Assembly: GCA_030694905.1 (NCBI GenBank)
Contig: JAUYTY010000061.1
Location: 1 to 43,153 of the forward strand
DNA from: Eubacteriales bacterium
GTDB lineage: Bacteria; Bacillota; Clostridia; Tissierellales; Dethiosulfatibacteraceae
DNA: 43,153 bases
Direction of reading: 5' to 3'
A program made the translations under genes and the position numbers. Of the stretch, positions 1-43,153 are shown in pieces. How positions within the stretch are numbered: position 1 is the first letter of the stretch; every line of letters begins with the position of its first letter. Under the pieces are notes generated by a model. The model did no database searches. It saw nothing but the letters and a program-made list of their open reading frames with translations, and had not been told where the DNA came from.

Positions 1-2
1 AA

Positions 3-113
3 GCAGGCGTTGATACGCCCTTTAATAGCAAAATTGTTGAAATCGTGAAAAAACATCAGGAGATGAAGGAATTACCAACCATGAAGAATCTCGATTTGTT
101 TGTCTTACCATAA
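3..113 (+). CDS. C-terminal end of a ketopantoate reductase-like protein (partial)
   Basis: The window opens inside a gene. The frame beginning at base 3 runs 36 codons to a TAA at 111-113. The visible tail starts GVDTPFNSKIVEIVKKHQ. A (V/D)TP-N-x-x-I/V motif followed by a helix is typical of the C-terminal helical domain of 2-dehydropantoate 2-reductases (ApbA/PanE family), which make pantoate with NADPH. Only this tail is visible, so the nucleotide-binding domain and the true substrate cannot be judged; other members of the family act on different 2-oxo acids. The next gene starts 20 bases downstream on the same strand, so the two are probably co-transcribed. Confidence 0.55.
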   Translation, partial: AGVDTPFNSKIVEIVKKHQEMKELPTMKNLDLFVLP

Positions 114-133
114 ATCAAAAGGAGGGGAAGTAT

Positions 134-1069
134 ATGTTTAAAAATGTAGGTGTGGTCGGTGCTGGAACCATGGGTCATGGGATAGCGCTGGCGTATGCCA
201 AAGCAGGTGTTAAGGTTACGATAGTGGACTTGACTGAAGACATATTGAACAGAGCACTGGAAAAAATGAGCCATAACCTTGATATTTTTGTAGAAGAGGG
301 TATGCTGAAATTTTCTAAAGAAGAGGTTTTACGCAATATAACTTTTAGCACAGAGAATAAAGACCTCAAAGATTGTGAGTTCGTTATTGAAACCATCATA
401 GAAAACCTTGGAATAAAACAAAAGCTATTTAAAGAGCTTGACGAGCTGTGTGAACCTTATACCATATTGGCAAGCAATACTTCAAGCCTCAGATTGTCTG
501 ATATTGCGAAAGATGTCAAGCGTAAAGACAAGGTTATATTGACACATTTTTTCAATCCCGCTCATATCATTCCTTTGGTGGAATTGTTGAAGCATAGCGA
601 GACTTCAGACCAAACTTATGACAGTGTAAAGGCTTTTTACGAGGAGTGCGGTAAGGAGACCATATTGGTGAATAAGGAATTACCCGGGTTGGTTGCTAAT
701 AGAATTCAAATAGCAATGGCCAGAGAGGTCTTCTCGCTATTGGATCAACAGGTCGCATCTCCGAAGGATATCGATAAAGCCATGACCGCAGGTCCGGGCT
801 TTAGACTCTCAATCAGCGGGGTAATAGAAATAGCTGACTTGGGTGGTTTGGATGTTTGGAACACCGTGTCCAATTATTTGGTTCAATTCATCGAATCCAG
901 CAGAGAACCATTCAAGCCATTGGTGGAGAAGGTTGAAAAAGGAGAATTTGGCGCTAAGAACGGCAAAGGGTTTTATGACTATTCTGGACAAGGCCTTGAC
1001 GACATCATGCTTAAAAGAGATAAGAAACTAGTTAAGCAGTTGAAGTTTATGGACCAGATCAAGCAGTAA
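134..1069 (+). CDS. 3-hydroxyacyl-CoA (3-hydroxybutyryl-CoA) dehydrogenase
   Basis: The 311-residue product is an NAD-dependent oxidoreductase of the 3-hydroxyacyl-CoA dehydrogenase family, which interconverts 3-hydroxyacyl-CoA and 3-oxoacyl-CoA in the cytoplasm. A Rossmann fingerprint VGAGTMGHG lies near residues 8-16 with an acidic residue (IVDL) closing the second strand. The catalytic histidine motif is THFFNPAH, and an NKELPGLVANRIQ segment begins the C-terminal dimerisation domain. The length is slightly above the usual 280-290 residues of clostridial Hbd. The AHIIPLVEL wording after the catalytic His differs a little from classic Hbd, so a related substrate is possible. The start is set by an AAAGGAGGGG site just upstream. 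Ptb lies in the same neighbourhood, which fits a butyrate or amino-acid fermentation role. Confidence 0.85.
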   Translation: MFKNVGVVGAGTMGHGIALAYAKAGVKVTIVDLTEDILNRALEKMSHNLDIFVEEGMLKFSKEEVLRNITFSTENKDLKDCEFVIETIIENLGIKQKLFKELDELCEPYTILASNTSSLRLSDIAKDVKRKDKVILTHFFNPAHIIPLVELLKHSETSDQTYDSVKAFYEECGKETILVNKELPGLVANRIQIAMAREVFSLLDQQVASPKDIDKAMTAGPGFRLSISGVIEIADLGGLDVWNTVSNYLVQFIESSREPFKPLVEKVEKGEFGAKNGKGFYDYSGQGLDDIMLKRDKKLVKQLKFMDQIKQ

Positions 1070-1083
1070 GAAATTATGACATT

Positions 1084-1122
1084 CAATGAGTGAAAGTGTG
1101 CAAACGACACTTTCACTCATTG
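1084..1122 (+). terminator. Perfect 16-bp inverted repeat after the dehydrogenase gene
   Basis: CAATGAGTGAAAGTGT (1084-1099) and its exact reverse complement (1107-1122) flank a 7-base loop. The tail TGTTAATT is only weakly U-rich, so this is either a modest terminator or an RNA-stabilising 3' hairpin. It separates the dehydrogenase from the regulator promoter. Confidence 0.6.
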
Positions 1123-1161
1123 TGTTAATTGGGTATATAAGTATGCTAAATCCGACAGACC

Positions 1162-1190
1162 TTGAATAAAAACAATAAAACATTTATAAT
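1162..1190 (+). promoter_or_regulatory. Sigma-A promoter of the first sigma-54 activator gene
   Basis: TTGAAT (1162-1167) and TATAAT (1185-1190) are separated by exactly 17 bases and lie about 45 bases before the first possible start codon of the downstream gene. Confidence 0.65.
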
Positions 1191-1235
1191 GATAACGCAA
1201 GAATAAAATAGCATCATGTGAAATAACGATTACAA

Positions 1236-2726
1236 ATGACAATTAATCTTTCATCACTAAGTAAATTGAAGAAAGGTATTGGTAAAAAAATGGGAAGTAA
1301 TATTGAATCATTGGTTTCCAAATCAAAGATCACCTTAGAGGAGTTAGTTAACGTTTTTAACAACTCATATGATGGCATTATGATTACAGACCATGACGGA
1401 AAACTGATATTCATCAATAAAGCCATATCTGGTATATTAGATATGAGCACAGAAGACATAGTTGGTAAAAATGTTAAAGATTTAGTGAAGGAAGGATTTT
1501 ATGATAACTCTGTTATTATGAGAGCCATCAACACCAAAATTCAGCAAACCGGAATTGTCAATTTGCGTAGTGGAACGACCGTTATATCTACATCAATACC
1601 TATATTAGATGAGAATAATAATGTCAAAATGACTGTGACCAATGTCAGGGTGGAAGGCATCATCGATCAATACGCCAAAGAATTAGAGAAACAAAAATGC
1701 CATGTCAAGCGATATAAATCAGCCATTCATTATATGAACAGCCTTAATACAAACTCGAACAAGGTAATAGCAGAGAGTGTTCAGATGAAAAGACTTCTTG
1801 AATATTTGTCTAAAGTGAGCAGAATGAACAGCACAGTGCTGTTGACAGGCGAATCGGGAACAGGCAAAGAGGTTGTATCCAGATTTATTCATGAAAACAG
1901 CCTAAGGTCAAGGGAACCATTTATACCTGTCAATTGTTCCGCTATACCGAAAGAACTGATGGAGTCAGAATTTTTCGGATTCGAAAAGGGTGCTTTTACC
2001 GGTGCGGTAAAAAGCAAGCCGGGGTTTTTCGAAATGGCGGATAAGGGGACCTTATTTTTGGATGAAATAGCGGAAATGACAATGAATATCCAAACAAAAT
2101 TCTTAAGGGTTTTAGAATCTGGCGTTGTTCAAAGATTGGGCAGCACCAATCCTATTCAAACTGACGTTAGAATAATCGCGGCAACCAATAAAAACCTGGA
2201 AGAGAGGGTAAATGACAACAGATTCAGAAAAGACCTCTACTATCGCCTGAATGTAATACCGGTAACCATACCTCCTCTGAGAGATAGAAAGTCGGATATT
2301 ATGCCATTGGCACAGTATTTTATTGACCAGATAAACAGCGAGTATGATTCAAGCAAAATACTGTCTGAGAGTCTGATTGAAAAACTGCTAAACTATAATT
2401 GGCCGGGAAATATAAGAGAATTAAAAAATATCATCGAAAGATTCTACATACTTTCAAATGAAGAAGAGTTTTTCATTTCGGAAAATATTAAATTAGACCA
2501 ATCGAAAACACTTGTGAATGGTCAATTTGACATGAGTTGCAGCAATGACTTCAACGCAGACTTTACAGGTGATCTGAGGGGATATGTGAAAGAAGCGGAA
2601 ATCGTATATATAAAAAGAGTTTTGAATAACTGCAAGTGGCAAATCGGCGATGCAGCTAAAGAGCTTGGCATCCATAGAAGTATGCTGTATAGAAAAATGC
2701 AGGAATACAATATCTCAAAGAGATAA
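1236..2726 (+). CDS. PAS-containing sigma-54-dependent transcriptional activator
   Basis: This is a 496-residue bacterial enhancer-binding protein. A PAS sensor domain spans roughly residues 36-145 (NSYDGIMITDHDGKLIFINKA). An AAA+ domain follows, with Walker A GESGTGKE near 205, the sigma-54 contact loop GAFTGA near 252, Walker B TLFLDEIAEM, and an arginine-finger segment FRKDLYYRLNV. A Fis-type helix-turn-helix ends the protein (AAKELGIHRSMLYRKM). It would hydrolyse ATP to open sigma-54 promoters in response to a signal sensed by the PAS domain. The start is uncertain: ATG 1236 has no clear ribosome site, while ATG 1290 has a GAAAGG 13 bases upstream and would remove only 18 residues outside the PAS domain. 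No -24/-12 promoter is visible next to this gene, so its targets are unknown; ptb or genes left of the window are candidates by position only. Confidence 0.9.
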   Translation: MTINLSSLSKLKKGIGKKMGSNIESLVSKSKITLEELVNVFNNSYDGIMITDHDGKLIFINKAISGILDMSTEDIVGKNVKDLVKEGFYDNSVIMRAINTKIQQTGIVNLRSGTTVISTSIPILDENNNVKMTVTNVRVEGIIDQYAKELEKQKCHVKRYKSAIHYMNSLNTNSNKVIAESVQMKRLLEYLSKVSRMNSTVLLTGESGTGKEVVSRFIHENSLRSREPFIPVNCSAIPKELMESEFFGFEKGAFTGAVKSKPGFFEMADKGTLFLDEIAEMTMNIQTKFLRVLESGVVQRLGSTNPIQTDVRIIAATNKNLEERVNDNRFRKDLYYRLNVIPVTIPPLRDRKSDIMPLAQYFIDQINSEYDSSKILSESLIEKLLNYNWPGNIRELKNIIERFYILSNEEEFFISENIKLDQSKTLVNGQFDMSCSNDFNADFTGDLRGYVKEAEIVYIKRVLNNCKWQIGDAAKELGIHRSMLYRKMQEYNISKR

Positions 2727-2744
2727 CAAATGACTTTTACACAG

Positions 2745-2769
2745 AAAGCTTGTAATGCAGGCTTTTTTG
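2745..2769 (+). terminator. Intrinsic terminator after the activator gene
   Basis: AAAGCTTG (2745-2752) pairs with CAGGCTTT (2758-2765), with one G-U pair and a 5-base loop. A run of T follows. Confidence 0.7.
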
Positions 2770-2819
2770 TTTCTGAATGATTGAATTACAAATCATCGAT
2801 ATAACGTAGGAGGTTAAAA

Positions 2820-3725
2820 ATGATCAATAACCTAGATCATCTCATCAGCTTAGTGAAATCATTGCCTAAGAAAGTAATAGCAGTGGCAGCGGCAGAGGAT
2901 GCGGAAATTCTTGAAGTTGTTGAAGAAACCGAAAAAATCGGTTTAGCGCAATTCATACTTGTCGGTGACAAAAGAAAAATTGAACACCTGGCGCTAACAC
3001 ATCATAAAACAATCAATTGTAAAATCATCGACGAGCCTGATCATCAAAAGGCTGCGGAAAGAGCGGTCAAGCTTGTGGTTGATAAAGAAGCAGATGCTGT
3101 TATGAAAGGCTTATTGCACACGGGTGTATTTTTGAAAGCCGTTCTAAAAAAAGATGGAGGACTCAATATCGGTAAGTTCATAAGCCAAATATCAATCTTT
3201 GAAAAACCCTCCGGTGATGGCCTTATGCTATTGACAGACTGTGCCATGGCTATTGCACCCAATCTTGAGGAAAAGAAGAAAATTATCGAGAACGCTATTG
3301 AAATTGCTCAAATAATAGGCTATGAAATGCCCAAGGTAGCTCTTCTGTCGGCTGTTGAGACGATTAATCCAGAAATTCAGGACACATTGGACGCAGCAAT
3401 TTTGAGCAAAATGGCAGATAGAGGTCAAATCAAGGGTGGAATCGTAGACGGTCCATTCGCGCTCGATAATGCTGTATCAGTTGAAGCGGCCAAACACAAG
3501 GGTATAACAGGCGAAGTGGCTGGGAGGGCTGATATATTGATAGCTCCAAATCTGCAGGTAGGTAATGTGATCCATAAATCAATCACTTATTTCGCATGCA
3601 AAGATCTGGCCTCTGCGATTGTTGGCGCTGGCGCACCTGTCATCATAACATCACGTACGGATACTGTGCGGACAAAGGTACTGACAATTGCACTGGCCTG
3701 CTACATAGCAAAAGCTTCTGTTTAG
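2820..3725 (+). CDS. ptb: Phosphate butyryltransferase
   Basis: The 301-residue product belongs to the phosphate acetyl/butyryltransferase family and matches Ptb in length and order of motifs. Ptb converts butyryl-CoA and phosphate to butyryl-phosphate plus CoA in the cytoplasm; a kinase then makes ATP. Visible family blocks are ADAVMKGLLHTGVFLKAVL near residue 100, the LTDCAMAIAPNLEEKKKII segment in the middle, VDGPFALDNAVS near 215-230, and the late IITSRTDTVRTK block. A TAGGAGG ribosome site sits just before the ATG. No butyrate kinase gene is adjacent, although an acetate-kinase-like paralogue lies at 38591-39799. PTS enzyme I follows 37 bases downstream with no terminator between, so co-transcription is likely. 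Confidence 0.9.
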   Translation: MINNLDHLISLVKSLPKKVIAVAAAEDAEILEVVEETEKIGLAQFILVGDKRKIEHLALTHHKTINCKIIDEPDHQKAAERAVKLVVDKEADAVMKGLLHTGVFLKAVLKKDGGLNIGKFISQISIFEKPSGDGLMLLTDCAMAIAPNLEEKKKIIENAIEIAQIIGYEMPKVALLSAVETINPEIQDTLDAAILSKMADRGQIKGGIVDGPFALDNAVSVEAAKHKGITGEVAGRADILIAPNLQVGNVIHKSITYFACKDLASAIVGAGAPVIITSRTDTVRTKVLTIALACYIAKASV

Positions 3726-3762
3726 AGACCAATTTAATCTGATGTCACAAGGGAGGCAACAA

Positions 3763-5478
3763 ATGCAAGGAATAGCCGCATCGCCTGGCATAGCTATTGG
3801 TAAAGTTTATTTATTCAAGAAAGAAATATTGGAAATAGACTTTAGACCTATTGAAGAAAACCAGATTCATAGAGAGATTGCAAGATTCGAAGAGGCAAAA
3901 CATAAAACAAGGGAGCAACTTGAAGCTATTCAGAAAAAGCTTGCAGATAATATGAGTGATGAAGAAGTGGACATATTTTCCGCGCATTTGTTGATGGTGT
4001 CGGATCCAACCTTGTCCTATTCCGTTGAACGCTATATTATGGTGAACAGACTGAATGCAGAAGCAGCGCTCGAAAAATCAATAAATGAAATCTGGGAAAT
4101 GTTTCAGGGCCTTGACGATGAATATCTGAAAGAGAGGGCAACTGACATCAAAGATGTGGGAACAAGCATGCTATACAATCTGGCCGGAAAAGAGATGGCT
4201 AGTCTATCCCGACTGGACAGTGAGGTCATAGTGGTCTCGCCGGACCTGACTCCCTCAGACACCGCTCGAATGGATTCTGACAAAGTACTTGGGTTTGTCA
4301 CCGATGCTGGTGGAAGAACGTCTCATACGGCGATTATGGCCAGATCACTGGAGATCCCAGCGGTAGTGGGCGTACGTAATGCCACTTATTTGCTGAAAGG
4401 TGGCGAAACGGCGATTGTTGATGGAAGCTCAGGTATCGTATACTTTAATCCTACGGATGAACAGCTAGATTATTATTATCTGCTTAAAGAAAGCTACAGC
4501 CACAATAAACATATGCTGCAGGAATTGCGAAATCTGCCGGCTATCACCACTGATGGCAGACGGGTGGAAATGGTTGCCAACATTGGGGTGCCAAAAGATG
4601 TGAAAGTCGCATTGAAGAATGGCGCTGAAGGTATAGGTCTTTTCAGGACTGAGTTTCTGTTTATGGACAGGGCTACTTTTCCGTCAGAAGACGAACAATT
4701 CAAAGCTTATAAGATGGTTGTGGAGCAAATGGCAGGTCGACCGGTAATTTTCAGGACACTGGATGTAGGCGGCGATAAGAATTTAGGGTACATGGACTTT
4801 CCGAGGGAGTTGAACCCATTTTTGGGGTGGCGTGCCATAAGGATAGGCCTGGACAGGCCAGACATATTGAAAACACAGTTAAGAGCTATCCTCAGAACCA
4901 GCCATTATGGTTGTTTGCGAATCATGTATCCAATGATTATCTCGGTTGAAGAGATCAGAAAAGCCAACTGGATATTGAACGAAGCTAAAGACGAATTAAG
5001 AAAAAACAATATTCCTTTTAACAACAATATTCAGGTTGGAATCATGGTGGAAACACCGGCGGCGGCGTTGATAGCAGACAGATTGATTGAGGAAGTAGAT
5101 TTTTTTAGTATTGGGACCAACGATCTCACACAATATACATTGGCAGTCGACAGGGGAAACGAAACAATTGCCCATCTTTATCAACCAATGCATCCAGCTG
5201 TCTTGAAATTGATCAAGATGGTCATTGATGCCTCTCATAAGGCCGGGAAGTGGACAGGCATATGTGGCGAATTGGCAGGTGAGGAAACTGCAGCGGTGGT
5301 TTTGCTTGGGATGGGACTGGATGAATTCAGTATGAGCGCAGGGTCTATACCAATCATTAAGAAACAAATACGGATCGTATCCTATGAGGATGCAAAGAAT
5401 ATCGCAGACAGGGTCTTATCAATGTCCAGTTCAAACGAAATAGCGGAATATTTGGATTCAATAACTAAACCTTTCTAA
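3763..5478 (+). CDS. ptsI: Phosphoenolpyruvate-protein phosphotransferase (PTS enzyme I)
   Basis: Enzyme I transfers phosphate from PEP to HPr at the head of the PTS. The 571-residue protein has the standard layout: an N-terminal GIAASPGIAIGKV strand, an HPr-binding helical region, the phosphohistidine motif GGRTSHTAIMARS with the catalytic His at about residue 188, and the PEP-binding TIM barrel with GIGLFRTEFLF, FRTLDVGGDK, GIMVETPAA, FFSIGTNDLTQY and the late GICGELAG. I place the start at ATG 3763, because GGGAGG (3751-3756) lies at the right distance and the sequence then begins MQGIAASPG as in other EIs. An upstream in-frame ATG at 3742 would add seven residues but has no ribosome site. 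No HPr or EII gene is in the window. Its place after ptb is unusual and may reflect chance or metabolic coupling. Confidence 0.93.
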   Translation: MQGIAASPGIAIGKVYLFKKEILEIDFRPIEENQIHREIARFEEAKHKTREQLEAIQKKLADNMSDEEVDIFSAHLLMVSDPTLSYSVERYIMVNRLNAEAALEKSINEIWEMFQGLDDEYLKERATDIKDVGTSMLYNLAGKEMASLSRLDSEVIVVSPDLTPSDTARMDSDKVLGFVTDAGGRTSHTAIMARSLEIPAVVGVRNATYLLKGGETAIVDGSSGIVYFNPTDEQLDYYYLLKESYSHNKHMLQELRNLPAITTDGRRVEMVANIGVPKDVKVALKNGAEGIGLFRTEFLFMDRATFPSEDEQFKAYKMVVEQMAGRPVIFRTLDVGGDKNLGYMDFPRELNPFLGWRAIRIGLDRPDILKTQLRAILRTSHYGCLRIMYPMIISVEEIRKANWILNEAKDELRKNNIPFNNNIQVGIMVETPAAALIADRLIEEVDFFSIGTNDLTQYTLAVDRGNETIAHLYQPMHPAVLKLIKMVIDASHKAGKWTGICGELAGEETAAVVLLGMGLDEFSMSAGSIPIIKKQIRIVSYEDAKNIADRVLSMSSSNEIAEYLDSITKPF

Positions 5479-5497
5479 CAAATGAAAGGTTTTTTTG
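5467..5497 (+). terminator. Intrinsic terminator of the ptb-ptsI unit
   Basis: AAACCTTTC (5467-5475) pairs with GAAAGGTTT (5484-5492) around an 8-base loop, then T's follow. The hairpin overlaps the ptsI stop codon. Confidence 0.88.
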
Positions 5498-5553
5498 TGC
5501 AAAAAATCATGCGAAGAAATATTTTCAAACGATGAATAAATATAAGGAGAAAG

Positions 5554-5562
5554 TGGTATAAT
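5554..5562 (+). promoter_or_regulatory. Extended -10 promoter of the three-gene operon
   Basis: TGG followed by TATAAT (5557-5562) forms an extended -10. No good -35 is visible at 16-18 bases. It lies about 75 bases before the lipoprotein start, after the upstream terminator. Confidence 0.5.
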
Positions 5563-5639
5563 TCTAATAAAGAAGCGCTATTTCATAATACGCCTTTTAG
5601 TCCAAAAATACTGATGCCTGACGAAAGGACATATTGCAT

Positions 5640-6659
5640 ATGCCAACAATGCAAATAGATAAAAAGTTCACTAAAATTCTTTGTCCGATATTTGTGTTAA
5701 TGATTTTTTGTCTGATGGTTTCCTGCTCTGCGCAAGAAAAAAGAGAGGTTTTATTTAAAAATATTCTGGAAGGGAAAGAGGTCTCTGATATTGTTCTCTA
5801 TAAAGGATTTGTTTATGCCAGCGGAATGGAGGGTGTCTATAGAATAGATCCGAATACGCTGGATGTGGAAACCTTGGATTTAGGACGTGTTTTTCTAGCA
5901 AAAGATATGGCTGTGGATGGAGAGATCCTTTACATAGGGCATGATGGTGGCATTGTGATGTTTGACGGTGAAAATTACGCCAGTATTCTGGATGAAACCT
6001 TCAATGTTCGGGATTTTCGAGTCAATGGACTGATGATTGATGCTGCAGGTATATTGTGGGCTGGCACATATGGTGGTGTACTTAAATTATCAGAAGGTGT
6101 CTGGGAAAGCATCACAGTAAAGGATGGGCTGTTGTTTGATACAGTCTTTTTGATTATGGAAGACGGCTATGGTGGTATCATTTTCGGCCACTACGCTTCC
6201 TCAAGGGATGGAATCAGTTATCTCAAGAATGGACAATGGTCTTATTTCACTGTTGAGACAGGACTACCACATAACTATATTACAGCTGGAATGAGGATTG
6301 AGAATTTTATTTATATCACCACAGGATTTTACGAAGTTGGTGGGATTGCTGTTTTTGAGACATCATCCAATGGAATAACATTGGTTGACACCATTGTTGA
6401 AGAATGGGGAGAGTATGGCAGTAAGGCAAGAAGTATCAATAATGATGGTGATTATTTATGGATTGGAACTGAATACAATGGACTATGCATCATGCAAGAG
6501 GATGAATTTGTTAGATTAGACACTGATGACGGATTGGTAAACAATGAGGTGAAGGCAATACTATTCGATGATAGAAATCGGGTCTGGCTTGCAACGAGAA
6601 AAGGGCTATCTGTTGCTTCCATGGATCAGCTTTATCAGGAATTCCAAAACAGAAAATGA
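5640..6659 (+). CDS. Lipoprotein with two-component-regulator-type beta-propeller repeats
   Basis: The 339-residue product begins with a basic N-terminus, a hydrophobic stretch and a lipobox LMVSC near residue 28, so it should be a lipid-anchored surface protein. The rest consists of repeated short blades such as DAAGILWAGTYGGVLKL, DGDYLWIGTEYNGLCIM and DDRNRVWLATRKGLSV. The (D)-(G)-x-(L)-W-(I/A)-(G/A)-T pattern is the Reg_prop propeller repeat found in sensor ectodomains. There is no histidine kinase part. I take ATG 5640 as the start because GAAAGG lies 11 bases upstream; a TTG at 5634 is also in frame. The gene is followed after 13 bases by a membrane-protein gene and then a third gene, all apparently one operon. 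A ligand-sensing or scaffolding role outside the membrane is an inference. Confidence 0.72.
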   Translation: MPTMQIDKKFTKILCPIFVLMIFCLMVSCSAQEKREVLFKNILEGKEVSDIVLYKGFVYASGMEGVYRIDPNTLDVETLDLGRVFLAKDMAVDGEILYIGHDGGIVMFDGENYASILDETFNVRDFRVNGLMIDAAGILWAGTYGGVLKLSEGVWESITVKDGLLFDTVFLIMEDGYGGIIFGHYASSRDGISYLKNGQWSYFTVETGLPHNYITAGMRIENFIYITTGFYEVGGIAVFETSSNGITLVDTIVEEWGEYGSKARSINNDGDYLWIGTEYNGLCIMQEDEFVRLDTDDGLVNNEVKAILFDDRNRVWLATRKGLSVASMDQLYQEFQNRK

Positions 6660-6672
6660 AAGGAGGTACTGT

Positions 6673-9003
6673 ATGAAATTAGACAAGGCACTAAAAGAGT
6701 TTCAGACACTAAAGAAGAAAAAGGATGACGGCAAGTTAAATGACAAAAAGTTTGAGAAAGCTGTAGATAAGATCAAGGCCGTCTCAGATGATGGTGTTGA
6801 CTGGAAGGTTGACAAAGAAGGCAAGTGGTACAGAAAAGAGAATGATCAGTGGATCAAGGATACAATCAAAACAAAACAAACGCCCAAGGGTCCTCAGACG
6901 TTGCTTCAACTGGTGTTTATGATTATTAAGAGTCTCTTTACCAATCTTCCGAAAAGGCTTTTGTTTTTTGCAGTCATAGCACTTGTCACCTTTCTGGTTC
7001 ATACCTATCTGGTCATCTATCCTAACGGCGGATTTTGGCCGGGAACTAATCCAAGATTGGATAAGGTCCTTGCCCTAGTTGGAAACAGGGGAAGGGGAAC
7101 TGCCTTCTGGACGATTGCGGCCTATTTGGTTACATCATTATTGAGAAGAATGATAAGTCTAGGACCGAAAAAAATAATCGGAGGGATATTTACCGGACCG
7201 GTAAGGGTTGTCAAATCAGCCTTTAGCAGAACCGGAAGATTTCTGACATTCTTTCTGTTAAGTACAGTCGTATTTTTGCTGCTTGGACAATTTCTGATTA
7301 AAAACTCAGCTATAGCTTATACGCTTGCCATTGGTGCTATCATAGCTATTATTACTTTTAGGGCTGATCTGAGCTATCTGGTATTGAGATTGGGATATCA
7401 GGATTTTACGAGGCTATTCAAGAAAAAAGCGAAATTCAACGATATATATTTTGATGCCTATCAATTGGCTATTGTAGCGGCTATGATACTCTTTGTTTTT
7501 CTTAACAAAAACCCACTTCTTATTTATCTGTTCTGTGGGCTATCAGTTGCTCTGGTTGTTTTTTCAAAATTTAGAAAATCCAACAAAATGGCAGCTAATC
7601 TGCTTTTGATTGGTATGATGGGTATAAATCTATCCCTGTATTACTTGATCAAAGTTTATGCAGATGACGGAGGCGTTGCAGAAGCTGGTGGTTTTGGTCC
7701 TTGGATAAGGAGTGAAGGAGCAGGTAGAGCAGTCGGAATCGGACTTCCACCGGGCATAGGAGCTGGAATCGGTGGATTGATAGGAATCGTTACCGGTGCT
7801 GGAGATTTTGTCGGCACATTCGTGGATGAAGTGGATTCTGACGAAATTGACTACACAGAGACAGAATCGGAAGATATTCCAGAAGAAGACCAGCATGAAG
7901 AGCCACAAGACGAAACCGAAGAAAAAACCGGTGACGAAGAAGAAACCGCTGATGAGGAAGAGCCTGAAGAAGAAGACGAGTCTGAAGATGAGGAAGAACC
8001 TGAGGATGAAGAAGAGTCCGAAGATGAAGAAGAGTCTGGGGATGAAGAAGAAAACGAGGATGAAGAAGAGCCTGAAGATGAGGAAGGCTATGACGAGGAA
8101 GATGTTGAGGATTATATAGAGGATCTGATTAATCTTGTTATGGGTAATCCGGAAGAACAGCTTGAAAGTATGATCAATCTTGGGTCATTGGCAGCAGTTT
8201 TACCGGGTGAAATTGGTGATCTCATCAATGCCGGCCAAGACTTTGTGCTCACATCAAGCGTTATTGATGCTATATTTGGCGCTTATGATTGGGTCGTTCC
8301 CGAGTGGGTCTCTGAAGCAGCGGAACAGACAGCAAATGAGTCTTGGGACTATATGGGTGTTGTGAAAGACATCCTTGACTTAAATGGCAAGATCCCGGAA
8401 GGTCATCCGATTGCTGAACTGATGGATTGGGCTGGAATTACAAAGGACGCCTTGGATAATATCGGTATGGGTGATAATGTGGTATATGCAGGCATTAAAT
8501 CCTATTTGTCCAACAAAATAAAAAGTGCGATTTTTGACAAAAACACCAATCCGGGTTTGATTGTAATGGATATACTGACGACCATTTTCGCTGGGGGAAC
8601 CCAAGCAGGTGATATCATCAGCCCAGGTAAGACAATTCAAGGTGGCGCGAACTTTATTATTGATAAATTGACTGATCTATATAATGGCACAGATGATGTG
8701 GGAGGCAGACTTAAGGACGGAAAATACGGGGGTGTATGGAAGGTAGCGGATGACACGACTGACTTGATCGCTGAAGGTGTTTACAATCCCGATGAATTCA
8801 AAAAAGATTTTGAGAATGTCGTTACCTCTGATGATTTCTATGATGGTATGTACAAGACGAATGACGAGCTGTGGAAACCGGCTGAAGGCTCTTGGGCTAT
8901 CAAAAGGGCAGGTTGCTATGTGGGGCACAAGACAACCGAAGGACTAATCAAAGTGGCGGACGGTGTCAAGCAATTGAGTTCCTGGCTTGGCAGCTGGATG
9001 TAG
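6673..9003 (+). CDS. Polytopic membrane protein with acidic linker and unknown C-terminal domain
   Basis: The product has 776 residues and I do not recognise the family as a whole. Residues 1-65 form a charged module ending in WKVDKEGKWYRKENDQW. This matches the small membrane-proximal pattern 'W-x-x-D-x-x-G-x-W-Y' seen in many Gram-positive proteins. About six to eight hydrophobic segments follow between residues 95 and 330. Next come a Gly-rich stretch, an extremely acidic Glu/Asp tract (about residues 390-483, coded 7840-8120), and a C-terminal domain of about 290 residues rich in small residues, with repeated amphipathic helices and a single Cys. An AGGAGGT site five bases before ATG 6673 fixes the start; an upstream in-frame extension into the previous gene is rejected. 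The C-terminal part superficially resembles helical scaffolds of secreted Gram-positive toxins or phage-like proteins, but I cannot support any named function. Confidence 0.7.
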   Translation: MKLDKALKEFQTLKKKKDDGKLNDKKFEKAVDKIKAVSDDGVDWKVDKEGKWYRKENDQWIKDTIKTKQTPKGPQTLLQLVFMIIKSLFTNLPKRLLFFAVIALVTFLVHTYLVIYPNGGFWPGTNPRLDKVLALVGNRGRGTAFWTIAAYLVTSLLRRMISLGPKKIIGGIFTGPVRVVKSAFSRTGRFLTFFLLSTVVFLLLGQFLIKNSAIAYTLAIGAIIAIITFRADLSYLVLRLGYQDFTRLFKKKAKFNDIYFDAYQLAIVAAMILFVFLNKNPLLIYLFCGLSVALVVFSKFRKSNKMAANLLLIGMMGINLSLYYLIKVYADDGGVAEAGGFGPWIRSEGAGRAVGIGLPPGIGAGIGGLIGIVTGAGDFVGTFVDEVDSDEIDYTETESEDIPEEDQHEEPQDETEEKTGDEEETADEEEPEEEDESEDEEEPEDEEESEDEEESGDEEENEDEEEPEDEEGYDEEDVEDYIEDLINLVMGNPEEQLESMINLGSLAAVLPGEIGDLINAGQDFVLTSSVIDAIFGAYDWVVPEWVSEAAEQTANESWDYMGVVKDILDLNGKIPEGHPIAELMDWAGITKDALDNIGMGDNVVYAGIKSYLSNKIKSAIFDKNTNPGLIVMDILTTIFAGGTQAGDIISPGKTIQGGANFIIDKLTDLYNGTDDVGGRLKDGKYGGVWKVADDTTDLIAEGVYNPDEFKKDFENVVTSDDFYDGMYKTNDELWKPAEGSWAIKRAGCYVGHKTTEGLIKVADGVKQLSSWLGSWM

Positions 9004-9014
9004 GGAGGTAGAAT

Positions 9015-10013
9015 ATGGCTTTGTTGATTTTAAGAAAAGATGAGTTGGAAGTGCTTTCTCTGATAAATGGGAACAGAATGAATTCATTCTCTGTTCTGAA
9101 CGGGTTGGTTGGATTTGATAGAGAAAGCTTATTGAATAAAAAAGAAACACACAAGGAAGTGATAGAGGACTTTGTGAATGATGGCGCCATATGGAGAGAT
9201 AAAACCGGGCGGCCCCATTTGATCAGAGAGCTTCAAGGGGTATTTGACATCATCAATAGCCCTGAAAAGACTGTAAGAATCAAGGCTGCTTCCAAAAGGG
9301 AAATGGTATCCTATTACACCTATGTTGGCGAGATGGGTGTTATTTTCTCCATCGGAAAGAATGAGGAATTTTATACCGTAGCCTATCCTTTCAACCAACA
9401 GCTTTTGTCTACCTGGTTTAATGACGAGATTATCGGCGATTTGGGGATAGAAAAGAGGAGCGATGTAAATGCTGATTGGGATTTAAGCGGAGATGAATTC
9501 AGTCTGCTGATGGTGATGATCATATTCAAAAATCACCTTAAGCAAATGGATAGCGATAGACCATTGACGCTTGAATCAATGCGGGATTCAGGTGTATTAG
9601 CATACATCAATGAAAACAACTATTTCAATCTGAACCCGGAGAATGTGCAAAAAATGATGGAACAGGACAATCTGGATACAACTGTTCAAACTCTCTCAAA
9701 CAAGGGCGTTTTGAATATTGATGGTCAAAATATAGATATCCATAAGACGCTGTACAAAGGGTTTGAAAAGGGTAACCTCAGAGAAATAGTTGAAATAAGC
9801 GAGATGACACCATTCATGCGTGGCAAAAATCTATATATTTCCAACGAAGGATTTATGATTTTCGAACCATTGATGATCAAACCCATGAGATGGAGGGTTA
9901 GCATTTTGGGACTGAGGACTTATCCGTTCAGGCTTGTTGAGAGACTGATGGCGTTTGGTCCGGTACAGGCCAGTGATTTATTGAAGAAAGAATTGAAAGA
10001 AAGAATCCGATAA
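9015..10013 (+). CDS. Unrecognised 332-residue protein, third gene of the operon
   Basis: I do not recognise this protein. It has no signal peptide or membrane segment and is probably cytoplasmic. The N-terminal third reads as a helical, possibly winged-helix-like region (LRKDELEVLSLINGNRMNSF). A central alpha/beta segment includes VRIKAASKREMVSYYTYVGEMGVIF, followed by an FNDEI-type strand/helix and a longer helical C-terminus. The alternation of short strands with an aromatic-rich core is vaguely like the layout of EspG-type secretion chaperones; I offer that only as something to test. It starts 11 bases after the membrane protein with a GGGAGG site, and a strong terminator follows, so it closes the operon. 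Its constant companions would be the propeller lipoprotein and the acidic membrane protein. Confidence 0.65.
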   Translation: MALLILRKDELEVLSLINGNRMNSFSVLNGLVGFDRESLLNKKETHKEVIEDFVNDGAIWRDKTGRPHLIRELQGVFDIINSPEKTVRIKAASKREMVSYYTYVGEMGVIFSIGKNEEFYTVAYPFNQQLLSTWFNDEIIGDLGIEKRSDVNADWDLSGDEFSLLMVMIIFKNHLKQMDSDRPLTLESMRDSGVLAYINENNYFNLNPENVQKMMEQDNLDTTVQTLSNKGVLNIDGQNIDIHKTLYKGFEKGNLREIVEISEMTPFMRGKNLYISNEGFMIFEPLMIKPMRWRVSILGLRTYPFRLVERLMAFGPVQASDLLKKELKERIR

Positions 10014-10021
10014 CCAATCTG

Positions 10022-10056
10022 AAATCCCCGGCGCATCATCTATACCGGGGATTTTT
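10022..10056 (+). terminator. Strong intrinsic terminator closing the three-gene operon
   Basis: AAATCCCCGG (10022-10031) pairs with CCGGGGATTT (10045-10054) and is followed by T's. It is a GC-rich perfect stem. Confidence 0.9.
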
Positions 10057-10064
10057 ATATTTTC

Positions 10065-10094
10065 TTGATATCACTTCTTCAAAACTGATATAAT
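10065..10094 (+). promoter_or_regulatory. Sigma-A promoter of the radical SAM gene
   Basis: TTGATA (10065-10070), an 18-base spacer, and TATAAT (10089-10094) preceded by TGA as an extended -10. Confidence 0.7.
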
Positions 10095-10141
10095 GGTTTT
10101 AGTTTTTAAATCAGTTTAATCAAGAAAAGAGGAGTCATAAA

Positions 10142-11416
10142 GTGAGCAATAGAGATTTTATCAATAGAAGCGATGATGGTTCTCTGGTTATACCGGAATC
10201 TATATTAAATAAGACCATGCTAAAAAACCATAGTGAATTAATGATGATAGAGGAGGAGGGAAGGTTGATTCTAGTACCCTCCATTCATTCTTTATCAAGG
10301 CTGTATGTTGAGCCAACTTCAACCTGCAATTTGAACTGTGTCACCTGTATCAGAAGCAGTTGGCATGAAGAATCCGGGTTTATGGGCATGACTGTGTTCA
10401 AAGCTTTGATTGAACAGTTAAGAGAATTCAAGACAATTGGGTCGGTCATGTTCAGCGGATTTGGAGAGCCATTGTCACATCCTGATATTTTAAAGATGAT
10501 AAAGGCATTCAGCGATCTGGGACTCAATACAGAGGTTACGACAAATGGCACACTTTTGGATGATAGTATGGTAGACGGTTTGTTTGAATCGGGATTGAAT
10601 GATTTATGGGTCTCTATTGATAGCGTCACCCCTAACAAATTCAATGAAATAAGAGAGGGTGGGGATTTTGAAAATGTCTATCAAAACTTAAAAAAATTCA
10701 AACTCAAGAATAAGAAGAGCAAACGTAAAATAACGCTTGGCATCGCTTTTGTGGCTACCAAAGACAATGTCGATGAGATGTCGAAATTGAGAGGATTCGC
10801 CGGCAGTGTATGGGCTGAAAAGATATCCATCAGCAATGTCATTCCTTATGACCAAGAGATGGAAGATAAGATGCTTTGCAAGAAAAAGCTGTTCAAACCA
10901 CTCGCCTACAAGGAAGACCAAGAGGACAGGATAGGATTCAAAGAGATTGTAATTCCGGAAATCAGCCTTCCCAAAATCGACTATACCTCGTTAACCAAGG
11001 AAGCCCTGTACGATATTCATAGCTCGATGATGAAAATTAAAAAGCTGGATGAGCCATTCAATGAACACAAGGACTATTGCCGATTCATCAACAAGGGCAA
11101 TGCCTTTATCAGATGGGATGGGATGGTCACACCCTGTATGGGCTTGATACATTCTTATAAGACATATTTGAATGGCAACGAGAGAACTATAAAATCATAT
11201 ACATTGGGAAACATCGCGGAGAAATCATTGATGTCTATTTGGCAATCAGAAGAATATAGACGTTTCAGAGAAGATGTCATGAGATTTGAATTCTCTCCCT
11301 GTGTCCTTTGTGGAGGCTGTCAGGAAGGCAGCTCCAATGAAAAAGACTGCCTAAAAAATGAGTTTCCGGCATGCGGTGGGTGTCTGTGGGCTCAAGGGGT
11401 CATTCAGTGTCCATGA
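10142..11416 (+). CDS. Radical SAM/SPASM protein with AbrB-like N-terminus, likely tungsten oxidoreductase maturase
   Basis: The 424-residue protein starts at GTG 10142 behind GAGGAG. Residues 1-48 read like a swapped-hairpin AbrB/MazE-type domain (GSLVIPESIL...MMIEEEGRLILVPS). The radical SAM cluster motif CNLNCVTC places three Cys at about residues 62, 66 and 69, and FSGFGEPLSHPD gives the SAM-binding GEP region. The C-terminal 110 residues carry about ten cysteines (CRFINKG, TPCMG, CVLCGGCQ, CGGCLW), as in SPASM domains that bind auxiliary FeS clusters. This combination matches the radical SAM maturases associated with tungsten-cofactor aldehyde oxidoreductases, and an aor gene lies at 26343-28229. 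That link rests on family knowledge plus co-occurrence in the window, not adjacency. Peptide modification is the alternative. It is monocistronic. Confidence 0.75.
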   Translation: MSNRDFINRSDDGSLVIPESILNKTMLKNHSELMMIEEEGRLILVPSIHSLSRLYVEPTSTCNLNCVTCIRSSWHEESGFMGMTVFKALIEQLREFKTIGSVMFSGFGEPLSHPDILKMIKAFSDLGLNTEVTTNGTLLDDSMVDGLFESGLNDLWVSIDSVTPNKFNEIREGGDFENVYQNLKKFKLKNKKSKRKITLGIAFVATKDNVDEMSKLRGFAGSVWAEKISISNVIPYDQEMEDKMLCKKKLFKPLAYKEDQEDRIGFKEIVIPEISLPKIDYTSLTKEALYDIHSSMMKIKKLDEPFNEHKDYCRFINKGNAFIRWDGMVTPCMGLIHSYKTYLNGNERTIKSYTLGNIAEKSLMSIWQSEEYRRFREDVMRFEFSPCVLCGGCQEGSSNEKDCLKNEFPACGGCLWAQGVIQCP

Positions 11417-11484
11417 GCAATCAAAAAACCCGTGTTAAATTATCATTATTTTTTCAATAATCTTTATTCATTTAATGTTATACG

Positions 11485-11493
11485 TGATATAAT
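11485..11493 (+). promoter_or_regulatory. Extended -10 promoter of the nucleotidase gene
   Basis: TGA precedes TATAAT (11488-11493). The -35 region is poor. The site lies about 46 bases before the start codon. Confidence 0.5.
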
Positions 11494-11538
11494 TAAATAT
11501 GCGATTTAATCGTGAAAAATAATAAGGGAGGTTTTTTG

Positions 11539-13242
11539 ATGAAAAGCAGAAGATTTATTGTCTTGATTGTTACAGTTGTTTTACTGACCAGCATGATGGT
11601 GTTGCCGGCTTTTGCAACAACCTACGAGGTAGTAAGCGGTGACATGCTCTACAGGATCGCTCAGAAGTATGGTGTGACAGTTCAACAGATAGTAGATGCA
11701 AATGACATTAAAAACCCCGACCTGATTTATCCGGGGGACAAATTACTGATACCAGACGGAACAACACCAACACCAACAGGTGCTGTGGAGATCACTATTA
11801 TTCACACAAACGATGTTCACTCAAGAGTTTCATTTAGCGCAACCGGTGGACTGGGGTATGATAAGCTTTCAACTATAGTTAAAGAGATGCGCGCTAAGAA
11901 TCCAAACACATTGGTTATGGATGCAGGAGATGCTTTCCATGGACAAACTGTATCAACCCTTAATAAAGGTGAGAGCATTGTAAGGATAATGAATGCAGTC
12001 GGTTACGATCTGATGACAGTGGGGAACCATGACTTTAACTATGGCCAGGACAGATTGCTGGAGTTGGAAAAGATGGCTGATTTTGACATCATATCATCTA
12101 GTATTTACAAAGCCGACTATAGCACATTTTTACCATCATATGTCATTAAGGAATTTGACGGCGTAAAGATAGCTGTGTTTGGATTGTCCACACCGGATAC
12201 CACATTCACAACCCATCCGAACAATGTGATTGGTCTTGATTTCTTTGATCCGGTCATTATCGGTAAACTGATGGTAGCGCAGTTAAAAGACAAGGCGGAC
12301 ATAATCGTATGTCTTGCGCATTTAGGATTGGATTCGAGTGGTGATTATTCGAGTGAAAAGGTTGCCATGTATGTGGATGGCATTGATGTTATTGTTGACG
12401 GACATAGTCATACGGCATTACCGGAAGGCAGACTGGTTAACAATACCTTGATAGTACAAACCGGAGATTACATCAAAAATGTCGGTGTCGTGGAGTTGAA
12501 ATTGGCAAAAGGCGTCTTAACCAAGACCGCTAAACACATTACTCATGCTGAAGGCGGGGCTATGGCATCGGATCAGGTGATTGTTGATCTGATAGCTGAG
12601 ATACAAGCAGACAACACTGCCATAACATCTGAAGTGATTGGAACAACGACAATCAAGCTTGATGGTGAAAGAGGATTGGTTAGAACAGGTGAAACAAATC
12701 TAGGAAATCTGATAACAGATGCCATGCTTTATGAAACGGGAGCACAGATAGCATTTACAAACGGTGGAGGGATTAGAGCCTCTATAGATGTAGGTGAGAT
12801 AACAGTTGGTGATGTTATTACTGTTCTTCCTTTTGGAAACTATGTGGTAACCAAGGAACTGACTGGTTCACAGATTGTCGCAGCATTGGAACTTGGAATG
12901 GATACATATCCAGCTGAAAAGGGATCATTCCCTCACATAGCAGGAATGAAAGTGGTCTTCGATCCAGCTAAGGCAGCAGGAGAAAGAGTGGTTTCAGTGA
13001 CAGTAGGTGGAGAGGCAATTGTTCTTGATGAGCATTATTCCGTTGCCACCAATGATTTTATAGCGGCAGGCGGAGATGGCTATACCATGTTCAAAGGTGC
13101 TCCGCATCTTGGCGAATATCAAGGACTGGATGAGGTGTTGATAGACTATATCCAAGTATTTGGAGCAGAGGATTCTGTGGTTGAAGGTAGAATCATGAAA
13201 GTGGATGAAGTTTCCTATCTATATTTTTACTTGGCAGCATAA
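11539..13242 (+). CDS. Secreted LysM-anchored 5'-nucleotidase/metallophosphatase
   Basis: The 567-residue precursor has a signal peptide (basic start, hydrophobic core, cleavage near PAFA-TT). A single LysM domain follows at about residues 28-70 (YEVVSGDMLYRIAQKYGVTV...YPGDKLLIP) and should bind peptidoglycan. A short Thr/Pro linker leads to a calcineurin-like metallophosphatase domain with IIHTNDVHSR, DAGDAFHGQ, GNHDFNYG and VDGHSHT, which supply the bimetal ligands. The C-terminal 5'-nucleotidase domain has FTNGGGIRAS and PFGNYVV. The protein would hydrolyse extracellular nucleotides or nucleotide sugars as a nutrient scavenger held in the wall. Start ATG 11539 follows AAGGGAGG; an earlier in-frame codon at 11512 is rejected. 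The domain order LysM-first is less usual than C-terminal anchoring. Confidence 0.9.
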   Translation: MKSRRFIVLIVTVVLLTSMMVLPAFATTYEVVSGDMLYRIAQKYGVTVQQIVDANDIKNPDLIYPGDKLLIPDGTTPTPTGAVEITIIHTNDVHSRVSFSATGGLGYDKLSTIVKEMRAKNPNTLVMDAGDAFHGQTVSTLNKGESIVRIMNAVGYDLMTVGNHDFNYGQDRLLELEKMADFDIISSSIYKADYSTFLPSYVIKEFDGVKIAVFGLSTPDTTFTTHPNNVIGLDFFDPVIIGKLMVAQLKDKADIIVCLAHLGLDSSGDYSSEKVAMYVDGIDVIVDGHSHTALPEGRLVNNTLIVQTGDYIKNVGVVELKLAKGVLTKTAKHITHAEGGAMASDQVIVDLIAEIQADNTAITSEVIGTTTIKLDGERGLVRTGETNLGNLITDAMLYETGAQIAFTNGGGIRASIDVGEITVGDVITVLPFGNYVVTKELTGSQIVAALELGMDTYPAEKGSFPHIAGMKVVFDPAKAAGERVVSVTVGGEAIVLDEHYSVATNDFIAAGGDGYTMFKGAPHLGEYQGLDEVLIDYIQVFGAEDSVVEGRIMKVDEVSYLYFYLAA

Positions 13243-13268
13243 AGGTTTAATAACACAAGACTTGAACC

Positions 13269-13300
13269 AAAAAGAGGAGATCGTTGATCTTCTCTTTTTT
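13269..13300 (+). terminator. Intrinsic terminator of the nucleotidase gene
   Basis: The stem AAAAAGAGGAGATC (13269-13282) and its partner at 13286-13299 flank a 3-base loop and end in a T run. The next repeat copy begins at the following base. Confidence 0.88.
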
Positions 13301-13431
13301 ATCCGATGACTAACAGTGCTAAGACTCCCACTTCTATCAGTGGGAGATAAGCACTGTAGAGTCCCTGGATAACGGTTTCTAAGGTTCAGATGGCGTTTGA
13401 AACGCCAACTGAACCCAAGAACCCTGTTGAT
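13301..13431 (+). repeat. Structured dispersed repeat, copy A (full, 131 bp)
   Basis: This copy starts ATCCGATGACTAACAGTGCT and ends AAGAACCCTGTTGAT. It folds in two parts. The first is an outer stem CAGTGCT/AGCACTG enclosing an inner stem CTCCCACT/AGTGGGAG. A linker TAGAGTCCCTGGAT leads to the second part, a long stem GGTTCAG-a-TGGCGTTT with its perfect complement, framed by AAC/GTT. A same-length copy with few differences lies at 41630-41760, a collapsed one at 13459-13542, and a 33-bp fragment at 28208-28240. All four have the same orientation. There is no open reading frame. It could be a structured RNA or a non-autonomous transposable element with hairpin ends. Confidence 0.85.
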
Positions 13432-13458
13432 GATTGACAATACTGCGAAATTAGGTTT

Positions 13459-13542
13459 ATCCTATGACTAACAGTGCTAAGACTCCCACTTCTTAAGCAC
13501 TGTAGAGTCCCTGGATAACGGGTTCTAAAGAACCCTGTTGAT
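13459..13542 (+). repeat. Structured dispersed repeat, copy B (collapsed, 84 bp)
   Basis: This copy has the same 5' core (ATCCTATGACTAACAG) and 3' end (AAGAACCCTGTTGAT) as copy A, from which it is separated by 27 bases. Both variable hairpins are removed: the inner CTCCCACT stem loses its partner arm, and the long GGTTCAG/CTGAACC hairpin is gone. The framing stem is perfect here (GGGTTCT/AGAACCC), whereas copies A and C have GGTTTCT. Stem shortening with an intact core suggests that the core or the fold is what is kept. The B3/B4 gene's ribosome site follows 13 bases later. Confidence 0.82.
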
Positions 13543-13568
13543 CATATGTCAAATGGAGGTAGCTTGAT

Positions 13569-14270
13569 ATGAAATATAGCGTAGACCAATGGGTGTTTGA
13601 CAAAAACCCTGGTGTTAGATTTGGAATTATTGTAGGTAAGGCAATCAAAAACTCTGAAACAACGGAAGAGGATTCAAAAATTTTAGAAACAGCTGAACAA
13701 CTATTGCGAAGCAGGATAGAACCTGGAGATCTTAAAAGTCATAAGGATATAGAGATCTACAGAAATGCTCTTTTGTCAGTAGGCATAAATCCCAACAAAT
13801 TTATGAATTCAGTTGAGGCGATGAGTAAAAGGGTTATCAAGGGCGATTTATTGCCACGGATCAATGCCCTGGTTGACAGGTGCAATGCCATAGCATTGGC
13901 TGAAGTAATATCGCTTGGTGGCCATGACCTCAGAGATATTGATGAGGATTTGGAGGTGCGCATTACAACGGACGAAGACACATTCCTGCCATTTGGAGAA
14001 ACGGAGTTTGAGCAGGTAAAAGCTGGAGAGCTGGTTTTTACCAGTGGCAAAAAAATCCAGACAAGACAATGGCTTTGGAGACAGAGCGAGCTTGGGAAGG
14101 TTAGATTGGATAGCACGGATGTGTTTTTTCAGCTGGTTGGTTTTGAGGGTGAGCATGGCGAAAAATTTGACAGAGCTATGCGGGCTCTTGAAAATCTTAT
14201 AATAGACAGATTTGGTGGAAATTTTAATACATACGAGGTGAACAAAAATAATCACAGCATTCAATTCTAA
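13569..14270 (+). CDS. B3/B4 tRNA-binding domain protein
   Basis: The 233-residue product resembles stand-alone B3/B4 proteins, which share the domain that edits mischarged tRNA in the phenylalanyl-tRNA synthetase beta subunit. Characteristic parts are the N-terminal VRFGIIVGKAI strand, the central NPNKFMNSVEAMSKRV and DLLPRINALVDRCNAIALAEVISLGGHDL helix-loop block, and the C-terminal LEVRITTDEDTF...GELVFTSGKKIQTRQWLWRQS segment. A cytoplasmic role in clearing mischarged or damaged aminoacyl-tRNA is inferred from the family; the substrate is not known here. The start follows GGAGGT eight bases upstream. No promoter is obvious. The repeat copies lie immediately upstream, so they may form its leader. 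A terminator follows directly. Confidence 0.8.
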   Translation: MKYSVDQWVFDKNPGVRFGIIVGKAIKNSETTEEDSKILETAEQLLRSRIEPGDLKSHKDIEIYRNALLSVGINPNKFMNSVEAMSKRVIKGDLLPRINALVDRCNAIALAEVISLGGHDLRDIDEDLEVRITTDEDTFLPFGETEFEQVKAGELVFTSGKKIQTRQWLWRQSELGKVRLDSTDVFFQLVGFEGEHGEKFDRAMRALENLIIDRFGGNFNTYEVNKNNHSIQF

Positions 14271-14302
14271 AGGCCGGGAGAAATAACCCAGCCTTTATTT
14301 TG
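14269..14302. terminator. Bidirectional terminator between convergent genes
   Basis: AAAGGC-c-GGG pairs with CCC-a-GCCTTT (14269-14278 with 14287-14296) and T-rich sequence follows. On the other strand A-to-T symmetry gives an AAATAAAGGC arm, so it can also end the yitT-type gene. Confidence 0.75.
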
Positions 14303-14313
14303 TAGAATCATCG

Positions 14314-15201
14314 CTATTGGTTGTCTATCAATGGTTCAAACCCGGCGCCCTTTCCCCAGACAGACGATACAGGCAAGACGTCTATAAATGCCTCCTGGTC
14401 AACCGATGAGATAAAATGCTTGATCATGATAGATTCTCTTGGCGTACAGATGGTTGTCAGCACGGTTTTTTCCATTTTGGTATATCCGCCAATTATTTTA
14501 TATTTAGAAACACCTCTGACCACGGTATTGAGTATATAGTCTTCGATTTCATCGATCTTTTCTGTTATAATTTCCAGCTTGACTTTCTTTGCGCTAAATC
14601 CATAAATAACAGACTCCATGCTTTTTACAAATACAACTAGCGTAACGATGGCATATAAAGCCGTATTGACATTATATTTGATTATGGACAACAGTATTAC
14701 AAGCACGTCAATCATCAGTAACAGTTTGCTGATGCCAACAAAAGGAAAAAGCCTGTTATGCAGGATCTTGGCAATGGTGTCTGTGCCCCCTGAAGCGAAA
14801 CCACTACTGACAACCAGACCGAAGCCACCTCCGGCGATCAGACCATAAAAGATAGCTGCTAGGAACATATCATTCAAATATAGCCTGAAGTCAAGACTTT
14901 CAAATAAAATCAGTATCAATGGGAACAGAATGCTATAGACGATTATTTTTTTGACCTCTTTTTTACCTAAGGTAAGAAGTGTGGCAATTAGAACAATAAA
15001 AGCGAGTATATAGTAATATATAGTGTAGGGAATTCCCATAAAGCCATCTAATAGAATGCTGATTCCTGTTATTCCGGCAGTTATCAGTTCGTTGGGTCTT
15101 AATATGGCTGTGATGGAAAAAGCCAGCAGTGCGCTTCCCAATACCAGCAATGCATAGTCAGTATAAGATTTACGAAGGCTTGAACCCTTTTTTTCTTTCA
15201 T
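14314..15201 (-). CDS. YitT family membrane protein (DUF161/DUF2179)
   Basis: The 295-residue protein has about five to six hydrophobic segments in its first 200 residues. These include the family's ITAGITGISILLDG and the Gly-rich GLIAGGGFGLVVSSGFASGGTDTIA repeat-like block. A C-terminal cytoplasmic DUF2179 domain follows (KLEIITEKIDEIEDYI...RGVSKYKIIGGYTKMEKTVL), a small ligand-binding-like fold. YitT proteins are common in Firmicutes and have no firmly established substrate; transport is presumed. ATG at 15201 is chosen because an AAAAGGAGG lies at the correct distance; a longer version starting at 15243 has none. A TATAAT on the minus strand (complement of 15233-15238) is the likely -10. 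Confidence 0.85.
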   Translation of the reverse strand: MKEKKGSSLRKSYTDYALLVLGSALLAFSITAILRPNELITAGITGISILLDGFMGIPYTIYYYILAFIVLIATLLTLGKKEVKKIIVYSILFPLILILFESLDFRLYLNDMFLAAIFYGLIAGGGFGLVVSSGFASGGTDTIAKILHNRLFPFVGISKLLLMIDVLVILLSIIKYNVNTALYAIVTLVVFVKSMESVIYGFSAKKVKLEIITEKIDEIEDYILNTVVRGVSKYKIIGGYTKMEKTVLTTICTPRESIMIKHFISSVDQEAFIDVLPVSSVWGKGAGFEPLIDNQ

Positions 15202-15332
15202 TTTTTGTACCTCCTTTTCAATATCAGACCATATTATAGACAAATAAATTGTAGAAGTCCAGTATTATTTATTTGATTTAATCCACTGTTAACAAATGGT
15301 CAATAAATCTTTGCATATAGCTAAAATCACAC

Positions 15333-15361
15333 TTGACAGAAACTGTACTAAGAGCTATAAT
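15333..15361 (+). promoter_or_regulatory. Consensus sigma-A promoter of the ytrA-type operon
   Basis: TTGACA (15333-15338), a 17-base spacer, and TATAAT (15356-15361). Both hexamers match consensus exactly. The operator overlaps the -10. Confidence 0.9.
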
Positions 15362-15376
15362 ACAGATATACTGTAT
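15360..15376. promoter_or_regulatory. Palindromic operator for the GntR/YtrA-type repressor
   Basis: ATACAG-ATATA-CTGTAT is a perfect palindrome starting inside the -10 box. A second copy of the decamer TATAATACAG at 15384-15393 repeats the one at 15356-15365, giving a half site 28 bases downstream. Its position suits autorepression by the first gene of the operon. Confidence 0.7.
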
Positions 15377-15411
15377 GAATCATTATAATACAGTCGAAAG
15401 GAGGACGGGTG

Positions 15412-15789
15412 ATGATTAGCTTTGATCAAAACAGTTCAAAACCAATTTATGAACAAATTTATGAGCAATTCGTCAAACTTATAAGCAATAAAGTTCTCAA
15501 GACTGATGAACAGTTGCCATCCGTCAGAGATTTGGCATCCTCTGTCAGGATCAACCCCAATACTATACAGAGGGCCTATAAATTACTGGAAAGTAAAAAC
15601 TACATTTATTCTGTGCCTGGCAAGGGAAACTTTGTATCCAAGGCGGAAAATTTGATTTCTGCAGAATTGGAAAGGGCTGAAAACCAATTCGTCAGAAGCA
15701 TTAAAGAAATGAAAATATTAGGGGTAACCGACGAAAGGGTCATGGACCTGACCCAAATGACTTTGAAGGGAGTTGATAGCGATGCTTAA
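15412..15789 (+). CDS. GntR family regulator, YtrA subfamily
   Basis: The 125-residue protein is almost only a GntR winged-helix domain: PIYEQIYEQFVKLISN, LPSVRDLASSVRINPNTIQRAYKLLE and the wing YSVPGKGNFVS. A short C-terminal helix takes the place of a large ligand domain, which defines the YtrA group. Such proteins repress the ABC transporter genes that follow them and respond to cell-envelope stress. I use ATG 15412 (AAAGGAGG seven bases upstream) rather than the GTG three bases earlier. The gene overlaps the ATPase gene by eight bases, so the two are translationally coupled. The palindrome at 15360-15376 is its probable binding site. Confidence 0.9.
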   Translation: MISFDQNSSKPIYEQIYEQFVKLISNKVLKTDEQLPSVRDLASSVRINPNTIQRAYKLLESKNYIYSVPGKGNFVSKAENLISAELERAENQFVRSIKEMKILGVTDERVMDLTQMTLKGVDSDA

Positions 15790-16684
15790 GGTGAATTTGC
15801 TGAATAAAAGCTTTAGAAAATTTCACGTACTAAAAGATATAAATATCAATGCAGAGCCAGGCCAGATATATGGATTGGTGGGATCAAACGGATGTGGAAA
15901 GACAACGCTCCTTAAACACATCATTCAGGTTTTCAGACAGGATAGCGGTGAAATACACTACAACAACAATCTGATAACGGAAAAATCAGAAGAGATCAAA
16001 GATTTCTATTACGTTCAGGATGATCTTTTCTTTCCGCAAAACAGCACACTAAAGAGCCTATATGATTTTGAAAAACTCTTATACACTGGCATGTCATTGG
16101 AGAAATTCGACAAGCTTGTCAAATACTTCAAGATTGATATCAATAAAAAGCTCAACAACATGTCCAAGGGACAAAAAAGACAAGCAGCCTTTGTGCTGGC
16201 TATGTCAGCCAATCCTAAGGTATTGCTGCTAGATGAAATTGTTGACGGTCTGGATGCGGTTATCAGAAGAAAGTTCTGGAATGTGCTGATAAAAGAGGTT
16301 ATTGAGAACAACATTACAGTTATCATTTCATCCCATGCATTAAAAGAGCTTGATAACATATGCGACAAAGTTGGTATTATGCATGAAGGTGCAATCATCA
16401 AGGAAGAAGAGATGGAGTCTTTGAAGGAAAATCTGAAAAGAGTCCAGTTTGCCATAGATGGAGAATACGAGGACGTAATTGATGAATCCTATACAATTAT
16501 CAAGTCTATCAAAGTAGGCAGTGTTTATTTTGTGACACTCAGAGGAGATGTCAACGCATTCAGAAAATCCCTTGAAAATCGTTACAAACTGCTGATATTT
16601 GATGAGTTGGCGGTCAATCTCGAAGAAATCTTCATTACTGAGTTAGGAGGTGCTGGGTATGGAATGGAAGAACTCGATTCATAA
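15782..16684 (+). CDS. ABC transporter ATP-binding protein
   Basis: The 300-residue ATPase carries Walker A GSNGCGKTT, a Q-loop region YYVQDDLFF, the signature MSKGQKRQ, and Walker B VLLLDEIVDGLD, in which EI replaces the more usual EP. The H-loop reads ISSHALKELD. The last ~80 residues form the accessory C-terminal domain seen in exporters of the YtrB/BcrA kind. It would power the membrane protein encoded next; the two genes overlap by 26 bases. Cytoplasmic membrane exporter or envelope-stress detoxification is the family's usual role, and the substrate is unknown. Confidence 0.9.
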   Translation: MLKVNLLNKSFRKFHVLKDININAEPGQIYGLVGSNGCGKTTLLKHIIQVFRQDSGEIHYNNNLITEKSEEIKDFYYVQDDLFFPQNSTLKSLYDFEKLLYTGMSLEKFDKLVKYFKIDINKKLNNMSKGQKRQAAFVLAMSANPKVLLLDEIVDGLDAVIRRKFWNVLIKEVIENNITVIISSHALKELDNICDKVGIMHEGAIIKEEEMESLKENLKRVQFAIDGEYEDVIDESYTIIKSIKVGSVYFVTLRGDVNAFRKSLENRYKLLIFDELAVNLEEIFITELGGAGYGMEELDS

Positions 16685-18458
16685 AAATACAGGAAGGCTG
16701 GTAATCAACGGATTGAAAGAGAAAAGAAGCTGGTTTCTTGTTTCGTTCTTGATTCTCTTCATAACTGTTATTATCATCCCGATTATAACCGGATCCAGAA
16801 TACAAGAGGGTCATATAGTGGTTGGTATGGTTGAGGTGTTTTTCCTGGTTTTCATCAACTGCATGATCGATTTCAGTTACATGCATGACGGGAGAAAGCT
16901 TGCTTATAATATATCCAAACCCATAACAGACCTGCAGAAAATAAATGTGACTATCATTACGAATATGGTTTTTACAGCAGTCCTGGTGGCAGTGTTGTTT
17001 ATTACCAGTATGTTCATCAAAACCAGTTATATGGATATTGGTGAATTATTCATAGTAACTGTGCCTTGGCTGATAACAGGCATTTTCACAGCTGCGATAT
17101 CAGGCGTGTTGACAGGAAACAGCATATCGGGTTCGCTGGCAACCATCATTAACTTCACGCTTCCCTTATCCTTCTTGGCGATCATCAATTACTTCTTTAG
17201 AATAGTTGAAGACATAGCCATAGGTTTCAATGCTGACATACTATTCAACACCTTTGTCGAAAACTATTACAGGATAGACATATTGTACTTTGTCAAGTAT
17301 GTGGAGGATGGGTTTGATTTTACATACTTCATTGTCCTGGCAGCGGTGCTTGTCATATTGTATGGTTTGATATATGTTTTGACGAAGAGGCGAAAGCATG
17401 AGAGAGCAGGAGAGCTTGTGGTGTCCGATGGATACAAGAGTTTTATTTCCATCATCATAGCATCATTGGTACCGATTGCATTTTCGAGTATTTTCTACAA
17501 CGTTGGGTTCTCAGGCCGGATCATTACATTTGTTATCCTGTTTGCTTTAGCATACTATCTGATCAACGCTGTATTGGAAAAATCCTTCAGATTGAACAGG
17601 TACACAATTAAGCTGTTTGCGGGATTCATGGTATTCTTTGCTTTGTTCATCATCATAGCTGATTTTGCAACCAATCAGTTTGAAGGCAGATTGCCGGTGG
17701 CATCAGAGATAAGCTCCGTCTACATCGGCTCCAACACATGGATCTATTCTCAAGAAACCGACGAAAGTGAGTTCGAAGGCAGACAAATATACAGTGCAAC
17801 AGAAGAATTTATGAAAAAGGCTGACAATGTGATTCTTTATGAGGACCAGGAAACCATTCAGGCGATTATAGACGTGCATCGTGAGATCATCAAGAATCAA
17901 GACTATTACTACAATATGAGCTTTGTCATCGCTTATTACTACAACGACGGCGAGATCCTATACAGATACTACAATTTGTTGGAAAAATCAGATTACGACG
18001 GACAAAAGGATGCCTTTGTCAAAGAGCTGATGAATACGTCTGATTTCAAGCTGAAACGGATGCCATTTGTTTACGATGACAATTATCTGACGGGTTCCGA
18101 GAAGCCCAGTATCACCATTCATTATGAGGGAAAAGATGTGCGGAGCATTCCTCAAAGCGCCATTGGAAAATTTAATGTCGAAATCTTCAGAGCGAATCTG
18201 AAAAAAGACTTTGATAAGTATCTGATTGAAAGCGATACAAGCTTAAACTTCCTGATTCAATCGCCGAATGATTTTTATTTCATGGAGCCATATGGAAGAT
18301 ATAAAACGGAGATCGCAGAGCCGTATATAGTGGAAGAAGCCTATTATGTGGAGATCAGCTTTAATGAGGAGAGCATGAAGTCAAAAAATTATTTCTCGTT
18401 AAGAGTAACTGAAGCGTTTCCTGAAACTTATGCTTACATCGAAAGTCTGATGGATTAG
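16659..18458 (+). CDS. ABC transporter permease with large extracytoplasmic C-terminal domain
   Basis: The 599-residue protein has about nine hydrophobic segments in residues 25-355 (for example WFLVSFLILFITVIIIPII and LFAGFMVFFALFIIIADF). A soluble domain of roughly 240 residues without hydrophobic segments follows, rich in Tyr, Asp and Glu (YYYNMSFVIAYYYNDGE), and probably lies outside the cell. It is the transmembrane partner of the ATPase with which its gene overlaps. The start ATG 16659 follows AGGAGG eight bases upstream, inside the previous gene. The extracytoplasmic domain is not one I can name; it could bind a peptide or envelope ligand. Confidence 0.8.
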   Translation: MEWKNSIHKNTGRLVINGLKEKRSWFLVSFLILFITVIIIPIITGSRIQEGHIVVGMVEVFFLVFINCMIDFSYMHDGRKLAYNISKPITDLQKINVTIITNMVFTAVLVAVLFITSMFIKTSYMDIGELFIVTVPWLITGIFTAAISGVLTGNSISGSLATIINFTLPLSFLAIINYFFRIVEDIAIGFNADILFNTFVENYYRIDILYFVKYVEDGFDFTYFIVLAAVLVILYGLIYVLTKRRKHERAGELVVSDGYKSFISIIIASLVPIAFSSIFYNVGFSGRIITFVILFALAYYLINAVLEKSFRLNRYTIKLFAGFMVFFALFIIIADFATNQFEGRLPVASEISSVYIGSNTWIYSQETDESEFEGRQIYSATEEFMKKADNVILYEDQETIQAIIDVHREIIKNQDYYYNMSFVIAYYYNDGEILYRYYNLLEKSDYDGQKDAFVKELMNTSDFKLKRMPFVYDDNYLTGSEKPSITIHYEGKDVRSIPQSAIGKFNVEIFRANLKKDFDKYLIESDTSLNFLIQSPNDFYFMEPYGRYKTEIAEPYIVEEAYYVEISFNEESMKSKNYFSLRVTEAFPETYAYIESLMD

Positions 18459-18479
18459 ACATAGAAGCTTGCAAGACTA

Positions 18480-18512
18480 GAGCACCTTCGATTTGAAGGT
18501 GCTCATCTTTTT
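18480..18512. terminator. Bidirectional terminator between the ABC operon and bioY
   Basis: GAGCACCTTC (18480-18489) pairs perfectly with GAAGGTGCTC (18495-18504) and ATCTTTTT follows. It overlaps the bioY stop codon on the other strand. Confidence 0.85.
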
Positions 18513-19048
18513 ATGATGGGGACCATTTTTCTACCGGTATAGGAAGCGATAGTGATTTTGGCCAGATCCCCCGGCAAAAAAATCAGCACGGCAGGCTTCA
18601 GAAGTCCTTGAAATGTGACAGCGGCACCTGAGACTCTTGTCAATACGAGATATAAATATGGATAACCAATGACATAGATTACAGCAGTTCCAAAAAGACA
18701 AGAGAGGAATATCTTTAAGAAGCCTGGCTTTCTGTCATTCTCTAAAAGCTTACCAACTATGAAGGCTGCAGCGACAAATCCCAGGACATAACCGAATGAA
18801 GGTGCGAAGATGTATGAAAATCCACCTGCCCCTCCGGCAAAAACCGGCAGACCCACAAGACCCATAAGGATATAAATGATTTGTGATAAGGCACCGTATC
18901 TGCTACCGAGAAAAATACCGGACATGACAGTAAATAGAAGTTGAAGAGTTATAGGTGCGGGTCCTACAGGGATGACAATATAAGCGCCAATAGCTGTCAA
19001 AGCAGCGAAAAGACCTGTCAGAATCATGTTTTTTGTTTTATTATCCAT
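18503..19048 (-). CDS. bioY: Biotin transporter BioY (ECF S-component)
   Basis: The 181-residue membrane protein has the BioY signature blocks: IPVGPAPITLQLLFTVMSGIFLG near residues 26-48, GLVGLPVFAGGAGGFSYIFAPSFGYVLGF near 63-90, and the late LPGDLAKI. BioY is the biotin-binding S-component of an energy-coupling factor transporter and works with the shared EcfA/A'/T module, which is not in this window. The gene is divergent from birA, and a BirA box (19094-19128) sits over its promoter. It should therefore be repressed when biotin is plentiful. AAGGGGAG precedes the ATG. Confidence 0.95.
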   Translation of the reverse strand: MDNKTKNMILTGLFAALTAIGAYIVIPVGPAPITLQLLFTVMSGIFLGSRYGALSQIIYILMGLVGLPVFAGGAGGFSYIFAPSFGYVLGFVAAAFIVGKLLENDRKPGFLKIFLSCLFGTAVIYVIGYPYLYLVLTRVSGAAVTFQGLLKPAVLIFLPGDLAKITIASYTGRKMVPIIKR

Positions 19049-19093
19049 AGAAAAACTCCCCTTGTCATTGCATCAATATAAGTGTTAAAATAG

Positions 19094-19128
19094 ATTGTAA
19101 ACCAAAATTTAATTACTACGTTTACAAT
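19094..19128. promoter_or_regulatory. BirA operator upstream of bioY
   Basis: ATTGTAAAC (19094-19102) and GTTTACAAT (19120-19128) form perfect inverted arms 17 bases apart. This is the known BirA box pattern. A minus-strand -35-like TTTACA overlaps the left arm, with TATATT 16 bases on. Confidence 0.85.
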
Positions 19129-19147
19129 AATATATCAGCGTGTTTTA

Positions 19148-19180
19148 ATTGTCAACCATTTATATAGTTAAGTTTACAAT
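19148..19180. promoter_or_regulatory. Second BirA operator, just before birA
   Basis: ATTGTCAAC (19148-19156) and GTTTACAAT (19172-19180), spaced by 15 bases, form a near-perfect BirA box ending 10 bases before the birA ATG. It suggests that birA controls itself as well as bioY. Confidence 0.7.
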
Positions 19181-19190
19181 AGAGGTGTTT

Positions 19191-20177
19191 ATGAAAAAGG
19201 AAATCATCAGATTGTTAGAGAAAAAAAATGACTTCATTTCCGGAGAGGATATCAGCAATGCTCTGGGAGTGAGTCGCGCGGCTGTATGGAAGCATATCAA
19301 GGCATTGAAGGAAGAGGGGTATGAGATAGAATCATTCTCAAGGAAAGGGTACAAGCTGATACAATCCCCTGATGTTTTAACGCAAAACGAGATCTCAAAA
19401 TTTCTCGAAACTTCAATTATTGCCCAGGAAATAATCCACTTTGATACGATTGCTTCAACCAACACAAAAGCAAAGGAAATGGCGGACAAAGGCGCTCTTC
19501 AGGGAACAATGATTATGAGTGAGGAGCAGTTAGGCGGGAGAGGACGTCTTGGTCGGGAATGGACCTCACCAAAGCATAAGGGTATCTGGATGTCTATTAT
19601 TCTCAGACCTCATGTCGATCCAAGCGAGATATCAAAAGTGACACAGGTGGCTGCTGCTGCTGTTGTGAAGGCAGGCCAACAAATGGGATACGACTTTTAT
19701 GTCAAATGGCCGAATGATATCATCATGAATGGAAAAAAAATATGCGGTATCCTGACTGAAATGAGTGCTGAATTGAATCAAATCAATTATGTGGTGATAG
19801 GCATAGGTGTCAATGTCAATCTGGAGATTGATGATTTTCCAGACGACTTGAGGGAAAAGGCATCCTCTATCAAAATTGAAACGGGAGAACAAGTAAACAG
19901 ACAGGAACTGTGCGCTAAAATACTGAATCACTTTGAAACGCTTTATGATAGTTTTATGAAAGACAAGCAAGGCCTTGAAGCAATTGACATATGCAGATAA
20001 AAATCTATTTTGATAGGCAAGGATGTCAGTGTTATCAGGGGAACTGACAAATTCGACGCATTGGTGCTGGATCTCAATCAAGCCGGAGAATTGGTGATCA
20101 GAAAGAACGATAGAACAGAGGAAAGGCTTTTTTCAGGTGAGGTTTCTGTAAGAGGAAAGAGAGGGTATGCCATATGA
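19191..20177 (+). pseudogene. birA: Biotin-protein ligase/repressor with an in-frame TAA stop
   Basis: Residues 1-269 give an N-terminal helix-turn-helix (ISNALGVSRAAVWKHIKALKEEGYEI) and most of the ligase domain: biotin/AMP loop GGRGRLGREW, KWPNDI, and CGILTEMS. A TAA at 19998-20000 stops the frame after the sequence AIDICR. The same frame continues with KSILIGKDVSVIRGTDKFD and runs to VSVRGKRGYAI and a TGA at 20175-20177. This is exactly the missing C-terminal SH3-like domain of BirA, and the total of 328 codons is the normal length. So one sense codon has become TAA, with no frameshift. The product could be truncated but partly active, made by readthrough, or the base could be a sequencing error. 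Both BirA boxes nearby look intact. The start follows AGAGGTG; the ATG of tadA overlaps the final TGA. Confidence 0.85.
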
Positions 20178-20635
20178 ACGAATATTTCATGACGGAGGCT
20201 TTAAAAGAGGCGCAAAAGGCATACGATATGGAAGAGATTCCTATTGGGGCAATAATTGTAAAGGATGGAATAATCATTGGAAGAGGATTTAATCAAAAAG
20301 AAACAACCTGCGATTCCACAGCGCATGCGGAGATAATCGCGATAAAGGAAGCCAGCGAGAAGCTAAATGCATGGAGATTGACTGGCTGCACCATGTATGT
20401 GACACTTGAGCCATGTGCCATGTGTGCTGGTGCTTTAGTCAACGCAAGGATAGACAAGCTGGTTGTCGGGGCATCGGATCCTAAGACCGGCGCCTGTGGA
20501 TCGGTGTTTAACATTGTGCAAGACAAAAGACTCAACCATCAGATTGAGCTTCAAGTGGGAATACTAGCAGAGGATTGTTCGACTATACTGAAATTATTTT
20601 TTGAGAAACTGAGAGGAAGAGATGATGATCGTTAA
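20174..20635 (+). CDS. tadA: tRNA-specific adenosine deaminase
   Basis: The 153-residue protein is a zinc-dependent deaminase that converts A34 to inosine in tRNA-Arg(ACG). The catalytic HAE motif lies near residue 53 (STAHAEIIAI) and the zinc ligands PCAMCAGA near 84-90. The C-terminal GACGSVFNIVQDKRLNHQIEL block with its substrate-binding asparagine is as expected. The length is normal. Its ATG overlaps the stop of the birA frame, so translation may normally be coupled to ribosomes finishing birA; the early TAA in birA could affect that. Confidence 0.95.
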   Translation: MNEYFMTEALKEAQKAYDMEEIPIGAIIVKDGIIIGRGFNQKETTCDSTAHAEIIAIKEASEKLNAWRLTGCTMYVTLEPCAMCAGALVNARIDKLVVGASDPKTGACGSVFNIVQDKRLNHQIELQVGILAEDCSTILKLFFEKLRGRDDDR

Positions 20636-20653
20636 TCTGCAAGTTGACGCAAA

Positions 20654-21271
20654 TCAAGGCTGAATCGGTTTTTTACGTCTCAGTAAATCTCGGAGGCCTT
20701 TTTCCTTTCCTTTTTTAAGACGACTGATATTTTCCCTATGCTTATAAAGTATAACAAAATACATCATAATAAGAAGGAGAATTATAATTGGATTTTCCTT
20801 GATATAGATATTGTATAGCGGATAGGCCCCTGTTGAAATCAATGCCGCTACCGAGACATAATTTGTCACTACGGTGATGATGATGCAGATAAAAATGAAA
20901 GCAATTCCTAGTCTCCAGTTCATTGAAAGCACCAGTCCGGCATAAGAGGCGAAGCCTTTGCCTCCCCTAAACTGCATGTAAAAGGGAAAGATGTGCCCAA
21001 GTATACAGGACAAACCTGCAATATATTTCAAGAGATGATCTCCAGGAAAAACAAGTCCGATGATTGTAACAGCTAAAATTGTTTTTCCAATGTCAACCAA
21101 GGCGATGACCAAACCATACTTCCAGCCAAAAACGATAGCGGCATTTGATGCCCCTGCATTGGAGGTGCCGTGTTTCCTTATATCCGTCTGTTTTAAAAAC
21201 TTGCCCAACAAATATGAAGTTTGAAAACAACCAACAATATAGCCGATCAAGGCGGATGCTAGATATATCAT
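20654..21271 (-). CDS. plsY: Glycerol-3-phosphate acyltransferase PlsY-like
   Basis: The 205-residue membrane protein has the PlsY layout of about five membrane segments and the three conserved loops. The first reads RKHGTSNAGASNA in place of the usual GSGNxGATN. The second, GHIFPFYMQFRGGKGFA, is standard. The third includes the NYVSVAAL region. PlsY transfers an acyl group from acyl-phosphate to glycerol-3-phosphate in the first step of phospholipid synthesis. Because the first motif deviates, this could be a paralogue rather than the essential enzyme. The minus-strand promoter likely uses TATAAT (complement of 21302-21307), and a GGGAG site precedes the ATG. Confidence 0.85.
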   Translation of the reverse strand: MIYLASALIGYIVGCFQTSYLLGKFLKQTDIRKHGTSNAGASNAAIVFGWKYGLVIALVDIGKTILAVTIIGLVFPGDHLLKYIAGLSCILGHIFPFYMQFRGGKGFASYAGLVLSMNWRLGIAFIFICIIITVVTNYVSVAALISTGAYPLYNIYIKENPIIILLLIMMYFVILYKHRENISRLKKGKEKGLRDLLRRKKPIQP

Positions 21272-21400
21272 ACGACTCTCCCATGTGAATTTACTAGTTT
21301 CATTATACTATACATATGCATTTAATAAAAATTTAAATCAGTCTGAATTTGTTAAAATGCTGTAAAAATAATTGTGGTTTGAAACAGCGTTTTGAAAATC

Positions 21401-21429
21401 TTGAAATTTTATCTGATTTATTGTATTAT
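21401..21429 (+). promoter_or_regulatory. Sigma-A promoter of the ornithine aminotransferase gene
   Basis: TTGAAA (21401-21406), a 17-base spacer, and TATTAT (21424-21429), giving a short leader of about 28 bases. Confidence 0.7.
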
Positions 21430-21463
21430 ATCCCAAAGAGAGTTGAATGAAAGGAGTCAGACC

Positions 21464-22660
21464 ATGAAAACCACTAAAGATATTATTGAAAAGACCAAAA
21501 AATTCGGAGCGAACAACTACAACCCGACAGAGGTTGTGTTTGAAGAAGCTGAGGGCGTATGGGTGACTGATCCCGAGGGAAACAAATATATGGATATGCT
21601 TAGTGCTTACTCAGCAGTCAGCCACGGTCACAGACATCCAAGAATCATAGCCGCTGCCAAGAAACAGATGGACAAAGTCACATTGACATCAAGAGCCTTT
21701 CACAATTCTGTGCTTTGCGATTTTTATGAATTGCTGTCTGGTTTAACCAATAAGAATATGATCCTACCTATGAACACCGGAGCCGAAGCTGTTGAGACAG
21801 CTATAAAATGTGCAAGAAGGTGGGCGGTTGACGTTAAAGGAATAGAAGATGGCAAACAGGAAATTATTGCCTGCAATGGCAATTTTCACGGAAGGACAAC
21901 CGCAATTATATCAATGAGCTCCGAGCCATCTTATAGACGTGGATATGGACCTTTGACACCAGGTTTCAAGTTGATTGAGTATGGCAATATCGATCAACTA
22001 AGAAATGCCATCACACCAAACACCGCAGCTTTTATCATGGAGCCTATCCAAGGTGAGGGTGGGATTATTGTCCCTCGTGACGGTTTTATGAAAGAGGCCA
22101 AATCACTCTGTGAAGAGAACAATGTTTTGCTTATAGCGGATGAGGTACAAACGGGATTTGCGCGTACCGGGAAGATGTTTGCCAGTATGTGGGAGGATGT
22201 AGAGCCTGATATGTATGTTCTCGGAAAAGCCTTGGGAGGCGGTGTGTTCCCCGTTTCAGCGGTTGCCGCCGATAGATCTGTGCTAGGTGTGTTTACGCCT
22301 GGTTCTCACGGCTCGACATTCGGAGGAAATCCTTTGGGATGTGCCATAGCAATAGAAGCGATGAAAGTCATGATAGAAGATGATTATGTCGGAATGGCAA
22401 TCGAGAAGGGTGAGTACTTCATGAACAGATTGAGGGAAATCAAAAATCCGCATATTGTTGAGGTGAGAGGCAGGGGACTGCTGATTGGCATGGTGTTTGA
22501 CCGTAAGGCAGGTCCATATTGCGATGCATTGAAGGAAGAGGGTGTACTTGCCCATGAAACCCATGAGACCGTCATCAGATTCGCTCCTCCGCTTATCATC
22601 ACGAAGGAAGAGATAGATTGGGCTGTAGAAAAGATAAAAAAGGTACTGGACAATAAATAA
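21464..22660 (+). CDS. rocD: Ornithine aminotransferase
   Basis: The 398-residue PLP enzyme is of class III. The N-terminal [22 protein letters not shown] and the [15 protein letters not shown] block are typical of ornithine delta-aminotransferase, as is its length. The PLP-binding region shows the [15 protein letters not shown] segment, with the catalytic Lys in [16 protein letters not shown]. It converts ornithine plus 2-oxoglutarate to glutamate semialdehyde plus glutamate. ATG 21464 follows AAAGGAG at seven bases; an upstream in-frame extension is within the promoter and is rejected. The ornithine racemase-like gene downstream (after a terminator) suggests ornithine catabolism. Confidence 0.9.
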
Positions 22661-22703
22661 GATAAAATGTGTATATAAAATATGCATAATTTGTTGACAA
22701 CCC

Positions 22704-22744
22704 TGTGGACACCTATTGATTTCTGTGGATAACCCTGTGGAAAC
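22704..22744 (+). promoter_or_regulatory. Cluster of three DnaA-box-like nonamers
   Basis: TGTGGATAA (22724-22732) is the exact complement of the consensus DnaA box TTATCCACA. TGTGGACAC (22704-22712) and TGTGGAAAC (22736-22744) share the TGTGGA core. All three have the same orientation, spaced 20 and 12 bases apart, in the gap between rocD and the racemase gene. No origin genes are nearby, so this would be a DnaA-binding regulatory or titration site. Confidence 0.5.
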
Positions 22745-22762
22745 ATATGAAATTATGTTGAT

Positions 22763-22796
22763 AAAGCGCTATTTCCTGTTGAAATGGTGCTTTTTA
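22763..22796 (+). terminator. Intrinsic terminator after rocD
   Basis: AAAGCGCTATTTC (22763-22775) pairs with GAAATGGTGCTTT (22781-22793), with two G-U pairs and a 5-base loop. A T-rich tail follows. Confidence 0.8.
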
Positions 22797-22825
22797 TTAT
22801 CGGGATTAAAAAACGTCGTATAATA

Positions 22826-22834
22826 TGATATAAT
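22826..22834 (+). promoter_or_regulatory. Extended -10 promoter of the orr-sfsA-moaD-larA unit
   Basis: TGA precedes TATAAT at 22829-22834, and a second TATAAT lies at 22819-22824. No convincing -35 is seen. Confidence 0.5.
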
Positions 22835-22859
22835 TATTAAAAACTAATCGAGGTGAATT

Positions 22860-23951
22860 ATGCTGAAGCGATATCCCAATCTGGCGGTCAATATGAAAAA
22901 AATGAGAAATAATGCCAAAGTTATCCATGATATATGCGAGGATAATGGCATAGAGTTGGCCTGTGTCATAAAAGGATTCAACGGCATACCTGAAGTTGCT
23001 GAAGAAATGGTGAAATCAGGTTGCAGGCAATTGGGCAGTTCAAGGATGGAGCAACTGAGGGAGATTAAATTGAGAGGATTGGGAATAGACACGCTTTTGT
23101 TACGTATTCCTATGCTATCGGAGGCTGAGTTGGTTGTAAAGTATGCGGATATAAGCTTAAATTCGCAGAAAGAGGTCCTTGATAGCCTAAACGATCTGGC
23201 TTTGGAATATGGCATCAGACATAGGGTTATTCTCATGAGGGATCTGGGAGATCTAAGGGAGGGATTGTTTGACAGACAGTCATTGACTGAGTTGGCTGTT
23301 TACGTAGAAAATGAATTGACAGGCATCATTCTCGAAGGTATCGGAGCAAATCTAAGTTGTTACGGATCTATCATGCCATCGGAGGACAACCTGAACGAAC
23401 TGGTTGCCAATGCTGAGGATATAGAAAATATCATTGGAAGAGAACTGAAATATATATCAGGTGGAGCGACGACGACATTACCGCTTTTGTATTCTGGAAA
23501 GCTACCGGAACGAATCAATCATCTTAGAGTAGGTGAAGGTATCATATGCGCATTGGATCTGCCATTATACTGGGATACTGAAATTGACGGGCTTGAGACA
23601 GGTGTTTTCAGGATAGAGGCCGAGGTGATAGAAGTCGAAAAAAAACCGACCTATCCGATCGGAATCAAGTGCGTCAATGCCTTTGGAGAAACACCTGAAT
23701 ACAATGATCGTGGCATTAGGTCAAGGGCATTGCTGGCAATCGGAAACAAAGATGTGGGGAGCTACACGGCATTGCTTCCTATAGAGGATGGAATCGAACT
23801 GGTTGGCGCTAGCTCCGACCATCTGATTATTGATATTGAAAATGCAAAAAGAGAGATTAAATTAGGTGATATTGTTGAATTTGATCTTTTCTATCAAGGC
23901 GTGCTGTTTGCCTCAGACAGATGCTTTATGAATATTGAACTGAACTACTAG
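22860..23951 (+). CDS. orr: PLP-dependent racemase, probable ornithine racemase
   Basis: The 363-residue protein is of the alanine racemase N-terminal-domain (fold III) family and best matches the ornithine racemase/YhfX-like group by length and wording. The likely PLP lysine is in LACVIKGFNG near residue 38. GSSRMEQLREIKLRG, GIGANLSCYG and the phosphate-binding ISGGATTTLPLL follow in the expected order, then a C-terminal barrel. Ornithine racemase makes D-ornithine for the oxidative or reductive ornithine fermentation of clostridia. Assignment to ornithine rests on family resemblance and the adjacent rocD gene; another amino acid is possible. It is the first gene of a tightly packed set, with sfsA starting two bases after its stop. 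Confidence 0.65.
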   Translation: MLKRYPNLAVNMKKMRNNAKVIHDICEDNGIELACVIKGFNGIPEVAEEMVKSGCRQLGSSRMEQLREIKLRGLGIDTLLLRIPMLSEAELVVKYADISLNSQKEVLDSLNDLALEYGIRHRVILMRDLGDLREGLFDRQSLTELAVYVENELTGIILEGIGANLSCYGSIMPSEDNLNELVANAEDIENIIGRELKYISGGATTTLPLLYSGKLPERINHLRVGEGIICALDLPLYWDTEIDGLETGVFRIEAEVIEVEKKPTYPIGIKCVNAFGETPEYNDRGIRSRALLAIGNKDVGSYTALLPIEDGIELVGASSDHLIIDIENAKREIKLGDIVEFDLFYQGVLFASDRCFMNIELNY

Positions 23952-23953
23952 TC

Positions 23954-24649
23954 ATGAAATATAATCAGATTGTCGAGGCAACGTTTGTCTTCCGTCCAAA
24001 TCGTTTTGTGGCCGAGGTGTCAATAAATGGCATCCAGGAGGATGTTCATGTGAAAAATACAGGCAGATGCAAAGAGATTCTCGTTGCGAGCACTAAAGTG
24101 TATCTCGAAAAATCAACCAATCCAAACCGTAAGACGAACTACTCTCTAGTGAGTGCTTATAAGGGACCGATGCTGATAAATATTGATTCTCAAGCCCCTA
24201 ATCAAGTTGTTTTTGAAGCGTTAAAGGAAAATAGAATCAGGGGTTTTGAAGACCTTAGATTGATTGCCAGGGAGAGATTCTATGGAAATTCCAGGTTTGA
24301 TATCTATTATGAGAGGAATGATGGAAAAAAAGGCTACATTGAGGTTAAAGGTGTGACACTGGAGGTTGAAGGTCTTGCCATGTTTCCGGATGCTCCCACA
24401 GAAAGAGGGACAAAGCATATAGAAGAGATGGTAAATGTTGTAAGAGAAGGATATGAGGGAAGCATTTTTTTTCTTATTCAAATGGCACAAGTGAAGAATT
24501 TTAGTCCGAATTTTGAGATGGACCCTAAATTCAGCAACTCATTAAGAAAGGCCTATGAATCAGGCGTGAAAGTTCTGGTTTACAACTCATATGTCACGAA
24601 AGATGAAATAATATTGGACAAGGAGGGGTTTTATTGTCATGATGATTGA
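23954..24649 (+). CDS. sfsA: SfsA family protein
   Basis: The 231-residue protein has the SfsA landmarks: HVKNTGRCKEIL near residue 32-43, SRFDIYYE and GYIEVKGVTLEVEGLAMFPDAPTERGTKHIEE in the second half. That last part carries the nuclease-like acidic/lysine cluster of the family. SfsA was named for sugar fermentation stimulation and has a DNA-binding-like OB plus nuclease-like domain; its molecular role is unsettled. There is no ribosome site before the ATG, which starts two bases after the orr stop, so translation is probably coupled. It overlaps the MoaD-like gene. Confidence 0.93.
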   Translation: MKYNQIVEATFVFRPNRFVAEVSINGIQEDVHVKNTGRCKEILVASTKVYLEKSTNPNRKTNYSLVSAYKGPMLINIDSQAPNQVVFEALKENRIRGFEDLRLIARERFYGNSRFDIYYERNDGKKGYIEVKGVTLEVEGLAMFPDAPTERGTKHIEEMVNVVREGYEGSIFFLIQMAQVKNFSPNFEMDPKFSNSLRKAYESGVKVLVYNSYVTKDEIILDKEGFYCHDD

Positions 24650-24863
24650 AATCAGCGAGGTACTTCTGAAAGGATCCGATATTTCAAGCCCCGTGGAAGT
24701 CAGGATAGATCAACCGACAACGGTAGATGAACTGATGATAAGGATAGGACTGATACATAAGGATTATGGCGTGTATTTTGTCAATGACAAGTTGGTGGAA
24801 AGAACACATATTGTGGACAATGATGACCGAATGATTGTGCTTCCCTTGTTTGGGGGAGGATAA
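24639..24863 (+). CDS. MoaD/ThiS-like sulfur-carrier protein
   Basis: The 74-residue protein is a small beta-grasp protein of the ubiquitin-like sulfur carrier family. It has the TTVDELMIRIGL helix, the VNDKLVERTHIVDNDDRMIVLPLF strand region and a C-terminal Gly-Gly-Gly end. The terminal glycines would be thiocarboxylated and would donate sulfur in molybdopterin/tungstopterin synthesis or a related reaction. The gene lies four kilobases before, and in the same direction as, the tungsten-type aldehyde oxidoreductase. A link to its pterin cofactor is plausible, since stand-alone MoaD-like genes often accompany aor. The alternative start ATG 24642 would remove one residue. The coding region overlaps the sfsA end by 11 bases. 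Confidence 0.75.
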   Translation: MMIEISEVLLKGSDISSPVEVRIDQPTTVDELMIRIGLIHKDYGVYFVNDKLVERTHIVDNDDRMIVLPLFGGG

Positions 24864-24873
24864 AGGAGAAATT

Positions 24874-26121
24874 ATGGAATTTAAATTGAAATATAATGTC
24901 AAAGAGATAAGCTTTCGCCTCGCAGAAGAAAACTACATTTCAACGCTAATGCCAAATGAAGTAAGTGTCGATTTAATTGAAGAGGTAGAAGTTCGAAGGG
25001 CAATGCAGAATCCCATTGGAAGTAAAAGACTGAAAGATATTGTTTGTCCGGGAGACAAGATTGCTATCGTTACCAGTGATATCAGCAGACCTATGCCAAG
25101 CTACAAAGTACTGCCAACAGTTATTGAAGAATTAAAATCAGCCGGTGTGGAAGAGAAAGATATTACGGTTGTTCTTGCTCTTGGGATTCATAGAAAGCAT
25201 TCTGAGGAAGAAAGGAGACGGCTTGTTGGAGAGGAAGTTTATTGTTCGAACATCACCATAATCGATAGCGACAAGGAGAAATGTGTGCGTATCGGCTATT
25301 GCAGAAACGGAACGCCTGTCGACATATTCGAGCCAGTAATGAACGCCGATAAAAGAATAGCCCTAGGAAACATAGAGTTCCATTATTTTGCCGGATACTC
25401 GGGAGGCAATAAAGCTCTGATGCCAGGTGTCTCCAGTTATGATGCCATCCAAGCCAATCATATGCACATGCTTGACCCCAATGCGATTGTAGGAAACCTG
25501 GACACAAATCCAATACGTCAAGACATAGAAGAAATAACGGATTTCATACCGATACATTTTATCGTCAATGTAGTCTTGAACGACAGAAAGCAAATCATTA
25601 AGGCAGTAGCTGGTGATCACGTAAAAGCACATAGGGAAGGCTGCAGGTTCCTGGATATGGTGAATAAAGTCAGCATCAAGGAAAAGGCTGATATTGTCAT
25701 ATTAAGCCCAGGGGGTTACCCCAAAGATATTAATTTATACCAGGCACAAAAAGGACTTGATAATTCAAAACATGCTGTCAAGGATGGTGGAATAATCATA
25801 TGGTGCGCCTCTGCGGCAGAGGGATTTGGAGAGTCAAATTTTGAGAAATGGATGATTGAGAAATCACCCAATGAGATGATAGAAGAGTTAAGAAGAAAAT
25901 TTGTATTAGGGGCCCATAAGGCAGCTTTTATAGCAATGACACTTCAAAAGGCGCAGATCTACCTGGTATCGGAACTGGATCCGGAGCTGGTAAAAAAAAT
26001 AAATATGACGCCTTTCGAATCGGTACAGGAAGCTCTAGATCACGCTATAGACACGCTGGGCAGTAACTCCAAAGTCATCATAATGCCAGAAGCGGGGTCA
26101 ACCTTGCCCGTATTGGAGTAG
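24874..26121 (+). CDS. LarA family protein (nickel-pincer lactate racemase-like)
   Basis: The 415-residue protein matches the LarA family in length and motif order. GIHRKHSEEE carries a histidine corresponding to the first catalytic His. GNIEFHYFAGYSGGNKALMPGVSS carries a second His and the cofactor-tethering Lys. QANHMHM carries a further His. In characterised LarA this Lys holds a nickel-pincer nucleotide made by LarB, LarC and LarE, none of which are in the window. The family racemises or epimerises various 2-hydroxy acids, so the substrate here is open. Start ATG 24874 has AAAGGAG five bases upstream; an in-frame TTG at 24835 lies within the moaD-like gene and is rejected. It follows the MoaD-like gene by 10 bases. 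Confidence 0.85.
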   Translation: MEFKLKYNVKEISFRLAEENYISTLMPNEVSVDLIEEVEVRRAMQNPIGSKRLKDIVCPGDKIAIVTSDISRPMPSYKVLPTVIEELKSAGVEEKDITVVLALGIHRKHSEEERRRLVGEEVYCSNITIIDSDKEKCVRIGYCRNGTPVDIFEPVMNADKRIALGNIEFHYFAGYSGGNKALMPGVSSYDAIQANHMHMLDPNAIVGNLDTNPIRQDIEEITDFIPIHFIVNVVLNDRKQIIKAVAGDHVKAHREGCRFLDMVNKVSIKEKADIVILSPGGYPKDINLYQAQKGLDNSKHAVKDGGIIIWCASAAEGFGESNFEKWMIEKSPNEMIEELRRKFVLGAHKAAFIAMTLQKAQIYLVSELDPELVKKINMTPFESVQEALDHAIDTLGSNSKVIIMPEAGSTLPVLE

Positions 26122-26210
26122 AGTACACAACAATTGAGTCAATCATATACTTGTAAGTTAACACTTAACATTGTATTCAAGCTAGACTTTTATATTGTTT
26201 ATACAGTGTC

Positions 26211-26219
26211 TGTTATAAT
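26211..26219 (+). promoter_or_regulatory. Possible extended -10 upstream of aor
   Basis: TGT precedes TATAAT (26214-26219), about 125 bases before the aor start. No good -35 is visible. The leader contains a weak hairpin AAGTAAT (26287-26293)/ATTACTT (26317-26323) just before the ribosome site. Confidence 0.4.
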
Positions 26220-26342
26220 TGGAACATCATTCATTGAATTAGAAGAGGATTTTTTGCTCATGAATAACTTTTGGTAATTTGCAATGAAGTAATACTTTTA
26301 TTTTGAAAGCTGATGGATTACTTAAATTAAGGAGGTATTACC

Positions 26343-28229
26343 ATGATTTACGGATTTTCTGGAAAAATTTTAGAGGTGGATCTGACCAAAAATAAAATAA
26401 GCGCCATAACGATATCAGAAGAAATGATGAGAAAGTACATGGGCGGGAAAGGCCTTATTGGCTATTTTATGCGGCAGGATGACCTAAAGTCTGTGGATCC
26501 GATGTCCGAGTCAAATGTGTTTTACTATATGACAGGTGTCATGTCTGGAATACCTAACGCAGGCACTTCAAGAATTGTAATGGGGAGCAAATCTCCCATT
26601 ACAAAGGGATTTGGCATGTCTGAATCCGGCGGCTTTGTTGCAGCTGAGCTAAAAAAAGCAGGCTGGGATGGGATCATTGTCAGAGGCAAGTCAGAAAAGC
26701 CGGTCTATCTATGGATCAAGAATGGGGAGGTTTCCATTAAGGACGCGAACCACCTTTGGGGAAAGGGAAACGGAGAGGTTCATGATAGAATCAGACAGGA
26801 ATTAGAGGATAAGAATATTCGCATATCCCAGATTGGTCCCGCAGGGGAAAATATGGTTCAATATGCCTGTGTCATGAATGATCTGAAACATGCTTGTGGC
26901 AGAAATGGATTGGGAGCTGTCATGGGTAGCAAGAATCTGAAGGCTATAGCTATCAAGGGTACCGTGGGAATAAACTTTAAAGATCGTGAAAAGATTTTAG
27001 AAATCAGCAAATGGTATTCTGATTACTTCAAGGAAAACCCACTATCAAATGGCTTGCATATGTACGGAACGGCATCGGTGGTAGAGGGTGCGAATCTGTC
27101 GGGGATACTCCCAACGAGAAATTTCAGAGATGGTTATTTTGACCAAGCTGAGAATCTGACCGGAAAAAGAATGGCTGAGACTATTTTAATCAGAAGAGAT
27201 GGCTGCTTTGCATGCCCAGTAAGATGCAAGAGAACTGTTGAAATCAAGAGAGAGGATTTGCAGGTCGATTCTAAATACGGCGGTCCTGAATATGAGACCA
27301 TTGGAGCCTTTGGATCTCTATGCGGTATAGGGAATCTGGAGATGATTGCTAAGGCCAATGAACGATGCAATGATCTTGGACTTGACACTATTTCAGCGGG
27401 CGTTTCCATCGCCTTTGCAATGGAGTGCTATGAGAGAAAAATAATTGATGATAAAACAACCTTTGGATTAGATCTAAAATTCGGCAATGAAGAGGCAGTA
27501 CTGCAGCTGGTGGAGGACATCGCCCATAAGAGAGGTCTGGGAGAATTGTTATCTAAAGGTGTAATGACAATGTCAGAAATATTCGGAGAGGAAACTAAGG
27601 ATTATGCCATGCATGTTAAGGGCCAGGAATTGCCTATGCATGATCCAAGAGGGAAGACAGGTGTAGGGCTCGCATATTCGCTCTCACCGACAGGAGCGGA
27701 CCATATGCAGGCGGCACATGATACAATGATGGCAGCTGAAGGTCCCGTTTTGGAATCAGGAAAAGTTTTGGGTCTGACAAAACCGGTAGATGTCTACGGT
27801 TATGGATTGGATAAGGCCATGTTTTATTCGATTCTTGAGAAATGGTGGAGCTTTTTAAACATGGTAGGGGTTTGTTTCTTCATACCTCAGCCCAGAGGAT
27901 CCTTTCCTATTGATAAGTTCCTGGATTTGCTGAACCTGGCGACTGGGTGGGATGTCAGTGTTGAAGAGGCAATGGAAATTGGCGAGAGAGGCATCAATAT
28001 TGCCAGAGTCATCAATTATGAAATGGGTGTCGATGAAAGTACAGAGGAGCTGCCTGAACGACTTTACCAACCATTGGAAAATGGCGCCAGCAAGGGAAGA
28101 TCTCTGGATAAGGAAGCATTTATCAATATGAAGAAAGCCTATTATGAATTGATGGGATGGGATGAATCTGGCAAGCCTGGAAAAGAAATCTTGAACAAAC
28201 TGGGATTATCCGATGAGCAACAGTGCTAA
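26343..28229 (+). CDS. aor: Aldehyde:ferredoxin oxidoreductase (tungsten-pterin type)
   Basis: The 628-residue protein is of the AOR family. The N-terminal beta domain begins IYGFSGKILEVDLTKNKIS and continues MGGKGLIGYFM, then ITKGFGMSESGGFVAAELKKAGWDGIIVRGK. The 4Fe-4S motif CFACPVRC lies near residue 290-297. A late KGQELPMHDPRGKTGVGLAYSLSPTGADHM segment matches the pterin-binding region. AOR oxidises aldehydes to acids with ferredoxin as acceptor, or reduces acids, using a tungsten bis-pterin. AAGGAGG precedes the ATG. The last codons (SDEQQC and stop) lie within a fragment of the dispersed repeat at 28208-28240, so the native C-terminus was probably replaced. The maturase-like radical SAM gene is at 10142. 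Confidence 0.93.
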   Translation: MIYGFSGKILEVDLTKNKISAITISEEMMRKYMGGKGLIGYFMRQDDLKSVDPMSESNVFYYMTGVMSGIPNAGTSRIVMGSKSPITKGFGMSESGGFVAAELKKAGWDGIIVRGKSEKPVYLWIKNGEVSIKDANHLWGKGNGEVHDRIRQELEDKNIRISQIGPAGENMVQYACVMNDLKHACGRNGLGAVMGSKNLKAIAIKGTVGINFKDREKILEISKWYSDYFKENPLSNGLHMYGTASVVEGANLSGILPTRNFRDGYFDQAENLTGKRMAETILIRRDGCFACPVRCKRTVEIKREDLQVDSKYGGPEYETIGAFGSLCGIGNLEMIAKANERCNDLGLDTISAGVSIAFAMECYERKIIDDKTTFGLDLKFGNEEAVLQLVEDIAHKRGLGELLSKGVMTMSEIFGEETKDYAMHVKGQELPMHDPRGKTGVGLAYSLSPTGADHMQAAHDTMMAAEGPVLESGKVLGLTKPVDVYGYGLDKAMFYSILEKWWSFLNMVGVCFFIPQPRGSFPIDKFLDLLNLATGWDVSVEEAMEIGERGINIARVINYEMGVDESTEELPERLYQPLENGASKGRSLDKEAFINMKKAYYELMGWDESGKPGKEILNKLGLSDEQQC

Positions 28230-28240
28230 GACTCCCACTT
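28208..28240 (+). repeat. Fragment D of the dispersed repeat, overlapping the aor stop codon
   Basis: Thirty-one of 33 bases match the first 33 bases of copy A; positions differ only where A has CT and this has GC. The match ends after CCCACTT, then unrelated sequence follows. The aor stop TAA lies within the conserved core (AACAGTGCTAAG). Confidence 0.8.
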
Positions 28241-28247
28241 ATCAACA

Positions 28248-28277
28248 AACGCCTCCAATCATTAGATCGGAGGCGTT
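28248..28277. terminator. Hairpin terminator between aor and the convergent CoA-binding gene
   Basis: AACGCCTCC (28248-28256) pairs with GGAGGCGTT (28269-28277). Neither side has a long U tract, so it may work in both directions with modest strength. Confidence 0.6.
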
Positions 28278-28290
28278 ACTGTTATCGTGT

Positions 28291-28671
28291 TTAGTGGGCA
28301 CCAAGCTCCACAAGCACACAAGAGAGCACCACATTAATTTTATTCTCAATAGCCTTTTGGATAATTTCCGGTCCTCTTGTACCCGGTTGCAAGAAGATGT
28401 TCTTAATTCCCTCTTCAATTACTTCATCCAAAACAGATAATCCGATTTGAGGATTGACCACAAAATCGACAACATCAACCTTTTCAGGCAGATCCTTTAA
28501 GGATTTATATGTTTTGACACCGTCTATCTCATCATATTTAGGAGAAACGGCATACACGTTGTAATTGTTATCCTGAAGTGTTTTGAATATCTTGTACCCA
28601 AACGAATCCTGGTTTGGAGTGGCTCCTACTACAGCCCAGTTTTTCAAGCTCAACATATCTTTAGCTTTCAT
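28291..28671 (-). CDS. CoA-binding domain protein (YccU-like)
   Basis: The 126-residue protein is a single Rossmann-like CoA-binding domain. WAVVGATPNQDSFGYKIFKTLQDNNYNVYAVSPKYDEIDGVKTYKSLKDLPEKVDVVDFVV is the family core, followed by IFLQPGTRGPEIIQKAIENKINVVLSC near the end. Such proteins are close to the CoA-binding domain of succinyl-CoA synthetase alpha; their function is unknown, and CoA binding is presumed. A GAAAGGATG site precedes the ATG. The minus-strand promoter (28731-28760) overlaps that of the divergent DUF1893 gene. Confidence 0.88.
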   Translation of the reverse strand: MKAKDMLSLKNWAVVGATPNQDSFGYKIFKTLQDNNYNVYAVSPKYDEIDGVKTYKSLKDLPEKVDVVDFVVNPQIGLSVLDEVIEEGIKNIFLQPGTRGPEIIQKAIENKINVVLSCVLVELGAH

Positions 28672-28730
28672 AATATCATCCTTTCATAAGCTATTTGATC
28701 TAAAAGCGATTATCAACTTCTAGTATTTAC

Positions 28731-28760
28731 ATTATATTACTAATATGTCTTTGAGTTCAA
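28731..28760 (-). promoter_or_regulatory. Sigma-A promoter of the CoA-binding protein gene
   Basis: On the minus strand TTGAAC (complement of 28755-28760), an 18-base spacer, and TATAAT (complement of 28731-28736). Its -35 shares bases with the -35 of the divergent promoter. Confidence 0.6.
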
Positions 28761-28778
28761 GTGATTTATTGATATAAT
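28751..28778 (+). promoter_or_regulatory. Sigma-A promoter of the DUF1893 gene
   Basis: TTGAGT (28751-28756), 16 bases, and TATAAT (28773-28778) preceded by TGA. Transcription should start near 28785, downstream of the ATG at 28782; this supports ATG 28806 as the true start. Confidence 0.65.
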
Positions 28779-28805
28779 GATATGATTAATGATCAGGAGT
28801 ACGAT

Positions 28806-29234
28806 ATGAATGACTTAGATATTGCAAAAGCAACATTAAAAACAGAGAAAATATCACTGGTGATTGTAAAAAATGGACAGATTATATTTAAAAGCGATAG
28901 AAGAGGTATCTATCCGCTGTATATGGCCGTGAAGGAATGCGGACTTGAAATGGAAGGTGCATCCGCTGCAGATAAGGTCATCGGAAGAGGAGCCGCGCGA
29001 CTATATGAATTCGCTAAGGTGAAATCAATCTACGCTTATCTGATATCAGAAGGAACCAAAGAAGTGTTTGCTAAGACTCATATAGTATATCAGACTGAAA
29101 AAACAGTACCATACATTAAAAATAGAGATGGTACCGGCATGTGTCCGGTTGAAACGCTGTCATATGAAACTGAAACTTTTGAAGAGCTTATTTTAAGCAT
29201 AGAAGGTTTTCTAACAAAAATAAATCTAATATGA
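28806..29234 (+). CDS. DUF1893 family protein
   Basis: The 142-residue protein matches DUF1893, a small family with a deaminase-like alpha/beta fold. Visible blocks are SLVIVKNGQIIFKSDRRGIYPL, ASAADKVIGRGAARL and a late IKNRDGTGMCPVETLSYE. The latter corresponds to the conserved CPxE of the family. The reaction is unknown. I use ATG 28806, which has AGGAG six bases upstream and lies after the predicted transcription start; the eight-residue-longer form starting at 28782 would not be transcribed from this promoter. The aminotransferase gene follows 15 bases later. Confidence 0.82.
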   Translation: MNDLDIAKATLKTEKISLVIVKNGQIIFKSDRRGIYPLYMAVKECGLEMEGASAADKVIGRGAARLYEFAKVKSIYAYLISEGTKEVFAKTHIVYQTEKTVPYIKNRDGTGMCPVETLSYETETFEELILSIEGFLTKINLI

Positions 29235-29249
29235 AATTGGAGGATAAAG

Positions 29250-30371
29250 ATGAAGATTAAAGATTTTGGCGTCGAAATATGGATGAATCTATACGAAGAT
29301 CACTGCGAGTACAATCTTGCCGAGACATGTGTGGAATCCTTGACTGTGGAACAGGTCTTGGATTATTCAGGTGAAAAGGAAAAAGTAATAGAAGATATCA
29401 GAAAGATGAAGCTTACATATGGCGATATTGAAGGGTCTGTTAGGCTCAGAAACAGTATCGCAAACCTATACGCCGATAAGGATTTGGAGAATATTTCTGT
29501 GTTGCATGGCGCTATTGGAGCTAATGCATTAACTATAATGACCCTGGTGGAAAGAGGAGACAAGGTGGTTTCTGTACTGCCTACCTATCAGCAGCTTTAT
29601 TCCATACCGGAATCGATAGGAGCGGATGTCAGCATACTCAAATTGAAACCTGAAAACAAATTTTTGCCTGATTTGGATGAATTGCGAAAACTGGTCAGCA
29701 AAGAGACCAAACTGATCTGTATCAACAATCCAAACAATCCAACCGGCGCGCTTATGGATGAGAAAATGCTCAAGGAAATTGTGGAAATAGCACGTGAAGC
29801 TGATGCCTATATTCTATCGGATGAGGTTTACAGAGGTTTGAATCACTCAGGAAACAGCTTTTCACCATCCATTGCTGATCTTTATGAGAAGGGGATAAGT
29901 ACCGGCAGTATGTCTAAAACCTACTCAATGGCAGGCATAAGACTGGGGTGGGCTTGCGGTCCGAAGGATTTTGTGAAGGCAGTCAGCAAGCAACGGGACT
30001 ACCATGTCATAAGCTGTGGTATGATCGATGACAAACTGGCTACAATAGCCCTTGAGAATAAGGATAAGATCATCGAAAGAAATCTTAATATTGTAAGGAC
30101 CAACATCAAAATTTTGGACGAGTGGATCAATAAAGAGCCTTTGATATCATATGTCAAGCCCGAGGGTGGAACGACAGCATTTCTGAAATATGACATGCCT
30201 ATTGGATCTGAGGAGCTGTGTCTAAAGCTGCTTCAGGAAAAAAGCGTTATGCTTTTGCCTGGCAAGGCCATGGAAATGGAAGGCTATGTGAGGATTGGTT
30301 TTGCAAACACAACATCTGTGTTGATTGAAGGATTGGAGAAGTTTTCGGAGTTTTTGGAACAGTTCCGTTAA
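29250..30371 (+). CDS. PLP-dependent aminotransferase, class I/II
   Basis: The 373-residue protein is a fold-type I aminotransferase. TYGDIEGSVRLRNSIA is the N-terminal substrate region, INNPNNPTGA and ILSDEVYRGL bind the cofactor, and the Schiff-base Lys is in GSMSKTYSMAGIRLGWA. A late Arg in GYVRIGFANT would bind the carboxylate. The substrate is unknown; the family includes aspartate, aromatic and specialised amino-acid transaminases as well as carbon-sulfur lyases. It follows the DUF1893 gene in what looks like one operon. A GGAGG site is present upstream. The promoter at 30379 just after the gene belongs to the next unit. Confidence 0.88.
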   Translation: MKIKDFGVEIWMNLYEDHCEYNLAETCVESLTVEQVLDYSGEKEKVIEDIRKMKLTYGDIEGSVRLRNSIANLYADKDLENISVLHGAIGANALTIMTLVERGDKVVSVLPTYQQLYSIPESIGADVSILKLKPENKFLPDLDELRKLVSKETKLICINNPNNPTGALMDEKMLKEIVEIAREADAYILSDEVYRGLNHSGNSFSPSIADLYEKGISTGSMSKTYSMAGIRLGWACGPKDFVKAVSKQRDYHVISCGMIDDKLATIALENKDKIIERNLNIVRTNIKILDEWINKEPLISYVKPEGGTTAFLKYDMPIGSEELCLKLLQEKSVMLLPGKAMEMEGYVRIGFANTTSVLIEGLEKFSEFLEQFR

Positions 30372-30378
30372 TTTTCTG

Positions 30379-30407
30379 TTGCCTATAAATGATCGAACAG
30401 GTATAAT
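30379..30407 (+). promoter_or_regulatory. Sigma-A promoter of the ECF S-component leader
   Basis: TTGCCT (30379-30384), a 17-base spacer, and TATAAT (30402-30407). The predicted start near 30414 gives a 5' leader of about 105 bases that includes a terminator-like hairpin. Confidence 0.65.
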
Positions 30408-30452
30408 GAAAAAAGACAAGAAGTCTAAACAAGGAAGAATCCTTAAAATATA

Positions 30453-30501
30453 AAGCTGAAGCTGAACCCATGTCTTGAAGGACATTCGTTCAGCTTTTTT
30501 T
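30453..30501 (+). terminator. Leader terminator (possible attenuator) before the ECF S-component
   Basis: GCTGAA (30461-30466) with TTCAGC (30489-30494), and an inner ATGTC/GACAT stem, end in TTTTTTT. The left arm is duplicated (GCTGAAGCTGAA), allowing alternative pairing. Upstream hairpins AGAC/GTCT and AAGGA/TCCTT lie in the same leader. It sits between the promoter and the gene, as in attenuators or riboswitches. Confidence 0.65.
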
Positions 30502-30520
30502 GTTAAAATAGGAGGATTTT

Positions 30521-31057
30521 ATGAAAAAAACAAAATCAAGGGAAATTGTACTGTCAGGATTGTTTATAGCACTCGGTCTATTGGTTCCAATGGCATTTCA
30601 TGCTATTGGCGGTACCGGACCTGTTTTTCTGCCCATGCATCTTCCAGTATTGATAGGAGGTTTTATCCTATCCCCGGTGTATGCGCTTATGGTCGGTATA
30701 TTGACCCCGTTGCTGAGCAGTGTTCTCACTGGAATGCCGGTGTTGATGCCCATGGCATTCATTATGATGGTTGAGTTGGGAATCTATGGTCTAGCCGTGT
30801 CTCTACTGAAAGAAAAGGGCATCAACAATATCATCACTCTAATAACCGCAATGATACTGGGGAGAATCTCAGCAGGAATGATGGTTGCAATACTTGTCAG
30901 CTTTGTTGGCGTCAGATTCGCACCACCAGTCACCTTTCTGATAGGTGCTGTAACAACAGGTATCCCTGGAATTCTGATTCAATTGATCTTTATACCGATA
31001 CTGATATCTGCAGTAAAAAAAGCAGTCCCGAATCTGATTTCTGAAAAAAATAAGTGA
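30521..31057 (+). CDS. ECF transporter S-component of unknown substrate
   Basis: The 178-residue membrane protein has about five to six hydrophobic segments and the S-component signature of PF12822-type proteins: an N-terminal IVLSGLFIALGLLVPMAFHAIGG, the FLPMHLPVLIGGFILSP region, ALMVGILTPLLSSVLTGMP, then ELGIYGLAVSLL. These substrate-binding subunits pair with the shared EcfA/A'/T module, which is not present here. The vitamin or cofactor carried is not evident from sequence. A GGAGG site precedes ATG 30521. The upstream leader with a terminator suggests that transcription is controlled by a ligand or factor. Confidence 0.8.
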   Translation: MKKTKSREIVLSGLFIALGLLVPMAFHAIGGTGPVFLPMHLPVLIGGFILSPVYALMVGILTPLLSSVLTGMPVLMPMAFIMMVELGIYGLAVSLLKEKGINNIITLITAMILGRISAGMMVAILVSFVGVRFAPPVTFLIGAVTTGIPGILIQLIFIPILISAVKKAVPNLISEKNK

Positions 31058-31087
31058 TCTGCAACACTAAAACAGAATAGATTCAGC

Positions 31088-31405
31088 AAAAAATGAAACC
31101 AGCCCTCTTAAACTTCCTTAGAGAACTGGTTTCTATGATTCTGTCTTCATGCTTACTCCTTTGGTGGAATCACACCGTTATGTATTTTAGTAATATTCTG
31201 TAGGTCAGAATATATACTTAAAACATCTACCCTATCCTATCATTTGCTTGTAACGTATCAGATTGGTTATCTTAAACTTAATTTGGTTTCTTCTTGCAAT
31301 GCTGGCAAGATATCAAACCCTTCTTCCTCTTCATCTACATTACTTATTGATAAAATAGAATATTTGTTGTAACTATATTATACATAATATACTTACTTTA
31401 TTCAA
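31088..31405 (-). ncRNA. Candidate minus-strand RNA unit in the 31058-31563 gap (promoter plus terminator)
   Basis: On the minus strand, TTGAAT (complement of 31400-31405), exactly 17 bases, and TATAAT (complement of 31377-31382) make a good promoter starting near 31370. About 280 bases on, GAAACCAG/CTGGTTTC (31126-31133 and 31095-31102) followed by ATTTTTT (to 31088) is an intrinsic terminator on the same strand. In between, hairpins ATATTCTG/CAGAATAT and GGTG/CACC are visible. No credible gene is found: one frame is open for 35 codons without a start, ending EETKLSLR, and a strong AAAGGAG precedes a 5-codon frame. A regulatory RNA, small-protein gene or remnant is possible. Confidence 0.45.
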
Positions 31406-31472
31406 GCGTTTTAATAAAAAACAACTTTTTTTTATTAAAACAAATCTTTGTGATGATTATATACAGCATATG

Positions 31473-31481
31473 TGATATAAT
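31473..31481 (+). promoter_or_regulatory. Extended -10 promoter upstream of ispE
   Basis: TGA precedes TATAAT (31476-31481), about 80 bases before the ispE start. The -35 is weak. Confidence 0.5.
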
Positions 31482-31563
31482 ATGCAGTATACAAAATGCT
31501 TTTTGACAATACTGAACTAAAATACATGGTTTTTCATTGCAATAACTGTGTTCGAGGGATTTT

Positions 31564-32460
31564 ATGAACATACAAAATAATCGAAAACTTTATTCTTTCG
31601 CCAAAATAAATCTATTTTTTAACATTGTATCAAAAAGACAAGACAACTACCATCTGATAGAATCTGTTATGCAGACCATAAATCTGAAAGATGAGATACT
31701 GATTAAAAATACAAATAAAGGCATAATAATAAAATGCGACGATTCATCCATACCGGTAGATAACCGCAATACGGCCTATCGGGCGGCTGAGCTGATGATC
31801 AACAGATACCATCTGGATGGCGGATATGATATCGATATCAAAAAAAGAATCCCTCAGGGAGCTGGACTTGCAGGGGGAAGCGGCAATGCGGCAGCGGTTA
31901 TTCTGGGGATAAGAGACCTTAACAACCTGTCCATCCCAGATGAAGAACTGGTGGATTTGGGCAAGGCTATTGGGGCAGATGTCCCTTATTGTATTTTTGG
32001 AGGAACGCAATTGGCTCAAGGAATTGGGGAGAAACTGACCCGGTTGGCAGATTTCAGTTGGGACCATATTCTGGTCGTTAAGCCTGCTTTCAGCATAGCG
32101 ACCAAAGACATTTATGACTTGGCCACACTGGATATGTACAATCGGTATGACATCAATAGCATAATTGAAAAAATCAATGAAGGCAAAGACTATGAAATTA
32201 TCCTGGCGTGCAAAAATGTATTGGAGGATATTGCAGTTGAAATCTATCCAGAAATCAAGTCAATTAAAGATAAAATCCTAAAAACGGGGGCTATCAACGC
32301 ACAGATGACAGGAACCGGATCAGCGGTAATCGGGTTTTATCCTGACAGCCTGACATTAGATAAAGCGGCTGATTATTTTAGACAAAAGTATGAGGAAATT
32401 CATATAACCAAAACCACAAGGGAGGGAATAGGGAATGGAGAAAAAGCTAGATATCATTAA
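31564..32460 (+). CDS. ispE: 4-diphosphocytidyl-2-C-methyl-D-erythritol kinase
   Basis: The 298-residue GHMP kinase acts in the methylerythritol phosphate pathway to isoprenoids. SFAKINLFFNIVSKRQDNYHLIESVMQ is the N-terminal substrate region. The ATP loop PQGAGLAGGSGNAAAV lies near residues 97-112 and the catalytic Asp in GADVPYCIFGG near 140. A late MTGTGSAVIGFY completes the family motifs. The length is normal. A GAGGGA site precedes the ATG. The end overlaps the start of the GntR gene by 26 bases, so the two are coupled. IspA is encoded 9 kb downstream on the other strand. Confidence 0.95.
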   Translation: MNIQNNRKLYSFAKINLFFNIVSKRQDNYHLIESVMQTINLKDEILIKNTNKGIIIKCDDSSIPVDNRNTAYRAAELMINRYHLDGGYDIDIKKRIPQGAGLAGGSGNAAAVILGIRDLNNLSIPDEELVDLGKAIGADVPYCIFGGTQLAQGIGEKLTRLADFSWDHILVVKPAFSIATKDIYDLATLDMYNRYDINSIIEKINEGKDYEIILACKNVLEDIAVEIYPEIKSIKDKILKTGAINAQMTGTGSAVIGFYPDSLTLDKAADYFRQKYEEIHITKTTREGIGNGEKARYH

Positions 32461-33109
32461 TATTAACGAATACAAGCCTTTAAGGGATATTGTATTTGAA
32501 ACATTGAAGGATGCCATATTGAAGGGCAAGCTGGAGCCTAAAGAAAGACTGATGGAGATTCAGTTGGCGGATCAATTGGGTGTCAGCAGAACACCTGTCA
32601 GAGAAGCCATCAGAAAACTGGAGCTGGAAGGTCTTGTCATTATGGAACCTAGGAAAGGGGCCTACGTATCAGATATATCATATGAAGACATCATTGATAC
32701 ACTTGAAGTGAGAGAAGCCTTGGAAACCTATGCCGTGAAGCTGGCTATCGAAAAGAATGAGGCAGAGAAGATAGAGGAACTGGAAAGCCTCAATAACGAA
32801 TTTAAGAAAGCCTTTGAAGAGAATGACATTCAAAGGATGGTTTATCTGGATACGACAATCCATAATAATATATTAGCGTTGTCGGGCAACAAAAAACTGA
32901 TATCATTTATGGACGCGCTCAATGAGATTATGCAACGATTCAGACTCATATATTTCAATGAATCCTATAATCCGGAAAGTATAATTGTTGAGCACTTTGA
33001 GGTGTTCAAGGCTATCAAGGCAGGAGATAAGATCGGTGCTGTAAAAGCCATGGAAAACCACCTTTCAAGTCTTAAGGACGATATTAAAAAGGTTTATAAG
33101 AAGGATTAG
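32435..33109 (+). CDS. GntR family regulator, FadR subfamily (FCD domain)
   Basis: The 224-residue protein has an N-terminal winged helix (LKDAILKGKLEPKERLMEIQLADQLGVSRTPVREAIRKLELEGLVIMEPRKGAYV) and a C-terminal all-helical FCD domain (VREALETYAVKLAIEKNEAEKIEELE, then the ligand/metal-binding LDTTIHNNILALSGNKKL). Its ligand is unknown. It overlaps ispE and is followed by the HAD gene after 18 bases; ispE followed by a GntR gene is a recurring order in Clostridia as I recall it. An AAGGGAGGG site lies inside ispE. Confidence 0.93.
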   Translation: MEKKLDIININEYKPLRDIVFETLKDAILKGKLEPKERLMEIQLADQLGVSRTPVREAIRKLELEGLVIMEPRKGAYVSDISYEDIIDTLEVREALETYAVKLAIEKNEAEKIEELESLNNEFKKAFEENDIQRMVYLDTTIHNNILALSGNKKLISFMDALNEIMQRFRLIYFNESYNPESIIVEHFEVFKAIKAGDKIGAVKAMENHLSSLKDDIKKVYKKD

Positions 33110-33127
33110 CATGAATGGAGAAGACGG

Positions 33128-33943
33128 ATGTTTAAGTTAATTGCATGCGATTTGGATGATACCCTCTTAAGAAATGATTTTTCAGTGAGTGAAAACAATA
33201 AGCGGGCAATAGATGAGGTTAAGAAAAAGGGTATAAAGGTCGTTATATTGACAGGCAGAGTTACCGCTGCAGTAAAGCCATTTATCCACGAATTGGGTCT
33301 CGATGAACCCTTTGGAAGCTTTCAAGGCGCGAAAATAACAGACCCGAAAACTGACGAAATCCTGTATTCTTGCCAACTTGAAAAGGATGTTATTTTGGAT
33401 ATCCTGAAGTATGCTGAAAAAAATGATATCCATGTCAATATCTATGACGATAAAAGAATATATGTTAGGTGTTTGAACAAATGGTCCGACTTTTATAAGG
33501 GTTTTGCCAGGAAAGTGGATATAGTTGAAGTCGGCAGTCTTCAAGATTATGAATTTAAGGAAACACCAAAAATTGTATTCATAGATGAAAATGAGAAACT
33601 AATAAAAGCATACGACGATATCTTGAAATTCAAATCAGATGATATCAACATGTTTTTTTCAAAAAAGAATTTTCTTGAATTCACCAAGAAAGATGCGACA
33701 AAAGGCCATGCGCTGAAATTTCTTGCTGACAAATGGCATATAGAGAGGCATGAAATAATGGCGATTGGCGACAACTATAACGATCTAACTATGATCGAAT
33801 ACGCTGGACTAGGGATCTGCATGGAAAATGGGGAAGAAAATGTGAAGCGGAGGTCTGACTTTGTGACACTCTCCAATGAAAATGACGGTGTAGCTTATGC
33901 GCTGGATAAATTGATCTTAAAAACACAAAACCCCGCCAAATGA
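33128..33943 (+). CDS. Cof-type HAD-IIB phosphatase
   Basis: The 271-residue protein has all four HAD motifs: I, ACDLDDTLLRND, with the nucleophile and acid aspartates; II, VVILTGR; III, a Lys in the KDATKGHALKFLA segment; and IV, IMAIGDNYNDLTMIEYAG. The C2-type cap between them has an alpha/beta order as in Cof/YidA proteins. These cytoplasmic phosphatases act on sugar phosphates or flavin/pyridoxal phosphates; the substrate here is not evident. A GGAG site lies before the ATG. It ends the ispE unit, followed immediately by a strong bidirectional terminator. Confidence 0.92.
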   Translation: MFKLIACDLDDTLLRNDFSVSENNKRAIDEVKKKGIKVVILTGRVTAAVKPFIHELGLDEPFGSFQGAKITDPKTDEILYSCQLEKDVILDILKYAEKNDIHVNIYDDKRIYVRCLNKWSDFYKGFARKVDIVEVGSLQDYEFKETPKIVFIDENEKLIKAYDDILKFKSDDINMFFSKKNFLEFTKKDATKGHALKFLADKWHIERHEIMAIGDNYNDLTMIEYAGLGICMENGEENVKRRSDFVTLSNENDGVAYALDKLILKTQNPAK

Positions 33944-33957
33944 TACTGCGGGGTTTT
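33927..33957. terminator. Strong terminator at the end of the HAD gene
   Basis: AAAACCCCGC (33927-33936) pairs with GCGGGGTTTT (33948-33957). Its symmetry makes it usable by the convergent CoA-transferase operon. It overlaps the HAD coding end. Confidence 0.88.
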
Positions 33958-33988
33958 GCTGTTGAGTTTTTGAGGAGTAATTATTAAC

Positions 33989-34654
33989 TTATAGACCGAA
34001 GGTTTTTACTTCTTCGGGTATAATCAGTGTAGCACCGGTTGCCGCTATAACTTCTTCAACCGATGTATCAGGACCAATTTCTCTTAATACCAGTCCTTGA
34101 GGTGTTACTTCCATAACAGCCATTTCTGTCACAATCAGGTCCACTTGTTGTTTTGCTGTTAAAGGTAGTGTGCACTCTTTTAGTATTTTTTGTTCACCGC
34201 TTTGCGTATGCTGCATGGCGATGATAACTTTTTTAGCACCAACAGTCAAATCCATAGCGCCACCCATTCCGGGAACCATTTTTCCAGGAACCTTCCAGTT
34301 TGCCAGGTTTCCTTTTCCATCAACTTCCAAAGCACCAAGAACTGTGGCATCAACATGTCCACCTCTTATGATACCAAAAGATGTGGCACTGTCAAAATAA
34401 CAGCCACCTGGCAACAATGTGACAGGCTGTCCACCGGCATTTGTCAGGTCTTTGTTCTCTTGTCCTTTTTCCGGCGTGGGTCCTAAACCAATCAATCCGT
34501 TTTCAGATTGAAAGAATACTTCAATGTCTTCGGGAATATAATTGGCAACCATTGTCGGCAATCCTATTCCTAGATTGACCAAATCGCCGTCTTTCAATTC
34601 CTGGGCAACTCTTTTAGCAATTACTTGTTTGATTTGATTTTTATCCAATGCCAT
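33989..34654 (-). CDS. ctfB: CoA transferase beta subunit (acetoacetate/butyrate type)
   Basis: The 221-residue subunit has the catalytic glutamate motif [11 protein letters not shown] near residue 49-55, and [14 protein letters not shown] before it. [23 protein letters not shown] and [21 protein letters not shown] follow as in AtoA/CtfB/ScoB. With the alpha subunit it moves CoA between an acyl-CoA and acetoacetate or a short fatty acid, forming a glutamyl-CoA intermediate. The ATG overlaps the alpha-subunit stop (TAATG), so synthesis is coupled. It is the last gene of the thl operon. Whether the preferred pair is butyryl-CoA/acetoacetate or acetoacetyl-CoA/acetate cannot be told from sequence. 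Confidence 0.93.
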
Positions 34655-35307
34655 TATTCTGCACCTCCAACGATATAGTTTATGAATTTAAATGGAGTTG
34701 CAACACAGTTTGGATCGATATCTCCAATTTCTACAATTTCTTCAGCTTCAATAATCACAGTTTCTGCGGCCATTGCCATCAAAGGATTGAAATTTCTAGC
34801 TGTAGCATTATAGAATACATTACCTTTTTTATCAACTTTTGCTCCGTAAAGCAAAGCGATATCAGCTTTTAGAGGTGTTTCAAGCAGGTATATCTGTCCG
34901 TTGACCTTGATTCTCTCTTTTTCATCCTCTGCTTCTGTTCCTATACCGGTAGGTGTCAATACACCGCCCAATCCAAAACCACCACATCTGATTCTTTCAG
35001 CCAACGTACCTTGTGGAACCAAATCGACTTCGGTTTCACCAGCGTTCATTTGTCTGCCGGTTTCAGGGTTTGTTCCTATGTGAGACACGATTACCTTCTT
35101 GAATTGTTTGTTGACTATAAGCTTGCCAACCGTCTTATCCGGGAAGGAAGTGTCATTGCAAATCAAAGTCAAATCCTTAACACCACTTTCAGCTAAAGCG
35201 GCCAGTATTTTTGGTGGGGATCCGACTCCCAGAAAACCACCAACCATAATTGTCATGCCATCCTTTACTTTTGACGCGGCTTCTGTCGCGGTTATAAATT
35301 TATTCAA
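34654..35307 (-). CDS. ctfA: CoA transferase alpha subunit (acetoacetate/butyrate type)
   Basis: The 217-residue subunit shows [18 protein letters not shown] near residue 20-37 (the CoA-binding GGF-G-P loop), [11 protein letters not shown], and [17 protein letters not shown], which are the AtoD/CtfA blocks. I place the start at TTG 35305-35307 because an AGGAGG lies eight bases upstream and the sequence then begins [17 protein letters not shown] as in homologues. The longer frame to 35373 would overlap the thiolase end. It is the second gene of the operon, 17 bases after thl. Confidence 0.92.
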
Positions 35308-35324
35308 TTTTTTTGCCTCCTGTG

Positions 35325-36509
35325 TTATTTTCTCTCGACTAGAAGAGTTGTTCCCATTCCACCACCGATGCATAATGTGGCCAGACCTTTCTTGCTATCT
35401 CTTTTTTTCATTTCATGCAATAATGTTACAAGAATTCTCGCACCTGAACCACCGATTGGATGCCCCAATGCAATCGCTCCACCATTGACGTTAACTATTT
35501 CAGTATTCAATCCCAAATCTCTAACAACTGAAATTGATTGTGCCGCAAAGGCTTCATTCGCTTCAATCAAGTCAAGATCATCAACAGTCCATCCCAGCTT
35601 CTCCAACGCTTTTTTAGTTGCTGGAACCGGTCCGTAACCCATTATAGTAGGGTCAACACCGCCTGATGCAAAGCTTGCAATTGTCGCCAATGGCTCAACA
35701 CCTAATTTATCGGCAGTTTCTTTGCTCATGACAACCAGCATTGATGCGCCGTCATTTATTCCGGATGCGTTTGCTGCAGTTACTGTACCACCTTTTTTGA
35801 AGGCTGGATTCAACTTAGCAAATTTCTCGATAGTTGAACCATGCTTAGGAAACTCATCAGTATCTACAACTACAGGATCACCTTTTCTTTGTGGTATTTC
35901 AACCGGTACGATTTCTTCCTTGAATTTGCCTGCCTTTTGGGCTGCTTCCGCTCTGTTCTGACTAGTTACAGCAAACAGGTCTTGCTCTTCTTTGGTGATA
36001 TTCCATTGTTCTGCTATATTTTCGGCTGTTATGCCCATGTGATAATTGTTGTATGCATCTGTCAAACCATCATAAACCATTGAGTCAACAATTTTTCCGT
36101 CGCCCATTCTTTGTCCCCAACGATGGTTGTTTAAAACGTAAGGGGCTTGGCTCATGCTTTCGGTACCACCACATAAAACGATATCACAGTCTCCGTTTTG
36201 GATGAATTGATAAGCTAGACTAACGGCTCTCAGGCCTGATCCACAGACTTTATTGATTGTGAAACCGGTCACCTCAGCAGGTACTCCGGCAGCTATCGCT
36301 ACTTGTCTTGCCACGTTTTGTCCTAATCCTGCGCTCAACACATTACCAATAACATACTCATCGATCATATCTGGTGTTATTTTCGCTCTTTTAATGGCTT
36401 CTTTAGCAGCTATTGCTCCTAATTGAACTGCTGTTAAAGCTGCCAAGCTTCCACCATAAGCACCTATAGGTGTTCTGACTGCAGACGCTATTACTACTTC
36501 CCTTTTCAT
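35325..36509 (-). CDS. thlA: Acetyl-CoA acetyltransferase (thiolase)
   Basis: The 394-residue protein is a biosynthetic-type thiolase that condenses two acetyl-CoA to acetoacetyl-CoA, or the reverse. The nucleophilic Cys is in [12 protein letters not shown] near residue 88. NEAFAAQ, then the His of [18 protein letters not shown] and the second Cys in CIGGGMG complete the active site. It heads the thl-ctfA-ctfB operon, transcribed away from the second sigma-54 activator. A consensus -24/-12 promoter (36558-36573) lies 48 bases before its start. Together these genes carry acetyl units to acetoacetate or to butyryl-CoA. Confidence 0.95.
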
Positions 36510-36557
36510 TATAAAATCCTCCTTAGATTAAATTTTATTGTCAGCTACTAATTATAT

Positions 36558-36573
36558 AGCAATTTCTATGCCA
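36558..36573 (-). promoter_or_regulatory. Sigma-54 (-24/-12) promoter of the thl-ctfA-ctfB operon
   Basis: On the minus strand the sequence is TGGCAT, five bases, TTGCT. The known consensus is TGGCAC-N5-TTGCW, so there is one mismatch, in the last base of the -24 element. The predicted start is near 36546, leaving a 37-base leader. Confidence 0.85.
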
Positions 36574-36657
36574 ACTTTAATAATATTTTAACATAATACT
36601 CAAAACATTGCTATCACTTATTTGTTAAATTATGAAAAATGACTTAGATTTATTTTT

Positions 36658-36703
36658 ATATGCAAATTTGCATATTGAAATAACATATTATTGCACAAAT
36701 GCA
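36658..36703. promoter_or_regulatory. Two upstream activating sites for the sigma-54 activator
   Basis: ATATGCAAATTTGCATAT (36658-36675) is a perfect 18-bp palindrome. TGCACAAATGCA (36692-36703) shares the TGCA-N4-TGCA core, 31 bases (three helical turns) away. The sites lie about 120 and 150 bases upstream of the predicted sigma-54 start, the usual distance for enhancer-binding proteins. The second overlaps the activator's own -35. Confidence 0.7.
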
Positions 36704-36720
36704 CATGCATCATATATAAT
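36691..36720 (+). promoter_or_regulatory. Probable sigma-A promoter of the second activator gene
   Basis: TTGCAC (36691-36696), 18 bases, and TATAAT (36715-36720). The leader would be only about ten bases, so the exact promoter is uncertain. Confidence 0.45.
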
Positions 36721-36737
36721 GATATTGGAGGTATCAT

Positions 36738-38447
36738 ATGAAAGATAACATTGCCATGCCAAATTTAAAATTGCTCTATTTCAGTTACGCTGTAACCGAT
36801 GACAAGTATAACATAAGGGACTTCGACGATCATTTCTATCATTTCACCAAAGAGAATGAGGACATTAAGAACAAGAAACTGACAGTTCATTTCAATAATA
36901 TACGCTATGAGTATTTTGACAATTTTTATGAAGTTGAAAACAAGTACGGCGATAAGTTTTATCTGATGCAAAGAAGACTTGAATTGAACAATACCGAGAT
37001 GTATCTGTTTCTTTTGACAGATTACAAGTTCTATAAGGAATTGGAGAATCAGATCAGTTATCTGAATAGACAGCAATACCTGTACAATGAGCTGTTCAAT
37101 AAACTGGAGGATGGGATTTATATCACAGATGAATGGGGAAAGACTTTATATGTAAATGATTCATTCATTAATCTTTCAGGACTCAACAGAGATGATCTTA
37201 TTGGTCAGACTGTCTATGAACTCAGAGATGAACGCGTATTGCCCAACTCCTGCTGCGCTAAGGTGATAGAGACAAGGGGACCGGTATCAACCATCAACAA
37301 CTATTATAAAGGCCAGAAGTGCCTGGTGTCAGGATCACCGATTTATGACGAGAAGGGTCATCTGAAAAGGACCATTGCCGTTATCAGAGATGTATCCGAG
37401 CTGGATATGCTGATGAAAAAGATCGCGAAGGAAGAAACCCTATCTTTAATCTATACAAAAAAGCTCAATTCCGTCAATGCCAAATCCGGTGATAAAGACA
37501 TCGTCATCTCAAACAATAAAAAAATGAAGTCTTTGTACTCCAAAGCCGATAGACTGTCACAAGTCGATAGCACCGTGTTGATTCTAGGTGAAACAGGTGT
37601 TGGCAAGGATTTTCTAGCCACATACATCCATAGCAACAGCGGAAGAGAAAAAGACGGAAGCATAATTAAAATCAACTGTGGTGCTATACCGGAGCATCTT
37701 ATCGAATCAGAATTGTTCGGATATGAGGAAGGCGCCTTTACAGGCGCTCAAAAAGGCGGCAAAAAAGGCCTGTTCGAAGAGGCCGGGAAAGGCACTATTT
37801 TTCTAGATGAGATTGGAGACATGCCTTATATGCTTCAAATCAAGCTATTGAACGCATTGAATGATAAAAAGTTTTATAGAATAGGCGGCAATAAAGCGAT
37901 TGCTTTTAATGCAAGAATTATAGCCGCAACAAATACAGATTTGAAAAAACTGGTTGATGAAAAAAAATTCAGGGCGGATTTATACTACCGACTTAATGTA
38001 ATAATACTCAAGATTCCTCCTTTGAGGGAAAGACAAGAGGATCTATTGCCACTTGCACAAAGCTTTCTTGAATATTATAACAACAAGCATAGACGAAATT
38101 GTTTCTTCTCACCGGAATGTCTAGAGCATTTGCTGGTATATAACTGGCCAGGCAATATCAGAGAGCTCAAGAACATAGTTGAGAGAATGGTCATCATATC
38201 GGATGATGCCTGCCTGGAATCCAGGCTTTTCAGAGAACAAGTCAGCCAAGAGGGACATGAAATGGATATCAGCAAGCTGATACACTGGACCAAAGACAAG
38301 CTGACTTTAAAGCAACAACTGGAACATCAGGAAAAAATGATCATTGAAAGCACTTTGGAAACATGCAAGAACATGAAAGAAGCATCGTTGAAATTAGGAA
38401 TTGATATATCAACCTTAGTCAGGAAAAAACAAAAATACAATCTGTGA
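36738..38447 (+). CDS. PAS-containing sigma-54-dependent activator of the thl operon
   Basis: The 569-residue enhancer-binding protein has an N-terminal region of about 110 residues that I do not recognise (many Tyr, Phe, Asp). A PAS domain (about residues 115-230: LEDGIYITDEWGKTLYVNDSF) and an AAA+ domain follow. The AAA+ domain has Walker A GETGVGKD near 284, GAFTGA near 332, Walker B TIFLDEIGDM, and an arginine-finger segment FRADLYYRLNV. A Fis-type helix-turn-helix ends the protein (MKEASLKLGIDISTLVRKK). It is divergent from thl-ctfA-ctfB, whose control region holds a -24/-12 promoter and two palindromes. Activation of that operon and autocontrol are strong inferences. Tight spacing to GGAGG supports the start. 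Confidence 0.92.
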   Translation: MKDNIAMPNLKLLYFSYAVTDDKYNIRDFDDHFYHFTKENEDIKNKKLTVHFNNIRYEYFDNFYEVENKYGDKFYLMQRRLELNNTEMYLFLLTDYKFYKELENQISYLNRQQYLYNELFNKLEDGIYITDEWGKTLYVNDSFINLSGLNRDDLIGQTVYELRDERVLPNSCCAKVIETRGPVSTINNYYKGQKCLVSGSPIYDEKGHLKRTIAVIRDVSELDMLMKKIAKEETLSLIYTKKLNSVNAKSGDKDIVISNNKKMKSLYSKADRLSQVDSTVLILGETGVGKDFLATYIHSNSGREKDGSIIKINCGAIPEHLIESELFGYEEGAFTGAQKGGKKGLFEEAGKGTIFLDEIGDMPYMLQIKLLNALNDKKFYRIGGNKAIAFNARIIAATNTDLKKLVDEKKFRADLYYRLNVIILKIPPLRERQEDLLPLAQSFLEYYNNKHRRNCFFSPECLEHLLVYNWPGNIRELKNIVERMVIISDDACLESRLFREQVSQEGHEMDISKLIHWTKDKLTLKQQLEHQEKMIIESTLETCKNMKEASLKLGIDISTLVRKKQKYNL

Positions 38448-38499
38448 AAAAAAAGAAAAAATGAAAGAAATTTTTCTTCCATTTTCAAAAAGTGTATGG

Positions 38500-38578
38500 T
38501 ATACTTTACAAGTAGCCATAAGCACTTTTATAATCTCCTTTTTAGCCTTCACCAGCAATATTTCGGTGAAGGTATTTT
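38500..38578 (+). terminator. Terminator after the activator gene, possibly preceded by its own -10
   Basis: GCCTTCACC pairs with GGTGAAGG (38546-38553 and 38565-38572), and TATTTTCATTTT follows. On the minus strand the tail is not U-rich, so it acts in the plus direction. An extended -10 TGG-TATACT (38500-38505) lies 40 bases before; it would give a ~70-base RNA containing TCTCCTTTTT, which is complementary to a Shine-Dalgarno sequence. The simpler reading is just a 3' terminator. Confidence 0.6.
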
Positions 38579-38590
38579 CATTTTCAAGTA

Positions 38591-39799
38591 TTATCTGATC
38601 TTTTCCCTGCCAACTATTTCATAAGTGTCTTCGGCAATAATCATCTCTTCATTTGCATTCACAACGATTACCTTGACCTTAGAGTCATCGGCGCTGATCA
38701 CACCTTCTCCGGGCAGCATCTTGTTTTTATTCAAGTCAAGCTTGACACCCATATACTCAAACCCGCTACAGACTCTTTCTCGTAAAAACCATGAATTCTC
38801 TCCCACACCACCTGAGAATATAAGAATATCCATTCCAGCCATTTCTGCAGCATATGCCCCGATGTATTTTCTGAATCTATGGCAAACAGCATCTATAGTA
38901 TCGGTAGCTCTTTGATTGCCTTTCGCAGATTCTTCCTGGATTTCTCTCATATCGTTGCTCAGACCGGAGAGCCCTAACCAGCCACTTTTTTTATTGATGA
39001 TATTGTCAGCCTCTTCAATTGAAAGATTATCCTTCTTCATCAGGTATAGCAAGGCAGCTGCATCCATATCGCCAGAACGGGTAGATTGTATCAGTCCTTC
39101 GTGGGGAGTGAATCCAGTGCTGACATCGATTGATTTACCATACAATACCGCATTGGCCGTTGTTCCACTTCCCAGCATCATGTTGACGATGCGATATTTG
39201 GAGGAATCCTCTTCTAAGAATTTTTGAGCTTGCTCCAGCATACTTCTGAAGGCAATGCCATGGAATCCATATCTTCTGATTTTATGCTTCTCTGTCATCT
39301 CCAATGGCAAGGCATATAGATAGGCGTGTCTAGGCAAAGTCATATGGAAACCATTATCAAACACGGCAATTTGCGGTACTCCAGGCAATAGTTTCTGGCA
39401 TGCGTATATGCCGGATAAGTGATTTGGGTTGTGAAGAGGCGCCAGATCTTTAATTTCCTCAATGTAATCAATGACAGGTTGAGTGATTTCGAGAGAGATA
39501 TTATGCTTTTCTCCTCCCTGAACTACCCTGTGTCCGATGGCTGTAATATCAGACATTGAGAAACCAAGAGAGTTTTCTTTTGATGTCAGTGTATGCAGTA
39601 TCAAATCGATACCTTGCTCGTGATTATCTATTGCAAGTATCTCTTTTATACTGTCATTATCTTTGATTTCAAACTTAAATTCCGAGTCCTTGTAACCGAT
39701 TCTGCCGACTGAACCTTTCACATAGACATGATAGCCCGGCATCTCGCAGACCTGAAATTTGATTGATGAGCTCCCGCAGTTTAACACTAGTATATACAT
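38591..39799 (-). CDS. Divergent acetate-kinase family protein
   Basis: The 402-residue protein has the full ASKHA acetate-kinase fold: MYILVLNCGSSSIKFQ at the N-terminus, the Arg-containing GHRVVQGGEKH, APLHNPNHL, YGFHGIAF, GFTPHEGLIQSTRSGD and a C-terminal NANEEMIIAEDTYEI. Several conserved positions of genuine AckA are changed. GHRVVHGG has Q for H. HLGNG is MLGSG, losing both the His and the Asn. FDTAFH is FDNGFH. GTSH is GIAF. The phosphotransfer His (first in YGFHG), the Arg and the acidic residues remain. So it may act on another acid or be regulatory. CGGAGG precedes ATG 39799, and a 27-residue upstream extension is rejected. A butyrate-kinase role with Ptb is possible but unproven. 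Confidence 0.75.
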   Translation of the reverse strand: MYILVLNCGSSSIKFQVCEMPGYHVYVKGSVGRIGYKDSEFKFEIKDNDSIKEILAIDNHEQGIDLILHTLTSKENSLGFSMSDITAIGHRVVQGGEKHNISLEITQPVIDYIEEIKDLAPLHNPNHLSGIYACQKLLPGVPQIAVFDNGFHMTLPRHAYLYALPLEMTEKHKIRRYGFHGIAFRSMLEQAQKFLEEDSSKYRIVNMMLGSGTTANAVLYGKSIDVSTGFTPHEGLIQSTRSGDMDAAALLYLMKKDNLSIEEADNIINKKSGWLGLSGLSNDMREIQEESAKGNQRATDTIDAVCHRFRKYIGAYAAEMAGMDILIFSGGVGENSWFLRERVCSGFEYMGVKLDLNKNKMLPGEGVISADDSKVKVIVVNANEEMIIAEDTYEIVGREKIR

Positions 39800-39862
39800 T
39801 GAACGACCTCCGTAAATCATATTAAATACATTATATATAAAAGGCAGGTAAAAATAAACAAG

Positions 39863-39891
39863 TTGTTGTCGAACTTTCATTCTGATAGAAT
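39863..39891 (+). promoter_or_regulatory. Promoter of the membrane LuxR gene
   Basis: TTGTTG (39863-39868), 17 bases, and TAGAAT (39886-39891) preceded by TGA as an extended -10. Confidence 0.6.
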
Positions 39892-39931
39892 ATTAGTTGA
39901 GATTTATTATGCCGATTTAAGGATGATACGA

Positions 39932-40702
39932 ATGATTAAGAAATATTTCTGGCTAATTAAGTTTTTTATTACAGCATTGATCATATTTCTGGCGCTGAGA
40001 TTTGAGAGAACTACCAGCGTGAGGCTTTTCTATTTTGTGTATCTTGCTATTGGATATGTCGTGGTGGGAATTGTCAGAAGGTTTTTTATCAGAAATAGCA
40101 ATATCAGAGTAATGACTTTTCTTATTGATATAGCAATTGTTTTTGCGATGGAAACCTTGACCCGATATGTCATCAATTACGCCCTTCATACTTTTTACAT
40201 CATTATTTTAATCGATGCCTACATGCAGCTGGATAAAAAACCATTTGCGCTGATCGGCGTGACAGCTGGTTTGGCTTCCCTTCTGAAATATGTCAATATG
40301 CTATTGCTATCCAGATCATTCACCAAGGTTGCAGAAACGGTCTTCTTCTCCTTATTTACCGTTTTTATCATCTTTACGGTTTATCTGCTCAAGGAAGTCA
40401 AGGAGGAGAAAGGCAAAACTGAGATGGTCTATAAAGAGCTTCTTGCCACCTATAAAGAGCTTGAAGGCAAATACAAAAACGGTATGCTTGATTTCGATCC
40501 TGAGCCGATTGTTGAGGAACTGACTGAAAGAGAAAAGGAAATCTGCAGACTGATTGGTGACGGTCGAAATAACAAAGAAATATCAGATGCATTATTCATC
40601 AGTGAAGGGACGGTAAAAAACCATATAACCAACATTCTGAAAAAGATTGAACTCAGAGACAGAACACAGCTGGCGGTATTTGCCCTGAGAAATAGAATAT
40701 AG
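39932..40702 (+). CDS. Membrane-anchored LuxR-type transcriptional regulator
   Basis: The 256-residue protein has about five to six hydrophobic segments in its first 155 residues (for example FWLIKFFITALIIFLALRF and FSLFTVFIIFTVYLL). A short charged coiled-coil linker follows (VKEEKGKTEMVYKELLATYKELEGKYK). The C-terminal LuxR helix-turn-helix reads LTEREKEICRLIGDGRNNKEISDALFISEGTVKNHITNILKKI. It is thus a one-component regulator with the sensor in the membrane. The start is ATG 39932 with AAGGA nine bases upstream; the longer frame from 39863 begins inside the promoter -35 and cannot be real. It is divergent from the acetate-kinase-like gene, which may be its target; this is only an inference from position. 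Confidence 0.82.
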   Translation: MIKKYFWLIKFFITALIIFLALRFERTTSVRLFYFVYLAIGYVVVGIVRRFFIRNSNIRVMTFLIDIAIVFAMETLTRYVINYALHTFYIIILIDAYMQLDKKPFALIGVTAGLASLLKYVNMLLLSRSFTKVAETVFFSLFTVFIIFTVYLLKEVKEEKGKTEMVYKELLATYKELEGKYKNGMLDFDPEPIVEELTEREKEICRLIGDGRNNKEISDALFISEGTVKNHITNILKKIELRDRTQLAVFALRNRI

Positions 40703-40728
40703 CACCCTGAGCGGGTGCTATTTTTTTC
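40699..40728 (+). terminator. Intrinsic terminator of the LuxR gene
   Basis: ATAGCACCC (40699-40707) pairs with GGGTGCTAT (40713-40721), then TTTTTTT. It overlaps the end of the convergent ispA gene. Confidence 0.88.
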
Positions 40729-41605
40729 GTTCCAACAGGTATTCAGCCATTTCCACAAGGCGTTGCGATTTATCTCCCAGATGCTTGATGCTTTCGATTG
40801 CCTGTTCAGTGTATTGCTCCAATAAACTTTCGGATTCCTTCAATCCGAGCAACGTTACATAGGTAAGTTTGTCATTTTTCTCATCGCTGCCTATAGGTTT
40901 TCCTAAATCAGATTCTTCAGCAGTTACATCAAGGATGTCATCCTTGATCTGAAAAGCCAATCCAAGATAATCGGAATATTGTGAGATTTTAAGGATTTCT
41001 TCTTCTGAAGCGCCACCTGCCACAGCTCCAATCTGGCATGCGGCTCTGATGAGAGCACCTGTCTTTAAGCGATGCATATACTCCAGATATTCCATGCTTC
41101 GCTCCGCAACAAACATATCAACCACTTGTCCGCCAATCATACCTTCAGTTCCGGCAGATCGCATCAGCATTTTTAGACAGGAAAGGATGATTTCTGGGGA
41201 CAGGCTCATTAAGTCCTGGTTTTGCAGTACTGTCTCCAGTGCCTTGTTCAGCAAGGCATCACCAGCTAATATGGCCATCGCCTCTCCGAATACCTTGTGG
41301 TTGGTCAGTTTTCCTCTGCGATAATCATCATCGTCCATAGCGGGCAAATCGTCATGGATCAGAGAATAGGTGTGTATCATTTCCACAGCACAGGCGAGCG
41401 GCATTATGATGTCCTCTTCATTGGGTTTGAATATTTCAAAAACCGCCATCATTAGAATCGGGCGGATTCTTTTCCCGCCGGCGTTCAAGCTATATCGCAT
41501 GCTCTCATATATATTTTTTTGCCTGTTATCCGATTCAGGCAAATACAAACTCAGATGTTGATCTATTTTTTTCGCTTTTATGTTGTACCAGTTTTTAAAA
41601 TCCAT
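40718..41605 (-). CDS. ispA: Geranyl/farnesyl diphosphate synthase
   Basis: The 295-residue protein is a short-chain trans-prenyltransferase that extends DMAPP with IPP. The first aspartate-rich motif DDLPAMDDDD lies near residue 79-88 with SLIHDD, and the second reads DDILD near residue 220. GGKRIRP and LKTGALIRAA match the IPP- and substrate-binding regions. The residues before the first DDxxD fit a C15-forming enzyme. AGAAGGGA precedes the ATG. The nearest upstream element is the third copy of the dispersed repeat. Genes for dxs or exonuclease VII, which often neighbour ispA, are not in the window. Confidence 0.93.
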   Translation of the reverse strand: MDFKNWYNIKAKKIDQHLSLYLPESDNRQKNIYESMRYSLNAGGKRIRPILMMAVFEIFKPNEEDIIMPLACAVEMIHTYSLIHDDLPAMDDDDYRRGKLTNHKVFGEAMAILAGDALLNKALETVLQNQDLMSLSPEIILSCLKMLMRSAGTEGMIGGQVVDMFVAERSMEYLEYMHRLKTGALIRAACQIGAVAGGASEEEILKISQYSDYLGLAFQIKDDILDVTAEESDLGKPIGSDEKNDKLTYVTLLGLKESESLLEQYTEQAIESIKHLGDKSQRLVEMAEYLLERKK

Positions 41606-41629
41606 GACGATCCCTTCTTATATTGATTT

Positions 41630-41760
41630 ATCCGATGACTAACAGTGCTAAGACTCCCACTTCTATCAATGGGAGATAAGCACTGTATAGTCCCTGGATA
41701 ACGGTTTCTAAGGTTCAGATGGCGTTTGAAACGCTACCTAAACCCAAGAACCCTGTTGAT
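41630..41760 (+). repeat. Structured dispersed repeat, copy C (full, 131 bp)
   Basis: It has the same length and boundaries as copy A, differing at five or six positions that fall mainly in stem arms. AGTGGGAG becomes AATGGGAG, and the long hairpin's right arm reads AAACGCTA-c-CTAAACC, giving one G-U pair and mismatches. The core blocks (ATCCGATGACTAACAG, AAGCACTGTA, AGTCCCTGGATAACGG, AAGAACCCTGTTGAT) are unchanged. It lies between ispA and the symporter gene, 25 bases upstream of the ispA start on the opposite strand. Confidence 0.85.
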
Positions 41761-41843
41761 TGACTTCATCATTATATCATGATTGGATAGAGTGAACAAT
41801 TGTCACTTTAAGCTAAGTGATGCTTTAAGCGATGATTTACATG

Positions 41844-41852
41844 TGTTATAAT
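41844..41852 (+). promoter_or_regulatory. Extended -10 promoter of the symporter gene
   Basis: TGT precedes TATAAT (41847-41852), about 40 bases before the start codon; -35 weak. Confidence 0.5.
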
Positions 41853-41891
41853 TTCATTGGATTTATTCGATTAAAAACAACGGAGGACGAT

Positions 41892-43153
41892 TTGGAAAAC
41901 GGCGCGTATCTGATCAGCACGGTCTTGACCTTGATGGTGGTATCCTATGTGGGGATCAATTCCAGCAAAAAGGTTAAAAACTCAAAGGATTTTTCTATCG
42001 GTGGCAGGAACTTCTCAAGCTCAAAAGTGGCCGCCAGCATTATCGGAACCCTGGTAGGCGGCGCATCCACCATTGGAACAACCCAGGCCGCCTTTGTCAG
42101 CGGGGCCAACGGCATGTGGTTTACACTGGGAGCCAGTCTCGGGTGCCTGTTTTTAGGTTTGTTTCTGGCAAGACCACTAAGGGATGCCAACATCTATACC
42201 GTTCCCGAGTATATGATCAAGTATTATGGCGACACAGCCCGAACAGCCTCCAGCATCATTTCTTCCATCGCCATATTCGTCCATATCACAGGACAGGTAT
42301 TGGCGGCGGTGGCCATATTCACCACCCTGTTTCTCATCGGCGAGACGGTAGCTGTTTTCATAACCGTTTTGCTGATCATCTCATATATTTTCTTTGGCGG
42401 CTTTCTTGGGTCAAGCCTGGTGGGCTCCATCAAGACTGTTTTGTTGTATCTGACACTATCCATCAGTGCCTTTGTTGTCCTAAGAGGATTTAACGGCTTT
42501 GGCGGCCTGGTCGCGACCTTTCCGAGAGATCCCTGGTTCAATCTATTCAGCGAGGGTGTCTCCACAGCATTGGCTCAGGGATTTGCCTTGGTCATAGGGG
42601 TCTGTTCAACGCAGACCTATCTGCAGGCCATATTCTCCGGAAGGACGGCACAGGAATCCCGCAGAGGGGCTTTTCTCTCGGCTCTTCTGATTCCACCCAT
42701 CGGGATCATGTCCACATTGATCGGATTGTTTATGCGTGCCAATTATCCTGAGATCATCTCCAAGCAGGCATTGCCGCTGTTTGTCATCAACTACCTGAAT
42801 CCGGCCATTGGCGGTGTTGTGATTGGCACCTTGATCATATCTGTTGTGGCAACCGGTGCAGGATTGACGCTAGGCATCAGCACCATGTTCAGCAGAGATA
42901 TCTATAAAACATTGATCAACAAAAACGCCACCGATAAGCAGGAGCTTCTGTCACTGAGGCTGGCGGTGTTGGGCGTTCTCTTACTGACAACCTTGCTGGT
43001 ATTGTTTAATCTTGACTCCCTCATACTGCAGTGGGCATTCCTGTCCATGACCCTAAGAGGCACAGTAGTGTTTATGCCACTGATCGCCATATTGATTCTG
43101 AAGGAAAAGACACCAAGGCAAGCAGGCCTTATATCCATGATAGTGGCACCTAC
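41892..43153 (+). CDS. Sodium:solute symporter family protein (partial, runs off the window)
   Basis: An open frame begins at TTG 41892, behind GGAGGA, and is still open after 420 codons at the window edge. The product is a multi-pass membrane protein of the SSS family: DFSIGGRNFSSSKVAASIIGTLVGGASTIGTTQAAF near residues 38-75 is the sodium-site/unwound helix region, with NIYTVPEYMIKYYG and a series of helices after. It would import an organic solute with Na+. Codons end in C or G more often than in neighbouring genes (GCC, GGC, ACC, CTG), giving a visibly higher GC content and suggesting transfer or different expression. The substrate cannot be assigned. Confidence 0.85.
   Translation, partial: MENGAYLISTVLTLMVVSYVGINSSKKVKNSKDFSIGGRNFSSSKVAASIIGTLVGGASTIGTTQAAFVSGANGMWFTLGASLGCLFLGLFLARPLRDANIYTVPEYMIKYYGDTARTASSIISSIAIFVHITGQVLAAVAIFTTLFLIGETVAVFITVLLIISYIFFGGFLGSSLVGSIKTVLLYLTLSISAFVVLRGFNGFGGLVATFPRDPWFNLFSEGVSTALAQGFALVIGVCSTQTYLQAIFSGRTAQESRRGAFLSALLIPPIGIMSTLIGLFMRANYPEIISKQALPLFVINYLNPAIGGVVIGTLIISVVATGAGLTLGISTMFSRDIYKTLINKNATDKQELLSLRLAVLGVLLLTTLLVLFNLDSLILQWAFLSMTLRGTVVFMPLIAILILKEKTPRQAGLISMIVAP

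Follow-up and report, generated by a model that had tools for sequence, protein, structure and literature searches.

A short protein-free element with subterminal palindromes and precise insertion behind TTTAT-like sites in Clostridia

The DNA analysed here, referred to as the window, is the whole 43,153-nt stretch of contig JAUYTY010000061.1 from a member of the Dethiosulfatibacteraceae (Eubacteriales bacterium, assembly GCA_030694905.1). It carries two 129-nt copies of a repeat (copies A and C, 96% identical), one 82-nt copy (copy B) and one left-end fragment, all of which lie where a preliminary description of the sequence had placed them (Table 1). That description defined a 131-bp unit; the repeat is real, but flank comparison, nested copies and empty sites set the element proper at 129 nt, directly behind a TTTAT pentamer. 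Copy B had likewise been reported to have lost its hairpins, whereas only the hairpin tips are missing and an 8-bp neck of hairpin 1 is retained. The 131-nt span folds about 9 standard deviations better than shuffled sequences, on both strands. An aldehyde ferredoxin oxidoreductase gene takes its stop codon from the left-end remnant (window 28205-28243), whose site in the sister species holds a nearly full copy (L035, about 2418).

Table 1. Copies of the element in the window and the parts of copy A.
Feature	Position	Strand	Basis or remark
Target pentamer TTTAT of copy A	13298..13302	+	At T-run of terminator-like hairpin; motif over 81 copies
Copy A, complete, CCGATGAC...GTTGAT, 129 nt	13303..13431	+	Ends from empty sites and nested copies
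Hairpin 1 and outer stem (copy A)	13301..13370	+	Target TTTATCC can pair with GGATAA; loop has target-like TTCTAT
GGATAAC, proposed guide common to both ends (copy A)	13367..13373	+	Covariation of N
Hairpin 2, right palindrome (copy A)	13371..13428	+	Folding, compensatory change
Right end GTTGAT, inferred right cleavage site (copy A)	13426..13431	+	TTTAT in most other genera
Copy B, 82 nt, both hairpin tips deleted	13461..13542	+	Target TTTAT 13456-13460
Left-end remnant	28210..28243	+	Target 28205-28209; longer orthologous copy in sister species (L035)
Copy C, complete, 129 nt	41632..41760	+	Target TTTAT 41627-41631

The element stands directly 3′ of a TTTAT-like pentamer. Among 81 copies from three species of the genus, positions -5 to -1 before the initial CCGATG were T, T, T, A and T in 83, 77, 86, 78 and 95 percent of cases, respectively, and the bases outside the pentamer were near-random. 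The right end reads TTGAT in the host genus and mostly TTTAT outside it. The same limits emerged from sites that hold a copy in one species but not in its sister species. In the cleanest case (L129), GGTTTGT-element-TAGAACC corresponds to an empty GGTTTGC-TAGAACC, a comparison that reveals neither duplication nor loss of target sequence. Because the right-end TTGAT also differs from the TTTGT or TTTAT target within the genus, target duplication is absent there. The element has inserted into itself as well: at L016 (CCCACTTCTAT-element-AAGTGGGAG), a copy has its hairpin-1 loop interrupted by another, and a second nested insertion (L139) retains the right half of the recipient copy. In genome G487, two copies interrupt comM, whose reading frame is regained at either site once the flanks are joined and a single TTTAT is retained. 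Insertion of the element is precise transposition. Several copies are also preceded by one or two extra 35-nt left ends (L004, L009, L014, L015, L016, L021 and L060), a pattern explained by insertion at the TTCTAT in the loop of hairpin 1, which resembles the target. At 129 nt, the element is too short to encode a transposase. With neither terminal inverted repeats (6/25 identities in register) nor a target duplication, it is not a classical MITE.

Both the structure of the repeat and its copy number are far beyond chance. A covariance model found about 98 sense copies, on both strands, in the host genome (2.81 Mb, 99% complete), while blastn gave 60 places there from 40 scored candidates. Copies at contig ends (C19, C160, C23, C20, C26, C6 and C212) indicate that the repeat probably breaks the assembly and is undercounted. 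The host's two congeners (G001 and G002) carry many copies each. A covariance search across Clostridia, as proposed in the preliminary description, did recover relatives: 10 of the 249 genomes in the order and 24 of the 391 genomes sampled from the class carry this two-hairpin build, the hairpin arms being different. The highest count was 94 matches, in the complete genome G570. A single two-hairpin unit, about 123-134 nt long, is conserved across the class. An Rfam search with the element returned no match, and collections of plasmids, phages and viral contigs also gave no match. A different repeat with the same hairpin apex was seen in G032 (L045, L050, L053 and L056), with at least 21 matches, mostly after TTTAT; it apparently ends in TTCAC, and no Y1 gene was found in that genome.

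Folding places both hairpins subterminally, near the two ends of the element. The core had been described as nearly invariant and the hairpins as variable in length. Across species it is the skeleton that is conserved; the hairpin arms vary in sequence, yet their pairing is kept. Between genera, 18 of 37 pairs were altered on both sides, a count equalled in none of 500 shuffles and more than twice that of any slid control, so that the stems do covary among homologues. The same cannot be said of the pseudoknot proposed between GACTC and GAGTC, where covariation was no greater than in shuffles; the AGTC of the linker instead pairs with another GACT (in GATGACTAAC) within a nested outer stem.

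Strong structure and covariation of this kind would also be expected of a domesticated structured RNA or UTR module, such as a regulator, terminator or mRNA stabiliser, whose copies are kept for their RNA function. Many copies do lie just after gene ends, and the bcr elements of Bacillus cereus are partly transcribed in UTRs (PMC3446304). On the top strand, moreover, G-T exceeded A-C between genera, by 41 to 10 (26 to 10 once two positions that are mostly G-T are left out), although the pair-selecting folding model counts G-U as pairs and favours them. Within the genus the corresponding counts were 30/32, 15/27 and 46/45, with no G-T excess, and individual copies are thus not visibly under strand-specific selection of the RNA type. 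Copies also occur on both strands, some lack their hairpin tips, sites are empty in a sister species, comM is interrupted by two copies and no Rfam family corresponds to the repeat. The structured-RNA interpretation, which the preliminary description had offered, consequently appears improbable. The excess between genera is as compatible with folded single-stranded DNA as with RNA, and it may reflect a top-strand constraint on source elements, which a strand-specific single-stranded DNA substrate would lead one to expect.

A further regularity concerns the motif GGATAAN, which is placed between the hairpins, 5′ of palindrome 2. Of 119 copies, 103 have at N, directly after GATAA, the complement of the base that precedes the right-end pentamer (G with C, C with G or T with A). 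By majority, 17 of 19 genomes follow this rule, and the two exceptional genomes may reflect parsing errors of the search pattern. None of 20000 genome-level permutations was as good. At the left boundary, the same GGATAA pairs with TTTATCC, a conserved pairing without covariation of the kind seen for N. In the IS200/IS605 family, guides located 5′ of each palindrome select the cleavage sites by base complementarity (PMC8266576). GGATAAN covaries as a guide and its cleavage site would, and a guide role is proposed for it from these alignments, with a single guide perhaps serving both ends; IS200/IS605 elements, in contrast, have one guide per end.

If the chemistry is that of IS200/IS605, a Y1 (HuH) transposase should be available to the element. 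No Y1_Tnp domain was found in a domain search of the host genome, whose assembly of 221 contigs could have a gap hiding such a gene, and no Y1 gene was found in carriers G603 and G410. Y1 genes were present in each of the nine further carriers searched within the order and in 19 of 21 in the class. They also occurred in 29 of 41 relatives, and since they are common there too, their co-occurrence with the element does not discriminate. No autonomous element sharing both ends turned up, such as the TnpA/TnpB-encoding one that the preliminary description had suggested looking for. Of 29 loci scanned around transposase genes, 27 were without a copy and two carried copies. A RAYT-like gene (Y1_Tnp in Pfam) directly adjoins copies in G487 and G450, the latter gene matching NCBIfam REP_Tyr_transpos below its cut-off. 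In G487 (L285, G487:C1:2165000-2171000), this gene is fused in frame to a comM remainder, with both copies interrupting comM further on; the comM beside it is already broken and could simply be a tolerant site. The RAYT-type gene beside the copies is only a lead to the enzyme, and the mover is presumably a Y1 protein, for which there are candidates only.

The missing Y1 genes of the host, G603 and G410 would be accounted for by a different chemistry that also leaves no duplication, such as that of a serine or tyrosine recombinase or a Y2 rolling-circle enzyme. The replication-strand data are compatible with such an alternative. Copies on the same contig of the host genome share orientation in 33 of 44 pairs (p 0.003), but orientation along the leading strand (25/36 in the host genome, 48/86 in G570 and 5/16 in G487) is inconsistent and gives no general replication-strand bias; a lagging-strand bias, considered on the strength of the clustering and the 25/36 in the host, was rejected on the counts from the other two genomes. 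Against a non-Y1 enzyme, the pentamer target, subterminal palindromes and guide pairing match Y1 features, and no recombinase adjoining copies was noticed on unsystematic inspection. Such a chemistry is therefore unlikely. The preferred explanation, which we consider probable, is that the repeat is a non-autonomous, palindrome-ended and protein-free transposable element of about 129 nt that is moved by Y1 (HuH) chemistry. A non-autonomous transposon with IS200/IS605-like palindromic ends had been among the initial suggestions, and it gains support from precise insertion, nesting, compensatory palindromes, guide-like pairing and an IS605-like left hairpin.

That left hairpin provides a link to known elements. 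The IS200/IS605 elements of the order (G248:C24, G030:C10 and G004:C100) encode tnpA and tnpB, and their left end appears to follow TTTAA (TTTAA/CC..). Their left-end hairpins, for example AGTGCGTAAGTCTCCCA..GTGGGAGAT..AAGCACT after TTTAA, resemble hairpin 1 after TTTAT and share a CTCCCA..TGGGAG core (profile E 1.3e-4). Their right ends differ, and they do not occur in the host genome. Similar hairpin cores (CTCCCATCTTCTA) were also seen in degenerate IS605-like left ends on two clostridial plasmids (L210, CP026602.1, and L211, NZ_CP051755.1). The element cannot be classed as an IS200/IS605 insertion sequence, having no coding capacity and no Y1 TnpA in the host genome. The similarity of the left ends could conceivably mark it as a TnpB-dependent relic, consisting of the right end and omega RNA of an IS605/IS1341 element. 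The unit, however, possesses both ends and is mobilised as one piece, the right ends of the order's IS605 elements are unlike hairpin 2, and no TnpB gene (no PF07282 match) was found in the host genome. A relic of this kind is thus highly improbable. The omega RNA class, raised in the preliminary description, is likewise not favoured, with no tnpB upstream and none in the host genome.

Among short elements, the PATEs of Haloquadratum (PMC3119063) are similar in that they lack terminal inverted repeats, carry near-terminal palindromes, generate no target duplication and are too short for a transposase. PATE palindromes are related to IS605-type elements, while here the left hairpin is similar and the right end is not. 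The published definition of PATEs applies to the element except that palindrome kinship with IS605 is evident in part only. PATEs are haloarchaeal and share no known sequence with the element, which is one two-hairpin unit found class-wide in Clostridia. REP/BIME sequences with their RAYT (TnpA-REP; PMC6006769, PMC8266576) are also high-copy intergenic palindromes, and a RAYT-like gene lies beside copies of the element in two carrier genomes, although such gene association is rare. The REP/BIME class was rejected on the absence from the alignments of the conserved GT[AG]G tetranucleotide at the hairpin foot; the element, by contrast, forms a complete unit of 129 nt whose ends are fixed and whose target is TTTAT. 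The bcr1 repeat of the Bacillus cereus group resembles the element by description only. It is a MITE-like element of about 150 bp, present in 11-130 copies and with a conserved fold, whose mobility has been tied to a TTTAT motif (bcr1, bcr2 and bcr3; PMC6542083, PMC3446304), and it has plasmid copies, whereas the element has no plasmid match.

Building on the mechanism described for IS200/IS605 and REP sequences (PMC8266576, PMC6006769), a Y1 (HuH) transposase of the IS200/IS605-RAYT superfamily would act in trans on the element. Its substrate would be the top strand folded as single-stranded DNA, with the enzyme binding both palindromes. Cleavage would occur on the left after the TTTAT target and on the right after TTTAT or TTGAT. 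The GGATAAN between the palindromes would serve as the guide, pairing with the left target TTTATCC and, by its N, with the nucleotide preceding the right pentamer. Once excised, the single strand could then be joined behind another TTTAT. The loop of hairpin 1 would itself provide a TTTAT-like site, and such a site explains both the nested copies and the tandem 35-nt left ends. A more specific version, in which a single GGATAAN guide in these Clostridia-wide minimal elements determines the target on the left as well as the cut on the right, and a domesticated, stand-alone RAYT mobilises them in trans, can be put forward only tentatively and is rather doubtful as a whole.

The repeat thus represents a defined and abundant Clostridia-wide family of about 130 nt, for which the ends, the target and empty sites are known and the base-pairing rule is testable with oligonucleotides. 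Its recognition also corrects the natural misreading of such repeats as structured RNAs.
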